A stretch of 64,000 nucleotides of DNA from NCBI GenBank assembly GCA_003153775.1, contig PMBI01000050.1, positions 191,325 through 255,324 on the forward strand, read 5' to 3'. Position 1 is the stretch's first letter. Each line of letters starts with the position of its first letter. The notes under the pieces are model-generated. The model worked only from the letters and a program-made list of their open reading frames with translations, was not told where the DNA came from and did not search any database. Made by a program: the position numbers and the translations under genes. This document shows, piece by piece, positions 1 to 64,000 of the stretch. This stretch comes from Syntrophaceae bacterium (GTDB taxonomy: Bacteria; Desulfobacterota; Syntrophia; Syntrophales; UBA2185).

Positions 1-2046
<2,046 letters not shown>

Positions 2047-2143
2047 TTACGACTCTTCCTCACTGCGAGGAGGGCAGTAGCCCGGACACAGAAGTCTCCG
2101 ATATTGCCATGACGCTCCACACCTCGCGCTGATGCACCGCCAT

Positions 2144-3268
2144 TTATTGAAGCTTCAGCGGCATTACTATACACAGATAATCGTCTTTCTCGGCAGGCCT
2201 TATGACGCCCGGTTTCATGCCCGCCCCTATTTCAAAAATGACGATTTTTTCATCGATAACTTCTATGGCATCAATCAAGTATTTGACGTTATAACCTACG
2301 GAGAACTCACTATCGTGGTAGTCTACTTCAATCTCATCTTTGGCTTCTCCCACATCCGGATTAGCCGATTCCAACACCATTCTGCCATCGTCCAATTTAA
2401 TTATTACTCCACTGTACCTTTCGCTTGATATAACGCTCATCCTTTTCAAGGCATGCAGAATCGCATCCTTATCGAATTGCACGAGGACTCCCTTCTCCGT
2501 GGGTATGACCCGCTTATAATCCGGATAATCCGCATCAACCAGGCTAACCTTTAACATGGTGCTGTCTGTTTTGATAACGCACATGCCCTGCCGCACCCCG
2601 ACGAAGATATCCTCGGGTGCATTTTCTATGAGCCTTCTGATTTCACCCAATCCCTTTCTGGGAATTATAACCCCCTTTTCCATCCGCAGGAAAGCTGCCC
2701 CCTCTACATCCACATTAGCCATAGCCAGGCGATGACCATCCGTCGCGATCATGCGCAACTTATTCTTGCCACCGTCATCTATAGTTTCAAAGAATACTCC
2801 ATTTAAGTTTTTCCTCATTTCATCTGCCGACATGGCAAATGATGTCTTACGTATCAATCTCTCAATCAATTGCCCCTTAATCTTATAAAAATTCAATTCA
2901 CTGCGATCATCAACAACACTGGGGAAGTCGTCTGCCGGCAAGCCGGGTATCTTATAGATTATTTTTTTAGAGGTCAGTATTACCCTGTGGCTCTCGTTTG
3001 CTTCAAACTGAACTGTATCACCCTCAATCTCTCTGATCATTTCATATAGTTTTCTTGCAGAAACAGTAACATCGCCTTTGTTTATGATTTCTGCTTGATA
3101 GTCTGCCACCAACCCTATCTCCCTGTCGGTCGCCACAATTGTTATTTTATCTTTTTCCGCCCTGATCAAAACATTGTTGAGGATCGGCATGGTTGTTTTC
3201 TTCTCCACGATGCTGAGCGTCTTTTGGATGCCTTCCAGAAAAGAATCTCTTTGTATATTAAATTTCAT
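2144..3268 (-). CDS. dnaN: DNA polymerase III beta sliding clamp
   Basis: Ring-shaped processivity clamp that holds DNA polymerase III on the template. The protein is about 374 residues, normal for the family, starts MKFNIQRDSF and ends in the typical VMPLKLQ, with the three-domain clamp pattern throughout. The ORF track begins two codons earlier at 3274, but the ribosome-binding sequence GGGAGGGG touches that ATG; the ATG at 3268 sits about 8 nt from GGAGG and is the better start. It lies between gyrB and dnaA on the same strand, as in many bacterial origin regions. The 133-bp gap to gyrB shows no clear terminator. Confidence 0.96.
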   Translation of the reverse strand: MKFNIQRDSFLEGIQKTLSIVEKKTTMPILNNVLIRAEKDKITIVATDREIGLVADYQAEIINKGDVTVSARKLYEMIREIEGDTVQFEANESHRVILTSKKIIYKIPGLPADDFPSVVDDRSELNFYKIKGQLIERLIRKTSFAMSADEMRKNLNGVFFETIDDGGKNKLRMIATDGHRLAMANVDVEGAAFLRMEKGVIIPRKGLGEIRRLIENAPEDIFVGVRQGMCVIKTDSTMLKVSLVDADYPDYKRVIPTEKGVLVQFDKDAILHALKRMSVISSERYSGVIIKLDDGRMVLESANPDVGEAKDEIEVDYHDSEFSVGYNVKYLIDAIEVIDEKIVIFEIGAGMKPGVIRPAEKDDYLCIVMPLKLQ

Positions 3269-3274
3269 GACCAT

Positions 3275-3422
3275 CCCCTCCCTATATTTAAATTTATATT
3301 ATTTAATAAATAATAGTCATAGTAATAGTCCCTGTTACGAATGTTCATATGTATACTTACTTAAATTGTCCCGCCGACATAGACCAAACATAATTGTTGA
3401 TAACCTGTGAGGCCAAAAGTTG
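3275..3422. other. Candidate oriC segment, dnaA-dnaN intergenic region
   Basis: The 148-bp gap holds an AT-only stretch at about 3283-3313 (TATATTTAAATTTATATT and onward), suitable as a DNA unwinding element. A DnaA-box-like 9-mer TTATCAACA lies on the minus strand at 3395-3403, one mismatch from TTATCCACA. The dnaN promoter should also lie here. That this is the functional origin is an inference from gene context and these two signals; no cumulative GC-skew was computed. Confidence 0.5.
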
Positions 3423-4778
3423 TTAACTTCTCTGTTGCAAAGATTCCTCAATTTCCTGGACGATTTTCTTCAGATTTTTATCGTCGTCACAGCCTTTTTT
3501 CATCTTATTGTTGGCGTAGATGACCGTCGAATGGTCCCGTCCGCCTACTTTCTCCCCGATGTCGGGGAATGATAAGGCAGTCAATTTTCTCGCAAGATAC
3601 ATGGCAATCTGTCTTGCGAATACAAGGTTTTTATTCTTCTTCTGTGATTTGATGTCCGATATCTTGACATTTAGTTTAGCGGCGATAGTTTTTATGATCT
3701 CCTCGATGGTGACTTCTTCCTTTTCAATTCTCTTCAGAATCCTTTTTAAGACCTCTTTGGTAAGGTTTATATCGATTTCCTTACCCGTAAGAGAGGAGAA
3801 AGCGGAAATCCTTATGAGATAGCCCTCGAGTTCCCTGATATTGGATTCCACCTGGGATGCTACATAATGCGCCACGTTAGTCGGCAGAGTCAGATTATTT
3901 TCCTGGGCCTTTTTTTCCAGGATGGCGATCTTTGTCTCAATCTCCGGGGGGTGAATATCGGCGATAAGGCCCCACTCGAACCGTGAACGCAACCTGTTTT
4001 CCATGTTCGGAATGTCTTTGGGAAACTTGTCACTCGAGACGACGATCTGTTTGCCGGAATCGTGCAGGGTATTAAAAGTGTGAAAAAATTCCTCCTGCGT
4101 TTTTTCCTTGCCGGCAACAAACTGAATGTCATCAATGAGAAGACAGTCAATATTTCTGTATTTCTCCCTAAACTTCGGCATTCTGTCATACCTGATTGAG
4201 TTGATCAGTTCGTTCATGAATTCTTCCGCGGAGACATACACAACGTTCATGTCCGGGTGGCGCGCGAGCGCGCGAAGCCCGATGGCGTTAAGCAGGTGTG
4301 TCTTTCCCAGGCCGACACCGCCGTAGATAAACAGGGGATTATAATTCTTGGCAGGTTGTTCCGCGACAGACACGGATGCTGCATGAGCGAATTGATTGCA
4401 CGGTCCGACTACAAATCTTTCAAAACTGTAATGAGGATTCAATGATTGATTGATCCCTGAGCGGACACGCTTGCTCTGAGAGCGCGTCTTTTCCTGATGT
4501 TCCCCGTGACGGCGAACAGATGTTTGGCCTTTTTTCATTTCCTGGCCGATTTGAAGTTCTACTTTCAGATCGAGGCCCGCCACCGTAGCGATGGCCTCCC
4601 TGATGACATATTGGTAGTTTTCTATAAGCCAGTCTTTGAAAAACTTATTGGGAACATTCAAAGTAACATTGTTCCCCTCGAGGGAAGACATTTTGATGGG
4701 CCGAATCCATGTCTCGAAGTTCTGCGGACTGACTTTTTCTTTAATGATTTGAAGACTTTTTTCCCAAAGCATGTCCAA
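3423..4778 (-). CDS. dnaA: Chromosomal replication initiator DnaA
   Basis: AAA+ initiator that binds DnaA boxes at oriC, melts the origin and loads the helicase. At 451 residues it is full length. Domain I is at the N-terminus (MLWEKSLQII), a short linker with many Arg/Lys follows, then the AAA+ domain with Walker A GGVGLGKTH and Walker B LLIDDIQF, and the C-terminal DNA-binding domain with the signature GGRDHSTVIYA. The track start is TTG at 4778. An in-frame ATG lies two codons later (4772), but AAGGTGAG is better spaced for the TTG. Only 49 bp separate it from parB, and that gap carries three DnaA-box-like sequences. Confidence 0.97.
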   Translation of the reverse strand: MDMLWEKSLQIIKEKVSPQNFETWIRPIKMSSLEGNNVTLNVPNKFFKDWLIENYQYVIREAIATVAGLDLKVELQIGQEMKKGQTSVRRHGEHQEKTRSQSKRVRSGINQSLNPHYSFERFVVGPCNQFAHAASVSVAEQPAKNYNPLFIYGGVGLGKTHLLNAIGLRALARHPDMNVVYVSAEEFMNELINSIRYDRMPKFREKYRNIDCLLIDDIQFVAGKEKTQEEFFHTFNTLHDSGKQIVVSSDKFPKDIPNMENRLRSRFEWGLIADIHPPEIETKIAILEKKAQENNLTLPTNVAHYVASQVESNIRELEGYLIRISAFSSLTGKEIDINLTKEVLKRILKRIEKEEVTIEEIIKTIAAKLNVKISDIKSQKKNKNLVFARQIAMYLARKLTALSFPDIGEKVGGRDHSTVIYANNKMKKGCDDDKNLKKIVQEIEESLQQRS

Positions 4779-4789
4779 AGCTACTCACC

Positions 4790-4821
4790 TTATAAACAAT
4801 GTTGTCAACATCTGTTGATAA
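4790..4821. promoter_or_regulatory. Cluster of three DnaA-box-like 9-mers upstream of dnaA
   Basis: Within 32 bp between parB and dnaA lie TTATAAACA (4790-4798, plus), TTGTCAACA (4802-4810, plus) and TTATCAACA (4813-4821, minus strand). Each is one or two mismatches from TTATCCACA. They may be the upstream half of a bipartite origin or sites for DnaA autoregulation. The match is by eye; binding is not shown. Confidence 0.5.
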
Positions 4822-4827
4822 CTCAAG

Positions 4828-5700
4828 TTACCTGGAGAATCTCTTACTCTCGACGACATTCATCAGTAATGTCACAAGCCGATTCAGTTCTTCCGCCGTC
4901 TTAAACTTGATATCTATAGACCCCTTGTTCTTGCGCTGGCGAATATGAATTTCCGTCATCAGCTTCGAAGAGAGCTGTTTTTCAAGATCGCGAAGAAGCG
5001 GGTCCTTTTTCTTGCCCTTCTTTTCCGGGGGTGTTTTTCTCAGTTTTTGAATCAGGCCTTCAGTTTCCCGGACGCTGAGAGCCTTTTTTATGATAACGTT
5101 GAGGAACCTGACCTGTTCTCCCGGCGAATCGAGCATGAGTATGGATCTTGCGTGCCCGGAACTAATGGTCTTATTGATCAGGGCCGACCTGATTTCCCGG
5201 GGCAGTTTCAGCAACCTCAAAGTGTTGGCAATGGTTGAGCGGTCCTTCCCCACCCGGGAAGAAAGCTCCTCCTGTGACAGACTGAACTGATTGATCAAGG
5301 TCTGGTAAGCTTCAGCTTCTTCAACAGGATTCAAATTTTCACGCAGAAGATTCTCTAAGAGAGACAATTCTGCCGCCGCTGCGTCGGGAGCCTCTCTTAT
5401 AATAACCGGGACTTCTTTGAGGCCTGCTTCCTGAGCGGCTCTCCATCTACGCTCCCCCGCTATGATCTCGTAGCCCGAATTGGATCTACGCACCACGATA
5501 GGCTGAATAATGCCGTTCTTCTTTATGGATGCGACAAGGCGTTTCTGTTCCTTGTCGTTGAAATCCTTGCGGGCCTGGAACCGGTTGGGGGAAAGCTCTT
5601 CGACGCCGCATACGATGTATGAAGGCCTTGTGCTGACATTGTCAAGCAGGTCGGGAAATAAAGCCCCGAGCCCCTTGCCGAGGGAACTTTTTGGCTGCAT
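4828..5700 (-). CDS. parB: Chromosome partitioning protein ParB
   Basis: CTP-dependent DNA clamp that loads at parS and spreads, working with ParA to segregate the origin. The 290-residue protein starts with the common KSSLGKGLGALFPD, has the N-terminal ParB/Srx domain with GERRWRA and the box LLENLLRENLNPVEEA, then a central helix-turn-helix region (SQEELSSRVGKDRSTIAN) that recognises parS, and a short C-terminal dimerisation domain. Its ATG directly follows the parA stop codon, so the two are one transcription and probably one translation unit. I found no convincing parS palindrome by eye in this window. Confidence 0.96.
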   Translation of the reverse strand: MQPKSSLGKGLGALFPDLLDNVSTRPSYIVCGVEELSPNRFQARKDFNDKEQKRLVASIKKNGIIQPIVVRRSNSGYEIIAGERRWRAAQEAGLKEVPVIIREAPDAAAAELSLLENLLRENLNPVEEAEAYQTLINQFSLSQEELSSRVGKDRSTIANTLRLLKLPREIRSALINKTISSGHARSILMLDSPGEQVRFLNVIIKKALSVRETEGLIQKLRKTPPEKKGKKKDPLLRDLEKQLSSKLMTEIHIRQRKNKGSIDIKFKTAEELNRLVTLLMNVVESKRFSR

Positions 5701-6471
5701 CTAAATCCTCCCGTTGACCAGGATTTCTCGAGCGAGGTCCATGTAGGAAACAGCGCCGCGGGACTTGATATCATAGAGAATGATGGGGAGACCATGACTC
5801 GGGCTTTCAGATAACCTGACATTTCTTGGTATAATCGTATTAAAAACTTTCTCCCCCAAATGCCTTCTCACATCCTCGCTCACCCTGTGGGAGAGCGAAT
5901 TTCTTGTATCAAACATGGTGAGCAGAATGCCTCCCAGGGACAGGGCTGGATTAAGCCGTGCTTTGACCAGCTTGACCGTATTGAGTAAATATCCGAGGCC
6001 CTCCATCGCAAAATATTCACACTGCAGGGGGATGATCACGGAGTCTGAAGCAACAAGGGCATTTACCGTCAAGAATCCGAGAGACGGCGGACAATCGATG
6101 ATGATGTAGTCATACGCAGTATCAAGGCTTTTCAGCAGCTCGCGGAGCTTCTTCTCCCTGTCTTCAAGATTTACGAATTCTACCTCGATCCCTATCAAAT
6201 CCTGGTTAGCAGGTGCCACATCAAGGCAGGGCAACTGAGTGCCGACAATCACCTCTTTTAAGGGAACCCTACCGATGAGGGAATGATAAAGATTTTTCTT
6301 ATTGATGGTTTCCCTGTCTATACCCATGCCGCTTGACGCATTGCCCTGAGAGTCGCAATCGATGAGCAGGGTTCTCTTTTCCGCCGCCGCCAGAGTTGCG
6401 GCAAGATTTATGGCAGTGGTTGTCTTGCCGACACCCCCTTTCTGGTTCGCTATACATATGATTTTACGCAT
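5701..6471 (-). CDS. parA: Chromosome partitioning ATPase ParA (Soj)
   Basis: Deviant Walker-type ATPase that moves ParB-bound origins over the nucleoid. The 256-residue protein begins with the deviant Walker A KGGVGKTTTAINLA, has the A' motif LLIDCDSQGNASSG and the Walker B-like YIIIDCPPSLG. Length and absence of an N-terminal DNA-binding domain fit chromosomal Soj rather than plasmid ParA. The stop codon abuts parB. It lies downstream of rsmG in the classical gidB-parA-parB order. Confidence 0.96.
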   Translation of the reverse strand: MRKIICIANQKGGVGKTTTAINLAATLAAAEKRTLLIDCDSQGNASSGMGIDRETINKKNLYHSLIGRVPLKEVIVGTQLPCLDVAPANQDLIGIEVEFVNLEDREKKLRELLKSLDTAYDYIIIDCPPSLGFLTVNALVASDSVIIPLQCEYFAMEGLGYLLNTVKLVKARLNPALSLGGILLTMFDTRNSLSHRVSEDVRRHLGEKVFNTIIPRNVRLSESPSHGLPIILYDIKSRGAVSYMDLAREILVNGRI

Positions 6472-6543
6472 GATTTAGCAGAGCACACAAACGGCATTTT
6501 GAGACGCAAACTTTGGGGAAACGTTAGCACAAAACACGAATTT

Positions 6544-7230
6544 TTAGAAGGAATATTTGCCTTGTAGAAAAAGTTTTTCATAAATTATAATTCTTCGAAA
6601 ATCACTTGTTATCGGCAACGTCAAATCATGGCTTCCGATATATTTTAGCCCCAGGCTATGATAGATCCCGGCGGCATCTGTCAGTTCTTGATCGGATATT
6701 TTCCCTTTCATTGCTATCAGGGAACCTTTCGGGGCAAGAAAGAATGCACCCATCCGGAGGAATTCTGTCAGTTTAAATGTGGCCCTCGAGGTGACAACCT
6801 GATAAAAATCTCTGCACGTTTCATCTTTCATCAGAGATTCGGCCCGGTTGTGGATGACTACGGTCTCTGCGAGGCCCAAACTGCGGATCACATGCTTAAG
6901 AAACGACGTTTTTTTGCGTGATGACTCAAGGAGGAAAACCTTTAGTGATTTTAAGGCGATCTTTAAAGGGATACCGGGGAATCCGGCTCCTGAGCCGATA
7001 TCGAGAACGCGACAGGTTTCAGACTTGATATACGGCAACAGCGTCAAAGAGTCAATGAAATGTTTTATGATGATGTCGCTTTCTGATCTCGTGGAGATCA
7101 GGCTTACCTTTTTGTTCCAGGCAAGAAGTTCACCGTAATAGGCTGCAAACAGGGAAAGCTCATCCCTTCCCAGGTCGATTCCCACTGCATTTGCAGCTTC
7201 GGAAAGTATTTGTGATGCCCGCTCTTCCAT
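6544..7230 (-). CDS. rsmG: 16S rRNA (guanine527-N7)-methyltransferase RsmG
   Basis: SAM-dependent methyltransferase acting on G527 of 16S rRNA (also called GidB). The 228-residue protein carries the SAM-binding motif VLDIGSGAGFPGIPLKI, followed by LLESSRKKTSFL and the VTSRA motif, all typical of the family. It is the first gene of the rsmG-parA-parB group. mnmG (gidA), often the neighbour, is not present here. A promoter-like sequence sits so close to the ATG that the message could be leaderless. No good Shine-Dalgarno sequence is visible before the ATG. Confidence 0.95.
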   Translation of the reverse strand: MEERASQILSEAANAVGIDLGRDELSLFAAYYGELLAWNKKVSLISTRSESDIIIKHFIDSLTLLPYIKSETCRVLDIGSGAGFPGIPLKIALKSLKVFLLESSRKKTSFLKHVIRSLGLAETVVIHNRAESLMKDETCRDFYQVVTSRATFKLTEFLRMGAFFLAPKGSLIAMKGKISDQELTDAAGIYHSLGLKYIGSHDLTLPITSDFRRIIIYEKLFLQGKYSF

Positions 7231-7238
7231 TGGCTACT

Positions 7239-7266
7239 TCTTTACAGAGGTTGCCCCGCATGTCAA
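7239..7266 (-). promoter_or_regulatory. Putative sigma-70 promoter for rsmG-parA-parB
   Basis: On the minus strand, TTGACA (7266-7261), a 16-bp spacer and TAAAGA (7244-7239). The predicted start site falls within a few bases of the rsmG ATG at 7230, which would give a leaderless transcript. Pattern match only. Confidence 0.45.
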
Positions 7267-7374
7267 TCTTTTCTTATCCTGTTTCGAATCGGCGGAACGG
7301 ATGTCCATGCAATTTTTTAGTAGAAATAATATCCATTATCTAATAAATGCAACAGGGCGAGATGGGAGGTGCCC

Positions 7375-8106
7375 GTGAGAGCGAAAACTGAGAACATCAC
7401 CATCGTTCTGAACAAGCCGAAATATCCGGGCAATGTCGGGTCGGTGGCGAGGTGCGCGAGGAATATGGGAGTCGAGAGGATCTCTGTTGTGGGTAACAGA
7501 GACCTTGCCCCTGAGGAGATGAAGCAACTGGCCACCCATTTTGCTGCCGGAATTGTGGACCGTATCAAGCATTTCGATACTCTCGATGAGGCCTTGGCGC
7601 GGTTTCAGTACATTGTCGGAGCCACATCTCGGCGCGGCTCCGCGAGAGGCCCGGTCGTTTCCCCCAGGGAGATGGCGGCCCGTATCGCAGATATATCCCA
7701 GGAGAATGAAGTGGCGCTGCTCATCGGACCAGAGGATACGGGATTGTCTAACGATGATCTGCGGTTCTGCCACCTGCTGGTGACCATACCCACGTCCAAG
7801 CATAACAAATCCATCAATCTCTCACACGCGGCTATGATCCTCTGCTATGAAATCTTCGTGGCCGATATGAAACATCCGGAGGCATTTACGCCCCGTCTGG
7901 CTCAATCATCAGAGCTCGAAGGGATGTATGATCATATAAGAGGGATATTGCTGAAGATCGGTTTTCTGAATCCGGAGAACCCGGATTTCTGGATGATGCA
8001 TATCCGCCGCTTCCTTTCACGGACAAATCTTTTCTCCAAGGAGGTGAAGATCATCAGGGGCATCTGCCGACAGTTAGACTGGTATCTGAAAAACAAAAAG
8101 ACTTGA
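7375..8106 (+). CDS. TrmJ-like RNA 2'-O-methyltransferase (SPOUT family)
   Basis: SPOUT-class methyltransferase, most like TrmJ, which 2'-O-methylates nucleotide 32 in tRNA. The opening NITIVLNKPKYPGNVGSVAR is the family hallmark, and the C-terminal knot motifs LLIGPEDTGLSNDDL and PTSKHNKSINLSHA are present. About 243 residues, with a helical C-terminal extension as in TrmJ. The track begins at GTG 7369, but GGGAGG overlaps that codon; GTG 7375, 5 nt after GGGAGG, is the likely start. The gene lies 52 bp upstream of the LPS sugar operon on the same strand and may be cotranscribed. The exact RNA target is inferred. Confidence 0.85.
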   Translation: MRAKTENITIVLNKPKYPGNVGSVARCARNMGVERISVVGNRDLAPEEMKQLATHFAAGIVDRIKHFDTLDEALARFQYIVGATSRRGSARGPVVSPREMAARIADISQENEVALLIGPEDTGLSNDDLRFCHLLVTIPTSKHNKSINLSHAAMILCYEIFVADMKHPEAFTPRLAQSSELEGMYDHIRGILLKIGFLNPENPDFWMMHIRRFLSRTNLFSKEVKIIRGICRQLDWYLKNKKT

Positions 8107-8158
8107 CTTTCCATCGACAGAAACTTATTACTCATTGAAATTCCATGGGGGTGCAATC

Positions 8159-9319
8159 ATGTATAAGAATTTCTCCTTCACGGGTGCCAAGAAAATCGTC
8201 TTTGGCAACGGGGCCTTGGAGACTCTCGCAGAACATATTCATGAACTTAAGGCGAGCCGGCCCCTCATTGTCCTCGACAGGAATCTGTCCAAGACAGACC
8301 TCAAGGGTAAGGTCTTGGACATCCTCGGCGACGGCTCTCTTAAGGCGACGCTGTTCGATCAGAAGGTTGAAGCCGAGCCAAGGCTTGAGGTAGCAGATGA
8401 AGGAGTGAAGGCGGCCCAGAAGGGGAAATGTGATGTTGTAGTTGGCATCGGCGGCGGAAGCGCCATGGATGTAGCTAAGGCGATTGCCGTCCTCGCAGCT
8501 AATAACGGCAGGGCCAAGGATTATTTGGGGTTGAACAAAGTACCCGGGCCGGGGCTTCCGAAGATAATGATCCCGACAACGGCGGGAACGGGGAGCGAGG
8601 TCACGTTTACGGCTGTTTTTGTCAGGCAAAATTTAAAGAAGAAAGAAGGGATGAACAGCCCGCATCTTTATCCGGAGCTTGCCATCCTCGATCCGACCCT
8701 CACACTTTCTCTCCCCCCCGTTTCCACGGCGTCAACGGGAGTAGACGCCCTCTGTCACGCGATAGAATCATACACATCGATTAATGCCTCTCCTATGAGT
8801 GAGTTGCTTTCCCTGGAGGCCATTTATTTGATTTCGTCGAATCTCCGCACATGCGTGCATGACGGCAGTAACCTGGAGGCGAGAGGCAATATGCTCCTGG
8901 GAAGTCTCTATGCGGGCCTGGGTCTCGCCAATGCCGGGGTTGGCGCTGTTCATTCCCTGTCCTATCCTCTCGGGGGGAAATATGGTGTCTCTCATGGTCT
9001 CGCCAACACCATCATGCTGCCGCACGTGATGGCCTTCAATCTGCCGGGGGCTCTCGAAAAATTTGCCATCATCGCCGAAACTATGGGGGAGGTGATCGAT
9101 ACGCTGCCGCTGCGCGAAGCGGCGTTCATGGCCGTGGAAGCAGTACAGGCGCTGATTGAAGACTGCGGCATCTACACCACGCTGGAGGATTTGAGTATAC
9201 CCGAAGAGGCGTTGCCTGAGCTTGCCGAGGTGGCCATGACTGTACTCCGACCGCTGGAGAACAACCCCCGGAAATTGACGATAGAGGATGCGATAGACAT
9301 ATATGGAGAGGCATACTAA
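8159..9319 (+). CDS. kdnB: Iron-containing alcohol dehydrogenase, probable Kdo 8-oxidase KdnB
   Basis: Group III iron-dependent dehydrogenase. The nucleotide site is GGGSAMDVAKAIA. Metal ligands are visible as D-x3-H in GVDALCHAIESYTS and two histidines 14 apart in HSLSYPLGGKYGVSH. In Shewanella oneidensis the homologous kdnB product oxidises C8 of Kdo, and the partner aminotransferase KdnA then installs the 8-amino group of Kdo8N. Here the next gene is a KdnA-like aminotransferase and kdsB follows, so the same role is inferred; sequence alone would also allow another alcohol dehydrogenase. The start is ATG 8159 after GGGGGTG rather than the track's upstream TTG at 8135. Confidence 0.75.
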   Translation: MYKNFSFTGAKKIVFGNGALETLAEHIHELKASRPLIVLDRNLSKTDLKGKVLDILGDGSLKATLFDQKVEAEPRLEVADEGVKAAQKGKCDVVVGIGGGSAMDVAKAIAVLAANNGRAKDYLGLNKVPGPGLPKIMIPTTAGTGSEVTFTAVFVRQNLKKKEGMNSPHLYPELAILDPTLTLSLPPVSTASTGVDALCHAIESYTSINASPMSELLSLEAIYLISSNLRTCVHDGSNLEARGNMLLGSLYAGLGLANAGVGAVHSLSYPLGGKYGVSHGLANTIMLPHVMAFNLPGALEKFAIIAETMGEVIDTLPLREAAFMAVEAVQALIEDCGIYTTLEDLSIPEEALPELAEVAMTVLRPLENNPRKLTIEDAIDIYGEAY

Positions 9320-9366
9320 GCGACGGTATCTACGCGGAAGGACAATAAGGCAGTGGAGGTAGTCAT

Positions 9367-10569
9367 ATGGCTGGTGCGGAGCTGATTGGAAAAGAAGAGA
9401 TAAAAGAAATTATGGACGTCATGGAAACTGGCATCCTCATGAGATACGGATTTGACAAGGAGAGAAAGGGAGTCTTCAAGGTACGGGAATTCGAAGCCGC
9501 CTTCGCCGGCTACTGCCAGGCAAAATACGCCCTGGGTGTTACGTCCGGCTCCACGGCGCTAAAAGTGGCGCTTGCCGCGATGGATGTGGGACCGGGGGAT
9601 GAGGTGATCGTTCCGGCCTTTACTTTCATCGCGACTTATGAGGCGGTGTTGGAAGTCGGCGCGATTCCCATCGCGGCTGACATCGATGAGACCTTGAACA
9701 TGGATCCTGGTGATATAGAAAAGAGGATAACGCCTTACACGAAAGCCGTGATCCCCGTGCATATGTGCGGTGCTCCGGCGCATATCGACAGGATCATGGC
9801 TGTGGCGAGAAAGAATAAACTCCTTGTCCTCGAGGACAATGCCCAGGCCTCCGGGGGGAGCTATCGCGGGAAGAAGCTTGGGACGTTCGGTGACATGGGC
9901 ATCTTCAGTTTTGACTATTACAAGACCCTAACCACAGGGGAAGGAGGAATGGTCCTGACTGATAATAAAGATTTCTACCTTCGTGCCGATGGGTACCACG
10001 ATCACGGCCACGACCACAACCCCAATGTCAGCAGGGCACTTGAAGGGCGGACGATTCTGGGCTTTAATTACCGCATGAACGAGCTTCAGGGCGCCCTTGG
10101 TCTTGCCCAGTTGAGGAAGCTTGATACGATTATCGCCGAGCAGAAAAAAAATAAACTGGCCATCAAGGATGTCCTCAAGAAATGCAAGGGCATTAAGTTC
10201 AGGGATATTCCGGATGCAGATGGAGATACGGCAACCTTTCTCGCATTCAATCTGCCTGATGAGAATACCGCAATGCGATTTCAGAAGTCCCTCTCCGGCG
10301 AAGGAGTCGATACGGTATGCTTCAAGAAGAATCTCTGGCACTATCTTCCTAACTGGGAGCATTTTCTCGCGCGGTCAACGGCGAACTCGAAGAAGTATCC
10401 TTTCACAGATCCTTCATACAAAGGAAAGGTAAACTACGATAGGTCCACCATACCCCGGGCGGAGGATATACTTGGCCGCACGCTGGTCATGAATATACCA
10501 GTAAAGATGCCTACAGAAAGATTTGCGAAGATCAAAGAGGGTATTGAGAAGGCGGCAAAGAATCTATAG
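9367..10569 (+). CDS. kdnA: DegT-family aminotransferase, probable 8-amino-Kdo transaminase KdnA
   Basis: PLP-dependent sugar aminotransferase of the DegT/DnrJ/EryC1 fold, 400 residues. The PLP lysine is in SFDYYKTLTTGEGG, and the conserved GSTALKVAL, PAFTFIATYEA and GFNYRMNELQGALG segments are present. With the preceding KdnB-like oxidase it would convert Kdo to 8-amino-3,8-dideoxy-manno-octulosonate using glutamate as amino donor, as described for Shewanella KdnA. The histidine-rich DHGHDHNPN stretch agrees with my memory of KdnA proteins but was not checked by alignment. Only 12 bp separate it from hldD, so the genes form one operon. Confidence 0.75.
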   Translation: MAGAELIGKEEIKEIMDVMETGILMRYGFDKERKGVFKVREFEAAFAGYCQAKYALGVTSGSTALKVALAAMDVGPGDEVIVPAFTFIATYEAVLEVGAIPIAADIDETLNMDPGDIEKRITPYTKAVIPVHMCGAPAHIDRIMAVARKNKLLVLEDNAQASGGSYRGKKLGTFGDMGIFSFDYYKTLTTGEGGMVLTDNKDFYLRADGYHDHGHDHNPNVSRALEGRTILGFNYRMNELQGALGLAQLRKLDTIIAEQKKNKLAIKDVLKKCKGIKFRDIPDADGDTATFLAFNLPDENTAMRFQKSLSGEGVDTVCFKKNLWHYLPNWEHFLARSTANSKKYPFTDPSYKGKVNYDRSTIPRAEDILGRTLVMNIPVKMPTERFAKIKEGIEKAAKNL

Positions 10570-10581
10570 GAAGAGGGATCT

Positions 10582-11553
10582 ATGATTATCGTCACCGGCG
10601 GCGCCGGATTCATCGGGAGCGCCGTTGTCTGGAAACTCAATAAAGAAGGTATCGACGATATCTTAATTGTTGATGAACTCGGCGAGTCCGGTAAGTGGAA
10701 GAATCTGGTGAACCGGCGTTACGCAGAGTACATACATAAAGATGTCTTCCTCAGGATGATCCGCAATGAACAGATGCCCTTCACGCCGCGAGCAATCGTC
10801 CACATGGGGGCGTGTTCGTCCACAACGGAACGTAATGCCGACTATTTGATGGACAACAACTACCACTATACGTGCCGGCTAGCAGAGTGGGCGCTGCCGA
10901 GAAACATTCGCTTTATCTATGCAAGCTCGGCCGCCACGTATGGCGACGGCTCACAGGGATTTTCCGACGACAGTTCTGTAACGACAACGCTTCGTCCCAT
11001 GAATATGTATGGGTATTCAAAGCAGGTCTTCGACATTTGGGTTTTGCGTCAGCAGGTGGAAAAGCAGGTCGTGGGTATAAAATTTTTCAACGTCTTTGGT
11101 CCCAACGAGTACCATAAGGGCGATATGCGCAGCGTTGTCCATAAGGCCTTTGAACAGATCAGGGACACGGGCCAGGTCCGGCTCTTCAAATCTCACAAGC
11201 CCCAATACAAAGATGGCGGGCAGATGCGTGATTTTGTCTACGTCAAAGATTGCGTTGATGTCATGTGGTGGCTGCTCGAACATCCCGAGACAAACGGCAT
11301 ATTCAACTTAGGGACAGGGACGGCCCGTACGTGGAATGATCTTGTTCAGGCGCTTTTTTTGGCCATGGAAATGAAACCCAAGATAGAATATTTCGATATT
11401 CCGACGGAGATACGTGACCAGTACCAGTATCTGACGGAGGCAAAAATGGACAAACTCCGTGAGACAGGATGCCCCGTCACATTTCATCCACTGGAAGACG
11501 CTGTTAAAGATTACGTGGTGAACTATTTAAAGAAACCTGATCCGCATCTATGA
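10582..11553 (+). CDS. hldD: ADP-L-glycero-D-manno-heptose 6-epimerase
   Basis: NAD(P)-dependent short-chain epimerase that converts ADP-D-glycero- to ADP-L-glycero-D-manno-heptose for the LPS inner core. The N-terminal IVTGGAGFIGSAVVWKLN is the Rossmann glycine motif. HldD signatures follow: GACSSTTE, the catalytic YGYSKQVFD, NVFGPNEYHKGDMRSV and MRDFVYVKDC. Length 323 is normal. It sits between kdnA and kdsB, so heptose and Kdo supply for the inner core are coordinated. Its last codons overlap the kdsB ATG by 4 nt, indicating translational coupling. Confidence 0.95.
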   Translation: MIIVTGGAGFIGSAVVWKLNKEGIDDILIVDELGESGKWKNLVNRRYAEYIHKDVFLRMIRNEQMPFTPRAIVHMGACSSTTERNADYLMDNNYHYTCRLAEWALPRNIRFIYASSAATYGDGSQGFSDDSSVTTTLRPMNMYGYSKQVFDIWVLRQQVEKQVVGIKFFNVFGPNEYHKGDMRSVVHKAFEQIRDTGQVRLFKSHKPQYKDGGQMRDFVYVKDCVDVMWWLLEHPETNGIFNLGTGTARTWNDLVQALFLAMEMKPKIEYFDIPTEIRDQYQYLTEAKMDKLRETGCPVTFHPLEDAVKDYVVNYLKKPDPHL

Positions 11554-12296
11554 AAGTCGTCTGCATTATTCCTGCCCGTTATGCTTCCACTCGCTTTCCG
11601 GGGAAGGCCCTTGCGGATCTCTTGGGAAAGCCGATGATCCAGCACGTATACGAACGCGTGCTCGCGGCCGGCGTCGTATCCTTTGCCGCCGTGGCAACTG
11701 ATGATGAAAGAATCATTGCCGCCGTAGAGAGATTCGGGGGCCGCGCCATTATGACGGCGGCGTCGCACAGGTCGGGCACGGACCGCATAGCAGAAGCCGT
11801 TTCGCTCCTTGATATCGACGATTCCGATATTGTGGTTAATATCCAGGGCGATCAACCCCTCTTCGAGCCGTCGCAGATTGACGCAGTGGCACAGCCGCTC
11901 TTGGACGACCAGGCCATTCCCATGTCCACCCTTATATATAAAATCGTGAGGGAGGAAGAGATTGCCCATCCGAATGCGGTAAAGGTCGTCTTTGATCAGG
12001 ATCACTTTGCCATCTATTTCTCCCGTGCAACGATCCCTTATGCCAGAGACAAAGGCGCGAAGGCGTCATATTACAAACACCACGGCATTTACGCCTACAG
12101 AAGGGCGTTCCTGAAAGAGTTTACGAAGCTCCCTGAAAGTACTCTTGAGAAACTGGAAGCCCTTGAGCAGCTGAGAGCCCTTGAGCATGGATACAGGATC
12201 AAGGTTATAGAGACACCTTACGACTCTGTAGAAGTTGATACACGGGAGGAGTTGGGGAGGGTTAGGCGCCTCCTCGAAGCAAAGGGGTATTCGTAA
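11550..12296 (+). CDS. kdsB: 3-deoxy-manno-octulosonate cytidylyltransferase (CMP-Kdo or CMP-Kdo8N synthetase)
   Basis: Activates Kdo or its 8-amino form with CTP to the CMP-sugar used by Kdo transferase. The 248-residue protein opens with the nucleotide-binding IPARYASTRFPGKAL and has SGTDRIAEAV, NIQGDQPLFEP and VEVDTREELGRVR, all typical of KdsB. In Shewanella a KdsB encoded beside kdnAB prefers Kdo8N. The same preference is plausible here because the gene is translationally coupled to hldD and follows kdnB-kdnA, but specificity cannot be read from the sequence. Confidence 0.92.
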   Translation: MKVVCIIPARYASTRFPGKALADLLGKPMIQHVYERVLAAGVVSFAAVATDDERIIAAVERFGGRAIMTAASHRSGTDRIAEAVSLLDIDDSDIVVNIQGDQPLFEPSQIDAVAQPLLDDQAIPMSTLIYKIVREEEIAHPNAVKVVFDQDHFAIYFSRATIPYARDKGAKASYYKHHGIYAYRRAFLKEFTKLPESTLEKLEALEQLRALEHGYRIKVIETPYDSVEVDTREELGRVRRLLEAKGYS

Positions 12297-12309
12297 ACAG
12301 GAAACATGA

Positions 12310-13245
12310 ATGATAGATATTGATTATTTGAAAAAGATCAAGCTCGCAACCTCACCCCTGGGTCAGCAGCTCGTGGCAACATTGTTGCTTTTTCCCAATT
12401 ACCGTATTTTCGCTAACGTGGATATCCAGGTCGAAAATATCGAGCGCATTCCTAAGGACGAGAATGTGATCTTTGCCATGAATCACACGGATCGCTTCAA
12501 CTACTGGCCGTTCCAGTACAAACTATGGAGCATGAAATGTTTCTCATATACCACGGTATGGGTTAAGGGTAAGTACTACAGAAATGCGCTGCTTGCCAAA
12601 GGGCTCGACTTGTGCAATCTCATTCCCGTTCCCTCCATGGGTTATTTGATCGAGGAGTTTTACAGGAAGAAATTCAAACAGCGGCTCGATAAGAACGTTT
12701 ACAGGGCTATTAGAGATATTATTGACGGCAAATATGAAAGTATCGATGCCTACCCGAGGAAGGCGGCCGAGGCGCTCAATGCATTGGGAGAACATTTTGT
12801 TGATTTTGTAACGGGCTACTATGATTCAATTATGGAACGGGTAGCGGAATTGAGCAGGACAGCCCTCTCCGAAAAGAATCTTAACCTCCTCATCTTCCCG
12901 GAAGGCACGAGGGGCGCCCAGTTGGGAGAAGGAAGAACCGGTGTTGCTCAGCTTGCATTATCGACGGGGAAGAAGATCGTTCCCGTCGGTTGCAACAACT
13001 CGGATCAGTTATATACGGGGAGCCTGCCCTTTGCGAAAAGCGGGCGGATTGTTTATCGAGTGGGGGAACCTCTCACGCTGGATAATCAATTGCGGGAATT
13101 CGCTATAGACGAACCATTCAAACTGTTTTCCAAAGAGTCGCAGAGGAAGTATAGGAGACAGTTCGAAGAGGTGACGAGGATTGTCATGGAGAATATCAAC
13201 AAGCTCCTCGATGAGAAGTACAGACGCGCCTTCACAGGGTCATGA
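12310..13245 (+). CDS. PlsC-like lysophospholipid/lipid acyltransferase with altered HX4D box
   Basis: 311-residue member of the PlsC/LPLAT acyltransferase superfamily. Block III FPEGTRGAQLGEG and block IV-like KKIVPVGCNN are clear. The catalytic block I reads NHTDRFN, so the usual HX4D aspartate is asparagine, with an Asp at +2 instead. No convincing N-terminal membrane anchor is seen. It follows kdsB by 13 bp in the LPS precursor operon, so a role in envelope lipid or lipid A acylation is likely; the acceptor is unknown. The start ATG 12310 has AGGAAA upstream. Confidence 0.7.
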   Translation: MIDIDYLKKIKLATSPLGQQLVATLLLFPNYRIFANVDIQVENIERIPKDENVIFAMNHTDRFNYWPFQYKLWSMKCFSYTTVWVKGKYYRNALLAKGLDLCNLIPVPSMGYLIEEFYRKKFKQRLDKNVYRAIRDIIDGKYESIDAYPRKAAEALNALGEHFVDFVTGYYDSIMERVAELSRTALSEKNLNLLIFPEGTRGAQLGEGRTGVAQLALSTGKKIVPVGCNNSDQLYTGSLPFAKSGRIVYRVGEPLTLDNQLREFAIDEPFKLFSKESQRKYRRQFEEVTRIVMENINKLLDEKYRRAFTGS

Positions 13246-13298
13246 CGTCACAGCAATTCACCTCCAACCCGTTTCGCTAAGTCGCAGGGAGGCGGCAT

Positions 13299-13703
13299 AT
13301 GAGTGCCATCGCGGCGATTCAAGAACTTATCAAGCCCCTATTCCCCGGCTTAATGGGGATGCAGCTCACGGAAGTTACTCCTGAAAGAGTCATTGCGTCA
13401 ATGGAGGTTCGTCCGGATCTATGTACCGTCGGAAATATACTTCACGGCGGTGCGCTTATGGCCTTTGCGGACACGCTTGGTGGTATAGCCACGTTTATCA
13501 ACCTCGGAAGTGGCGCGCGCACAACGACCATCGAGTCGAAGACCAACTTTCTCGGAGCCATGCCCGTCGGCACTCGTATCACCGGCGAGTGCACCCCCTT
13601 GCACCGTGGCAAGACCACGATGGTGTGGCAGACGCACGTAAAGTCCGAGAACGGCAGGCTATGCGCCGTCGTTATTCAAACGCAGATGGTGCTTCCCGCC
13701 TGA
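13299..13703 (+). CDS. PaaI-type hotdog thioesterase
   Basis: 134-residue hotdog-fold acyl-CoA thioesterase. The active-site segment NILHGGALMAFADTLGG matches the PaaI/YdiI group, where the residue after HGG and the acidic residue in the helix handle the thioester. A GGAGG ribosome-binding site precedes the ATG. It is the last gene of the plus-strand LPS operon, 53 bp after the acyltransferase, and is followed by a strong hairpin terminator. The substrate is unknown; it could act on CoA or ACP thioesters. A second, separate hotdog thioesterase occurs at 58.9 kb. Confidence 0.8.
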   Translation: MSAIAAIQELIKPLFPGLMGMQLTEVTPERVIASMEVRPDLCTVGNILHGGALMAFADTLGGIATFINLGSGARTTTIESKTNFLGAMPVGTRITGECTPLHRGKTTMVWQTHVKSENGRLCAVVIQTQMVLPA

Positions 13704-13842
13704 TGTCTTTCCCATGATCCTCGGTCTCTCGGTAGCGCCTTTGAATTCGGTAGCGAGCGCATTCCCCGTAGCTTGCTGCGGAGAGCTTCAATTTTCTCCG
13801 GCGCGTCAGATGGAGAGGTATTCGTTGCAGGGCAATAAAAGG

Positions 13843-13878
13843 AAAGAGCGTCCATTCATACTAATGGACGCTCTTTTT
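13843..13878. terminator. Rho-independent terminator between convergent operons
   Basis: Perfect 14-bp stem AAAGAGCGTCCATT / AATGGACGCTCTTT with a 6-nt loop, followed by T-tracts on the plus strand and a looser T-rich run on the minus strand. It lies between the thioesterase (plus) and ilvD (minus) and can serve both. Confidence 0.9.
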
Positions 13879-13915
13879 GTTCGGTTGGGACAAGATTGAG
13901 TTGAAGATAAGTTTG

Positions 13916-15577
13916 TCAGTCTCTTAAAATGGCGCCTGTACTTGCGGAAGTCACTAGTCCGGCATACCGTACGAGGTAACCGCTTTTTATTGCCGGTCGC
14001 CGCGGCCTGAATTTAGCCTGCCTCTTCTTCAATTCGACCGGACTCACATTGAGGGTGATCGTCTTTTTGGGGATGTTGATGGCGATAATATCGCCTTCCC
14101 TGACAAGACCAATGGGACCTCCCTCGGCTGCCTCCGGAGAAATGTGTCCGATAGCCGCCCCGCGGGTTCCGCCGCTGAACCGTCCATCAGTCAGGAGCGC
14201 CACCGTCGTATCGAGCCCCATACCGGCGATGACCGACGTCGGCGCCAGCATCTCGCGCATACCCGGTCCACCCTTCGGCCCCTCGTAGCGGATGACGACG
14301 ACGTCGCCTGCTTTGATCTTCCCGCCGAGGATGGAGGCAATGGCATCGTCCTCGGAGTCGAAGACCCGGGCCTTACCTTTATTGACGAGCATTCTCTCAG
14401 CAACGGCGGACTGCTTGACAACAGCGCCATCGGGGGCCAGATTACCCCGCAGGATGGCGATACCCCCTTCTTTCGAATAAGGATTGTTAAGCGGCCGGAT
14501 GACGTCACTGTTTAGCACCGCAGCTTCTTTTAGGTTGACACCGACCATCTTCCCTGTAACTGTCAAAGCCTTCAGGTCGATGACGCCAAGCTTGCTGATT
14601 TGCTTCATCACCGCCTGGACTCCGCCTGCCATGTCCAGGTCTTCCAGATGGTGCTGCCCTGCGGGACTTAGCTTGCAGAGATTAGGGGTCTTCTTGCTGA
14701 TCTCGTTAAAGAGGTCGAGATCCAGCTTAATTCCCGCTTCATGGGCAATGGCGGGGATGTGGAGGACCGTATTGGTTGAGCAGCCGAGGGCCATGTCTAC
14801 TGCGATGGCATTCTTGAAGGCCGAAAGTGTCGCGATCTTTCTCGGACGGATATCTTTTTTGAAGAGTTCCATGATCTTCATGCCGGCCTTCTTCGCGAGA
14901 CGCCTCCTGGCCGCGTGAACGGCAGGGACGGTGCCATTTCCGGGAAGGCCGAGACCGAGGGCCTCGGTTACGCAGTTCATGGAATTTGCCGTGTACATGC
15001 CTGAGCATGATCCGCAGCCGGGACAGGCACAGTCTTCCAGGGCCTTTAGATATTTTTCCTTCATCTGGCGGGATTTCACCTTTCCCACACCTTCGAAGAC
15101 GCTGATGAGATCAACCGTCTTCCCTTCCAGGGTGCCCGCCATCATGGGACCGCCGCTGATGAAGATGGTAGGGATGTTCAGGCGAAGCGCGGCCATCAAC
15201 ATTCCGGGGATGATCTTGTCGCAATTGGGGACCATGACCAGAGCATCAAAGGGATGGGCGATAGCCATGACTTCAATGGAATCGGCGATCAGCTCGCGGC
15301 TGGCAAGGGAGTATTTCATGCCTGTATGTCCCATGGCAATCCCGTCGCAGACGCCGATGACGGGGAATTCGACAGGCGTGCCGCCTGCCATGCGGATGCC
15401 CGCCTTTACGTCTTCAGTTATAAGGTCCAAGTGAATATGTCCGGGTATGATTTCATTGGCGGAATTCACGACGCCGATCAACGGCTGCGCAATTTCTTCA
15501 TCCGTATACCCCATGGCTTTGAAGAGAGATCTGTGGGGCGCCCGTTCAAGCCCCTTTTTCATCAGGTCGCTTCGCAT
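13916..15577 (-). CDS. ilvD: Dihydroxy-acid dehydratase
   Basis: Fe-S dehydratase making 2-oxoisovalerate and 2-oxo-3-methylvalerate, the third shared step of valine and isoleucine synthesis. At 553 residues it is full length. Cysteines likely to bind the cluster appear in VPNCDK and [17 protein letters not shown], and the C-terminal [11 protein letters not shown] and [10 protein letters not shown] segments are typical. The ATG follows a strong AAGGAGGAAAG site. It is the last gene of the ilv operon, 75 bp after ilvC, and a bidirectional terminator lies just beyond the stop. Confidence 0.96.
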
Positions 15578-15652
15578 GCTTTCCTCCTTTTATTTCTTGC
15601 AATGAGCGGAATGCAGACAACCTCGTAGTGCAACTCTTCCGCTTAGTAATGC

Positions 15653-16699
15653 CTACTTTTTTCTACGCTCCGGTCTCAATGAGCGAACCACTGCGCCCGC
15701 CCGCCACATTTCGCTATTCTTTATGGCATCGAGTTCCTTTTGCAGTTTCTCTCTGTAATCTGGGGCGGAGTTTACCTCAAGGACTATGGCGGTTTCCTTG
15801 CCGGATGCCACCCTATCGTACAACTCATCGAATACAGGCGCTACAGCATCACGGAATCTGTTTTTCCAGTCCAAGGCGCCCCTCTGGGCAGTTGTGCTGC
15901 AATTGGCATACATCCAGTCCATACCATTTTGCGCTACAAGCGGCATGAGGCTCTGGGTCAATTCCTCGACAGTCTCATTGAAGGCTTCACTGGGGCTGTG
16001 TCCATGCTTGCGGAGAACATTATACTGCGCCTCCAGAACACCGGCGAGACAACCCATCAGGACGCCGCGCTCACCCGTGAGGTCGCTGTAAACTTCCTGT
16101 TCAAACGTGGTGGGGAAGAGATACCCCGATCCTATGGCAATGCCGACGGCAATGGTTCTTTCCATGGCCTTTCCCGTGGCGTTCTGGAAAACGGCGTAGC
16201 TCGAATTTATGCCACTTCCCGCAAGAAAGTTGTCGCGCACCGTGCGTCCGGCACCTTTTGGCGCTACCAGTATAACATCGATGTCAGAGGGGGGGATCAC
16301 ACCGGTCTGATCTTTATACACGATGGAGAATCCATGAGAAAAATAGAGGGCCTTTCCTTTTGTCAATTGGAGTTTTAATTCCGGCCACATGGCCTTCTGG
16401 CTGGCATCCGACATCAGGTACTGAATGATTGTGCCGCGTTTTGCAGCTTCCATTGGTGGAAACAGCGTCTCGCCCGGCTTAAAGCCTTCGTCAATGGCCT
16501 TCTGCCAGTTGAAGTCGCCTTCGCCCACGATACAACGGACACCGTTATCCCTCATGTTTAGGGCTTGACCGCGTCCCTGTACACCGTAGCCAATGACGGC
16601 AACCGTTTCATCCTTGAGCACTTTGCGCGCCTTTTCGAGGGTGAACTCCTCTGATGTGACAACCTCTTCCATGACCCCGCCGATGTTGATTTTAGGCAT
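15653..16699 (-). CDS. ilvC: Ketol-acid reductoisomerase, long/fungal-like type with unusual cofactor loop
   Basis: Converts acetolactate or acetohydroxybutyrate to dihydroxy acids by Mg-dependent isomerisation and NAD(P)H reduction. The 348-residue sequence is nearest, in my memory, to the fungal/Bacteroidetes-like KARI branch (GYGVQGRGQALNMRDNG, LVAPKGAGRTVRDNF, SEAFNETVEELTQSL). The loop after beta-2, which grips the NADPH phosphate in relatives through Arg/Ser (yeast-type GVRKDGASW), reads GEGDFNW here: shorter, acidic and lacking the Arg. A strong AAGGAGG site precedes the ATG. It lies between ilvH and ilvD in the operon. Confidence 0.95.
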   Translation of the reverse strand: MPKINIGGVMEEVVTSEEFTLEKARKVLKDETVAVIGYGVQGRGQALNMRDNGVRCIVGEGDFNWQKAIDEGFKPGETLFPPMEAAKRGTIIQYLMSDASQKAMWPELKLQLTKGKALYFSHGFSIVYKDQTGVIPPSDIDVILVAPKGAGRTVRDNFLAGSGINSSYAVFQNATGKAMERTIAVGIAIGSGYLFPTTFEQEVYSDLTGERGVLMGCLAGVLEAQYNVLRKHGHSPSEAFNETVEELTQSLMPLVAQNGMDWMYANCSTTAQRGALDWKNRFRDAVAPVFDELYDRVASGKETAIVLEVNSAPDYREKLQKELDAIKNSEMWRAGAVVRSLRPERRKK

Positions 16700-16778
16700 A
16701 TTAGTACCTCCTTATTATTATAAATTTAACGATCAATAGCATTGTCTGGGATGTACTCTGAACACTCTTCATTTACGA

Positions 16779-17264
16779 CTATTTCTGACGCTCCACGGCG
16801 ACAACTCCCGTTCTCGTAAAATCATCCATACCCATCTTGTCCAAAAAAGCAAGGGCGTCGTCGATGTCTTTTTTGCCGCCCGTCACTTCCAGTATGCAGG
16901 TATCAACGTCCATCTTTACAATCTTCCACTTAAGCGTGTCAACAGTCTGCATGATCTTCACTTGATTCGCATCGGTTAATTTCATCCTCACCAGGACCAT
17001 TTCCCGGCAGGCCGCATTGGCCCGCGTCAGATCCTTCACTTCAAGGACATCGATAATCTTTGTCAGCTGCTTTTCAAGTTTGATGACGGTCTCCCGGTTA
17101 CCGAGGGTGGTAATAACGATTCTGGTAATTTCAGGATTCCTCGTGATGTTTGCCGAGATGCTTTCGATATTGAACCCCCGGCCGCTGAAGGTTCCCGCGA
17201 TCCTGGCCAGAACGTCGGGCCTGTTATTTACCAAGATGGAAATGGTATTCTCCTTTACTTCCAT
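16779..17264 (-). CDS. ilvH: Acetolactate synthase small (regulatory) subunit, copy 1
   Basis: Regulatory ACT-domain subunit that activates the catalytic subunit and confers feedback inhibition by branched-chain amino acids. N-terminal ACT domain TISILVNNRPDVLARIAGTF, GFNIESI and a C-terminal ACT-like half are present, about 161 residues. The track starts at GTG 17276; the ATG at 17264 sits 8 nt from AGGTGA and fits better. It follows the copy-1 large subunit by about 45 bp and is upstream of ilvC. It differs clearly from copy 2 (19310-19822), so the two pairs are not a recent duplication. Confidence 0.93.
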   Translation of the reverse strand: MEVKENTISILVNNRPDVLARIAGTFSGRGFNIESISANITRNPEITRIVITTLGNRETVIKLEKQLTKIIDVLEVKDLTRANAACREMVLVRMKLTDANQVKIMQTVDTLKWKIVKMDVDTCILEVTGGKKDIDDALAFLDKMGMDDFTRTGVVAVERQK

Positions 17265-17308
17265 AAGCTCATTCACCTCACAATAGATTTGATATATTCC
17301 AGGCCATC

Positions 17309-18997
17309 CTATTTGCTCAAGACCATATCCGTCAGCGCCGCACCCGGTGAAACCATGGGGTAGACACCTTCCTCGGGTTCTACATGGAAATCCATTACGA
17401 CCGTCTTCGGAGTATCGAGACCCTTCCTTAATGTGGCCTCCACCTCTTCGGAGCGTGTCGCCCGCAGGCCGACAGCGCCATAAGCCTCGGCAAGCTTCAC
17501 AAAGTCAGGCACATTATCTATATTGCTGTGGGAATAACGCTTCCCGTAGAACAGTTCCTGCCATTGGCGGACCATGCCCAAAAATCCGTTATTGAGGATG
17601 ACGATCTTGACGGGAAGGTCATAATTGACAGCCGTCGCCAGCTCCTGAATATTCATCTGGATACTTCCATCTCCGGCAATGTCTACGACGACCTTGTCAG
17701 GACGCGCAACCTGCGCGCCGATCGCAGCCGGGAATCCATAACCCATTGTTCCCAGGCCGCCCGATGTAATGAATGAATTGGGATAATCGAAATGATAATA
17801 CTGCGCCGCCCACATCTGGTTCTGCCCCACCTCTGTCGAGATGATAGCTTTTCCTTCCGTGAGGCGATAGAGTGTTTCCACGACGTATTGAGGCTTGATC
17901 TTATCTGACTGACAGTATGTCAAGGGCGCGAACTCTTTCCACTTCTGAACTTGCTCAAGCCATGCCTTTGTTTGCTTTTCGGGCCTCGCAAAACTCTTGT
18001 CGGAAATCCATTTATTGAGCAGCTGCAACACGGGCTTGCAATCGCTTGCAATCGATAGATGCGTCTTTACAAATTTATCGATGGATGCCGGGTCAATATC
18101 TACATGAAGTACCTTGGCATGGGGCGCAAAGGCGTCAAGCTTCGACGTAACCCGATCATCAAAACGGACACCGAGCGCGATCAAGAGGTCGCAATTACTG
18201 ATTGCCATATTGGCGTAATAGGTACCGTGCATACCCGGCATGCCGAGCCAATGTGGGTCGGATGCAGGGAACGCTCCGAGCCCCATAAGGGTTGAGGTGA
18301 TGGGTACGTTGAGCAGTTTCACAAATGTTCTCAACTCGTCCCAGGCCCGCCCGAGAAGCACGCCGCCCCCCGAGATGACGAGTGGTCTTTCCGCCTGCCT
18401 GATCATGTCAAGCGCTTTAGCACAGGCATCTTCGATGGAGGCCTTCTTGTTGTTATTGGGAAGACTCAGTGTCCAGGATATGTCATTATCCTCGATAAGA
18501 GACTTCGTAATATCCTTGGGAATATCGATAAGGACGGGACCGGGGCGTCCCGAGCGGGCGATATGAAAGGCTTCCCTGACGATGCGTCCCAGGTCGTCAA
18601 TCCGCCTGACCAGAAAATTATGTTTCGTGCACGGTCTTGTAATACCGGTGATGTCCACTTCCTGAAAGGCGTCGCCGCCGATCAAGGAGGTCGCCACCTG
18701 ACCCGTCAGCACGACGACGGGAATGGAATCCATAAATGCATTCGCTATACCGGTTACCGTATTTGTCGCTCCAGGCCCTGACGTCACCAGGCATACACCA
18801 ACCTTGCCGGAAACCCGCGCATATCCGTCGGCTGCGTGGATGGCGCCCTGTTCATGCCGTACTAAAATATTTCTAATCTTTCTTCTGTACAGTTCATCAA
18901 AGATGTCGAGTACGGCTCCACCGGGAAATCCGAAGATCGTATCTGCATTCTCCTTTTGCAAGGCCTCAAAAAGGACTTGTGCTCCCGTTAACTTCAC
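17309..18997 (-). CDS. ilvB: Acetolactate synthase large (catalytic) subunit, copy 1
   Basis: ThDP- and FAD-dependent enzyme condensing pyruvate with pyruvate or 2-oxobutyrate. 562 residues with the ThDP glutamate in RHEQGAIHAADGYAR, TSGPGATN, and the C-terminal ThDP/Mg motif GDGSIQMNIQELATAV with the downstream NNGFLGMVRQW. It is the first gene after an intergenic region carrying its own promoter, an isoleucine-rich leader peptide and a terminator. The ilvB1-ilvH1-ilvC-ilvD section is therefore likely regulated by isoleucine supply separately from the upstream ilvB2-ilvH2. Confidence 0.96.
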   Translation of the reverse strand: MKLTGAQVLFEALQKENADTIFGFPGGAVLDIFDELYRRKIRNILVRHEQGAIHAADGYARVSGKVGVCLVTSGPGATNTVTGIANAFMDSIPVVVLTGQVATSLIGGDAFQEVDITGITRPCTKHNFLVRRIDDLGRIVREAFHIARSGRPGPVLIDIPKDITKSLIEDNDISWTLSLPNNNKKASIEDACAKALDMIRQAERPLVISGGGVLLGRAWDELRTFVKLLNVPITSTLMGLGAFPASDPHWLGMPGMHGTYYANMAISNCDLLIALGVRFDDRVTSKLDAFAPHAKVLHVDIDPASIDKFVKTHLSIASDCKPVLQLLNKWISDKSFARPEKQTKAWLEQVQKWKEFAPLTYCQSDKIKPQYVVETLYRLTEGKAIISTEVGQNQMWAAQYYHFDYPNSFITSGGLGTMGYGFPAAIGAQVARPDKVVVDIAGDGSIQMNIQELATAVNYDLPVKIVILNNGFLGMVRQWQELFYGKRYSHSNIDNVPDFVKLAEAYGAVGLRATRSEEVEATLRKGLDTPKTVVMDFHVEPEEGVYPMVSPGAALTDMVLSK

Positions 18998-19090
18998 TTT
19001 TCTCCACCCCCTTTTAAAATCCCCTCTGTCAACGCCCTCAACCGATATGGGGTTAAGGGTGGGGTCTAAGACATGCGGGGAAATTTCTCC

Positions 19091-19127
19091 AAAAAAAAAC
19101 CGTTACCTTTTGCTGGTAACGGTTTTT
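19091..19127 (-). terminator. Attenuator terminator of the isoleucine leader
   Basis: On the minus strand, stem AAAAACCGTTACC / GGTAACGGTTTTT with a 7-nt loop and nine T residues. It sits 30 bases past the leader-peptide stop and 94 bases before the ilvB copy-1 ATG, the position expected for a transcription attenuator. Confidence 0.9.
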
Positions 19128-19156
19128 ACTGCGAACTATGTGCTAAACGCAAACCA

Positions 19157-19234
19157 TCATCCAGCCCTCCTATGGAAGGGAATGATTATCCCGATAATAA
19201 TTATGATGATGTTTGCGATACTAAACGCGTGCAT
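19157..19234 (-). CDS. Ile-rich leader peptide controlling the second ilv transcription unit
   Basis: A 25-codon ORF too short for the ORF track. It encodes MHAFSIA followed by NIIIIIIGIII and PFHRRAG, with ten isoleucine codons (ATC, ATT and ATA, nine within a ten-codon run). It lies between a consensus-like promoter (19262-19290) and a strong terminator (19091-19127) upstream of ilvB copy 1. This is the layout of ribosome-mediated attenuation: when charged tRNA-Ile is scarce the ribosome stalls on the run and allows read-through. The function is inferred from composition and position. A weak purine-rich site (GAGGA) lies about 12 nt upstream of the ATG. Confidence 0.85.
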   Translation of the reverse strand: MHAFSIANIIIIIIGIIIPFHRRAG

Positions 19235-19261
19235 GTCGTTATCAATCCTCACTATGAAATC

Positions 19262-19290
19262 TTTTTAACAGCCTCCCACGGTATTGTCAA
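19262..19290 (-). promoter_or_regulatory. Promoter for the Ile leader-ilvBHCD unit
   Basis: Minus-strand TTGACA (19290-19285), 17-bp spacer, TAAAAA (19267-19262). It lies just after the stop of ilvH copy 2, about 28 bp before the leader ATG. Confidence 0.65.
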
Positions 19291-19309
19291 GAAGATTTAA
19301 TCGTCTTTC

Positions 19310-19822
19310 TTAGATTCTTCTCTGTGGTTTCGTTCTCTCGATGGCAATTGATCCGGTTCTATTTATTTCCTCCACACCGAATGACTGGAAGAATTTCAGG
19401 AATGCCGCCGTTTCATCCGGCTGACCCGTCAATTCGAGGATGAAATAATCCGGTGTCATGGTGACGATTCTGCAACCGAACAGTTCAATTGCCCTCAGGA
19501 TATCTGAATAGGCCCCTTCTTTGACGGTAAGGCCGATCAACATCAACTCTCTCTGAATGTAGGATTGTCCCGAGACATCGGAGACTTCGATGACATCCAC
19601 AAGTTTATCCAGTTGTTTCTTTATCTTTTCCGTAAAGTCAGGATCCGATTCGCTGGTCAGGGTGATTCTCGAAACATCCCGGTTCGTAGTTTCCGCCACG
19701 CAAAGGCTCTTGATGTTGTATCCATGGCGGCCAAACACGCCTCCCACACGGGAGAGCACGCCCGGTTGATTGTTTACGAGGATGGAAATAGTCTGTTCCT
19801 GTTCGCGTGCCTTTTTTAACAT
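19310..19822 (-). CDS. ilvH: Acetolactate synthase small (regulatory) subunit, copy 2
   Basis: 170-residue regulatory subunit with an N-terminal ACT domain (TISILVNNQPGVLSRVGGVF, then GYNIKSL) and the usual C-terminal half. It forms a pair with the upstream copy-2 large subunit, separated by 23 bp. Its stop is followed almost at once by the promoter of the isoleucine-controlled unit. Compared with copy 1 it has a different effector-region sequence (CVAETTNRDVSRITL against ANITRNPEITRIVI), which could mean different feedback sensitivity; that is inference. Confidence 0.94.
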   Translation of the reverse strand: MLKKAREQEQTISILVNNQPGVLSRVGGVFGRHGYNIKSLCVAETTNRDVSRITLTSESDPDFTEKIKKQLDKLVDVIEVSDVSGQSYIQRELMLIGLTVKEGAYSDILRAIELFGCRIVTMTPDYFILELTGQPDETAAFLKFFQSFGVEEINRTGSIAIERTKPQRRI

Positions 19823-19845
19823 GATAGATCCTCCGCAATCATTTT

Positions 19846-21519
19846 TCAGTCAAGTCTGTCGTACATCATCTCGATATTCGAGCATCCCGGCGGGATGATG
19901 GGGTAGACATAGTTCTCCGGATCAACAACGGCCTCCAGGAGATAAGGGCCATCGGCCTTTACCATAGCCTCGATGCCCGCCTGCGGATCTTTATCCACGG
20001 CAATTCTGCTCCCCGGGATGCCGAAGCCCCGGGCCACCGCTACAAAATCAACCTTGCTTCCCAATTCAATGGTGTTAAAACGGGCATTGTAAAAAAGGTC
20101 CTGAATCTGGCGGATCATCCCGAGATGCCCATTATTGATGACGACTATCTTTATCGGTAAATTGTAATAGCTGATGGTGGCCAATTCCTGGATGTTCATG
20201 TAGAATCCTCCGTCGCCTGTGATAGCGACGACGGCCCTCTCCGGAGTGCCGATCTTGGCGCCGATAGCTGCGGGCAGGCTGAATCCCATAGTGCCCATGC
20301 CGCCGCTGGTGATGAGACTGCGGGGGCTCCGTGCCTGCCAGGTGCGCACTGTCCATATCTGATTCAGTCCCACATCCGCAGTCACCGTTGTTTCGACAGG
20401 CATGGCCTCCTGTACCATCCGAATAAAATCTCCCGCCAGTCCGCATCCCGTGTCCGCGACTTTTCCGGTGATGGCATCGCGCTCAGACTGTATTCTCTGT
20501 AGCCACTCCGATTTTTCCTTTGCATCTATCAGGGGCAGCAAGGCCGTCAGCGCGTCGCGAATATCCCCGACGTAAGGCAGATTAATCTTGATGCTCTTTC
20601 CGATCGAAGTAGGGTCGATATCGATCTGGGCAATTTTTGCCAGAGGCGCAAATTCTTCGATGAGTGCCGTGCTGCGGTCTGAGAAGCGTGTGCCTATGGC
20701 CAGGATAAAATCGCACTGATGCACCATACTATTTGCCAGTTCATTGCCGTGCGTTCCTATCAACCCCAGGTTGTATCCATTGATGGAGTCAACGGAGCCA
20801 ATGCCCATCATCGTAGTGACGAAAGGAATCTTCGCCTTCTCAATCAGCTCGCGTACCAGAAGAAATGCGTTGCTCAGTTTAACACCACCTCCAATGATGA
20901 GGATCGGTCTTTCGCTCTGATTCAATGTCTTGGCGATCATCTCCAGCTGTTCACGATCTTCTTCAGTCTTGTAGTTCGCCTTCAGCGCAGGGGCAGCTTT
21001 CTCTTCTGCCGCCGGGCATTTCGACGACAGGATGTCGCGGGGGAGATCCACGAGAACCGGACCCGGCCTGCCGGTCTTGGCCAGTTCAAATGCCTGCCGC
21101 AGCGTTGCTGCAAGATTATTCACATCGTGCACCTGATAACTGTGTTTTGTGATAGGCAAGGTTATCCCGATGATGTCCGTTTCCTGGAAGGCATCCTGGC
21201 CCAGGAGGCTCGTGCTCACCTGCGCCGTGAGGGCGACCATGGGCGTTGAGTCCATGAACGCCGTGGCAATGCCCGTCACCAGGTTGGTGGCACCGGGCCC
21301 GGACGTGGCGATACATACGCCTACTTTTCCCGTAGCACGCGCGTAGCCGTCAGCAGCGTGAGCTGCTGCCTGTTCGTGTCGCATGAGATAATGCCGGACC
21401 TCACTGTTTATCAACCGGTCATGGATAGGTAGGGTGTTTGCCCCCGGGTATCCGAAGATTACATCAACCCCTTCCTCCCTTAATATTTGTATGATTATAT
21501 CCGCTCCAATGGTTTCCAT
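19846..21519 (-). CDS. ilvB: Acetolactate synthase large (catalytic) subunit, copy 2
   Basis: 557-residue ThDP/FAD enzyme of the same family as copy 1. Motifs: GYPGANTLPIHD, RHEQAAAHAADGYAR with the ThDP glutamate, TSGPGATNLVTG, and GDGGFYMNIQELATI with NNGHLGMIRQ. It is the first structural gene after a valine-rich leader peptide and terminator hairpins. The ATG at 21519 has AGGAG about 13 nt upstream. The two large subunits are diverged in the N-terminal and linker regions, so they are probably old paralogues with distinct regulation. Confidence 0.96.
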   Translation of the reverse strand: METIGADIIIQILREEGVDVIFGYPGANTLPIHDRLINSEVRHYLMRHEQAAAHAADGYARATGKVGVCIATSGPGATNLVTGIATAFMDSTPMVALTAQVSTSLLGQDAFQETDIIGITLPITKHSYQVHDVNNLAATLRQAFELAKTGRPGPVLVDLPRDILSSKCPAAEEKAAPALKANYKTEEDREQLEMIAKTLNQSERPILIIGGGVKLSNAFLLVRELIEKAKIPFVTTMMGIGSVDSINGYNLGLIGTHGNELANSMVHQCDFILAIGTRFSDRSTALIEEFAPLAKIAQIDIDPTSIGKSIKINLPYVGDIRDALTALLPLIDAKEKSEWLQRIQSERDAITGKVADTGCGLAGDFIRMVQEAMPVETTVTADVGLNQIWTVRTWQARSPRSLITSGGMGTMGFSLPAAIGAKIGTPERAVVAITGDGGFYMNIQELATISYYNLPIKIVVINNGHLGMIRQIQDLFYNARFNTIELGSKVDFVAVARGFGIPGSRIAVDKDPQAGIEAMVKADGPYLLEAVVDPENYVYPIIPPGCSNIEMMYDRLD

Positions 21520-21552
21520 AATTGCTTCTTGCTCCTTAGCTGTTCAGAAAAT

Positions 21553-21584
21553 AAAAAGCCGCCAGTCCATCTGCACAGCGGCTT
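21553..21584 (-). terminator. Second hairpin with T-run before ilvB copy 2
   Basis: Minus strand: AAGCCGC ... GCGGCTT, an inner CAG/CTG pairing, then TTTATTTTC. It lies just downstream of the main attenuator and shares the AGCCGC/GCGGCT arms with it, so alternative cross-pairing between the two hairpins is possible. Confidence 0.6.
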
Positions 21585-21593
21585 GTAAGGCAT

Positions 21594-21625
21594 AAAAAAG
21601 CCGCGGGCTTTAGGGGCCCGCGGCT
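21594..21625 (-). terminator. Attenuator terminator of the valine leader
   Basis: Minus-strand stem AGCCGCGGGC / GCCCGCGGCT with a 7-nt loop followed by six Ts. It begins 20 nt after the leader stop codon and 75-105 nt before the ilvB ATG, as expected for transcription attenuation. Confidence 0.9.
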
Positions 21626-21645
21626 CTTCGTTCTATGTCATTCCG

Positions 21646-21735
21646 TCACAGAAACCGAGCAGCGGTCCCCCGAAGTACAGATACTACTACTACGGCTACG
21701 TTAAGGGTGCTGGTGCTCAGGCTGCAACGGGTCAT
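21646..21735 (-). CDS. Val-rich leader peptide of the ilv operon
   Basis: A 29-codon ORF below the track's cut-off. It starts MTRCSLSTSTL and contains NVAVVVVSVL, six valine codons, all GTA, plus nearby leucines. It is preceded by AAAGG and a consensus-like promoter and is followed at once by a GC-rich hairpin and T-run. Composition and position match the IvbL-type leader that senses charged tRNA-Val/Leu in enterobacteria. Exclusive use of the GTA codon in the run would tie control to one valine tRNA isoacceptor. The attenuation mechanism is inferred, not shown. Confidence 0.87.
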   Translation of the reverse strand: MTRCSLSTSTLNVAVVVVSVLRGTAARFL

Positions 21736-21768
21736 CTGCTTACCTTTGTTCGTTAATCTTGACCTAAT

Positions 21769-21796
21769 CTTATATATAAAAAATCAGATTTGTCAA
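21769..21796 (-). promoter_or_regulatory. Promoter of the ilv operon
   Basis: Minus-strand TTGACA (21796-21791), 16-bp spacer and TATAAG (21774-21769), placed directly after the stop codon of the PBP1A gene and about 33 bp before the valine leader ATG. Confidence 0.75.
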
Positions 21797-21814
21797 GCAA
21801 TTTTTAGGCTTTCG

Positions 21815-23860
21815 TCATTCACGGGGACCGTCCTTATTGAGATTGCTGGTTTCCTCCTGCGTTTCCTTGATCTCTATAGGTACAGCACGAGTCCCTGTCG
21901 TACCCTCGAGAAAGCTCTCGAATATGGCATCCTGGGTAGAGCGTGTAGCCGGAATGCCCGTGTGAGGTTCCACCTTGATGAAAACGATTCCGTCCGGCAC
22001 GGGAAAAACTTCCCTGGGCCTTCCTTGCAGGGCCTTTTCCATAAAATAGAGCCAAATGGGAGCAGCCGCCCTGCCTCCTACTTCTTCTCTGCCGAGTGAG
22101 GTTTCCTGGTCAAAGCCAACCCATACCCCGGCCACGAGAGACGGTGTAAAGCCTATGAACCAGGCATCCCTCGTATCATCTGTCGTTCCCGTCTTGGCTG
22201 CCACGGGCCTGCCGATGCTCTTTACCCTTCTGCCTGTGCCGCTTTCCACGACATCCTGCATGACATAGGACGTCATGAATGCTATGCGCGGGTCAATCAC
22301 ATCCTCACTTCTTACCTGGGTCTCTTCAAAGACATGACCCGTCCGATCAACGATCTTCTTGATGAAAAAAGGAACGACCCTCTTGCCTTGATTTGCCAGG
22401 ACACCGTATCCCCTTATCATTTCCTGCAGGGTGACCCCCGACGTACCCAGGGCCAGAGAGAGGTTCTTTGACAGGGGAGAAGTTATCCCCATATTCGTGG
22501 CATAAGCAGCGGCATAGTCGACACCGATCTCCTGGAGAATCTTTATCGTAATGATATTTCGTGACTGCACGAGGGCGTTTCTAAGCGTGGTCGGCCCATT
22601 AAATTTACCATCGAAATTTCTCGGTTTCCAGAAACCGTCAGGAGATGATCTGTCTTCATACACAATGGGGGCGTCCAGTATGCGCGTTGACGGTGTCATC
22701 CCCTTGTCGAAAGCGGCCGTGTATATGAATGGCTTAAATGCCGATCCCGGCTGCCTCCGCGACTGGGTGGCACGGTTGAATTCACTCTTTTTGAAATCCC
22801 TGCCTCCCACCATAGCTGTGATAGCACCGGTCTTCACCTCCATACAGAGAAGAGCCCCCTGAACGAGCCCCTTCTCATACTTCTCGCGGTCTTCCAATTC
22901 TTGAAGACCCCTTTCTACTGCGTCCCGTGCCGCCTTCTGCATTTCTATGTTAAGGGTCGTGTAGACCTCAAGGCCTTCCCTGTACAACACGTCGCTCCCG
23001 TATTTTTCCAGAATGTATTTCCGGATGTTTTCGACAAAATAAGGGGCGATTTTTTCTTTAGGTCTGATGGACTTGAGGGCTATAGGCGCTGCAAGTGCCC
23101 GCTCTTTCTCTGCTGCGGTGATGTATTCGTCTTCTACCATCCTCTCAAGCACGTATGCCTGTCTCTGGCGGGCACGGTCGAAATGAAGGAAAGGAGAATA
23201 GCTGCTCGGCGCCTTGGGAAGACCGGCCAGGAGTGAGGCTTCCGCGAGGTTCAGATGTCTCGCGCTTTTTCCAAAATATCCTTGTGATGCCGCCTCAATG
23301 CCGTAAGTGCCGTGTCCTAAATATATGTGGTTGAGGTATAAGTTCATGATTTCGTCTTTGGAAAGATACTTGTCAATCTTATAGGCTAAGATGGCCTCCT
23401 TGATTTTTCTCACGTAGCTTCTTTCCGAAGACAGATAAAGGGACTTAGCCACCTGCTGTGTTATCGTGCTTCCGCCCTGAACTATGCGACCGGCTTCGAT
23501 ATTCTTATAGAAAGCCCTTGTCATGCTCACCAAATCAAAGCCGGTATGCTGATAAAATCTCGCGTCTTCCGCGGCGACAAAGGCCTGAACGACCACCTTT
23601 GGAACGTCGGAGAGCTTAATGATTTTTCTATCTTCCATGAAGAATTCATCGATTAATTCATTATTGTCTGCGTACACCCGCGTGGCGATGCTGGGACGGT
23701 AATCCTTTAAGGCGGCTATGCTGGGCAATTCCTGGTGAAGCACGTAGTACAAGATACTGCTTACGATGATTGCCAGAACAACAAGGCACAGTGTGGCTAC
23801 CAGCAATACTGTGCCAAGGCGTGAGCGTTTAGGTTGCGTTTTCTTGTCCCTTGGTCTCAT
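21815..23860 (-). CDS. mrcA: Bifunctional penicillin-binding protein 1A
   Basis: Peptidoglycan glycosyltransferase and DD-transpeptidase anchored in the inner membrane. 681 residues: a basic N-terminus, one transmembrane helix at about 15-40 (LLVATLCLVVLAIIVSSIL), a GT51 domain with EDARFYQHTGFD and GGSTITQQVAKSLYL, and a transpeptidase domain with the active serine in GSAFKPF, the SRN motif and KTGTTDD. It ends shortly after the transpeptidase fold with a short basic/acidic tail. It overlaps tatC by 4 nt, so tatB-tatC-mrcA behaves as one operon. The name assumes the PBP1A class A type. Confidence 0.93.
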   Translation of the reverse strand: MRPRDKKTQPKRSRLGTVLLVATLCLVVLAIIVSSILYYVLHQELPSIAALKDYRPSIATRVYADNNELIDEFFMEDRKIIKLSDVPKVVVQAFVAAEDARFYQHTGFDLVSMTRAFYKNIEAGRIVQGGSTITQQVAKSLYLSSERSYVRKIKEAILAYKIDKYLSKDEIMNLYLNHIYLGHGTYGIEAASQGYFGKSARHLNLAEASLLAGLPKAPSSYSPFLHFDRARQRQAYVLERMVEDEYITAAEKERALAAPIALKSIRPKEKIAPYFVENIRKYILEKYGSDVLYREGLEVYTTLNIEMQKAARDAVERGLQELEDREKYEKGLVQGALLCMEVKTGAITAMVGGRDFKKSEFNRATQSRRQPGSAFKPFIYTAAFDKGMTPSTRILDAPIVYEDRSSPDGFWKPRNFDGKFNGPTTLRNALVQSRNIITIKILQEIGVDYAAAYATNMGITSPLSKNLSLALGTSGVTLQEMIRGYGVLANQGKRVVPFFIKKIVDRTGHVFEETQVRSEDVIDPRIAFMTSYVMQDVVESGTGRRVKSIGRPVAAKTGTTDDTRDAWFIGFTPSLVAGVWVGFDQETSLGREEVGGRAAAPIWLYFMEKALQGRPREVFPVPDGIVFIKVEPHTGIPATRSTQDAIFESFLEGTTGTRAVPIEIKETQEETSNLNKDGPRE

Positions 23861-24627
23861 ATTTCCTTTTGATCGTCTTTCAAATCTTCCTCCTTGGGGC
23901 GCTTCTTCTCGGCGAGCTTGGCTACGATTATACCAATCTCATAAAGGCCCATCAAGGGCACAGCCATGATGATCTGGGTGATCGCATCAGGGGAAGGCGT
24001 CAGGATTGCAGCGGCGATAAATATTATGAGTATGGCGTAACGCCTGTTTCGCGACAACATTTTTGAATTTACAACGCCGATTTTGGCCAAGAAGAAGATA
24101 ACGACAGGGAGTTCAAAGGACAAACCAAACGCAAGCAGCAGCTTCAGGGAGAAAGAAAGATACTCCCGCAGTGAAAGCATGGGCCTGAGAAAGTCCGATG
24201 AAAATTCCACAAAGAAACCGAATGCCGGAGGAAGGGCAAGGTAATATCCGAATAGTATGCCGCAAATAAACAGAGTGGTGGAAGAGATAACGAAGGGAAG
24301 CATATATTTCTTCTCTGTCTTATAAAGGCCGGGTGAGATGAATTTCCACAGTTGGTAAAGGATGTAGGGGCTTGTAAGAAAAAGGGACGCATAGAAAGAG
24401 ATTTTCATGTAGTTGAAAAACGCCTCGGGCAGGCTGGTGTATATCATGTAGCTGTTCGGAGGCAGGACCCGGTGCAGAGGTCTTGTAATAATCTGGAACA
24501 GCCATTCCTTAAAATACCAACAGACGCCGAAACCGATAGCTGCTGCAATCATTATGCGGATGATTCTGGTCCGCAATTCCTCGAGATGAGCGGTAAACGG
24601 CATTTTTTCTTCTACAGGGTCTTCCAT
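23857..24627 (-). CDS. tatC: Sec-independent protein translocase TatC
   Basis: Six-helix inner-membrane receptor for twin-arginine signal peptides. The 256-residue sequence has the family start FTAHLEELRTRIIRI, the conserved P/E loop region (SLPEAFFNYMKISF) and SPYILYQLWKFISPGLYKTEKK, followed by further hydrophobic helices. It extends into a charged tail (KRPKEEDLKDD). It lies 57 bp downstream of a TatA/B-type gene and overlaps mrcA by 4 nt. The Tat pathway would export folded redox enzymes, in keeping with an anaerobic respiratory or syntrophic lifestyle (inference). Confidence 0.96.
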   Translation of the reverse strand: MEDPVEEKMPFTAHLEELRTRIIRIMIAAAIGFGVCWYFKEWLFQIITRPLHRVLPPNSYMIYTSLPEAFFNYMKISFYASLFLTSPYILYQLWKFISPGLYKTEKKYMLPFVISSTTLFICGILFGYYLALPPAFGFFVEFSSDFLRPMLSLREYLSFSLKLLLAFGLSFELPVVIFFLAKIGVVNSKMLSRNRRYAILIIFIAAAILTPSPDAITQIIMAVPLMGLYEIGIIVAKLAEKKRPKEEDLKDDQKEI

Positions 24628-24684
24628 AGATTAAGTATCAGCGTCTCCTTTTATAATAAATTGATTCTAAGTTGATTTGTGAAT

Positions 24685-25002
24685 TCAAGATTGAGCTTTA
24701 AAAGTGGAATCTTTTTGGGGGGGTTCTCTTCTATCGTCTCTACCATGCGGCGACGACTTATGATCATCATGATCGCTTTCCTTACCAAAGAGCAGTGAAT
24801 CTTTAAAGTCATTTACTTCTTTCTTGACATCATCGGGCTTGAGGGTGTCCTTGATGTTGTCCGTCACATCGTCGGCCGCCCGACGAAATTCGGAGAGACC
24901 TTTGCCGAGGGATTTGGCAAGATCCGGCAGCTTCTTGGGACCCACGACGATCAATGCGATAACTGCTATTACGATGAGCTCAGGCAAACCGATCCCGAAC
25001 AT
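24685..25002 (-). CDS. tatB: Twin-arginine translocase subunit TatA/TatB
   Basis: 105-residue single-pass protein. The N-terminus [20 protein letters not shown] with the glutamate at position 8, the hinge [13 protein letters not shown] and an amphipathic helix ([16 protein letters not shown]) define the TatA/B fold; the rest is a charged, probably disordered tail with [14 protein letters not shown]. The N-terminal E and GPKKLP favour TatB, but single TatA-type proteins can look the same. It is the first gene of tatB-tatC-mrcA and has its own promoter-like sequence upstream. Confidence 0.88.
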
Positions 25003-25034
25003 GATTTCAACCTCTTATTCGCTTAATCGCCTTG

Positions 25035-25062
25035 AATATATATCTATTTGTACATTTGTCAA
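25035..25062 (-). promoter_or_regulatory. Promoter of tatB-tatC-mrcA
   Basis: Minus-strand TTGACA (25062-25057), 16-bp spacer and TATATT (25040-25035), about 33 bp before the tatB ATG. Confidence 0.6.
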
Positions 25063-25178
25063 TGTTTTTCCAAGGACAGATAACGCCGTCTTCGCGCTTG
25101 GAAAATTTTTGCGTTCTCATTGCTTTTGTGCTAAAAGCTTGTGCCTGTGTAGAAAAACCCTTGCAGGGATGGTGACCA

Positions 25179-26234
25179 ATGTCTCGAAAAACGGGTATTG
25201 TTAGGGATGAAAGGTATTTGAGGCATGACGCCGGATTCGGACATCCCGAATCGCCAGAGAGGCTTGGAGCGACCTACGCGATGCTTGATGCCCCTGATAT
25301 GGCCGGACAGTTTGTCGAAATTGAGCCGCGTTATGCCACCCATGAAGAGATTGGGATGATTCATTCTCTTTCTTACATAAGTCTTGTCGCCTCCACTGCG
25401 GGGAAGATATTTGTTCCCCTTGATCCCGATACGGCTGCCACACCGGAATCATATGATGTTGCGAAGCTGGCGGTGGGAGGGCTGTTTAACGCCATTGACA
25501 GCGTTGTATCGGGTGAAGTCGACAATGCCTTTGCCTTTGTCAGACCTCCCGGACATCACGCGGGAGTATCCAATGCTGCCGGCTTCTGCCTCTTCAATAA
25601 TATTGCCATAGGCGCCATGCATGCTATTGCCAAGCACAAGATGGAGAGGATTCTGGTAGTCGACTGGGATCTTCACCACGGGAACGGCACCCAGGCGCAG
25701 TTCTATGAGGACCCGAGGGTTTTGTATTTCTCAACGCATCAGTATCCATATTATCCGGGTACAGGCGCCATAGAAGAAATCGGACGGGGGAAGGGTATCG
25801 GCTACAATATCAATATACCCTTGAGACCAGGCACAGACAGCGCTCAGTACGTCAAGATTTTTAAAAAGATTATCTATCCCGTCTCCGTGAAGTTTAAGCC
25901 CGAGCTGGTTCTCATCTCAGCCGGTTTCGATCCTTATTATAAGGACCCTCTCGGAGGAATGAAGGTTACGCCCGCCGGATTTGCCTGTCTGACGCGTATT
26001 CTCATGGATATTGCCGATAAGTGCTGCGGTGGAAAAGTGGTTGCAACCCTTGAAGGCGGATATCATATCAGTGGGCTCGCAGAGTCGATAAAAGCGGTAC
26101 TTATCGAAATGAGGGACGGTACGCATGTGAAGGATGATGAGCTGGAGCGAATTGCAAATGAGGCAGACAGCAATACGGATCCCGTCATCAAGAAAGTGAT
26201 TGATCAGATAAATCCTTACTGGCGGCTGTCATGA
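25179..26234 (+). CDS. Histone deacetylase family (AcuC/HDAC-like) amidohydrolase
   Basis: 351-residue Zn-dependent deacetylase of the arginase/HDAC fold. Catalytic and metal motifs are intact: RPPGHHA (tandem histidines), DWDLHHGNGTQ (zinc Asp/His), HQYPYYPGTG and SAGFDPYYKDPLGGMK (second zinc Asp), and a late EGGYH. Bacterial members act on acetylpolyamines, acetoin-pathway acetyl-CoA synthetase or unknown amides; the substrate here is unknown. It is transcribed towards gatC, 30 bp away, and may share its transcript. It is divergent from tatB. Confidence 0.9.
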   Translation: MSRKTGIVRDERYLRHDAGFGHPESPERLGATYAMLDAPDMAGQFVEIEPRYATHEEIGMIHSLSYISLVASTAGKIFVPLDPDTAATPESYDVAKLAVGGLFNAIDSVVSGEVDNAFAFVRPPGHHAGVSNAAGFCLFNNIAIGAMHAIAKHKMERILVVDWDLHHGNGTQAQFYEDPRVLYFSTHQYPYYPGTGAIEEIGRGKGIGYNINIPLRPGTDSAQYVKIFKKIIYPVSVKFKPELVLISAGFDPYYKDPLGGMKVTPAGFACLTRILMDIADKCCGGKVVATLEGGYHISGLAESIKAVLIEMRDGTHVKDDELERIANEADSNTDPVIKKVIDQINPYWRLS

Positions 26235-26264
26235 GTTCATTCTTGCGGTTATGAGGATGCGGCG

Positions 26265-26552
26265 TTGAAAATCACAAAAGAAGAAGTTGAATACGTTGCT
26301 CATCTGGCGAGGCTTGATTTCAGAGAAGAAGAGAAGGTGAAATTTACCTCACAGCTAAATGATATCCTGATGTATATGGATAAGTTGAATGAAGCAGACA
26401 CAGCCGGCATTGAACCGATGAGTCATGCCATTGCCCTTCAGAATGCCTTCAGAGAAGATACTGTCAAAGATTCCCTCAGCCATGAACTCTCCCTGTCCAA
26501 CGCACCCGAAGCAAGGGGCCCGTTTTTCCGGGTGCCGAAAGTCATAGAATAG
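26265..26552 (+). CDS. gatC: Asp/Glu-tRNA(Asn/Gln) amidotransferase subunit C
   Basis: Small subunit that stabilises GatA in the GatCAB amidotransferase, which converts misacylated Glu-tRNA(Gln) or Asp-tRNA(Asn) to the amides. The 95-residue sequence KITKEEVEYVAHLARLDF and the C-terminal ARGPFFRVPKVIE are diagnostic. The start is TTG at 26265, with GAGGA about 8 nt upstream. It is followed after 9 bp by gatA and then gatB. Confidence 0.96.
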   Translation: MKITKEEVEYVAHLARLDFREEEKVKFTSQLNDILMYMDKLNEADTAGIEPMSHAIALQNAFREDTVKDSLSHELSLSNAPEARGPFFRVPKVIE

Positions 26553-26561
26553 CGGGGCGGC

Positions 26562-28019
26562 ATGGAACTCCATCAGTTGACAATTCACGAGTTGCAGAAA
26601 TTGATCAGGTCGAAAGAGGTAAATTCCTCGGATATAGTCAAATCCGTATTCAAGAGGATTGACGCCGTAGAAGGCAGTGTTCATGCATATATCACCCTGA
26701 TGAAGGAACATGCATTTGAAGAGGCCGCCAAAGCAGACCGCTGTATCAGGGAAGGAAACATCCGTGCGCTGACGGGAATACCCGTAGCCCTCAAAGATAT
26801 CGTCTGTACGAAAGGTTTCTTGACGACCTGCGGGTCCCGCATCCTGCATAACTTTATCCCGCCTTACGATGCCACGGTGGTGGAGAAATTGAAGGAAGCC
26901 GGCGCAGTGTTCACAGGCAAGACGAATATGGATGAATTTGCCATGGGTTCATCCACGGAGACCTCATATTTTGGGATAACGAAAAATCCCTGGGCCCTCG
27001 ACAGGATACCCGGCGGGTCGAGCGGCGGGTCCGCCGCCGCCGTGGCCGCTGACCTTTGCATTGCCTCCATCGGTTCCGATACAGGCGGCTCCATCAGGCA
27101 GCCCGCAGCTTTATGCGGTGTGGTGGGAATGAAACCGACCTACGGAAGGGTATCCAGGTACGGACTCATTGCCTTTGCCTCCTCCCTGGATCAGATTGGT
27201 CCTTTTACAAAAGATGTTGAAGACTGCGCCATCATGATGAATGTTATCGCCGGCCATGACCCGAGAGAGTCTACATCTGTGCCCCTGGACGTGCCTGATT
27301 ACACGGCATTCCTCTCACGGGGGATTGACGGCTTCAAAGTGGGGATTCCGAAGGAGTACTTCATCGAAGGCATTGACCCGGAGATAACGGAGGCCATGAG
27401 AGGGGCCATGAAGGCCATCGAGGGCTTGGGAGCAACTTGTGTCGAGATATCCCTTCCCCATACGGAATATTGCCTGGCCGTGTATTACATCATTGCCCCC
27501 GCAGAGGCCAGTTCCAATCTGGCCCGGTATGACGGTGTGAAGTACGGATTCCGGGCGGACGACTGCAAAGACCTTTTGGATATGTATAAGAAGACACGTT
27601 CCGCAGGTTTCGGGGCCGAGGTAAAAAGGCGGATAATGATAGGGACGTACGCGCTGTCTTCCGGCTATTACGATGCCTACTATAAGAAGGCTTCCCAGGT
27701 GCGGGCGTTGATTAAGCGGGATTTTGAAGAGGCATGGAAACATTGTGACGTAATCCTTACGCCGACAACCCCCACGCCTGCATTCAAGATCGGCGAGAAG
27801 ATTGATGATCCCCTGCAAATGTACCTCTCCGATATATTCACCATATCAACAAACCTGGCTGGTATACCGGGCATATCCGTGCCGTGCGGGTTTACACGGC
27901 AAGGACTCCCTATAGGAGCCCAGTTCCTGGCAGGGCATTTTGAAGAAGGAAAATTGATTCAAATTGCCGCTGCATTTGAAAAGCAGGCAAACCTAAAGCA
28001 GAGGAGACCGAATCTCTGA
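26562..28019 (+). CDS. gatA: Asp/Glu-tRNA(Asn/Gln) amidotransferase subunit A
   Basis: Amidase subunit that releases ammonia from glutamine. 485 residues with the Ser-cisSer-Lys amidase signature: lysine in [14 protein letters not shown], the [14 protein letters not shown] stretch and the nucleophile region [21 protein letters not shown]. Normal length. Its stop overlaps the gatB start by one base (TGATG), so the subunits are translationally coupled. Confidence 0.97.
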
Positions 28020-29452
28020 TGGCATATGAACCGGTAATAGGGCTGGAAATACATGCCCAGCTTCTTACTAAATCAAAAATATTCTGCAGCTGCTCAACAT
28101 TGTTCGGGGCGGAGCCCAATACCCACACCTGTGCCATATGCCTGGGGATGCCCGGTGTCCTTCCCGTCTTGAATAGGACTGTGGTTGAGTATACGATTAA
28201 AATGGCGCTCGCGACCAACTGCGCCATAAACGAGTCATGTAATTTCGCGAGGAAGAACTATTTCTATCCCGACCTTCCCAAAGGGTATCAGATATCCCAG
28301 TACGCCCAGCCTCTTTCCGAACACGGATATGTCGATATTGAACAGAACGAAGGAAAAAAGAGGATCGGCATAACGCGGATCCACATGGAGGAAGATGCAG
28401 GCAAAATGATTCACGATGAGCATCTGCCGTCGAGTTACATTGATCTTAACAGGACAGGGGTGCCGCTCATTGAGATTGTCAGTGAGCCGGATATGAGAAG
28501 CTCCGAGGAGGCCTCTGCCTATTTGAAAAGACTGCACGAAATACTCGTTTATCTGGAGATCTGTGACGGGAATATGGAAGAGGGGAGCTTCCGCTGTGAC
28601 GCCAATGTATCCATCAGGCCAAGAGGAGAAAACGCCTTCGGTACACGCACAGAACTGAAAAATATGAATTCCTTCAGAAATGTTCAGCGTGCCCTGGACT
28701 ATGAAATCAAACGGCAGCAGTATATCCTGGAGAGCGGCCAGGCGGTGATCCAGGAAACCAGGCTGTGGGATGATTCACAAGGGGTTACCCTATCCATGCG
28801 GGGAAAAGAAGAGGCCCACGATTACCGATATTTTCCCGATCCCGATCTGGTTCCTATAGTAATCGATGAGTCATGGGTGGCGGAAGTCAGAAAGAACCTT
28901 CCTGAACTTCCTCTGGCGAAACGGGAGCGGTTTATGAGAGATTATCAACTCCCTTCCTATGACGCCGGTGTATTAACGTCAAGCCGAGTACTCGCTGATT
29001 ACTTTGAAGATGTGGCCAACCTTTCCGGAAAGCCGAAAGCTGCGAGCAACTGGGTAATGGGGGACATCCTCCGATTCCTCAATGAGGAAAAGCGCGATAT
29101 AAAAGATTGTCCCATTCTTCCACAGTCACTCGCGGAAATGATTCAGCTCATTGAAAATGGGACCATCAGCGGGAAGATGGCCAAGGATATTATTGAAGAG
29201 ATGTACAGGACAGGCAAGCCGCCCACGACGATCATTGAAGAGAAGGGTATGGTTCAGATTACCGATGAGGCTGCGCTTGCTAAAACTATCGCCGAGATCC
29301 TGGCGGCAAATACGGCGCAGGTTGAACAGTACCGGGGCGGGAAAGAGAAGGTCTTTGGCTATTTTGTGGGTCAGGTAATGAAAGCGACCAAGGGAAAGGC
29401 CAATCCCCAGCTCATCAATGACCTTCTGAAAAAGATGTTAACAGCGTCGTAA
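28019..29452 (+). CDS. gatB: Asp/Glu-tRNA(Asn/Gln) amidotransferase subunit B
   Basis: Kinase/transamidase subunit that binds tRNA and ATP and activates the aminoacyl side chain. 477 residues starting [13 protein letters not shown], with Zn-site cysteines ([20 protein letters not shown]), [12 protein letters not shown] and the C-terminal YqeY-like tail domain ([16 protein letters not shown]). The presence of gatCAB suggests that Gln-tRNA and/or Asn-tRNA are made by the indirect route in this organism. Confidence 0.97.
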
Positions 29453-29564
29453 TCATCCGGAGCCTTGGTGATAATATTTCTCAGAATGGTTATTTTATCG
29501 TTGCGAGGCTACATAGAGCAGACGAAGCAATCTTCTTTTCATCTCAAGAGGGAAAACTTATAAG

Positions 29565-30620
29565 ATGGGCAGTGCCGTCAGGACGATTTTCTGGAAAGAT
29601 GATGCGGTCGTAATGATCGACCAGAAGGCCCTTCCCCATGAAGAGCGCCACCTGACGCTTACTGACTACAAGGATGTCATCGCGGCAATCAAGGACCTGA
29701 CCGTCCGCGGCGCCCCGGCAATCGGGGTGGCTGCGGCAATGGGCATTGCGCTCGGCACGCTCCATCTTGCCGACTCATCAAGAGAAGACTTCAAGCGCGC
29801 GTTCCACAAAATCTGTGATCAGTTTTCGCAAACCCGCCCCACGGCAAGGAATCTCTTCTGGGCCATAGAGAGGATGAAAGCGCGTTTCAGCGAAGCGTTC
29901 TTAGCACCTACGGATCAGATCAAGAGGATTCTTGTAGAAGAAGCTATGCGCATCTGTGAGCAAGATATCGCTATAAATGAGAGAATCAGCATGAACGGAA
30001 GGTCGCTGATACAGGACGGCGATAATATCCTCACCCACTGCAATGCAGGCGCCTTGGCTACAGCGGGTTGCGGGACGGCACTCGGTGTCGTCAGTGCCGC
30101 CTGGGAGGAAGGGAAAAAGATACATGTCTTTGTCGATGAAACGCGACCCGTCCTCCAGGGAGCGCGACTCACAGCCTGGGAACTTATGAAAGAGAAGATA
30201 CCCGCCACGCTGATCACCGACAACATGGCAGGGTTCTTGATGAAGCAGGGAAGGGTCAGCAAGGTCATTGTCGGGGCGGACCGGATCGCCGCCAACGGTG
30301 ATGTGGCAAACAAGATCGGCACATATTCCCTCGCTGTCCTGGCAAAAGAACATGACATTCCTTTTTATGTGGCAGCGCCGTTATCTACCGTAGACGTGTC
30401 ACTGCAAAATGGTGATAAGATTCCCATCGAGGAAAGAGACGCGGAAGAGATCACGATGATTCGAGGAACAAGAGTGGCGCCTGAGGGCATGCATGTTTAT
30501 AATCCGGCCTTTGATGTTACTCCAAGCCGGTACATCACCGCTATTATAACCGAAGCAGGTGTTGTCTTTCCTCCTTATCGGGAAGGCATTGGAAAAATAG
30601 CACAGCGCCCTAAAAAATGA
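29565..30620 (+). CDS. mtnA: Methylthioribose-1-phosphate isomerase
   Basis: Isomerase of the methionine salvage pathway, converting methylthioribose-1-phosphate to methylthioribulose-1-phosphate; eIF2B-like fold. 351 residues with [15 protein letters not shown], the catalytic cysteine in [18 protein letters not shown] and the catalytic aspartate in [19 protein letters not shown]. It follows gatB by 112 bp; that gap contains a GCGAGGC...GAAGCAATCTT repeat fragment, so it probably has its own transcription start. No other mtn gene is in the window. An older name for members is aIF-2B-related protein. Confidence 0.95.
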
Positions 30621-30857
30621 TGAAAGAAGCCAAAAGGTCCTATAAGCGGTCTTACACATTTCACTCATGGTCTAAGGACATTTACGATAAATAAGAGAAA
30701 CATAGATGCAGCAAATGCTGAATAGCCGCCACCGTGATGAGCTGAATTCTAGGGGTTGTATCATACCAGAAATGTATTGAGTCCAATCACATAGCCGAAG
30801 ATTAAGATCATTAACTCTGTTCAAGAAACGTTTGTATATTGAAAGATAAAATAGATC
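30621..30857. other. Non-coding stretch after mtnA
   Basis: AT-rich sequence of about 240 bp between mtnA and the cold-shock promoter. Small ORFs in the track on the minus strand here have no ribosome-binding site or recognisable sequence. I see no tRNA or clear repeat. Confidence 0.5.
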
Positions 30858-30886
30858 TTGACTTTCAGCTTTGACCATACTAAAAT
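30858..30886 (+). promoter_or_regulatory. Promoter of the cold-shock gene leader
   Basis: TTGACT (30858-30863), 17-bp spacer and TAAAAT (30881-30886), each one mismatch from consensus. It predicts a 5' leader of about 160 nt before the cold-shock ORF. Confidence 0.7.
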
Positions 30887-30962
30887 AATTTCAACATTTG
30901 CGCCCCGTAGAAATGATAGGGTGCAGTAGAAGTTGGATCAGACATATTGAAGTGCAAAGGTT

Positions 30963-31000
30963 GGCCACCATGCCCTTTAGGTCTTGGTGGCCTTTTTCTT
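30963..31000 (+). terminator. Terminator-like hairpin inside the cold-shock leader
   Basis: Perfect 8-bp stem GGCCACCA / TGGTGGCC with a 14-nt loop, followed by TTTTTCTTT. It lies about 60 bp upstream of the cold-shock ATG and downstream of the promoter, so it could be an attenuator, or it could end a small RNA of about 100 nt. Confidence 0.75.
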
Positions 31001-31056
31001 TCTGTCAAAACTGCAATCCGACTTTGAGAAAATTTTGAGAAAGGAGGATTTAAGCG

Positions 31057-31257
31057 ATGGCAGAAGGTAAAGTAAAGTGGTTTAATGAGCAGAAGGGCTT
31101 CGGTTTCATCGAAAAGGATGACGGCGGTGATGTGTTTGTTCATCACAGCGCCATTCAGGGCGAGGGCTTCAAGACGTTATATGAAGGTCAGCGAGTGAGC
31201 TTCGACGTTCAGCAGGGCAAGAAAGGCCCGGCAGCAGACAACGTGAAGGCCCTGTAA
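31057..31257 (+). CDS. Cold-shock protein (CspA family)
   Basis: 66-residue single OB-fold RNA/DNA chaperone. RNP1 (KGFGFIE) and RNP2 (VFVHHSAI) are intact, with the usual start [10 protein letters not shown] strong AAAGGAGG site precedes the ATG. The long leader with an internal terminator-like hairpin suggests post-initiation control. A second hairpin just downstream ends the transcript, so the gene is monocistronic. Confidence 0.97.
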
Positions 31258-31282
31258 GAGCACGATTGCCAGGAAACAAAAG

Positions 31283-31324
31283 AGGCACTCAAATATATAG
31301 GCAACTATAGACGAGTGCCTTTTG
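31283..31324 (+). terminator. Terminator after the cold-shock gene
   Basis: Stem AGGCACTC / GAGTGCCT with an internal TATAG/CTATA pairing and a following TTTTGCTTT tract, 26 bp after the stop codon. Confidence 0.85.
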
Positions 31325-31441
31325 CTTTGTATAAGCTACACGTATTATCGTCCCATTTTGACTTATTTCAGTTACGAGTTGGGAGCTTCACAACCGACAA
31401 GTCCGGCTCCTTAGGCGGGCGGCTCAGATGCAGGAGATTAA

Positions 31442-32023
31442 ATGATGCACAAACTTTCAATTTCTCTTTTCGCGGCTGTCACTATTATTTTCATGATAGC
31501 CCTGAACTACGAATACAGATTTGTATTTGCAGGGGAAACCTCTTTATATCAAGAAGCCCGTGACAACAGAATAGACAAGGCCATAGTGAAATCCATAGTA
31601 TGGGCCACCGATGAAGAGATTCGCAGATTCGCCGAGATTATAGAGAAGAAATATGGCAGCCAAATCGCGCAGATTTCAAGAAAGTATTACGCTTCCCCGG
31701 AAGATATCAAGGCTATTGCTATTGTCGAATCTTTGACTGATGAGAATGCCGAGTCCAGTGCCGGCGCTGTAGGCCTGATGGGAGTCAAGCGAACGACAGG
31801 CAAGGAAATGGGTTTTGATGATGTCGAGGGTCCCCTAAATAACCTTAAGGCCGGAACAAAATACTACAAGATGTTGCTCAAAAAATTTAAGGACCGGGAA
31901 CTGGCCCTGGCAGCCTATAACCTTGGTCCGGGTGAAGTTGGAAACAGATTGAACAACGGATTTGACCCTGAAACAATCGCCTATATCTGGAAAATCAGAA
32001 GAGTGAGCCGCCTCGTTATTTAA
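31442..32023 (+). CDS. Secreted lytic transglycosylase (SLT/LT-C fold)
   Basis: 193-residue protein with an N-terminal hydrophobic segment at about 5-22 (SISLFAAVTIIFMIALNY), a signal peptide or anchor. The SLT domain follows: catalytic glutamate in AIAIVESL, then SSAGAVGLMGV, GTKYYKMLLKKF and AAYNLGPGEV. It would cleave peptidoglycan glycan strands in the periplasm, producing anhydro-muropeptides. AGGAG precedes the ATG. It stands alone between the cold-shock gene and carB (convergent). The linker between signal and domain is charged and helical. Confidence 0.88.
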   Translation: MMHKLSISLFAAVTIIFMIALNYEYRFVFAGETSLYQEARDNRIDKAIVKSIVWATDEEIRRFAEIIEKKYGSQIAQISRKYYASPEDIKAIAIVESLTDENAESSAGAVGLMGVKRTTGKEMGFDDVEGPLNNLKAGTKYYKMLLKKFKDRELALAAYNLGPGEVGNRLNNGFDPETIAYIWKIRRVSRLVI

Positions 32024-32086
32024 GATGTGATGGCGTCCCTTGCCCCAACTTTCTTCGGTCCCTTAACCATTTCCTTTTGATTTCAG

Positions 32087-35000
32087 TTAGCACTTGATTT
32101 CCGTGTGGTAAGCTTGCAGGGATTTTGCACGGCTATGCCGCTCGCGGTTTGCCGCTATTCCCTTGGCAGCTGCAACAGCCGCCGCCACGGTGGTAATGTA
32201 AGGGATCTTGTGTTTGATGGCGTTTTTTCGGATATATGAATCATCGTGCTTTCCCACTCTTCCATTCGGCGTGTTGATCACCAACTGTATTTCCCTGTTC
32301 TTGATGCCATCGACGATATCGGGCCTCCCCTCATGCATCTTGAGAATGGGCTCCGTCGTGATACCGCTTCGCAGAAGGTACTTGTGGGTTCCCTCCGTGG
32401 ACTTGATGTGGAAGCCGAGTCTTTGGAATTCCCTTGCCACCTCGAGCACACCCCCCTTATCCTTATCGTCCACAGTGATCAGGACCGTCCCCTCATTGGG
32501 AAGAACCTGCTGCGCGGCCTCCTCCGCCTTATAGAAGGCAAGGCCGAAGGAATCGGCAAGGCCTAAGACCTCCCCCGTAGATCGCATCTCCGGCCCAAGT
32601 ACCGGGTCTACCTCAGGGAACATGTTGAAGGGGAAGACCGCTTCCTTCACGCCGAAGTGTCTGAACGACCTCTCCTTGAGATTCAGGTCAGCAATCTTCT
32701 TCCCTAACATGATCTGGGTGGCAATGCGCGCCATGGAAATATTGCAGACCTTGGACACGAGGGGTACGGTTCTGGATGCCCTGGGGTTGGCTTCCAGGAT
32801 GTAGACCACATCGTCTGCAATGGCGTACTGTATATTCATAAGGCCTACGACGTTGAACTCCACGGCGATCTTCCTCGTGTAGTCGCAGATGGTATCAACA
32901 TGACGGACGGGAATACTTATGGGCGGGATCACGCAGGCCGAATCGCCCGAGTGTATGCCGGCAAGCTCGATGTGCTCCATCACTGCGGGAACAAAGGCAT
33001 CGGTCCCGTCAGAAATTGCGTCCGCCTCGGCCTCGATGGCATTCTCCAGAAATTTATCTATGAGGATGGGACGTTCCGGCGTTACTCCCACAGCTGCGGC
33101 CAAGTAGCGCTTCAGCATCTGTTCGTCGTGAACCACTTCCATGCCGCGACCGCCAAGAACATAGGAGGGACGCACCATGAGGGGATAGCCGATTTTCGCG
33201 GCAATCCGGATAGCGTCTTCCAGAGTGCTCGCCATTCCTGACTCCGGCATAGGGATACCGAGCTTCTTCATCATCTGGCGAAAACGATCGCGGTCTTCTG
33301 CAAGATCTATTGTCTCGGGAGAAGTGCCGATTATCTTAACGCCCGCTTGATGGAGTTCGTTCGCAATATTCAGGGGCGTCTGTCCCCCGAATTGAACGAT
33401 AACTCCCTCGGGTTTTTCCTTCTCGTAAATAGAGAGTACATCCTCCACTGTGAGGGGCTCGAAGTAAAGTTTATCCGAGGTATCGTAGTCTGTGGATACG
33501 GTCTCCGGATTGCAATTCACCATGATAGACTCGTAGCCCTCGTCGCGCAGGGCAAATGCTGCATGAACGCAGCAGTAATCGAACTCGATCCCCTGGCCGA
33601 TTCGATTAGGCCCGCCCCCCAGGACCATAATCTTCCTGCGGTCGCTTACACCAACTTTATCCGGGGCATTATAGGTTGAATAATAATAAGCAGCGTCTTC
33701 CACTCCGCTCACCGGTACGGCGTCCCATCTCTGGCCAAGTCCCAGTTTCAGGCGCCGCTGCCGTATCGTCTTCTCAGGAACCTTGAATAGCATAGCGAGG
33801 TAACGGTCTGAAAAGCCGTCCCTCTTAGCCTGCAGCAGAAGGTCGTCGGGCAGGTTCTCCATACTGTACTGGCTGATCTTCTCTTCAAGCTCCACAAGCT
33901 CCTTCATCTGTTCTATGAACCAGGGCTTGATATAGGTTCTCTTGTAGAGATCTTCCACCGGGGCTCCTTTCCGCAGGGCCTCGTACATGATAAACTGACG
34001 CTCGCTCGATGGTTCATAGAGGAGGTCCATGAGTTCTTCGAGTGTCTTCTGGTGGAAGTTCTTCACGAAACCAAGGCCGTAACGACTCTTCTCCAGGGAG
34101 CGGATGGACTTCTGAAAGGCCTCTTTATATGTCTTGCCGATGCTCATGACCTCACCGACGGCGCGCATCTGGGTGCCGAGTTTATCCTCAGCGCCGGGGA
34201 ACTTCTCGAAATCCCAGCGGGAGAATTTGACTACTACATAATCGCCCCAGGGTATGTATTTATCGAGAGTGCCTTCGCGCCAGTAAGGGATCTCATCAAG
34301 TGTGAGGCCGCCCGCAAGAAGCGATGATACATAGGCAATGGGGAATCCTGTTGCCTTTGAGGCGAGGGCGGATGAGCGTGAGGTTCTCGGGTTTATTTCG
34401 ATGACGACTACACGTCCGGTTTCAGGGTCGTGGGCAAACTGGATATTTGTGCCGCCGATAACCTGGATGGCCTCGACAATGTCATAAGAATGCTTCTGGA
34501 GGCGCTTCTGGAGATCGGAATCGATGGTGAGCATGGGGGCCGTGCAGTAGGAATCACCCGTGTGTACACCCATGGCATCCACGTTCTCGATGAAGCAGAC
34601 GGTTATCATCTGATTCTTCGCGTCGCGGACTACCTCAAGTTCCAACTCCTCCCAGCCGAGGACCGATTCCTCTATCAGAATCTGTCCCACAAGGCTCGCC
34701 GATATGCCGCGGCTCGCCACTGTGCGGAGCTCTTCAAGGTTGTAAACCAGTCCTCCCCCCGTTCCTCCCATGGTATACGCAGGGCGGATAACCACAGGGT
34801 AACCGATTCTTGCAGCGACCTCCTTGGCCTCCTCAACGGTGTAAGCCGGTTCGCTCCGCGGCATCTCGATTCCAAGTTTATTCATCGTTTCCTTGAAGGC
34901 AATACGGTCCTCGCCTCTTTCGATGGCATCAACCTGGACACCGATGACCTTGACGCCGTATTTCTCGAGGACACCCGCGCGGTGCAGTTCTGAGGTAAGA

Positions 35001-35290
35001 TTGAGGCCGTTCTGCCCACCAAGGTTGGGCAGGATCGCATCGGGTCGTTCGTTTTCTATGATCTCTGTCAGGTGCTGGAGGTTTAATGGTTCCACATATG
35101 TGACATCGGCCATGCCCGGGTCTGTCATGATCGTGGCCGGGTTGGAATTTACCAGCACGATCTTGTAGCCGAGCTTGCGTAAGGCCTTGCATGCCTGAGT
35201 ACCCGAATAATCGAATTCGCATGCCTGGCCTATAACAATGGGACCCGATCCTACGATCAACACTTTGTTAATATCAGGGCGTTTCGGCAT
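32087..35290 (-). CDS. carB: Carbamoyl-phosphate synthase large subunit
   Basis: Makes carbamoyl phosphate from bicarbonate, ammonia and two ATP for arginine and pyrimidine synthesis. 1067 residues with the two homologous synthetase halves: first half KVLIVGSGPIVIGQACEFDYSG, GGTGGGLVYN and EINPRTSRSSALASKATG; second half MVLGGGPNRIGQGIEFDYCCVH, VLGGRGMEVVHD and EANPRASRTVPLVSK; then the C-terminal regulatory MGS-like domain (NTPNGR, ending with the basic tail). carA is not adjacent. AAAGGA lies 7 nt from the ATG. Confidence 0.97.
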   Translation of the reverse strand: MPKRPDINKVLIVGSGPIVIGQACEFDYSGTQACKALRKLGYKIVLVNSNPATIMTDPGMADVTYVEPLNLQHLTEIIENERPDAILPNLGGQNGLNLTSELHRAGVLEKYGVKVIGVQVDAIERGEDRIAFKETMNKLGIEMPRSEPAYTVEEAKEVAARIGYPVVIRPAYTMGGTGGGLVYNLEELRTVASRGISASLVGQILIEESVLGWEELELEVVRDAKNQMITVCFIENVDAMGVHTGDSYCTAPMLTIDSDLQKRLQKHSYDIVEAIQVIGGTNIQFAHDPETGRVVVIEINPRTSRSSALASKATGFPIAYVSSLLAGGLTLDEIPYWREGTLDKYIPWGDYVVVKFSRWDFEKFPGAEDKLGTQMRAVGEVMSIGKTYKEAFQKSIRSLEKSRYGLGFVKNFHQKTLEELMDLLYEPSSERQFIMYEALRKGAPVEDLYKRTYIKPWFIEQMKELVELEEKISQYSMENLPDDLLLQAKRDGFSDRYLAMLFKVPEKTIRQRRLKLGLGQRWDAVPVSGVEDAAYYYSTYNAPDKVGVSDRRKIMVLGGGPNRIGQGIEFDYCCVHAAFALRDEGYESIMVNCNPETVSTDYDTSDKLYFEPLTVEDVLSIYEKEKPEGVIVQFGGQTPLNIANELHQAGVKIIGTSPETIDLAEDRDRFRQMMKKLGIPMPESGMASTLEDAIRIAAKIGYPLMVRPSYVLGGRGMEVVHDEQMLKRYLAAAVGVTPERPILIDKFLENAIEAEADAISDGTDAFVPAVMEHIELAGIHSGDSACVIPPISIPVRHVDTICDYTRKIAVEFNVVGLMNIQYAIADDVVYILEANPRASRTVPLVSKVCNISMARIATQIMLGKKIADLNLKERSFRHFGVKEAVFPFNMFPEVDPVLGPEMRSTGEVLGLADSFGLAFYKAEEAAQQVLPNEGTVLITVDDKDKGGVLEVAREFQRLGFHIKSTEGTHKYLLRSGITTEPILKMHEGRPDIVDGIKNREIQLVINTPNGRVGKHDDSYIRKNAIKHKIPYITTVAAAVAAAKGIAANRERHSRAKSLQAYHTEIKC

Positions 35291-35552
35291 AAAATTATCC
35301 TTTGAATATAATTGAAGATTAAAATTTCTTATGCAGCCTCACAGACATTGAAGATAGAGGGAGAAGGAAGCCACAAATTTTCTTACAAACCCATACAATC
35401 AGTGATATTTAACTTCATTTTAGTTTTCGTCCAAAAGCAACTTGGCGGGTCATTCCGGAGTGGAATTAGCATGCAAAAATGTTAAATTTCAGCGTATCTT
35501 AATTACATAAATGTATCAAATGGCGCCGTGAATATAAGGGAGTCATATCTTG

Positions 35553-35693
35553 ATGTCAAGACAAAAAAAGAAAAGACACGACAAGAGTGATCATGTGAAA
35601 CCTGATACAACGAAAAGGAGAGATCTACGGAGAGAGGACTATTTCCCTGGTGTTGACAGTCTCGATCTTTTTTTCTATACTTCCCCACTTTAA
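35553..35693 (+). CDS. Possible small basic protein (doubtful)
   Basis: 46-codon ORF below the track cut-off. It starts MSRQKKKRHDKSD, is very rich in Lys, Arg and Asp, and ends FFYTSPL. GGGAG lies 12 nt upstream of the ATG, longer than ideal. Its 3' part overlaps a near-consensus promoter for the ABC-F gene, which argues that it may be chance. No family recognised. Confidence 0.25.
   Translation: MSRQKKKRHDKSDHVKPDTTKRRDLRREDYFPGVDSLDLFFYTSPL
35653..35681 (+). promoter_or_regulatory. Promoter of the ABC-F gene
   Basis: TTGACA (35653-35658), 17-bp spacer, TATACT (35676-35681), close to full sigma-70 consensus; 34 bp before the ABC-F ATG. Confidence 0.8.
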
Positions 35694-35715
35694 GAAATCA
35701 AGATTCGGCGTTTAA

Positions 35716-37722
35716 TTGATGATTTATCTAAACAACATCTCTCTCGCCTTCGCTGACAACACGATCTTCGATAACATTACCTGGATGATTCCGGAGAAAA
35801 GCAGGATCGGTCTCGTCGGGGATAACGGCACCGGGAAGACCACCCTTTTCAGGGCTATCCTCGGGATGGTCGATGTCGATGAAGGCAGCATAGAGATTCC
35901 GAACAGAAAAAACAGGACGATAGGCTATCTGCCCCAGGACCTGGTGGAACTTGAGCCCTTTCCCCTCATGGAATATCTGAGGAAGAGGAGCGGTATAGAA
36001 GATATTGAACGGACGCTGAAAGATCATGAAGTACGTATGTCCCGGTCTGATTCGGGCTCGGCCGAGTATCAGGAGATAATGAAGGCATACGAAGCCGCGA
36101 CTGCCCGTTTTCAGGCCGCCGAGGGTTATCGCTTTGATGCAAAGGCAAAGCAGATACTAAACGGCTTCGGGTTTCGTGAAAAGGATTTCGGGAAGAACTG
36201 CACTGAATTTTCCGGCGGCTGGAAGATGCGCATCCTGATTGCGCTGATCTTGCTGTCCGCACCGGATATCATGCTCCTCGACGAACCAACCAATCACCTC
36301 GATACGGAGAGTATGGAATGGCTGGAGAGCTATCTGAAAAATTACCACGGCACCCTGCTTGCAATTGCCCATGACCGTGTGTTCCTCGACAAAATGGTCA
36401 ATCAGATAGTGGCGCTCGCCAATCATCGGCTCACCGTCTACAAGGGAAACTACTCCTACTATCTCGCGGAAAAGGACCGGCGTCTCGAAGCCCTGAAAAA
36501 GCAGATGGCCCTTCAGCGTGGAGAGATCAAGAAGACGCAGGAATTCATCGAGCGGTTCCGGTATAAGGCCACCAAGGCCAAGCAGGTCCAGAGCCGCATC
36601 AAGATGCTCGAACGGTTTGAAGTCATTGAAAGCGAAAGAAGCAGGAGGCAGGTTCACATCAGATTTCCCGAAGCGCCGAAAAGCGGCAGGGAAGTTGTAT
36701 CTGCAAGACAGGTCGGGAAAAGCTATGGGGACCTCCGCGTTTTCAATCCATTTGACCTCACAATCTGGAGGGGTGAAAAGATCGCTCTCGTCGGCGTCAA
36801 CGGGGCCGGTAAATCCACCCTGGCCAGGATTCTCGCCGGTACGGAAGATCCGTCTTCCGGGAAGGTGACCTACGGCCTCAACGTGAGCATGGCCTTCTTC
36901 TCTCAGGAAAGCGCCGAGAATCTCGACTATGGGCGCACCATCTGGGACGATGTCTCCCTGACCGGCCTTCGCAGCAATGATCAGGAAAAAAGGAACCTCC
37001 TCGGAACTTTTCTTTTCTCCGGAAATGACGTCTATAAGGAGATTTCCGTGCTCTCCGGCGGAGAGAAGTCGCGTCTTGCCCTGCTGAAAATTCTTCTCCA
37101 GGATTCCAACCTCCTGATCCTTGACGAACCTACCAATCATCTCGACCTCAAGACGAAAGAGATCCTCCAGAATGCCCTGCTCGGGTACACAGGCACGGTG
37201 GTAATAGTATCCCACGATCGTTTCTTCCTGGATCGCCTCGTCACCAGGGTGATAGAGATTCGCGACGGGTGGTGCTATGAATATCTTGGCAACTACTCCT
37301 ACTTCATCCAGAAACGCGGTGAAATGGCCGCGGCGACAATCGGCGCATCAGTGGCCGGCAATCCGTCTGTAACAGCAACACCGCCTGAAGTGAGTGAGAC
37401 GACGCCCGGACGCAGGCCTTTCAAAACGAAGGACGAAAAGCGGATCGAGGCTGAGGAAAGAAACCGGCTCTCGCGCATCATGAGCGAGTTTAAGACGAAA
37501 CTGAAAGTACTGGAGAATCAAATTGTCCGTCTCGAAGAGAAAAAGGCGGATAATGAAAAGATTCTCTGCGAGCCGGATATTCACCGGGATCCGCAGAAGA
37601 TCAAAAGCCTGAGTCAGGAGCTGCATGATATTACCAGGGAACTTGAAAATCTATACGCTTCATGGGAGACGCTTACCCAGGAAATTGAAGCCCACGAAGC
37701 CGGGAATAGCGCCGGAATTTAA
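35716..37722 (+). CDS. ABC-F family ATPase (Uup/EttA-like ribosome-associated)
   Basis: 668-residue soluble protein with two ABC ATPase domains and no membrane segments, the hallmark of ABC-F translation factors. Walker A motifs GDNGTGKTT and GVNGAGKST, signatures FSGGWKMR and LSGGEKSR, and two LLDEPTNHLD / ILDEPTNHLD Walker B boxes are seen. The inter-domain linker (about 235-300) is rich in Lys/Arg/Gln, as in the P-site tRNA interaction motif. A long C-terminal coiled-coil extension (about 560-660) resembles Uup. It probably acts on stalled ribosomes or DNA; it is not a transporter. Confidence 0.92.
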   Translation: MMIYLNNISLAFADNTIFDNITWMIPEKSRIGLVGDNGTGKTTLFRAILGMVDVDEGSIEIPNRKNRTIGYLPQDLVELEPFPLMEYLRKRSGIEDIERTLKDHEVRMSRSDSGSAEYQEIMKAYEAATARFQAAEGYRFDAKAKQILNGFGFREKDFGKNCTEFSGGWKMRILIALILLSAPDIMLLDEPTNHLDTESMEWLESYLKNYHGTLLAIAHDRVFLDKMVNQIVALANHRLTVYKGNYSYYLAEKDRRLEALKKQMALQRGEIKKTQEFIERFRYKATKAKQVQSRIKMLERFEVIESERSRRQVHIRFPEAPKSGREVVSARQVGKSYGDLRVFNPFDLTIWRGEKIALVGVNGAGKSTLARILAGTEDPSSGKVTYGLNVSMAFFSQESAENLDYGRTIWDDVSLTGLRSNDQEKRNLLGTFLFSGNDVYKEISVLSGGEKSRLALLKILLQDSNLLILDEPTNHLDLKTKEILQNALLGYTGTVVIVSHDRFFLDRLVTRVIEIRDGWCYEYLGNYSYFIQKRGEMAAATIGASVAGNPSVTATPPEVSETTPGRRPFKTKDEKRIEAEERNRLSRIMSEFKTKLKVLENQIVRLEEKKADNEKILCEPDIHRDPQKIKSLSQELHDITRELENLYASWETLTQEIEAHEAGNSAGI

Positions 37723-37725
37723 ATA

Positions 37726-37820
37726 GCAGACCTGAGGGTCTGCACTACATTCATCTTGTCATTCCCGCGCACGCGGGAATCCAGATTGTATTCTTATGTA
37801 GTGCAGGACTTTAGTCCTGC
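37726..37820. repeat. Composite nested palindromic repeat (REP/MITE-like)
   Basis: Three perfect hairpins in 95 bp: GCAGACC/GGTCTGC, ATTCCCGCG/CGCGGGAAT and GCAGGAC/GTCCTGC. The outer parts also pair with each other as GCACTACAT ... ATGTAGTGC. The middle unit (GTCATTCCCGCG...) recurs in altered form at about 44.0 kb and 51.95 kb. Confidence 0.85.
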
Positions 37821-37838
37821 TCGCATAGTGAATTTCTT

Positions 37839-38222
37839 ATGAAGACATTGAAGCTGAGCGAGACGGAAATCGATCGGGCCGTGAAGAAGGCGATTGCGCG
37901 CATCCCGGTGGAGATACGGCATCATCTGAAGAATATCGTCATCTCCATCCAGAAGCGTCCTTCGAAGGAGATTCGCGCGGAGATGGGTCTCGACCGGCAT
38001 GAAACCCTGCTCGGCGTGTACAGGGGTACATCGCTCCAAGAGCGCACTGCGCTTTATCCGCCCCTTTACCCGGACACCATCATCCTGTTCCAGGAGCCTC
38101 TCGAAGAGATGTGCCGGACGACGAAAGAACTCGAGGAGCAAATCGAAATTACACTGGTGCACGAAGTTGCCCATTTTCTCGGGATGAGCGAGGAAAGGCT
38201 TGCGGAGCTCGGCTACGACTGA
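37839..38222 (+). CDS. Minimal zincin metallopeptidase (COG3824/DUF1025 type)
   Basis: 127-residue small metallopeptidase fold. The zinc motif HEVAHFLGMSEERL (HEXXHXXG...E) is at the C-terminus, as in the Zincin_1 family. The upstream region contains the conserved TILGVYRG-like TLLGVYRGTSL and YPDTIILFQEPL. There is no signal peptide, so it is cytoplasmic. The biological role of the family is not known to me. It lies downstream of the repeat cluster that follows the ABC-F gene. Confidence 0.82.
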   Translation: MKTLKLSETEIDRAVKKAIARIPVEIRHHLKNIVISIQKRPSKEIRAEMGLDRHETLLGVYRGTSLQERTALYPPLYPDTIILFQEPLEEMCRTTKELEEQIEITLVHEVAHFLGMSEERLAELGYD

Positions 38223-38254
38223 CCCGTGTCATCTGTGCTGTCAGGGTGGAATGC

Positions 38255-38292
38255 AAAAAAGAAAGGGCGGTTGAAGAAACCTCCGACCGCCC
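38255..38292 (-). terminator. Terminator after the OsmC gene
   Basis: Minus-strand stem GGGCGGT / ACCGCCC followed by CTTTCTTTTTT, about 30 bp after the OsmC stop codon. Confidence 0.75.
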
Positions 38293-38323
38293 ATGAAATC
38301 ATTCAATCACTTCGTTCTGAAAA

Positions 38324-38761
38324 TTACGCCAGCTCAACTTTGATGGGAGTTACACAGGAGAGATTATCCGAAACAGGACACCTGCTTTCTATTTCATGCA
38401 CGAAGGCCTCTTTTTCCTCCTTCGTCATCTCCGCATCGAGGCTTAACGTAACGTGTATGCCCTCGACTCCGGGCCTGTTCTCCTTGCTTTTGCCGAGAAG
38501 TGTCTCCACATCGAATGCCCCCTCGACCCTCATCTGCATGCCGTTCAATTTGTATCTCTTCTGGATGGCAATGATTCTTGCCACCGTGGCGATGCAGCCC
38601 GCAAGGGACGTGAACATGTATTCGACTGGGTTCGGTCCCGCATCTTTCCCGCCGCCTGTTGTCGGCTGGTCGACATAGAGCGTATGGTTTCCCGCCTTTA
38701 CTTCGACCTTGAATCTATCATCAGACTTTGCCTCAATGCTTACTGTTTTCATCTTTGCCAT
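38324..38761 (-). CDS. OsmC/Ohr family protein
   Basis: 145-residue member of the OsmC family, thiol peroxidases that reduce organic hydroperoxides. The two conserved cysteines are visible in SLAGCIATVARI and SRCPVSDNL, and the PNPVEYMFTSLAGC segment is typical. Many members of this subgroup have unknown substrates. AGGAG precedes the ATG. It lies upstream of a hairpin terminator and downstream of the PfkB kinase gene on the same strand, 48 bp apart. Confidence 0.88.
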   Translation of the reverse strand: MAKMKTVSIEAKSDDRFKVEVKAGNHTLYVDQPTTGGGKDAGPNPVEYMFTSLAGCIATVARIIAIQKRYKLNGMQMRVEGAFDVETLLGKSKENRPGVEGIHVTLSLDAEMTKEEKEAFVHEIESRCPVSDNLSCVTPIKVELA

Positions 38762-38809
38762 GGTATCTTCTCCTGACGTTATTTTTTTATGTCGAGCCCG
38801 GTCGTTCGA

Positions 38810-39733
38810 TCAGAACGATCCCTTGAGCCTCTCTGCAAATTCCTCAGGACCGAAGCTGTAGTCCTGTGTCCCATAACTCTCCACGGCAAAGGAGGCGCAA
38901 ACGCTCCCCATCCTCGCGCACTCTTCGATATCCTTGCCCTGGATCAGTCCTCTTATCAGCCCGCCCCTGTAAGCATCGCCGGCGCCTGTCGGGTCTTCCA
39001 CCTTCCTCGGCGTAACGGCGGGAATGTTTATCTCACCTCCCGCCGTGAGAACCTGCGAACCTTTCTCCCCTAAGGTGACAATGACAGTCCCGGCCCGCCG
39101 TATCAAATCCTTCTTGTCTAAGGCGGTCTTCTTCATGATCAGGTCCAGTTCATAATCATTGGATATCAGTATCCGGCAACCATCTATGGCATTTGCTATA
39201 TCCGCGGCAGCAAGCACGGGCAGAGATTGTCCGGGATCAAAGATATATCCGATTCCCCTTTGCTTGCAGATGCGCGGATACTTCACCATATCTTCAAGAT
39301 TACCTGGAGAGATGATGGCGATGGTATCCCCGGGATTTAGCTTGTCGAAATCGAGAGACGAAGAATGCTTCATGGCGCCGGGGTTGAAGCCGGTGATCTG
39401 GTTGTCGGCAAGGTCGGTGGTTATGTAAGCGCATGCGGTGAATTCGTCTTCGATGATTTTGATGCCATCCGTAGAAATCCCGTTCTTCGCCATCCAGTCG
39501 AGGTACCTGTGATGATCATGACCGATAGCGGCTGAGATCATCGGCTTTTCGCCTACGAGAGACAGAGCGTAGGCAATATTTCCCGCTGTGCCGCCGAATT
39601 TCTCCCTCATGCCGTTGACCTGGAAGCAGACGTTCAGGACGTGTATCTTGCCGGGGAGGATGTGATCCGAGAAGTGTCCTGGAAAATCCATGATCCTGTC
39701 GTACGCCAGCGACCCGGAAACGATTATCTTCAT
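38810..39733 (-). CDS. PfkB-family carbohydrate/nucleoside kinase
   Basis: 307-residue ribokinase-fold kinase. The N-terminal GGTAGNIAYALSLVG and the C-terminal anion-hole motif DPTGAGDAYRGGLIRG with catalytic Asp are intact. The NQITGFNPGAM segment and overall size resemble the bacterial adenosine kinase-like subgroup, but the substrate (ribose, adenosine or other) cannot be fixed. It is cytoplasmic and followed after 48 bp by the OsmC gene; a small uncertain ORF precedes it. Confidence 0.85.
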   Translation of the reverse strand: MKIIVSGSLAYDRIMDFPGHFSDHILPGKIHVLNVCFQVNGMREKFGGTAGNIAYALSLVGEKPMISAAIGHDHHRYLDWMAKNGISTDGIKIIEDEFTACAYITTDLADNQITGFNPGAMKHSSSLDFDKLNPGDTIAIISPGNLEDMVKYPRICKQRGIGYIFDPGQSLPVLAAADIANAIDGCRILISNDYELDLIMKKTALDKKDLIRRAGTVIVTLGEKGSQVLTAGGEINIPAVTPRKVEDPTGAGDAYRGGLIRGLIQGKDIEECARMGSVCASFAVESYGTQDYSFGPEEFAERLKGSF

Positions 39734-39746
39734 ATTCGTGGGCCTC

Positions 39747-40022
39747 TCAAATCAAGTCGAACTCGCCGTCATTGATGCAGCGCAGCCAATCGCGGGCGCT
39801 TGGTTCGGCAGATGGAAACGGCGACATGTGGGAATCGTCGATGACTTGAGCGGCGGTGATGATACACACAGGCCAGCCGGGAAAACCGTGAGGGACATGA
39901 CAGTTATCGTTTATCCGATAGGCAAGGAATTTTTTCCTGCTGCAGAATATCCGGTACCTCCTGTCACGGCGCCTGATGCGGACCGTCTCGTTGAGCCATC
40001 CTTTACTTTCTAAAGACGCCAA
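39747..40022 (-). CDS. Small hypothetical protein, uncertain and possibly frameshifted
   Basis: 91-residue ORF starting at TTG, ending ARDWLRCINDGEFDLI 13 bp before the PfkB gene. No family is recognised. The open frame continues upstream without a stop for about 24 codons (down to a TAA near 40095), containing SRLAILEKLDRR. A different frame there begins at an ATG with MITTNKPPRDSGE and ends at a TAA near 40010. A single frameshift could join this second frame to the C-terminal part. Reality and start are both uncertain. Confidence 0.35.
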   Translation of the reverse strand: MASLESKGWLNETVRIRRRDRRYRIFCSRKKFLAYRINDNCHVPHGFPGWPVCIITAAQVIDDSHMSPFPSAEPSARDWLRCINDGEFDLI

Positions 40023-40290
40023 CGAGGTTCTGGAGCACTTCCTGCGATCTAATTTCTCCAGAATCGCGAGGCGGCTTATTTGTAGTTATCATGTCGCCTG
40101 TCCGGTTCTTTTGGTTATTCAGGTCTGCCGAAAGAACTAAATAAAATACATTGGAATGTCAAGGGCTATTAATTCCAAACACAATTGACCGTCTATAAAA
40201 AAAGTGATAGCCTTCTTCACTCTCAGTACACTGGTTCATAAATTCGGTTATTAATTGTTGTGCCACGGTTAGAAAATTTCCATGTACTAT

Positions 40291-40421
40291 TGTCATCTCG
40301 GTGAGCCGAAGCCCTGAGATCGCGAAGGGGCAGCGAGAAATCCTTGTCCCGAGCAGAGCGAGGGATCTTAAAGATATCTCCCGGAGTTTACCCCGAGTAA
40401 ACCGAGGGGGTCGATATGACA
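40291..40421. repeat. MITE-like element with inverted ends TGTCAT...ATGACA
   Basis: 131-bp non-coding stretch bounded by TGTCATCTCG and CGATATGACA. It contains GAGAAATCC and other pieces shared with the GTCATTTCGA/GAGAAATCT repeats elsewhere in the window. The rest of 40023-40496 is AT-rich with no gene seen. Confidence 0.55.
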
Positions 40422-40496
40422 CCGTAGTAATGAAATGACGTACTTAGTATTTGCGGGCGGAATAGTTCAGACAAAAGCGGGAGGCATGCGTCATCC

Positions 40497-41183
40497 ATGA
40501 CAGGAAAGAAAGCAATCTTTGACGAATGGCCTGAAAAATATGACCAATGGTTCACAACCCCCATCGGTTCGCTCGTAAAAAAATATGAAAGCGAACTCAT
40601 ATTGGACTTCTTGAAACCGGCTCCTGGAGAAATGATTTTTGATGCGGGCTGTGGGACAGGGGTGTTTACGGGCGATGTCGTTTCGAGGGGATCGCAGGTC
40701 ATAGGCTTCGATATATCTCATCCCATGCTGAAGAGGGCAGCGAAAAAGTTTGGAGGGTCTCCCTTCCGTGCAGTGCAGGGCGACATATCAACCCTGCCCT
40801 TCCGTGAAGAATCATTCAACAAGGTCGTTTCGGTCACCGCCCTCGAGTTCATCACCGACGCCAGGAGCGCCGTGGCCGAATTGTTTCGCGTTACGAGAAG
40901 AGGTGGTGTCGTTGTCGTGGCAACCCTGAACAGCCGGAGCCCCTGGGCAGAGCGGAGAAGGGAGGAGGCGAGAAAGGGACATTCCATCTTTAGCAAGGCC
41001 GTCTTGATATCCCCCGATGACATGCTTGCCCTTGCACCTGTCCATGGCGTGGTGAGAACGGCCATTCATTTTCATAAAGACGATTCACCTGAAAAAGCGG
41101 TGGAGCTGGAGCGTGAAGGTCAGGCCATGGGATCGATGACAGGCGCTTTTGCTGCGGTGCGATGGTTGAAGCCTCAGGAATAG
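40497..41183 (+). CDS. Class I SAM-dependent methyltransferase (UbiE/BioC-like)
   Basis: 228-residue cytoplasmic methyltransferase. Motif I FDAGCGTGVFTGDVV, motif II region IGFDISHPMLKRA, and QGDISTLPF with RRGGVVVVATLN define the fold. The N-terminal FDEWPEKYDQWF is seen in small-molecule methyltransferases. The substrate is unknown. It is flanked by a MITE-like repeat upstream and by the acyl-CoA ligase downstream (155 bp). Confidence 0.85.
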   Translation: MTGKKAIFDEWPEKYDQWFTTPIGSLVKKYESELILDFLKPAPGEMIFDAGCGTGVFTGDVVSRGSQVIGFDISHPMLKRAAKKFGGSPFRAVQGDISTLPFREESFNKVVSVTALEFITDARSAVAELFRVTRRGGVVVVATLNSRSPWAERRREEARKGHSIFSKAVLISPDDMLALAPVHGVVRTAIHFHKDDSPEKAVELEREGQAMGSMTGAFAAVRWLKPQE

Positions 41184-41337
41184 TGCGTATTCCCGCGCGG
41201 CGCGGATTTTTTATACGGTCATCATTTTTTTGTATACCGTGTAAATAAAAAGAAGTATGTATAAGCCCGCGACGGAAGGAGAAAAAACGTCGCACAAATT
41301 ACGGCTTGCCCCAAAGCAATGGAAAGTGAGTTTATAA

Positions 41338-43428
41338 ATGCAGAAATTTCTTGACCCCTCTTCAGTGGCTCTCATCGGTGTCCCCCGCAACACCGGCAGC
41401 GGTACCTTCAACAATGCGGAAGTAATGATGCGTTATGGCTATGAAGGGAAGATATTCCCCATAAATCCAAACGCCGGGGAGATCTGCGGACTCAGAGCTT
41501 ATCCTTCCATAAGCGATGTCCCGGAAGCCGTAGACCTCGCGGTGATTTCTGTCGGCAGGGAACGGGTCATTCCGATGCTGGATCAGTGCATTGCCACGGG
41601 TGTAAGTCGGATCATCATAATTACCCAGGGCTTTGCCGATGCGGACCAAAAAGGGAAGGAGATGCAGGAGGAAATCCAAAGAAGGGCCAAGGCAAACGGC
41701 GTGCACATTCTGGGCCCCAATACAATGGGTGTTCTCAACAATTTCAAAAAATTTACAACCTCTTTTATCGATGTGGTCCGTCCCGAGACGTTTTCGCCTG
41801 TCTCATTGATTGCCCAGACGGGACTCTTCCAGGTTGCATCGCAGGACATGGCATATAAACATTGGGGCAAGGCAGTTGATATAGGCAACGGTTGCGACAT
41901 CGATGGGGTGGATGTCCTCTCATATCTCGCTGACGACCCGGAAACCAAATTCATCGTCATTCATATGGAAGGGATTAAACGCGGCGCCGAATTCCTGAAA
42001 CTCGCAGCACAGACGACCAGCAAGAAGCCGGTTATCGTATTCAAGACAGGCCGCAGCCATGCCGGCGCAAAAGCGGCGCTCTCTCATACAGGGTCATTGG
42101 TGGGGGAAGACCATGTCTTTGACGCCGTCTGCAAGAGGGCTGGTTTGATCCGGGTAAAAAGCAGCGCTGAATTGAAAGATGCGATTCGAGCCCTCGTTCA
42201 GATGGGAGAGATGGAAGGCCCGCGGCTCGGCGTGGTGACGGCTTCCGGAGCGGTCGGTATAATGACGGCGGACGCATGCGAAGATGACGGCCTGAAGGTG
42301 GCGAGCCTTCCCGACGGCCTGGCAGACAAACTTTTAACAGGCTTGCCGGACTGGATCTCTGTGAGCATGCCTATAGATATCTGGCCCATCGGCATGATAG
42401 GCGGCAACTATACCGGGGCATACGGCACAGCGCTGACGGAACTGCTTCGTTCCGGGGACGTTGATGGAGTCCTGGGTGTACTTCCAGTGCCGGACTCTCC
42501 ACTCCATCGGAATCTCAACATGGTCGAATGTATAAAGGATGCAAGAAACAACTCAGGCAATATGAAGCCCCTGGCACTTTGGCCATATCTGGATGTTTCC
42601 TCTTTCATCGATAAATTTGAGAGCGTTCCGGGTGTGGCCTGTTTTGACACCGTAGAGCAGGCGGTCAAAGGGCTTGCATTCTGCTACAGGTATCACCAGG
42701 CGAAGATGCGCAAGACTCCCGCCCAGAGGCAGTTTCCCGTCGATCTAGATAAGGTGCGGCCTCTCGCGGAGAAGGGAAGAAAAGAGAAGCTCCTGGTCGG
42801 AGATGAGGCGCTGATGCTGTTGGACATGTTCGGCATCCCCGTTGTAAAGAGCGACATCGCAAGAAGTCGCAAGGATTTGGAAAATATTGCGTCATCAATG
42901 ACCTACCCGCTTGTACTAAAGTTAACCGGGGCCGCATTCCTGCACAAGACGGAGTGGGGCGGCGTTGTCACGGGGAACAGGGATTTGAAAGATCTCCACC
43001 GTGCGTTTGACCGGATCGTTCATAATGTCAGCACGCGTCAACCGGATGTGAAAGTTGAATCCGTTCTGGTTCAGGAACATGTCCAGGGGCATGAATTGCT
43101 CTTGGGTTTGAAGAGAGACCCCGAATTCGGCCACGTTATCGCCTGCGGACTCGGCGGTATCTATACGGAAGTTTTCAAGGACATCAATCGGGCAATTGTC
43201 CCCATCGACCGGGAAGAGGCGGATGGTATGCTCGCATCTCTCAAGATAGCGCCCATACTGAAAGGCCTGAGGGGTGAGGCAGGGATTGACTGGACGGGTC
43301 TTGTGGAAATCCTGGAAAGACTGTCGTTCCTTGCAAGCACACTGTCGGATATCTCGGAGCTGGACATAAATCCCGTTATAGCGACGAGCAGCAAATGTAT
43401 TGCCGTGGACGCCCGGATATTGTGGTAA
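41338..43428 (+). CDS. ADP-forming acyl-CoA (acetate-CoA) ligase, fused alpha-beta
   Basis: 696-residue fused NDP-forming acyl-CoA synthetase, which interconverts acyl-CoA + ADP + Pi with acid + CoA + ATP. Order: CoA-binding domain (SVALIGVPRN, GPNTMGVLNN), ligase_CoA domain with the phospho-histidine in AALSHTGSLVGE, then the ATP-grasp beta part (PLVLKLTGAAFLHKTEWGG and SELDINPVIA). It would conserve energy when acids are the end product, as in fermentative or syntrophic metabolism. The acid used is not readable. AAAGTG-like purines precede the ATG weakly. Confidence 0.9.
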   Translation: MQKFLDPSSVALIGVPRNTGSGTFNNAEVMMRYGYEGKIFPINPNAGEICGLRAYPSISDVPEAVDLAVISVGRERVIPMLDQCIATGVSRIIIITQGFADADQKGKEMQEEIQRRAKANGVHILGPNTMGVLNNFKKFTTSFIDVVRPETFSPVSLIAQTGLFQVASQDMAYKHWGKAVDIGNGCDIDGVDVLSYLADDPETKFIVIHMEGIKRGAEFLKLAAQTTSKKPVIVFKTGRSHAGAKAALSHTGSLVGEDHVFDAVCKRAGLIRVKSSAELKDAIRALVQMGEMEGPRLGVVTASGAVGIMTADACEDDGLKVASLPDGLADKLLTGLPDWISVSMPIDIWPIGMIGGNYTGAYGTALTELLRSGDVDGVLGVLPVPDSPLHRNLNMVECIKDARNNSGNMKPLALWPYLDVSSFIDKFESVPGVACFDTVEQAVKGLAFCYRYHQAKMRKTPAQRQFPVDLDKVRPLAEKGRKEKLLVGDEALMLLDMFGIPVVKSDIARSRKDLENIASSMTYPLVLKLTGAAFLHKTEWGGVVTGNRDLKDLHRAFDRIVHNVSTRQPDVKVESVLVQEHVQGHELLLGLKRDPEFGHVIACGLGGIYTEVFKDINRAIVPIDREEADGMLASLKIAPILKGLRGEAGIDWTGLVEILERLSFLASTLSDISELDINPVIATSSKCIAVDARILW

Positions 43429-43489
43429 ATAGAAAAATCTTCTCTTTGTCATTTCGACCGCAGGGAGAAATCTTAAGGAGGAATAAATA

Positions 43490-43978
43490 ATGAAAAATCT
43501 GGAATGGAAAAATCCACCCGCAATGCAGATTGACGCGGCCAAGAAATATAAGGCCGTCATTGAAATGGGAAGAGGCGTCATTGAATTGGATCTGTATCCG
43601 CAACATGCGCCGAAAACCGTCAACAACTTCGTCTTTCTCGCGAAAGAGGGTTTCTATGACGACGTAACCTTTCACCGGGTGATAAAAAATTTCATGATAC
43701 AGGGTGGAGACCCGACAGGCACAGGAAGAGGCGGCCCCGGCTACAAGTTTGAGGATGAGTTGAAGGAGAATCCCCTGAAGCATGAAACAGGGGTGCTCTC
43801 AATGGCGAATTCCGGGCCGAACACGAACGGAAGCCAGTTCTTCATCACCCATTCCCCGCAGCCGCATCTGAACGGCAGGCATACGGTCTTCGGTAAAGTG
43901 GTGAGCGGCCAGGATGTAGTCGATGCAATTCAGCAGGGAGACAAGATGCTGCGCGTCGAAATCAAGGAAGGTGCATAA
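43490..43978 (+). CDS. Cyclophilin-type peptidyl-prolyl isomerase
   Basis: 162-residue cytoplasmic proline isomerase; no signal peptide. Active-site segments include [41 protein letters not shown] and [12 protein letters not shown]. The ATG has AAGGAGG upstream; the ribosome-binding site directly follows a repeat fragment (GTCATTTCGACC...GAGAAATCT). It is followed by a cluster of palindromic repeats and no terminator of simple type was noted. Confidence 0.95.
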
Positions 43979-44004
43979 GCGAAACTCAAATCCTGCACCA
44001 CAAT

Positions 44005-44219
44005 GTCATTCCCGCCCCCGACAAGGGCTTACGAGGGCAGGCTTCGGCGGGAATCCAGAGTTACTGTTATTTCGAACGCAGTGAGAAATCTTTTTCCTGC
44101 GGCAGATTTCTCAGTCGCTCCGCTCCTTCGAAATGACAAGAAAGAAAAGACCGCCATTCCCGTGCAGAGACTGCGCCGCAATTTTCCTTATTGTCATTTC
44201 GAGTGGAACGAGAAATCTT
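44005..44219. repeat. Cluster of palindromic intergenic repeats
   Basis: Three units: 44005-44057 (GTCATTCCCGCC ... GGCGGGAATCCAG), 44065-44138 (TTATTTCGAA ... GAGAAATCT / AGATTTCTC ... TTCGAAATGACA) and a half unit 44192-44219 (GTCATTTCGAGTGGAACGAG...). The same families occur at about 43.45 and 51.81 kb. The ORF track's 5' extension of the next gene runs through these repeats and is not coding. Confidence 0.85.
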
Positions 44220-44265
44220 GTCTCAACCTTACGGGAATCATGCAGCACTTTCCTACAGACAGATT

Positions 44266-44859
44266 ATGCTTTTCAAGAAAAAAGACAGGATGACCAGAGA
44301 CGCGGGCATTGCGGATATCTCCGGCATGCAGGAAAAATATGGAATCAGGATAGCAACCATTGTCGATGATAACGATTGGGTGAAAACCAGGGCGCGGGAA
44401 ATAGATCTCGATCGCGAACTGTATTTGGCCAAAGACCTCGATAGAATCATGAGGCACATGAGAGACCTGCATAAATTTGTCGGCGTCAGCTCCAACAATA
44501 TATACTGGAGCCTGACACAGACGCCGATCAGGCAGATACTCATTCCGACGACGGAAAGAAAATATATCTCCGTCGTAAACCCGGAAATTCTGAAGCTGGA
44601 AGGGCAGGAGAACAAGTACGTCGAGGCCTGCGGTTCGATACCCAAGAAGGTCTACATAGTCAAAAGAAGGCCGTACGTATCTATCTCCGGCTATACTTTA
44701 GATAAGAAGTATATCGAACTCGAATACGGATCAAAGGATTTTTATGCAGGGGAGGATCCTATATATTCCTCATACGTCAATCCGGAATGGGTTGTACAGC
44801 ACGAGATGGATCACCTTGACGGAATAACAATACAAGACAAAGGAGACGCATTGATCTGA
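44266..44859 (+). CDS. Divergent peptide deformylase-like protein
   Basis: About 197 residues. The C-terminal HEMDHLDGI is the HEXDH zinc motif of peptide deformylase, and the third ligand cysteine is in EACGSIP, in place of the usual EGCLS. The first family motif GxGLAAxQ is replaced by GVSSNNIYW. Zinc ligands and the catalytic Glu are therefore kept but the substrate loops are changed. It may deformylate unusual N-termini or be a specialised paralogue. The track start (44191) lies in a repeat; ATG 44266 or 44290 is more likely, neither with a strong ribosome-binding site. Confidence 0.72.
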   Translation: MLFKKKDRMTRDAGIADISGMQEKYGIRIATIVDDNDWVKTRAREIDLDRELYLAKDLDRIMRHMRDLHKFVGVSSNNIYWSLTQTPIRQILIPTTERKYISVVNPEILKLEGQENKYVEACGSIPKKVYIVKRRPYVSISGYTLDKKYIELEYGSKDFYAGEDPIYSSYVNPEWVVQHEMDHLDGITIQDKGDALI

Positions 44860-44920
44860 ACAGTTTTTATCTGATATGGCCCGAGAAATCTTTTTATCCG
44901 ACGTCTATCCTTCTTGTATA
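44801..44920 (+). repeat. Direct repeat copy 1 (3' end of deformylase-like gene and flank)
   Basis: Shares a perfect 30-bp core beginning TCACCTTGACGGAATAAC (44811-44840) with 46201-46230, then GCATTGATCTGA and a diverged non-coding tail with TATCT(G/A)ATATG. The two copies bracket hicA, hicB and the Ig-like gene. Confidence 0.8.
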
Positions 44921-44946
44921 TTCGCAATCACCTCACAAAAAACAGC

Positions 44947-44974
44947 TTGACATCGGTATCAATATTGATACTAT
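44947..44974 (+). promoter_or_regulatory. hicAB promoter with 16-bp palindromic operator
   Basis: TTGACA (44947-44952) and TACTAT (44969-44974) with a 16-bp spacer. A perfect palindrome GTATCAATATTGATAC (44956-44971) lies between them, a good site for an autoregulating ribbon-helix-helix antitoxin. The predicted start falls about at the hicA ATG. Confidence 0.7.
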
Positions 44975-44981
44975 ATAAAAC

Positions 44982-45242
44982 ATGGCCGGAATCGAAGACA
45001 TCATTGTGCAGATGAAGAACAATCCCGCAGATATTCGGTTCGCTGATTTGAGCAAGGTCTGCAATTATTATTTCGGTAAAGCGCGACAGAAGAAAGGAAG
45101 TCACCAGACTTACAAGACGCCGTGGAAAGGAGATCCGCGGATCAATATTCAAAATCATAAAGGAAAAGCCAAAGCATACCAGGTAAAGCAGGTGCTGTTG
45201 GCTATTGAGAAGCTGGAGGTTGAATATGCCGCTGAAGAATGA
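44982..45242 (+). CDS. hicA: HicA-type toxin (predicted mRNA interferase)
   Basis: 86-residue double-stranded-RNA-binding-like toxin. The conserved DLSKVCNYYFG and the active-site region KGSHQTYKTPW, then DPRINIQNHKGKAKAYQV, match a HicA subgroup. HicA toxins cleave mRNA and are held inactive by HicB. No Shine-Dalgarno is possible if transcription starts at the predicted site next to the ATG, so it may be translated leaderless. It overlaps the antitoxin gene by 17 bp. Confidence 0.85.
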   Translation: MAGIEDIIVQMKNNPADIRFADLSKVCNYYFGKARQKKGSHQTYKTPWKGDPRINIQNHKGKAKAYQVKQVLLAIEKLEVEYAAEE

Positions 45243-45555
45243 TCGTTATACCTATCGTGTAACTTGGTCTGAAGATGACCAGGAATATGTAGGCTTATGT
45301 GCTGAATTTCCCAGCTTGAGCTGGCTTGCCAAAACGCCCGAATTGGCTCTGAAGGGTATACGCGAAATTGTCAAGAGTGTTATCGAAGATATGAGGCGTA
45401 CCGGCGAAGAGATTCCTCAACCGATTGCATCTAAGAGATACAGCGGTAAATTTATGGTGCGCGTCCCTCCTGAGGTTCACAGACATCTTGCTATTCAGGC
45501 GTCGGAATCAGGAGTCAGTCTGAACCGGATTGCCGGAGCGAAACTAAGCCGATAG
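45226..45555 (+). CDS. hicB: HicB-type antitoxin with ribbon-helix-helix domain
   Basis: About 109 residues. The N-terminal degenerate RNase-H-like HicB fold is seen in YRVTWSEDDQEYVGLCAEFP and ALKGIREIVKSVI. The C-terminal GKFMVRVPPEVHRHLAIQA and SGVSLNRIAGAKL form an RHH DNA-binding domain. The track start (45205) is too early; ATG 45226 has GGAGG six bases upstream. It would neutralise HicA and repress the operon at the palindrome in the promoter. Confidence 0.88.
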   Translation: MPLKNDRYTYRVTWSEDDQEYVGLCAEFPSLSWLAKTPELALKGIREIVKSVIEDMRRTGEEIPQPIASKRYSGKFMVRVPPEVHRHLAIQASESGVSLNRIAGAKLSR

Positions 45556-45655
45556 CGCTTGACACACGGGGACACCTTCAAATATACTCCGCCTATCCAC
45601 AACAAAGCTCCTGTCAAATCTGATGGCGGCATCATTCAACCAGTAGGAGTCACCC

Positions 45656-46114
45656 ATGAAAAAACACAGCCACCTTTGTCTTGCAGTATTGCTATGTTCA
45701 ATCCTGTCCGCAGCCGCAGTGGTTCACGCCGCCGCGGATGGCGGAATGCTTCTCGCGCAGAGGTCGAAAGCGCAGCCTGCAGGGCAGAGAATTATGCCCG
45801 CTGTCACACCTGAGCCGACGGTTCAGGTGCTGATGCTTAATCCAAATATGTTATCTCCCGGCCAGACGTCTTCTGGGACAGTGATGCTGTCGGGCGCGGC
45901 GGGCGCGGCGGGTACCACGGTGAGCCTCACCAGCAGCAGTCTCGATGCCGCCATTCCATCCAGTGTAACAGTTCCCTCCGGAGAGACATCTGCTTCCTTC
46001 ATGGTGACGGTCCAGAAAAATGCACAGGGCAGCGTCACTATCAGCGCTCAGAATGCCACAGGCGCCGGCATGACGAAACAGGTCACCCTGGTGATTACGT
46101 CCGATGTGCGGTGA
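45656..46114 (+). CDS. Secreted small Ig-like domain protein
   Basis: 152-residue protein with a signal peptide at 1-26 (HLCLAVLLCSILSAAAVVHA) and one C-terminal Ig-like beta-sandwich. The pattern TVQVLMLNPNMLSPGQTSSG, then VMLSGAAGAAGTTVSLTSSS, VTVPSGETSASF and VTISAQNATGAG fits the bacterial Ig-like repeats found in surface proteins. Only a single domain is present, with no enzymatic or anchor region, so it may be a truncated or minimal surface protein. AGGAGT precedes the ATG. It lies between hicB and the deformylase fragment. Confidence 0.65.
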   Translation: MKKHSHLCLAVLLCSILSAAAVVHAAADGGMLLAQRSKAQPAGQRIMPAVTPEPTVQVLMLNPNMLSPGQTSSGTVMLSGAAGAAGTTVSLTSSSLDAAIPSSVTVPSGETSASFMVTVQKNAQGSVTISAQNATGAGMTKQVTLVITSDVR

Positions 46115-46189
46115 AGTCTCTGCAAATTATCAACGATGACCCTCGTAGTATGCAGATCAGGCCGGTCCGGCAAATAGCCGTCCTTTATC

Positions 46190-46308
46190 ACGCACCGGAA
46201 TCACCTTGACGGAATAACAATACAAGACAAGGGTGCTGCATTGATCTGACAAAATAGCTATCTAATATGTCCTGAGACGTCCTTTCATCCAACGTTCATT
46301 GTGTTACC
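46190..46308 (+). pseudogene. Fragment of a second deformylase-like gene (3' end, direct repeat copy 2)
   Basis: In frame it encodes NHLDGITIQDKGAALI then stop, matching the end of the gene at 44266-44859 (HLDGITIQDKGDALI). The copies differ by coding changes and the upstream part is lost; a one-base insertion disrupts the HEXDH segment and a TAG lies just before. It is a relic of a duplicate, or a repeat left by insertion or deletion. Confidence 0.7.
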
Positions 46309-46358
46309 TATAACTTCCTAAAAGTCTTAACCACACGTTTGCCATCGTCATAGCTTTC

Positions 46359-46376
46359 CTATCAAAATCGTGATAG
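46359..46376. promoter_or_regulatory. Palindrome upstream of the nuclease-like gene
   Basis: CTATCA AAATCG TGATAG, a 6-bp inverted repeat with 6-nt spacer, in AT-rich sequence 73 bp before the ORF. It could be an operator; no promoter boxes of good quality were identified around it. Confidence 0.3.
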
Positions 46377-46448
46377 CGAAAATCTATAGGCATGTGATAT
46401 TAAAAAAATCCCATGTCCCTTAAACAGCCCTGAAAATAAAATGAGTTG

Positions 46449-48362
46449 ATGCTGTTGATGACAAAGAAAAAATCCAGAAAAAGTAAGACAAAAACAAAAT
46501 CAACGAAATTTTTTGGCGGGGATTCAGTTCCATCAAATCTTCCTAGAAATTCCAAAATAATGATTTTAGAATACTATCAGAAAGCCTTTGCTCTTTTTCA
46601 TAATGAATATTGTAATCGTCCAGATTATTTTCGGGGTCCTCATCCCATACGAAATAGATATTGGCAATTTATGCGAGAAGGTACTTATGATCTTTATCAA
46701 GCCCGTCAACTTCTGGGTCAATATTTGTCAGTATTAGAAAGGGAAATGTCGGAAATAATCCAGAAGCACTCCTTGGCATATTGGTTACACATTTATAGAA
46801 GATTATTTCCCGGAACAGCTGGGAGAGATGAGCAGCCCGGTACTATAATGCTTACAAGAGCCGTGCTCGAAGCTGCAATTCAGAAGTACGCGAAGTTTGC
46901 TTTATGCGACGGAATTGCTTTAAGTAAAGATGTCCGTATGGAAGATATCTTGTGCGGCTTGTTGATGGCACCCGAGTTTGAAATGGAAAGAGAACTTATT
47001 ATGGAGGGTCCCAATCAACTTGTGCTTACAAATTTCTCCACGGATGAGTTTATAGAGTTTTATCAGGTTGAGAAGCTTGCTTATGAAGTATGGAGAGCCG
47101 CGGCAATGTTGAGATCTATTGGCAAAGGTGCAAAGTTCGTAATTGAAAACAGTTCAACTCGATTTGACGACGAAAGGTCTGAGGAACTCAATTTTTTGAT
47201 AGTCTCGCATGATGAAAGGTTGTCAGGCGCATTTTCTGTTTCAGCAAGTGGAACGGTATTTGAGAGCATTGGAGAGGATACGACTGGATGTATTTTCATA
47301 CCCGTCTACAATGCTGGAGCTATAAATATAGACCGTCTTCGAGAGGGGATCGGAGAATTTTGTGGAATGACTTTCGCTGAGGGATTTGTACCAAACTTTA
47401 TTTGGTTGCCTCACAACCTAAGAAATTTTCGAAGGGTGCATTTACCGTTAGCAGATAGTTTTCGTAAGAAGCATGGTGTCAACTTTGATGCTGTATTGTC
47501 TGTAATAGTGGGTATGTGTGATTATGTATTTTACCGGTGGATTGCAAGTAAGGGATTAAGGATGATACACTTTTGGCAACGTGGATATGAAGGTCCAGAA
47601 AGAAGAAGAACCATCAGCGAAGTAATTAGAAACAATATTCCTGCGGTGGCAAGGATTTTAGATATTCCAGTAGAGAAACTGCAGAGTATTGATTTTGATG
47701 CGGCTATTGATTTTTGGACGCTTGATACTGCATCTCAAAGCAAAATAGATTTGTCATACTCTGGACCTCATTCAATTTTTCTGCCCGCTGGGGGGAATCA
47801 CATATTTGTTGATTACGCATGGATGGTACGGCGACTATATGATTTGTTCTATGGAGTAAAAATTGACGATCAGAACTTCAAAGGAGAGGCTCTCGAATGC
47901 GTTATGCGAGAAGGTCCCTCAGTACTTCCGAGTGGTCCCTGCCTATCTCTTCCTGGGGAAAAACGGCAAATAGATTATGCCTATGCCAAGGGCGAGTTTC
48001 TCATCATAGCAGAATGCAAAGCTGTCGCGAGGTCAATCGGCTACGATAGAGGACATCCTTTAGCAATATCATATAGACGGGAGCAAGTTATTGAAAGATC
48101 ACTTCATGAAATTGATGGAAAGGCTCAATGGCTTGCGCAAAACCCAATAGGCAGAAACTATGATATTACAAAATTTAAGTATATTTTGCCTGTGGGTATA
48201 AGCCCTTTTGTCGAATTTATTCCAAGTCTTTCTTCTCGTTTCTGGATTTCGGAAAAGATACCGAGGGTTCTCACGCCCTCAGAATTCGAGGAATTGTGTA
48301 ACGATTCAGAAATAATTTTCATAACAGATAATATAGTAAGCATCTCCTGTCAAAGTCAATGA
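46449..48362 (+). CDS. Unknown protein with PD-(D/E)XK-like nuclease motif
   Basis: About 637 residues, family not recognised. A very basic Lys/Ser/Thr N-terminus (KKKSRKSKTKTKS) leads into a long, mainly helical part, then C-terminal residues about 475-535 show GEALECVM, KRQIDYAYAKGEF and IIAECKA. The spacing of E, ID and E-X-K fits a restriction-endonuclease-like fold. Base composition is visibly AT-richer than neighbours, suggesting transfer. It is monocistronic, next to a toxin-antitoxin segment, which makes a defence or mobile-element role possible (inference). Starts at 46446 (TTG), 46449 and 46458 are all possible. Confidence 0.6.
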   Translation: MLLMTKKKSRKSKTKTKSTKFFGGDSVPSNLPRNSKIMILEYYQKAFALFHNEYCNRPDYFRGPHPIRNRYWQFMREGTYDLYQARQLLGQYLSVLEREMSEIIQKHSLAYWLHIYRRLFPGTAGRDEQPGTIMLTRAVLEAAIQKYAKFALCDGIALSKDVRMEDILCGLLMAPEFEMERELIMEGPNQLVLTNFSTDEFIEFYQVEKLAYEVWRAAAMLRSIGKGAKFVIENSSTRFDDERSEELNFLIVSHDERLSGAFSVSASGTVFESIGEDTTGCIFIPVYNAGAINIDRLREGIGEFCGMTFAEGFVPNFIWLPHNLRNFRRVHLPLADSFRKKHGVNFDAVLSVIVGMCDYVFYRWIASKGLRMIHFWQRGYEGPERRRTISEVIRNNIPAVARILDIPVEKLQSIDFDAAIDFWTLDTASQSKIDLSYSGPHSIFLPAGGNHIFVDYAWMVRRLYDLFYGVKIDDQNFKGEALECVMREGPSVLPSGPCLSLPGEKRQIDYAYAKGEFLIIAECKAVARSIGYDRGHPLAISYRREQVIERSLHEIDGKAQWLAQNPIGRNYDITKFKYILPVGISPFVEFIPSLSSRFWISEKIPRVLTPSEFEELCNDSEIIFITDNIVSISCQSQ

Positions 48363-48490
48363 CTGTAATTATTATTTGTAAGTGAACAGTAGTAGGTATA
48401 AGAAATAATCACTTCACAATTATGCATCACTATCCCTGTCGTGAGAGATAAGAAATATGCGAAGGGCGGTACAGAAAGAGCGTCATGTAT

Positions 48491-50353
48491 TTATATCGTG
48501 AATAGCTCTTCCGCCATTTCAATGGGCGTCCTGTCTCCGACCTTTATCGCCTCGCACCTGGCCTTGACAGTAGAAAGAATGTTCAGCGCGAAGAATCTGG
48601 CAGCGGCGATCTTCCCGTTATAGAAGGCAACGTCCTTATTTTCGTGGATGAGCGCCCGCTGTTTTGGCTTCGATCCCTTTGCATCTTTATCCGTATAGAT
48701 GGTGTTCAGCTTTTCATTGGCAATCGTAGCCGCCTGCATCAGGAGCGATCCGACGGCGACGTCGCCAAAGAGTTCGAGATATGGAGACGCGTTAAGGACC
48801 GGGATCAGGAAGCTTGCACCTCTGCCCAGACGGTAGAAATGTGTAGTCAGGTCGGAGAAGGCCTTCAGGGCCTCTTCCAGGTAGTTACACGGCACGGTCA
48901 GATCTTCAAACCCCTTGCTCCTTGTTATGACGCTGTAAACTTCACTGTAGAGGCTCATCATAAACTCGCCTCTTCTCTGCGCGAGTTTTCTCCCGACAAG
49001 GTCAAGGGCCTGAACCGCGTTCGTTCCCTCATAGATGGTCGTGATCTTGCAGTCGCGCATGTACTGCTCCACGGGATATTCACTGCAGTAGCCGTAGCCG
49101 CCATATACGTCGATGGCCTTTGAACATACCAGCATGGCCTTGTCCGAGGAATAGGCCTTGCAGATCGGAATCAACAGTTCCGCCAATCCCTGCCATTTTG
49201 TCTTGTCTATCTTGGTTTCCGAGACATCCGCCATATCAACGCAGTAGGCCGTATAATAGAGCAGTACCCTTATCCCTTCCACATGGGCCTTCATCCAGAG
49301 AAGCGTTCGTTTGATATCGGGATGCTGGATGATGGGCACGGGTTTGGCATCGGGATTCTTCATATCCCATATGGCAACGCCCTGAATTCTTTCCTTGGCA
49401 TACGCCACGGCATGTTCGAAGGCCGCCGTTGCCACGCCGAGGGCCTGTATGCCGACCTCAAGGCGGGCGTCGTTCATCATCTCGAACATGATTGCCATGC
49501 CGGACCTCTCTTTTCCGAGGAGCTCGCCGATACATTTTCCGTCGTCACCGAAGTTGAGGGTACAGGTGGCGGAGCCTTTGATCCCCATCTTGTGCTCGAT
49601 GTTTCCCGTGCGCACGTCATTGAACTCGCCCATACTCCCGTCGTCGTTGACACGGTACTTGGGGACGATGAAGATGGAGATGCCCTTCGTTCCCGGCACA
49701 TCCCCTTCGATTCTCGCAAGAACGGGATGGACGATATTCGGGCAGAGGTCATGGTCTCCTCCGGAGATGAAGATCTTGGTCCCTGTGATGCTGAATCTTC
49801 CGTCGGGCAATCTTTTCGCCGTTGTCTTCAGTGCGCCAACGTCGGTTCCCGCTCCGGACTCGGTGAGACACATCGTTCCGCCCCACTCGCCGGCAAACAT
49901 CTTGTACATGTATTTGTTCTTCTGCTCCTCAGTGCCGTAATTCTCTATAAGGGAGGCGGCTCCGATTGTGAGGAGGGGATACATGAGGAGGGGGTAGTTT
50001 GCTGCCTGAAAAAGTTCAAAGCATGCGGTGGAAACACTTACCGGCATCCCCTGTCCACCCACCGCAGGGTCTTTCGCCGCGCACTGCCAGCCTGCTTCAA
50101 CGAACTTCTTGTATGCGGCATGGAAGCTCTTCGGCACGGAGACCTTTCCGTCCTTGAACGTGCATCCTTCCCTGTCGCCATCCACATACGTAGGCAGGAT
50201 CACGTCGACGGCCATTTTCTCCGCTTCCGTAAGCATCATGTCCACCAACTCTTTCGCATAATCCGCGTACTTACCTTTGAAGCTATCCTCTATGCCGAGC
50301 TGCTCATAAAGGACGAATTGCTGATCTCTGGTATTTACCAATAAGTTGCTCAT
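48491..50353 (-). CDS. Acyl-CoA dehydrogenase, long form with C-terminal extension
   Basis: 620-residue FAD enzyme oxidising an acyl-CoA to its enoyl-CoA. FAD/substrate motifs MCLTESGAGTDVGALKTTA and FISGGDHDL, and the catalytic glutamate in TIYEGTNAVQALDLVGRK, are intact. The extra N-terminal domain (FVLYEQLGIEDSF) and about 130-residue C-terminal domain match the DmdC/AidB-like long subgroup. The true substrate (fatty acyl, methylthiopropionyl or aromatic-ring-derived acyl) is unknown. A promoter with an overlapping palindrome lies upstream. Confidence 0.9.
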   Translation of the reverse strand: MSNLLVNTRDQQFVLYEQLGIEDSFKGKYADYAKELVDMMLTEAEKMAVDVILPTYVDGDREGCTFKDGKVSVPKSFHAAYKKFVEAGWQCAAKDPAVGGQGMPVSVSTACFELFQAANYPLLMYPLLTIGAASLIENYGTEEQKNKYMYKMFAGEWGGTMCLTESGAGTDVGALKTTAKRLPDGRFSITGTKIFISGGDHDLCPNIVHPVLARIEGDVPGTKGISIFIVPKYRVNDDGSMGEFNDVRTGNIEHKMGIKGSATCTLNFGDDGKCIGELLGKERSGMAIMFEMMNDARLEVGIQALGVATAAFEHAVAYAKERIQGVAIWDMKNPDAKPVPIIQHPDIKRTLLWMKAHVEGIRVLLYYTAYCVDMADVSETKIDKTKWQGLAELLIPICKAYSSDKAMLVCSKAIDVYGGYGYCSEYPVEQYMRDCKITTIYEGTNAVQALDLVGRKLAQRRGEFMMSLYSEVYSVITRSKGFEDLTVPCNYLEEALKAFSDLTTHFYRLGRGASFLIPVLNASPYLELFGDVAVGSLLMQAATIANEKLNTIYTDKDAKGSKPKQRALIHENKDVAFYNGKIAAARFFALNILSTVKARCEAIKVGDRTPIEMAEELFTI

Positions 50354-50445
50354 AAAGACCTCCTGAAAAACGGTGGATTAAAGACCCGGGAAATTTTGAA
50401 ACGCAAGGCCTGGATGAAGGCCGGTACTTTGCCAATATACGTCTG

Positions 50446-50490
50446 ACAGATTAAGTCTGTTTTTATACATAACAAGGGCGGGCTTTGCAA
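50446..50490 (-). promoter_or_regulatory. Acyl-CoA dehydrogenase promoter with operator-like palindrome
   Basis: Minus strand: TTGCAA (50490-50485), 17-bp spacer and TATAAA (50467-50462). The palindrome ACAGA-CTTAA-TCTGT (50446-50460) covers the predicted start site, a place where a TetR- or GntR-type fatty-acid regulator could bind. Confidence 0.5.
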
Positions 50491-50630
50491 GGATTCCTTT
50501 GGGAATAGTCAATTTCCCTGCGGTATTGATTTTTCGATTCTGACTGTTATTGAAAATTTATGCAATTTATGCAATTAAGATGATACAGAAAACTTTGCCG
50601 ACATTGCCTAAGATAGAGGAGAAGATTGAT

Positions 50631-51743
50631 ATGAAAAATCTACTGGAAAATATCGAAGAAATCCTGCTCATGGGTCCCGGCCCTTCCTGTGTGCCCCCGC
50701 AGGTCTACAAGGCCCTGAGCCGGAAGACCTTAGGACATCTGGACCCCTATTTCCTGAAGATCATGGATGAGCTTATGGAGATGCTCCGTAGGATTTTGAA
50801 TACGAAGAACAAGCTCACGATCCCGATATCGGGAACGGGTTCCGCGGGCATGGAGGCGTGCTTCGTAAATCTCGTGGAGCCGGGCGACAAGGTTCTCATC
50901 ATTACCAACGGCGTCTTCGGCATGCGGATGCAGGACGTGGCGGGCCGGCTCGGAGCCAAGGTCGACGCCCTCGAGTTCCCCTGGGGAACACCGGTTGTGC
51001 CGGAGGCAGTGGAAAAGAAGATCAAACAGGATTCGTACAAAATAATCGCCGTGGTCCATGCCGAGACCTCGACGGGCGTGATGAATCCGGTTGCTGAAAT
51101 CGGTGCGCTTCTCAAAGGCAGTGAAGCCATCTATCTGGTGGATACCGTTACCAGCCTGGGCGGCATAGAGGTCAGAATGGACGACTGGAACATCGACGCC
51201 CTTTACAGCGGCACACAGAAGTGCCTCTCCTGCCCTCCGGGACTTGCGCCCCTTTCATTTTCCGAAAAAGCAATGGCCAAGCTGAACGGACGGAAGACGA
51301 AGGTGCCCAACTGGTATCTCGATCTCACCATGATCGCCAACTATTGGGGGACGAACCGCGTTTACCATCATACTGCGCCTGTGAACATGATCTATGGTCT
51401 GTACGAGGCGCTGTACGTGATCTTCGAGGAGAAGCTGGAGAATGTGTTTAAGAGGCACATGGAAAGCCACCGCGCCCTGGTTGACGGGTTAAAGAATATG
51501 GGCCTGAAGATGCTGGTGGAGGAGCCTTACCGCCTGCCGATGCTGAATGCCGTAAGTGTGCCCGAAGGTGTGGATGAAAAAGCAGTGAGGCAGCGCCTGC
51601 GAAGCGAATTCAAGATCGAGATCGGCGCCGGACTGGGACCGCTCGCGGGGAAAATATGGCGCGTCGGGCTAATGGGGCACACGGCGAGAAGAGAAAACGT
51701 TGAGAGGTTCCTTGCGGCGTTGAAGAAGGTGCTGGGGAAATAA
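50631..51743 (+). CDS. Class V aminotransferase (alanine/serine-glyoxylate type)
   Basis: About 370 residues, PLP-dependent. The start LLENIEEILLMGPGPSCVPP, the GTGSAGMEACFVNLVEPGD stretch, VDTVTSLGG and the PLP lysine in YSGTQKCLSCPPGLAP identify the alanine/serine-glyoxylate aminotransferase group; phosphoserine-like or 2-aminoethylphosphonate activity cannot be excluded. The track starts at 50550, but ATG 50631 has AGAGGAGAAG upstream and gives the normal family N-terminus. It is divergent from the acyl-CoA dehydrogenase. Confidence 0.88.
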   Translation: MKNLLENIEEILLMGPGPSCVPPQVYKALSRKTLGHLDPYFLKIMDELMEMLRRILNTKNKLTIPISGTGSAGMEACFVNLVEPGDKVLIITNGVFGMRMQDVAGRLGAKVDALEFPWGTPVVPEAVEKKIKQDSYKIIAVVHAETSTGVMNPVAEIGALLKGSEAIYLVDTVTSLGGIEVRMDDWNIDALYSGTQKCLSCPPGLAPLSFSEKAMAKLNGRKTKVPNWYLDLTMIANYWGTNRVYHHTAPVNMIYGLYEALYVIFEEKLENVFKRHMESHRALVDGLKNMGLKMLVEEPYRLPMLNAVSVPEGVDEKAVRQRLRSEFKIEIGAGLGPLAGKIWRVGLMGHTARRENVERFLAALKKVLGK

Positions 51744-52053
51744 CTTTTAGAACGCCCCTCCTATGAAAGGGAGAACCTCCAGCATGGCACTCCTACGGAG
51801 GGACCTTGCTGTCATTTCGAGTGAAACGAGAAATCTTAATAATTATAATATTAACCTCTAAGATTCCTCACATGCGTTCGGAATGACGAATTCTAAAATC
51901 CCCCTCAATCCCCCTTTACGAAAGGGGGAGCAATTAAGATGATGTCTGGATTCCCGCCTGCGCGGGAATGACGTGGACAGGATTCTCTCTCCCTGTGCCA
52001 GTCCGTTATTGACAACCTTTGTTTGCCTGCATTATTTCGATCAGGAACTAAGT
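51744..52053. repeat. Repeat-rich intergenic region (REP/MITE-like elements)
   Basis: 51811-51887 is an inverted-repeat unit GTCATTTCGAGTGAAACG ... GTTCGGAATGAC with internal GAGAAATCTTA/TAAGATT. Next comes a CCCCCTTT/AAAGGGGG hairpin (about 51909-51930), then a half unit TGGATTCCCGCCTGCGCGGGAATGAC (about 51946-51972). No gene is seen. Confidence 0.8.
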
Positions 52054-52344
52054 TCAGCGCGCTGCCCCGGCAGCGGCCCTCTTGCGTCCGTTCTTCTTGA
52101 CGTCCTTGAAAGGCGCCTTACCGCGGGAAGGGCGCAGCTCTTTTTCCGAAAGGTCTTCTTCGAGAGGTACTTCTTCCCCGACTTCAAGGACCCGCATCAT
52201 GGGTTCCTCGTCTTCATAATCGCCGAGGTCCGAGATCGTATCATCGAGGTCCCTGTCGCCGTATCTATCCCTCCCGCTTTCAAATTCCCTCGTAATGTCG
52301 GTGAGAAATGTGTCAAGCGGTTTCACTCTTTCGTAATATGCCAT
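52054..52344 (-). CDS. Small charged protein of unknown function
   Basis: 96-residue protein with a strong AAGGAGGAGAAA ribosome-binding site, so probably real. It starts MAYYERVKPLDTFLTDITRE, has a central very acidic part (DLDDTISDLGDYEDEEP) and a basic tail (KKNGRKRAAAGAAR). No family recognised; no membrane segment or cysteine. It is divergent from the giant AAA+/VWA gene with a 272-bp shared control region, so a functional link is possible but not shown. Confidence 0.6.
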   Translation of the reverse strand: MAYYERVKPLDTFLTDITREFESGRDRYGDRDLDDTISDLGDYEDEEPMMRVLEVGEEVPLEEDLSEKELRPSRGKAPFKDVKKNGRKRAAAGAAR

Positions 52345-52528
52345 TTTCTCCTCCTTGGTATTTTCGAATTACAGCTAAAATCTAAGTCGGATAAGAAATT
52401 TCATCCATCATAAAATTCATAAAATCCAGTCGTGAAAAACCTGAATTTGAGATCAGGGAATGGATGAGATGAGGGGCTTATTTAAGCAGTTTATCCGGCC
52501 TCTCTTCCTACGGCGCCATTCTTACCCA

Positions 52529-52558
52529 TTGACACACCCACCCGTTATCTCTTATGCT
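52529..52558 (+). promoter_or_regulatory. Promoter of the giant VWA/AAA+ gene
   Basis: TTGACA (52529-52534), 18-bp spacer, TATGCT (52553-52558). The -10 box overlaps the track's proposed ATG at 52554, so translation more likely starts at ATG 52617. Confidence 0.6.
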
Positions 52559-52616
52559 CCTTGTCCGGACTCTCTTGCGCAGGAAGAGACAACTCTTTTT
52601 GAAGGCAACTACAGTT

Positions 52617-55600
52617 ATGCGGGGAAAAGCAGAAACAGAAGAAGGCCGTTTGCGGGCGGAGTGTATAGAGGAGCTCGTCCGCAGGAAGGGGCTGGACGAG
52701 GGGGAAGCGCTGGTAATCGACGAACGCCTGCTCGCGCTGATGCAGGTTATCTCTACGGGATTAGGAGATGATATTCATCTTAAGATTAGCCCCGGCGGCA
52801 ATTGGAGATATAACAGACAGACAAACGAAATTATATTCCCTGTAGGATTGTTGTTGTCCTCTTCCGTGGAAGAGGTGGTCGCCTTCTGCGCTCACGAGGC
52901 GGGGCACAGGCAAATATCCCGGCGAAGCTTGAGAAAAGCGGTATTCAAGACATTCTCCGCGAAGGAATCCACGAGGCTTCTCTTGAATGCCTTCGAAGAC
53001 AGCCGTGTGGATAACTGGCTGATAAGCATTTTCAAGGGGATCAAACACTACCTGGACATTGCCTACGACGAAATGCTCCCCCGGAATCTATCCAGGTCGT
53101 CGTACGTCGATCATCTGAAGGGTGAAATCTCTGAGAGGGCGAGCACATCCTGCCATCCATATCTCCTCTATCCGCACCTCGAATACCTGCTGGGCATGCG
53201 CTATTACTGGCTCTATGGCCGTCTTCCTTCCCGGATGATGAATCCGGAAGTCGGCGCTGCCCTGGCGCGGACACACGGGGATTTTGCCGCGATCTTCAAT
53301 CACTATCCTCCCGGGCGGGTCTCGGAAAAAGAAAAGCTGAGGTTTGCGGAGGAGACGGCCCTGATGGTGAGGGACAAAATCCTTCCGGAGTATGAAGACC
53401 TCGTCCGGATCGCAATCGCCAAACTCGCAGAGGCCATAAAAGACGGCCAGCTCCAGGTTAAGGATAGAAAATGCGCTCCCGAGGATTTGAGCCCGGATGA
53501 GATCGAGGAAGAGGCGAGAAAATTATTAGAGTTCAAAGCCAGGGAAATGGCGGACAAGTTATCCCCCAAGACGGAAAAGCACCCCAGTAAGACAGAGGAA
53601 TACAGAAGGGAAACCCCTGAAGAAACGCATGCGCGCTTGGCAGGCGGGAAATCCGCCGCGGAAAGAACAGCGCCGCTGCCCGCAGAGACTCTCCGCGACC
53701 TCATCAAGAAGCAGCGAAGGATAAACCGCGAACAGGAGGCAAAGATCGGCGAGTACGAGCGGGTATACAGGGTGATATCGAACCAGGTCCAGGCCTTAAG
53801 CGGAGTTTTGGAAAATCACTTCGCGAAAAATAAAAGGCCTTCCTTCAAGGGCTATTTCCCTTCCGGCCAGAAGCCGGATCTGCGGAGGGCCATGGAGCTT
53901 TCCCGGAAATTGGGCGAGGGTATCCCCGTGCAGGATAAGGATCTCAAGGTCTTTCTGAAGAGGAGACTCCCGACACAGAGGGACCACAAGATAATCCTCG
54001 CTCTCGATGAATCGGGTTCCATGGATGAGCCCAAGAGGACGTCCGCGCTCGCAGGGCTTCTCGTCTTTATGGAGGCTCTCGATCATATCGGCATCGATTA
54101 CGGGGTAATCGGATTTTCCGACAGCCCTATAATGCACAAAGAGTTGGGCGTGAAGCTGGATAATGCAGGCCGGCGGGTATTGTTTGATGAGGTCTCCCTG
54201 TGCATACCGGGAGGCTCCACCGCCGATGCGGATGCGCTCCAGTTAGCGACAAATATATTAAAGGATCAACCCGAGGATTCATCGAGGTGGATCATCATGG
54301 TAACGGATGGAGAAGGAAACGTGAACACAACCGGTAAGACGTTTGTCGAGCTCCAGAAGGAGGCACTCGACAAAAAGATAGAAGTGCTCGGTGTAGGTCT
54401 GGGCGAAGAGGTGACGGAGGTCATAAAGAGATACGCAAGCGGCATGCAGATTGACAACGTGGAAGAGCTGCCGTCGGTGCTCTCCGGCATACTGGAGGAA
54501 AAACTTGTTACGCAGGATGCATACTGGGACAGTTTTCTCACGCCCCGGCATGAGGCCCGCATTGACAGAGAACAACCGGAGGCATCGCTGCCGCAGGATT
54601 TATCGGAGCTCCTGGCGTCTCTCTATCTTTATCTGAAAGAGAACATTCCCGCTTTCAATGTCAGGCATCTGAAGAGGGCATCGGAGCTCCTGGGATTTTT
54701 GCTGAACCGCGGTTATCCGGGAAAAGAAGCGTTCGGAAGGAGCCTGAAATACGCCTTTATAGATACCCAGGAACAATCCCAGAGGGTGAGAGAGCTTATC
54801 CTCGAAAGGATTGAGGAGATGAGGAAGATATTTCCGGACATCACCCGGGAGGATCTGCCCCAGGAATTTCACTCGGCGTCATCACAGGTGGATGTCCCTG
54901 TGTCTGCGATCCCTCACGACCTGGTCTCTGTCCTGGATATTTTGATGAAGAATAATACTCATCCTCAGATCGAGAAGGCCCTCTCGTTGTTGAAAGAGCT
55001 CGTCGATTCTTCTGACATGGCTTTCGTGAACATACCCGGACTGGAAGCGGGTTTCCGGGTCATTGATGATGAACTTCTGAAAGGGATAACGATAGAGGAA
55101 CTGGAGAAAAAGGCAGAGGACAAGAGCTGGGCTGTCCGCCAGCCCGCAGCCTTAGCCCTGGGCCGGGTTTATCTCGCACTGATCAAACTGGGAAAAGATT
55201 GTGACTTGAGTCCGCTCGAAGAAATGCTGAAGGATGAAGATCCGTCCGTCTGCCGCGCCGCCGCCCAGGCTTTAAGCCGTATCTGGTATCATTATTACGG
55301 CAAGAGACATATAACGCTGGAGGCATTGGAGCGTAGACTTAAAGACGAGAACTGGGCCGCCCGCCAGGCTGCGGCAAGGGCTCTCGGAAAGATATATCCT
55401 CCCCTTATGGAACAGGGAATAAATGTGGACATCGGCAAGCTGGAAGAAGGGTTGTGGAATAAGAATTGGTTTGTACGTCAGGCCGAGGCTGAGGCATTGG
55501 GAGAAACCTACCGCGCTCTTATCAGGAAGGGAGTAGAGATCAACCTCGAGGGATTAGAAGAAAGATTGAAAGATAAAAATGTATTGACCCGTCAAACCGC

Positions 55601-58031
55601 AGCCCTGGCCTTGGGACAGGTCTATCCGCCCCTCATAAAGCGAGGGCGAGATGTTAATTTGGGCAAATTGGAAGAAAGGCTCGACGACGATGACTGGTCT
55701 GTCCGCCAGGCCGCTGCCGTGGCCTTGGGCCGGATATGGTTTCACAGCTATTACCATGGGAAGATGGTCTTGAAAGATTTGGAAAAGAGACTCGAAGACC
55801 CAAGCTGGCCTGTCCGCCAGTCTGCATGCCAGGCCCTCGGGCAGATCTATCCGACGCTTATCAGGCAGGGGAAAAATGTGAACTTAGAGAAATTGGAAGA
55901 CAGGTTAAGAGACGCCGATGTAGACAGGTCCGTCTGCCAGGCCGCAGCCCAGGCCCTGGGCCGGATCTGGCCTCAGAGCTATCATCGGAAGAAGATAACC
56001 TTAAAAGAGTTGGAAGAGAGGCTGAAGGACGAAAACTGGTTTGCGCACCAGGCTGCCGCACTCGCCTTGGTCCGGATACAGCATGCCCTTGTCAAGAAGG
56101 GGAATAAGGCCGAATTAAACAAACTGGAAAAAAGATTGAAGGATAAGATCTGGTCTGTCCGCCAGGCCGCGGCACGGGCTTCAATAAAAATCTTTTCGGA
56201 TATAATCTCGAGCACGAAGAAAGAATTTAGGAAGGTGCTCGCTTCCTTCAATGAGATGCTAAGTAAACCTATGGGAAATACCATAGCAGGCACACATGCG
56301 GGCCAGGTGCAGATAGGTGAAGAGACCTTAGTCGTGGGAGATATGATCTTAGACAGGGGATCGAGCAAGAGTGATATACCCGACTGCGTGATGACGGAAT
56401 CCGGCTATCATATTTTAGAGACGTTATGTATCGGCTATCTATTAAGACACTCCGTCCTGCTGCTGGGACCTACGTCAACGGGAAAAAGCTTCCTGATCAA
56501 ATGGCTCGCATGTGTGTTGGGCTATGAGCACCTCTCGTATTCCATCAACCCCTACACATCCAAGTTTGAGATAATCGGGGGCATTAAACCCGACAGGGAA
56601 GGTCGGTTCGTCTGGCAGGACGGCATCCTTCTGAATGCGGCGCGAGACGGCCTGTGGCTGACTCTCGAAGAGATAAACCTCGCGTCTTCCGAAGTGGTCG
56701 AGATAATGAATGACTATCTCATTACGGGAAGGATATCCTACTCGGCAAACGGGGAGCAGAAGGAATTGTATCCCCATCCCGCATTCAGGCTCTTTGCCAC
56801 AGGGAACCCGGAAAGTTACAGCCAGAGGCAGAAACTCTCCGAGGTATTTCTATCCAGGTTCAAGATCCTCTATCAAAAAGAACTTTCGGAAGAGGAACTG
56901 TCACAGATACTAAGTTCTTTATTCGAGATTACTTCCTCCTCGGCCCTTCCCATTGCGAGATTCCACACTACTTTGCAGAATCAGGCAGACAGCCGCATCA
57001 TTGGCAAGGGGGAAAAGGACCCGTATATATTTACCCTCAGGGACATAATAAGACTGGGGAGGAGGTTGGAGCCGCTCCTCGAGAATAGACCAGCCGATAA
57101 GGAATATTTCAAAAAGTTTTTCCTCGAGTTCTTCAGCGTCTATATAGGGAGGCTCAGAGACAGCTCCGAAAGGGAGGCAGTTGTCAGTCTCTTGGATGCG
57201 CATTTCGGTTTCCGGGCTGAAGGCTTAGATCTGGAAGAAGTACTCAGATCCGCTTCGCTGGACATGGATTCCCTCCTCGCAGCCCTGACATCTTCAAAGG
57301 GAGATAAATTGATTCCCAGACAGGATGCAGCGATTGTGCCCACGCCGACGCAAAAAATAACGCTCTATCTCCTCCTCACGGCCCTGATAAATAACGAACC
57401 TCTTCTTGTAGCGGGAAATCCTGCCTCAGGAAAGACGACTCTCATCAGATATCTCGCCTACCAAAAAGAGACGAACCTCTACTATGTCAACCTCTCCTCC
57501 GATACGGGCTTGGAAGAGCTTCTCGGCGGCTACATCCAGGATAAGAAAGGAAAATGGCATTACACGAAGGGCCTGCTGTTCATGGCAATGGAGAAGGGAA
57601 GCTGGCTTCTCATAGATGAAGCGAATCTGTCTCCTCTGTCCGAATACCTAAATACGCTGCTCGACTTTGGCTACGTCATCGATGGAGAGGAGAACGTGTG
57701 TCACGCCCATCCTAATTTCAGGATATTTCTCTCGATGAATCCTCCTTCCGTGCATCAATCAAGAAACCTGCTCTCGCCTGCCCTGAGGTCCAGGTTTACC
57801 GAGGTCTGGGTTGAGGAGTTGACCGATCTGGGAGAACTGGCCGGTCTAATAGATACCTGGAGCTACGCGCACGGAGAAGCGCGTGCGTCTCGCAAAGGAA
57901 AGAAGGCAAAAAAGAGGAGAGATGCACGTGATAAAAAAATCTCAGGTGATAAAAAACCGGTAAAAACCGACGCAAAAAAAGAGGGTGAAAAATTTGCATC
58001 ATACAAACGATTTACCCATTATTCGACGTGA
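52617..58031 (+). CDS. Giant zincin-VWA-HEAT-double AAA+ (MoxR/midasin-like) fusion protein
   Basis: About 1,804 residues from ATG 52617. Order: HEXXH segment HEAGH (about 93-97) with downstream LLNAFEDSRVDNWL, as in CobT/NorD-type VWA proteins; charged linker; VWA domain with MIDAS LDESGSMDE (about 464) and STADADAL; helical region; ten 37-38-residue HEAT-like repeats (about 824-1196, consensus LEERLKDENWxVRQAAA.ALG); AAA+ module 1 (GPTSTGKSF near 1284, LTLEEINLAS) and module 2 (GNPASGKTT near 1600, LLIDEANLSP, SPALRSRF), both AAA_5/midasin-like; Lys-rich tail. Probably an ATP-driven remodelling or metal-insertion machine; function unknown. Usually the MoxR and VWA parts are separate proteins. 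Confidence 0.9.
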   Translation: MRGKAETEEGRLRAECIEELVRRKGLDEGEALVIDERLLALMQVISTGLGDDIHLKISPGGNWRYNRQTNEIIFPVGLLLSSSVEEVVAFCAHEAGHRQISRRSLRKAVFKTFSAKESTRLLLNAFEDSRVDNWLISIFKGIKHYLDIAYDEMLPRNLSRSSYVDHLKGEISERASTSCHPYLLYPHLEYLLGMRYYWLYGRLPSRMMNPEVGAALARTHGDFAAIFNHYPPGRVSEKEKLRFAEETALMVRDKILPEYEDLVRIAIAKLAEAIKDGQLQVKDRKCAPEDLSPDEIEEEARKLLEFKAREMADKLSPKTEKHPSKTEEYRRETPEETHARLAGGKSAAERTAPLPAETLRDLIKKQRRINREQEAKIGEYERVYRVISNQVQALSGVLENHFAKNKRPSFKGYFPSGQKPDLRRAMELSRKLGEGIPVQDKDLKVFLKRRLPTQRDHKIILALDESGSMDEPKRTSALAGLLVFMEALDHIGIDYGVIGFSDSPIMHKELGVKLDNAGRRVLFDEVSLCIPGGSTADADALQLATNILKDQPEDSSRWIIMVTDGEGNVNTTGKTFVELQKEALDKKIEVLGVGLGEEVTEVIKRYASGMQIDNVEELPSVLSGILEEKLVTQDAYWDSFLTPRHEARIDREQPEASLPQDLSELLASLYLYLKENIPAFNVRHLKRASELLGFLLNRGYPGKEAFGRSLKYAFIDTQEQSQRVRELILERIEEMRKIFPDITREDLPQEFHSASSQVDVPVSAIPHDLVSVLDILMKNNTHPQIEKALSLLKELVDSSDMAFVNIPGLEAGFRVIDDELLKGITIEELEKKAEDKSWAVRQPAALALGRVYLALIKLGKDCDLSPLEEMLKDEDPSVCRAAAQALSRIWYHYYGKRHITLEALERRLKDENWAARQAAARALGKIYPPLMEQGINVDIGKLEEGLWNKNWFVRQAEAEALGETYRALIRKGVEINLEGLEERLKDKNVLTRQTAALALGQVYPPLIKRGRDVNLGKLEERLDDDDWSVRQAAAVALGRIWFHSYYHGKMVLKDLEKRLEDPSWPVRQSACQALGQIYPTLIRQGKNVNLEKLEDRLRDADVDRSVCQAAAQALGRIWPQSYHRKKITLKELEERLKDENWFAHQAAALALVRIQHALVKKGNKAELNKLEKRLKDKIWSVRQAAARASIKIFSDIISSTKKEFRKVLASFNEMLSKPMGNTIAGTHAGQVQIGEETLVVGDMILDRGSSKSDIPDCVMTESGYHILETLCIGYLLRHSVLLLGPTSTGKSFLIKWLACVLGYEHLSYSINPYTSKFEIIGGIKPDREGRFVWQDGILLNAARDGLWLTLEEINLASSEVVEIMNDYLITGRISYSANGEQKELYPHPAFRLFATGNPESYSQRQKLSEVFLSRFKILYQKELSEEELSQILSSLFEITSSSALPIARFHTTLQNQADSRIIGKGEKDPYIFTLRDIIRLGRRLEPLLENRPADKEYFKKFFLEFFSVYIGRLRDSSEREAVVSLLDAHFGFRAEGLDLEEVLRSASLDMDSLLAALTSSKGDKLIPRQDAAIVPTPTQKITLYLLLTALINNEPLLVAGNPASGKTTLIRYLAYQKETNLYYVNLSSDTGLEELLGGYIQDKKGKWHYTKGLLFMAMEKGSWLLIDEANLSPLSEYLNTLLDFGYVIDGEENVCHAHPNFRIFLSMNPPSVHQSRNLLSPALRSRFTEVWVEELTDLGELAGLIDTWSYAHGEARASRKGKKAKKRRDARDKKISGDKKPVKTDAKKEGEKFASYKRFTHYST
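55088..56205 (+). repeat. Ten tandem HEAT-like repeats (about 111-117 bp period) inside the giant gene
   Basis: Coding repeats with the recurring pattern LEERLKDENW..RQAAA.ALG.IY. Adjacent units are similar enough to suggest internal duplication, yet diverged enough to be stable. They are protein repeats, not a CRISPR array. Confidence 0.85.
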
Positions 58032-58795
58032 GCACCATGCTCTCTGCAGGTGAAATAGCCAGGCGTCTCTTTGACAGTGTATTCCATAGAGGGGAAAACG
58101 CCGTCATCGAAGAGGTTCGCATCGGCCTCGGCTATGTGGGGGTAAGGTTGGATGAAGGGCGCGTGGGGCTGGCGGCCGTGCTGCTCCACGACCTGCCGTC
58201 GGGCTGTTCCGTATTTCCCGATGCCGGAAGATTGGCCGGATCAAAGACAGCCTCTCTCCTCGTAAACCTCATAGAAAGACGGGAGCCCCTGGAAAAAGCC
58301 TTAGGACTTGCTGCTGCGAATGCCGTTCTTCATACAGCATTCGGTGAAGATGAAAGAGACTCCCTCTCGATCATGCAATTGACGCCTGAAGACCACGTCG
58401 CCATGGTCGGTCTCTTCACACCGATGGTTCGGAAGATCGAAGCAACGGGAGCGAAGCTCACCGTCATTGAACGAAATCCCGCCCGCCTGGCCGTCCTCGA
58501 TAAAAAAGAAAGTGATAGGATATTGAAGGAATGCACTGTCGCGATTATTACGGCAACGACTATCCTTAACGACACCCTGGAAGAAGTTCTGAACGGCTTG
58601 GGGAATCCAAGGCATGTAGCCATCCTCGGCCCCTCGACACCCCTCTGCCCAGACATATTTTATGACACACCGGTCAACCACCTGGGAGGCGCCGTAGTCC
58701 GGGATACGGGGAAAGTCATGCAGATCATCTCCGAAGGCGGCGGCACCCCGGCCATGCGCCCCTATCTGCGATTCATCAACCTGCTCGTTAAATAA
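58028..58795 (+). CDS. DUF364 (putative heavy-metal chelation) protein
   Basis: 255 residues with the N-terminal DUF4213-like and C-terminal DUF364 Rossmann-like parts: VAMVGLFTPMVRKIE, VIERNPARL, IITATTILNDTLEEVL and LGPSTPLCPDIFY. The family is annotated as putative metal chelation from structure, without a proven reaction. The GTG start at 58028 overlaps the giant gene's TGA, and an in-frame ATG lies at 58037, so the two genes are translationally coupled. This is the best clue to the giant protein's role. Confidence 0.8.
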   Translation: MSTMLSAGEIARRLFDSVFHRGENAVIEEVRIGLGYVGVRLDEGRVGLAAVLLHDLPSGCSVFPDAGRLAGSKTASLLVNLIERREPLEKALGLAAANAVLHTAFGEDERDSLSIMQLTPEDHVAMVGLFTPMVRKIEATGAKLTVIERNPARLAVLDKKESDRILKECTVAIITATTILNDTLEEVLNGLGNPRHVAILGPSTPLCPDIFYDTPVNHLGGAVVRDTGKVMQIISEGGGTPAMRPYLRFINLLVK

Positions 58796-58895
58796 TAATC
58801 CAGTCAGAAAGATACATCTTTCTATTTGAAATAAAGGAGCAGGAGGGTTAAATAGGAGTTGTTGGAAATGAGCGTTATCGACAAAGGATTAGATC

Positions 58896-59330
58896 ATGCC
58901 TGATTTCTCGACCTATCTCCGGCGGTTTCAAGCGGGCGAAAAGAACCTGAACCCCTACCTCGATTATTTTGAAATAACCCTCGAAGAAGTACGTGAAGGA
59001 TATGCGCGTTTCCGGATGCCTTTCCGCCCGGAATACCTGCAGGTGGGCGGATTCCTGCAGGGGGGGCTTATCGTGGCCCTGGCAGATGAAGCCATTGCCC
59101 ATGCCGCCATGACGGTCCTGGAACCTGCTTCCGGAATTACGACCGTGGAATTGAAATGTAATTTCCTGGCCCCGGTCACAAAAGGTGAACTGACTGCAGA
59201 GGCAACCATCTTCAAGAAAGGGCGTACGCTGATTATCGGTGATTCTCTGGTCAAGGATGAAAATGGCAAAGACGTGCTCCGCTGCACTGCGACATTCTTG
59301 ATGTTTCCTGACAAGAAGGGTTCCGAATGA
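58896..59330 (+). CDS. PaaI-type hotdog thioesterase
   Basis: 144-residue hotdog-fold acyl-CoA thioesterase. The active segment QVGGFLQGGLIVALADEAIAH and TTVELKCNFLAP are typical. AAAGGA lies 8 nt from the ATG. Its stop overlaps the ATG of the following GNAT gene (ATGA), so the pair is translationally coupled. The substrate is unknown. It is distinct from the thioesterase at 13.3 kb. Confidence 0.82.
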   Translation: MPDFSTYLRRFQAGEKNLNPYLDYFEITLEEVREGYARFRMPFRPEYLQVGGFLQGGLIVALADEAIAHAAMTVLEPASGITTVELKCNFLAPVTKGELTAEATIFKKGRTLIIGDSLVKDENGKDVLRCTATFLMFPDKKGSE

Positions 59331-59833
59331 CGAGCGATCATGAGATCCGTCCTTGCGGGGAAAGGGACATTGAAATTATCTATGAGATCATTAATGACGC
59401 TGCACAGGCTTACAGAGGCATCATTCCCGCGGATAGATGGAAGGACCCGTATATGTCGGCAGATGAACTCCGGCATGAGATCGACGAAGGAGTAAAATTC
59501 TGGTGTTATACAGAGGACGGGGAGGTTCTCGGAGTCATGGGCATGCAGGACGTTGAGGATGTAACGTTGATGAGACATGCATATGTGCGTACCGTGAGGC
59601 GACGTCAGGGTATCGGCGGCAGGCTGCTGTCTCTGCTCCGGCAGAAGACGTCCCGTCCGATCCTGATCGGCACGTGGGCGGCGGCAGCGTGGGCGGCGCG
59701 CTTCTATGAGGCGCATGGCTTTTATCTCGTCTCTCCGGAGGAAAAGGATCGCCTGCTGAAACGATACTGGTCAATACCGGAACGTCAGGTCGAAACATCA
59801 GTCGTTCTTGCGGAACGCGGTCGTTCGCTGTGA
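59327..59833 (+). CDS. GNAT-family N-acetyltransferase
   Basis: 168-residue GCN5-related acetyltransferase using acetyl-CoA. The acetyl-CoA loop is VRTVRRRQGIGGRLLSLLRQ, and the C-terminal RFYEAHGFYLVSPEEKDRLL closes the fold. The substrate is unknown. It overlaps the thioesterase stop by 4 nt and is followed 13 bp later by mobB. Confidence 0.85.
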   Translation: MTSDHEIRPCGERDIEIIYEIINDAAQAYRGIIPADRWKDPYMSADELRHEIDEGVKFWCYTEDGEVLGVMGMQDVEDVTLMRHAYVRTVRRRQGIGGRLLSLLRQKTSRPILIGTWAAAAWAARFYEAHGFYLVSPEEKDRLLKRYWSIPERQVETSVVLAERGRSL

Positions 59834-59846
59834 GGGGGAAAAACAC

Positions 59847-60350
59847 TTGATACCTATCGTGTCCATAGTCGGTCGGTCTAATACCGGGAAGACGACGTTG
59901 ATCGAAAAACTGATACCCGAATTGAGGAGAAGGGGATATCGGGTGGCTACGATCAAACACAACATCCACGGCTTCGCGATAGACCACGAGGGCAAAGACA
60001 GCTGGCGCCATAAAAAGGCGGGTGCGCGCCTTACGGTCATCGCATCACCGCATAGCGTCGCCCTCATTGAGGATGTAGACAGGGATTTCGAATTGGCGGA
60101 ATTGAGTGATCGCTACATACGGGATGTTGACGTCATCCTTTCCGAGGGCTTTAAACGAAACCCGCATCCAAAGATTGAAGTGGTCCGATCGGAGATGAAA
60201 CACGACCCCATCTGTTCCCCGGAAGATAATCTTATGGCCGTTGTGACTGACAAGCCCGTAGACAGAGGCGTGCCCTGCCTGGATATCGATGATATCCGGG
60301 GCATTGCCGATCTCATAGAAGATAGATTTCTGAAAGGGAAGACAGTGTAG
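59847..60350 (+). CDS. mobB: Molybdopterin-guanine dinucleotide biosynthesis adaptor MobB
   Basis: 167-residue GTP-binding P-loop protein that assists conversion of molybdopterin to its dinucleotide form for molybdo- or tungsto-enzymes such as formate dehydrogenase. It starts IPIVSIVGRSNTGKTTL (Walker A) and has VATIKHNIHGF and VILSEGFKR. The track start (59808) is upstream; TTG 59847 with GAGGGGG 9 nt before it gives the usual N-terminus. It is convergent with the phosphopantetheinyl transferase gene, 3 bp apart. Confidence 0.9.
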   Translation: MIPIVSIVGRSNTGKTTLIEKLIPELRRRGYRVATIKHNIHGFAIDHEGKDSWRHKKAGARLTVIASPHSVALIEDVDRDFELAELSDRYIRDVDVILSEGFKRNPHPKIEVVRSEMKHDPICSPEDNLMAVVTDKPVDRGVPCLDIDDIRGIADLIEDRFLKGKTV

Positions 60351-60353
60351 GGC

Positions 60354-61010
60354 TCATGCGCTTGCGGCAAAGGCATAGGCTGCAAAGAGACCGTCATGAC
60401 TAAGACTGACATCAATCGCTGCGGGCATGCCGTTTATAGAGACGAACGGCGGTCCCAGACCATAGGAACTCTCGACCCGCCTGATTTCGATATTTTCCGG
60501 AGATTCATCATAAGATTGTGAGAGGTGGAGCTTAAGGGCTTTACGGACAAAAGCTGATTCGTAATCAGGCGAAGCTTGTGAATCAGGGCTGATGCGAACG
60601 ACATGCCAGACGAGTGCGTCCATCTCATCGGGCGCCGATGCAGTTCCGGTGCAATGGACGTAGTCGGAGGTTATGAAGACCTTGATCTCAATCCTGCCAT
60701 ACGGCGTATCGACGAATCCGGTAAGGGTATCGCTTCCGGGAGAAAGTTGAACTGATTCCTCCGCGCAATTCAGGCTTACTTCATATAACCGGGGAACGGA
60801 AGTGGCGGACGGTTCATACTTCTTGACAAGCTTGTACGCCGCCTCCTTGCCGGCCCAGAGCGCCCACAAGACGGCGTCCTGGTTATCAGCACGGGATATC
60901 AACTCTTGTTCACGGGGCGTGAAGACGCGTTTAATGAATCGCGTATCCCGACTCTTCCCCATATTGTGCGGATCGGTCAGATCCACAATATCGTTGCCGA
61001 TGCGAATCAA
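60354..61010 (-). CDS. 4'-phosphopantetheinyl transferase (AcpS/Sfp type)
   Basis: About 218 residues. Transfers phosphopantetheine from CoA to a carrier protein serine. Motifs IGNDIVDLTD near the start and WAGKEAAYKLVKK, plus a C-terminal SLSHDGLFAAYAF, are present. The track start 61106 is inside the upstream gene; TTG 61010, preceded by AAAGG, places IGNDIVDL at the N-terminus as usual. It still overlaps the acyltransferase by 80 bp. It presumably activates the ACP encoded two genes upstream. Confidence 0.85.
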   Translation of the reverse strand: MIRIGNDIVDLTDPHNMGKSRDTRFIKRVFTPREQELISRADNQDAVLWALWAGKEAAYKLVKKYEPSATSVPRLYEVSLNCAEESVQLSPGSDTLTGFVDTPYGRIEIKVFITSDYVHCTGTASAPDEMDALVWHVVRISPDSQASPDYESAFVRKALKLHLSQSYDESPENIEIRRVESSYGLGPPFVSINGMPAAIDVSLSHDGLFAAYAFAASA

Positions 61011-61740
61011 AATAACCTTTCTCCATTTGTGCCATGTGTTTGATGATCTGCTCCGCATAATGACGCTGAGCCCTGAGTCCGTTTTCTTGTATCGGTTCGG
61101 GATCAAAGACTTCCACGTTCACCGTAAAACGCTCGCGAAATCTGGGAATGAAGCCGTAAGAATGCTGGCTGTCACCCCGCAGATAGATACACATTACCTT
61201 GCAGGTTTCAAAATCCTTGATGAACCGGCCCACACCGTAGGAAAAACTCTCGGTATTCACATGTCCTGTCCGGGAGCGCCCTCCTTCCGGAAAAATCAGC
61301 AATGGCTGTTTCCATTCGAGAAGGGATGTGCATTTATCCAGCGTCTTTTTCATCTCTTCGCGATTGCCGCCCCTGTTGATGGGGACGCACTTGGCGAGGT
61401 AACAAAGGACTGCCGTGAGGATATTCCGCTGGAAGTTGTTTCTCTCCGGCAAATTCCAGGGCAGCTCACGGTAATGCAGTAAATTACGCGTGAAGGAAAA
61501 TGCCGCATATGTAATGATCATGGAATCGATCATGGTGAGGTGATTCGCGCAGATGATCCACGGCCCTTCGTAATTCCTGAAATGACGTGCGCATTCCTCT
61601 CTGACCTTCAGTATATCCCTCACTCTGTAGCCCATGAGCCAGATGATTCCAAAATAAAGTGGGGCAATAAGGAAGATCGCAATCCGACCAAGCGTGTATT
61701 GAATCAGCAGGGGGCCTTGGAGCATCAACTTCTTTTTCAT
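60931..61740 (-). CDS. Lysophospholipid-type (PlsC-like) acyltransferase
   Basis: 269-residue membrane-associated acyltransferase with a hydrophobic N-terminal helix (GRIAIFLIAPLYFGIIWLMG). Block I NHLTMID (intact HX4D) and block III FPEGGRSRTG are seen. It lies between the ACP gene and the phosphopantetheinyl transferase, so it would transfer the acyl product of the type II synthase to a lipid or other acceptor (inference). Confidence 0.85.
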   Translation of the reverse strand: MKKKLMLQGPLLIQYTLGRIAIFLIAPLYFGIIWLMGYRVRDILKVREECARHFRNYEGPWIICANHLTMIDSMIITYAAFSFTRNLLHYRELPWNLPERNNFQRNILTAVLCYLAKCVPINRGGNREEMKKTLDKCTSLLEWKQPLLIFPEGGRSRTGHVNTESFSYGVGRFIKDFETCKVMCIYLRGDSQHSYGFIPRFRERFTVNVEVFDPEPIQENGLRAQRHYAEQIIKHMAQMEKGYFDSHRQRYCGSDRSAQYGEESGYAIH

Positions 61741-61748
61741 GACTGATC

Positions 61749-61997
61749 TTATCCTAATTTGCTTTTGATGATAGCCACAGCGTCTCCGACTGTCCCGATC
61801 TTATCGGCCTCGTCATCTTCGACGGTGATGCCGAATGTGTCTTCACACTTTATAATGACATCCACCAGCCTCGCGGAATTGACTTTCAGGTCATTCAGAA
61901 TATGGGTATCCATTGTCGCCTTGTCCAGCAGGCTCGGGTCCTTTGTGTAGCCCCTGAGGATATCGATCATTTTGTTAAAGATTGTCTGTTCGTCCAT
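61749..61997 (-). CDS. Acyl carrier protein
   Basis: 82-residue carrier. The phosphopantetheine serine lies in LKVNSARLVDVI, where the common DSL motif is NSA; the helical ACP pattern around it (KCEDTFGITVEDDEADKIGTVGDAV) is normal. It is dedicated to the adjacent ketosynthase rather than being the housekeeping AcpP, to judge from its position. 8 bp separate it from the acyltransferase gene. Confidence 0.9.
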   Translation of the reverse strand: MDEQTIFNKMIDILRGYTKDPSLLDKATMDTHILNDLKVNSARLVDVIIKCEDTFGITVEDDEADKIGTVGDAVAIIKSKLG

Positions 61998-62000
61998 TTC

Positions 62001-63293
62001 TTAATAGCTCCTTTGATTATTATTCCATCTCTTAAAGATGAGACAGCTGTTAACATCGCCGAAGCCGAAACCGGCTTTGGCGATAATATTTAATTCAGGA
62101 TAGTCCATGCACTTCTGCGGTACCTTTGCTCCGAATTCAGCGATATCGGGGTGTATATCCTCACAATTGATGGAAGGATGGAGGAAACCCTTGTATAACT
62201 GCAGTACGACGGCAACGCTCTCTATGGCGCCCGCTGCGCCGAGACAATGCCCCACCATCGATTTTGTGGAATTGATGTAGGGAAAATTGGCGGGGCCGCG
62301 CCCGAGCGCTGCCGACCAGTTCTTCACTTCATAAGGGTCGGCAAAGGTGGCCGTTAAATGGCCGTTAATTGAATCGATATCATCAGCCACAATACAAGCG
62401 TCAGATACGGCGGCTTTGATGCATCGTTTGACGCCCTCGGGATTCGGCGCGGTAATAGAGCCGCCCATACGATGCCCTCCACAATTGACGGCGCCTCCGA
62501 GAACTTCGGCATAAATCTTCGCCCCGCGTTTGACGGCGGATTCCAGGTCTTCAAGCACGAGGATTCCGGCGCCGGAGCCGGGGACAAAACCGCATGCCGT
62601 GGCGCTCATCGGGCGTGAGGCAGCCTCCGGGCGATCATTAAATTTCTTGCAGATGACGCGCATGGCCTCGAATCCGGCCCAGATAAAAGGGGATTGGCCT
62701 TCAGAACCACCGGCTAAAATCCTTTTCGCAAGACCATTCCGAATTCTCCACATCCCTTCAACAATGGCTTCATTCCCCGTGCTGCAGGCGGATGAATTTG
62801 AAGTCACCTGATTTCCGAGGGCCAGGAGGCCCGCAATACTTGCGCTTGTGCCGCTGTTCATGACCTGCTCGACTACCCGGCTTCCCATGCGGCGCACTTT
62901 TCCCTGGGAGACCATGGGCACGAGGATGGTTGTAATTGTATCCATGCCGCCTATGCCGGAGCCGACAATCACGCCCGTATCCCAGTCCACAATATCATCG
63001 TGGACGTCAGGCATCTTGAAACCTGCGTCGGTCCATGCGTCTACTGCGCAAACGGCGGCGTATCCGATGTTTTCGTTCATCGACATCAGCGTATCTTCAT
63101 TAAAATAACCCTTGCGGATATTTTCAAAATCCTGGGGGGCGCCTCCGACCTGGCAGGTAAAATTCAATTCCTTAAGTTCAGGAAAGAACCGGATGCCGGA
63201 GCGGCCTTTCCGCAGAGCCTCTTCAAAATCAGCCAAGCCATGGGCATTGGGGGCTGCTATCCCCATCCCCGTTATGACGACTCTTCTTTTCAA
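62001..63293 (-). CDS. Beta-ketoacyl-ACP synthase (FabF-like, specialised)
   Basis: 430-residue condensing enzyme. Catalytic cysteine in SSACSTGNEA, first histidine in SINGHLTATFADP, lysine in INSTKSMVGH and second histidine in the same segment. The GHLTATF variant of the usual NAHGTST box marks it as outside the housekeeping FabF group. It extends an acyl chain on the adjacent ACP. The 3 bp between genes implies tight coupling. Confidence 0.9.
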   Translation of the reverse strand: MKRRVVITGMGIAAPNAHGLADFEEALRKGRSGIRFFPELKELNFTCQVGGAPQDFENIRKGYFNEDTLMSMNENIGYAAVCAVDAWTDAGFKMPDVHDDIVDWDTGVIVGSGIGGMDTITTILVPMVSQGKVRRMGSRVVEQVMNSGTSASIAGLLALGNQVTSNSSACSTGNEAIVEGMWRIRNGLAKRILAGGSEGQSPFIWAGFEAMRVICKKFNDRPEAASRPMSATACGFVPGSGAGILVLEDLESAVKRGAKIYAEVLGGAVNCGGHRMGGSITAPNPEGVKRCIKAAVSDACIVADDIDSINGHLTATFADPYEVKNWSAALGRGPANFPYINSTKSMVGHCLGAAGAIESVAVVLQLYKGFLHPSINCEDIHPDIAEFGAKVPQKCMDYPELNIIAKAGFGFGDVNSCLIFKRWNNNQRSY

Positions 63294-63325
63294 CTAAAGT
63301 AGACCTCCATAGAAATCAATAAGTA

Positions 63326-63814
63326 CTAAATCCGGGAAGGTACTCCCCGCCCGGCAAGTGTCCCGGAACTCACGGTCTCGCCATTTCCTCTTTCCATCGT
63401 AACCTTCGTTTTCAGGCTTCCCATACGGAAATAAACTTTGTGGCCTTTAACGATCACCCGCTCACCGGGATGCACGACCCCTGTAAACTCCACTCCTTCA
63501 ATGAGGGTAAAAAGTGTGGTCAACTTCTTTGCGTCCTCCGCAGTCGCATGCGTCTGCCTCATGTGAAGATAAAGGCCGAAGGCAACAACCCCCGTCTGTG
63601 CCATGGCTTCAATAAGAATGACGCCCGGGGTGATTGGCTGGCCGGGGAAGTGCCCCTTATAAAAATACTCATCCTCACGAAACCGGTATGCGCCGACGAT
63701 GTGCTCATCATCGAGCTCCAGGATATCGTCGATAAAACGAAACGGATGCTGCTGGGGAACACTATTTAAAATTCGTGTCATCGTTTCCTGATCAGCCGCC
63801 ATAAAGCCCCCCAT
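63326..63814 (-). CDS. FabZ/FabA-like hotdog dehydratase
   Basis: 162-residue 3-hydroxyacyl-ACP dehydratase-like protein. FRFIDDILELDDEH and GHFPGQPITPGVILIEAMAQ carry the conserved histidine and helix of the FabZ fold. It would dehydrate the 3-hydroxyacyl intermediate. The ORF starts at 63814 within the end of fabG; an ATG at 63802 is an alternative. It is the gene between the reductase and ketosynthase. Confidence 0.87.
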   Translation of the reverse strand: MGGFMAADQETMTRILNSVPQQHPFRFIDDILELDDEHIVGAYRFREDEYFYKGHFPGQPITPGVILIEAMAQTGVVAFGLYLHMRQTHATAEDAKKLTTLFTLIEGVEFTGVVHPGERVIVKGHKVYFRMGSLKTKVTMERGNGETVSSGTLAGRGVPSRI

Positions 63815-64000
63815 TCACATGGATGACGCTTCCTGATATGTAGGATCCCTTTACTGCGAGAAAGGCCACCACCTCGGCCACCTCCTCGGGGCGTCCTATG
63901 CGGCCGAGGGTAATATTTGCGAGAATTCTCTTCTGCACCTCTTCGGGGAGATCCTGTGTCATCTCCGTCTCGATGAGTCCCGGGGCCACGGAATTGACGA
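63792..64000 (-). CDS. 3-oxoacyl-ACP reductase FabG-like (partial, 5' end beyond window)
   Basis: C-terminal 69 residues of a short-chain dehydrogenase. VNSVAPGLIETEM, LGRIGRPEEVAEVVAFLA and YISGSVIHVNGGL are the classical FabG tail. The track lists only a 65-residue piece beginning at an internal GTG; the frame stays open to the window edge. It is the most upstream gene of the type II cluster seen here and its stop overlaps the dehydratase start. Confidence 0.9.
   Translation of the reverse strand, partial: VNSVAPGLIETEMTQDLPEEVQKRILANITLGRIGRPEEVAEVVAFLAVKGSYISGSVIHVNGGLYGG

Follow-up and report, generated by a model that had tools for sequence, protein, structure and literature searches.

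A fused bacterial gene for a predicted MoxR/VWA-type AAA+ machine with a CobT-type head and midasin-class AAA modules

Organization of the gene and its product

The window, i.e., the whole analysed stretch of 64,000 nucleotides, contains at positions 52617-58031 a single open reading frame for a protein of 1804 amino acids. The frame is open upstream to 52554, and the Met encoded by the ATG at 52617 is counted as residue 1, a start set by conservation (it is common to the relatives, at or near this position) and by an RBS-like GAAGG 5' of it. The gene is present as a single copy in the source genome (3.13 Mb, 98 contigs, 99% complete). The features listed below refer to the family to which the window belongs (f1, nine genomes) and to a distant family of the same phylum (f58, five genomes with the machine), which are compared with each other in alignments A4 (zincin-VWA) and A5 (HEAT-AAA-AAA).

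52617-58031, + strand: whole gene, in the order zincin, linker, VWA, helical/HEAT, AAA1, midasin-type lid, AAA2, Lys-rich tail
52617-53426, + strand: predicted CobT-type zincin-like domain (residues 1-270), from hhalign to the N-domain of CobT-like proteins
52893-52907, + strand: HEAGH motif (residues 93-97), invariant in f1, HEAGH or HEIGH in f58
52986-53006, + strand: N-x-F-E-D-x-R motif (residues 124-130), invariant, with E127 or D128 as putative third zinc ligand
53427-53936, + strand: charged helical linker from zincin to VWA, from alignments and predicted helices, analogous to the NorD linker (PMC13036017)
53979-54536, + strand: VWA domain with complete MIDAS, from Pfam VWA_2 and VWA, hhalign to the CobT VWA, and Foldseek VWA matches including NorD
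54006-54020, 54219 and 54306, + strand: MIDAS elements DES(G/A)S, T and D (residues D464-E-S-G/A-S468, T535 and D564)
54537-54611, + strand: fusion junction linker (residues 641-665), the meeting point of the two split-form genes, from the gene ends and starts in f58
55101-56198, + strand: ten HEAT repeats, from Pfam HEAT (4e-42) and HEAT_2 (5e-38) and alignment A5
56379-56876, + strand: AAA1, midasin-class, with Walker A GPTSTGKS (56466-56489), Walker B LEEIN, sensor Asn and Arg finger SRF
56895-57209, + strand: midasin-type AAA lid of AAA1 (PF17867), Pfam 2e-15, over the curated cut-off
57339-57851, + strand: AAA2, with Walker A GNPASGKT (57414-57437), Walker B LIDEAN at 57615 and Arg finger SRF, no recognisable lid
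57879-58028, + strand: Lys-rich tail with the conserved end KR(F/Y)TH(F/Y), from alignments, present in the fused family f1 alone
58028-58795, + strand: DUF364/DUF4213 gene, with a 4-nt GTGA overlap with the preceding gene

The initial annotation had listed, for one ORF, a HEAGH motif, a VWA domain with MIDAS, ten HEAT-like repeats and two AAA+ modules with complete Walker A/B motifs, and had proposed an HMM search for AAA_5, VWA and HEAT. This search recovers VWA_2 (3e-8), HEAT (4e-42) and two copies of AAA_5 (6e-37), together with AAA_lid_7, the 'Midasin AAA lid' (2e-15), while the first 400 residues are without a Pfam match. The domain order was read correctly, as judged from Pfam and the motifs, and a MoxR-class AAA module and a MIDAS VWA domain do occur in the same protein; the description needs correction only in calling both AAA modules complete, since AAA1 shows Glu-Glu in its Walker B motif and AAA2 lacks a recognisable lid. 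The HEAT array of f58 (L036-L040) is longer than that at 55101-56198 of the window, with roughly one extra repeat inserted at each of two positions in the alignment.

Conservation of the fused gene

The fused gene is present in all nine f1 genomes, colinear where the contigs allow and with sequence identities of 66-94%. Seven copies (that of the window and those of six further genomes) are readable from start to stop, another is distributed over two contigs, and the last is interrupted by runs of N and a contig gap; the same fused frame was also recovered from separately deposited MAGs. HEAGH, the ED motif, the MIDAS, both Walker motifs and the arginine fingers are conserved among the full-length f1 copies, and in each of the main domains most of the nucleotide differences among the relatives affect the third position of codons. 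The junction of 34 codons varies freely, as a linker would.

These observations dispose of the notion that separate genes were joined by an assembly artefact, which had been named beforehand as a finding that would overturn the reading of a single chain. It would have fitted the two genes carried by the related family f58, but the uninterrupted frame in six further genomes and in separately deposited MAGs, together with the constrained substitutions on either side of the junction, leaves it practically no probability, and the fused copies in 9/9 genomes at 66-94% identity exclude an assembly error for this gene.

The remaining 146 genomes of the order lack the gene, and a search for the AAA half in 395 genomes of the phylum yielded, beyond f1, only the five genomes of f58. 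The scan of genome contigs for relatives used patterns built from one sequence, so that it finds close relatives only. Viral contigs and phages contained no relative of the machine, and plasmids gave partial MoxR-type AAA matches only.

The zincin-VWA head

The zincin-VWA head of the protein is of CobT type, as concluded from profile comparisons that indicate homology along both domains to CobT, the VWA subunit of the cobalt-inserting cobaltochelatase. In hhalign, the zincin domain matches the N-domain of CobT-like proteins with a probability of 95.7% (E 9e-9) and the VWA domain matches that of CobT with 98.9% (E 1e-17), these E-values stemming from pairwise comparison of shallow profiles; controls (cross-domain, reversed and DUF2201_N) reached at most about 1.4%. 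The homologous N-domain and VWA are in the same order as in CobT. The VWA domain also scores 21.1 bits against CobT_C, at a cut-off of 21, while the Pfam CobT N-domain (PF06213) matches neither the machine protein nor any other protein of the source genome, the similarity being visible in profile-profile comparison only. Neither CobN nor CobS is found among the annotated genes beside the machine gene. As a further potential source of the zincin domain, the DUF2201_N metallopeptidase-VWA family was considered and rejected, the profile comparison giving 0.5%.

HExxH and a candidate third ligand are conserved in every copy covering the region, the HEAGH or HEIGH reading in f58 coming from the four copies that do so. 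The conserved Glu-Asp about 30 residues after HEAGH is invariant here and in CobT-like proteins, and H-E-x-x-H ... N-x-(I/L)-E-D is shared by CobT-like proteins from phages and from other genomes of the phylum. The sequence of biosynthetic CobT (9uka chain G) can be aligned along its length and has Glu-Gln at the position of Glu-Asp; its site positions read DSMAL... and EQARVE, so that the metal site has been lost. CobT-like proteins with intact HExxH were observed at L060 (P0002), L066 (P0003) and L067 in genomes of the phylum, and genome G133 harbors a full CobT-like copy and a second, broken-looking one elsewhere on the chromosome. The AlphaFold2 model of the zincin-VWA half, built from a shallow alignment (mean pLDDT 45), shows with low confidence a helix-strand-strand-strand-helix order that fits a zincin. 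The zincin assignment is thus a prediction, based on the conserved motifs and the homology to CobT.

The AAA modules

The two AAA modules should be regarded, by their sequence relations, as midasin-class and as much nearer to midasin, the ribosome-assembly protein of eukaryotes, than to NorQ, CbbQ or CobS. Used as a profile, the AAA half matches midasin with E 1e-123 over six modules, compared to 9e-7 for CbbQ, 8e-6 for CobS and 9e-5 for NorQ; the best single midasin stretch (128 bits) runs from the end of midasin AAA2 through AAA3. The PF17867 lid was found in 5/148 sampled genomes of the phylum, all of them belonging to f1 or f58, and in 0/14 control genomes. In a small maximum-likelihood tree of AAA sequences, with midasin, phage CobS and MoxR included and dynein and NorQ not represented, AAA1 and AAA2 of the bacterial proteins group with the modules of midasin and are separated from phage CobS/MoxR (98/94), as they are when long branches are left out (100/99); for or against a single clade of the bacterial modules, the tree does not discriminate (p-AU 0.31). 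AAA1 and AAA2 are 33% identical to each other, so that their duplication is old.

The Walker B motif of AAA1 is LEEIN, with Glu-Glu replacing Asp-Glu, and is invariant in all homologues read, whereas AAA2 ends in both f1 and f58 just past the arginine-finger region, with no recognisable lid. Midasin-class AAA modules and one midasin lid are present; of the remaining hallmarks of midasin, the protein has two AAA modules instead of six, no long linker, and its VWA domain on the N-terminal instead of the C-terminal side. The AlphaFold2 models of both halves (shallow alignments, mean pLDDT 45 and 46) are too poor to show a zincin fold or a VWA 'finger', and the Foldseek matches of these low-pLDDT models to VWA domains including NorD and to Rea1, NorQ and CbbQ lend weak support only.

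Fused and split forms

In all five f58 genomes, the machine is encoded by two adjacent genes overlapping by 8-23 nt, one for about 580 residues of zincin-VWA and one for about 1150 residues of HEAT-AAA-AAA. The order of f58 is represented by one further genome, of a different family, from which the machine is absent. Separate, adjacent genes for the AAA and VWA parts are therefore a feature of f58 and not of f1. Since f58 has the same machine as two overlapping genes, the single chain can be traced to a VWA/AAA gene pair that became fused. Because separate genes are the normal state for VWA and MoxR partners, the split form is probably ancestral, the fusion having occurred in f1.

Neighbouring genes

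The DUF364 gene is single-copy in eight of the nine f1 genomes, in all eight immediately downstream of the machine gene, and is absent from f58. In the ninth genome (L025:342-1442), an ORF joining GNAT and MobB lies directly downstream instead, and GNAT and MobB genes follow further along in several f1 loci. A function of DUF364 in metal chelation, by means of a flavin or pterin derivative, has been proposed (PMC2954201). The gene after the split machine encodes, in one f58 genus, a large ribonucleotide reductase (RNR; barrel domain plus TSCPD) that was judged to be of class II; copies lie at L040:9057-11246 and L038:949-1986, the latter being shorter (345 aa). The DUF364, MobB and RNR neighbours are suggestive of metal or cofactor clients, and this hint is weak because the neighbours of f1 and f58 differ, DUF364 being absent from f58. 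Elsewhere in the window, a 638-aa ORF at 46446-48362 has no Pfam or PADLOC match and lies in a stretch of low GC content (41.5% versus about 50%), and is possibly a recent arrival.

Discussion

We consider it reasonably likely that the gene encodes a one-chain AAA+ remodelling machine of the MoxR/VWA type, which would have arisen by fusion of a CobT-like zincin-VWA gene to a midasin-class HEAT-AAA-AAA gene. In such a machine, pairs of AAA1 and AAA2 would assemble into a ring, in the simplest case from three chains with six modules, and the HEAT array would serve as a scaffold linking head to motor. The MIDAS may grip the client, with the putative zincin domain as a second grip that might bind metal or cut the client. 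ATP hydrolysis would rotate the VWA domain relative to the zincin domain by way of the charged linker, following the proposal for NorD. In NorQD, metal insertion is enabled by the AAA ring, which rotates the VWA domain relative to the N-terminal one and stretches the linker (PMC13036017); the same order of N-domain, charged linker and VWA suggests a similar twisting here, by which the client would be opened or strained to allow insertion of a metal or cofactor, activation or repair. MoxR/VWA machines are known to be of general occurrence (PMC7159879). That the client itself is metal- or cofactor-dependent is weakly indicated.

Several other functions have to be weighed against remodelling. The protein might be an ATP-powered metalloprotease, in which a substrate captured by the VWA domain would be unfolded or presented by the midasin-class ring and then cut by the intact zincin, for degradation or maturation. 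Every copy covering the region has retained HExxH and the ED after it, whereas biosynthetic CobT, a pure remodeller, has lost HExxH, and the related head of P0002 matches PHROG 459 (3e-14), a family annotated as 'peptidase'. However, no CobT-family member in this comparison has a demonstrated peptidase role, there is no sign of a proteolytic chamber or of a threading pore, MoxR/VWA machines act by remodelling and not by threading, and a zincin-type site can bind metal without proteolysis, so that we regard proteolysis as rather unlikely. Far less credit is due to the AAA part being a static scaffold with little ATPase activity: the Glu-Glu in Walker B of AAA1 and the missing lid of AAA2 would agree with this, but Walker A, the catalytic Glu, the sensor-1 Asn and the arginine fingers are retained in both modules of f1 and f58.

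A role in defence or conflict appears equally remote. MoxR-vWA ternary conflict systems (PMC7159879) share the MoxR AAA and vWA core and include HEAT or metallopeptidase domains among their effectors, and the narrow, patchy distribution and some weak PADLOC matches (mad8, 5e-9, to the AAA; HEAT-ARM) point in this direction. Yet these matches are to generic AAA and HEAT sequences, and the conflict systems consist of separate genes with variable effectors, whereas the machine is one constant gene in its family, present in 9/9 genomes at 66-94% identity, with the same neighbours in most of them, and not as variable cargo. Moreover, no effector or mobile genes were recognised directly beside it in the loci read, and the whole machine was not found in phages, plasmids or viral contigs.

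The preferred remodelling machine is related to biosynthetic CobT and midasin, but should not be counted as a member of either. With CobT and CobT-like proteins it shares the zincin-like N-domain, charged linker and MIDAS VWA in identical order, both domains being homologous, whereas CobT forms its own, unfused chain with a separate AAA partner, CobS, and has no HEAT repeats, and its biosynthetic form has lost HExxH. The combination of zincin and VWA is not new but that of the CobT head, and HExxH is likewise kept in bacterial and phage CobT-like proteins. With midasin (Rea1/Mdn1), the shared features are tandem midasin-class AAA modules, a midasin-type lid and the presence of AAA and MIDAS on one chain; the differences are two AAA modules instead of six, the N-terminal side of the VWA, the absence of a giant linker and of the second lid, the presence of zincin and HEAT, and the bacterial origin. 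The reverse VWA order and the lack of HEXXH and HEAT in midasin were thus noted correctly at the outset, but the kinship was underrated, considering the midasin-class modules and AAA1 lid (1e-123, PF17867). NorQ/NorD and CbbQ/CbbO likewise combine an AAA ring with a MIDAS VWA protein with N-domain and linker, and their mechanism is likely similar, but they consist of two chains with single-AAA subunits of distant AAA similarity and contain no HEAT-tandem-AAA chain. The DUF2201_N-DUF2201 proteins (putative metallopeptidase-VWA) have HExxH in some cases beside a VWA-like domain and an adjoining MoxR-type ATPase gene, but their N-domain shows no profile similarity to the zincin domain of the machine (0.5%).

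The survey of proteins with the same domain order that had been suggested was run within the phylum and gave the fused form in 9/9 f1 and the split form in 5/5 f58 genomes. The proposed one-polypeptide machine is hence a true single chain in f1, but the single-chain state is not essential, as f58 uses two overlapping genes. The statement that no system with this layout had been described agrees with our literature search, mostly of open-access papers, which found no bacterial protein of zincin-VWA-HEAT-AAA-AAA layout.

A more far-reaching possibility is that of a bacterial sister lineage of midasin, combining the two-module motor with a CobT-type head in which the zincin would be an active maturation protease gated by ATP. 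This appears doubtful, but if true, it would represent a MoxR-class counterpart of the AAA+ metalloproteases and a possible pointer to an origin of midasin from VWA/MoxR gene pairs. MoxR/VWA machines insert metals and remodel enzymes, and their AAA:VWA stoichiometry and the role of the head N-domain are hard to study with separate chains. The natural fusion fixes one VWA per two AAA modules, and a split form exists for comparison. As the head keeps a metal-site motif lost by biosynthetic CobT, it becomes possible to test which role the CobT N-domain had ancestrally, and bacterial tandem AAA modules of apparent midasin class with a midasin lid would bear on where midasin came from.
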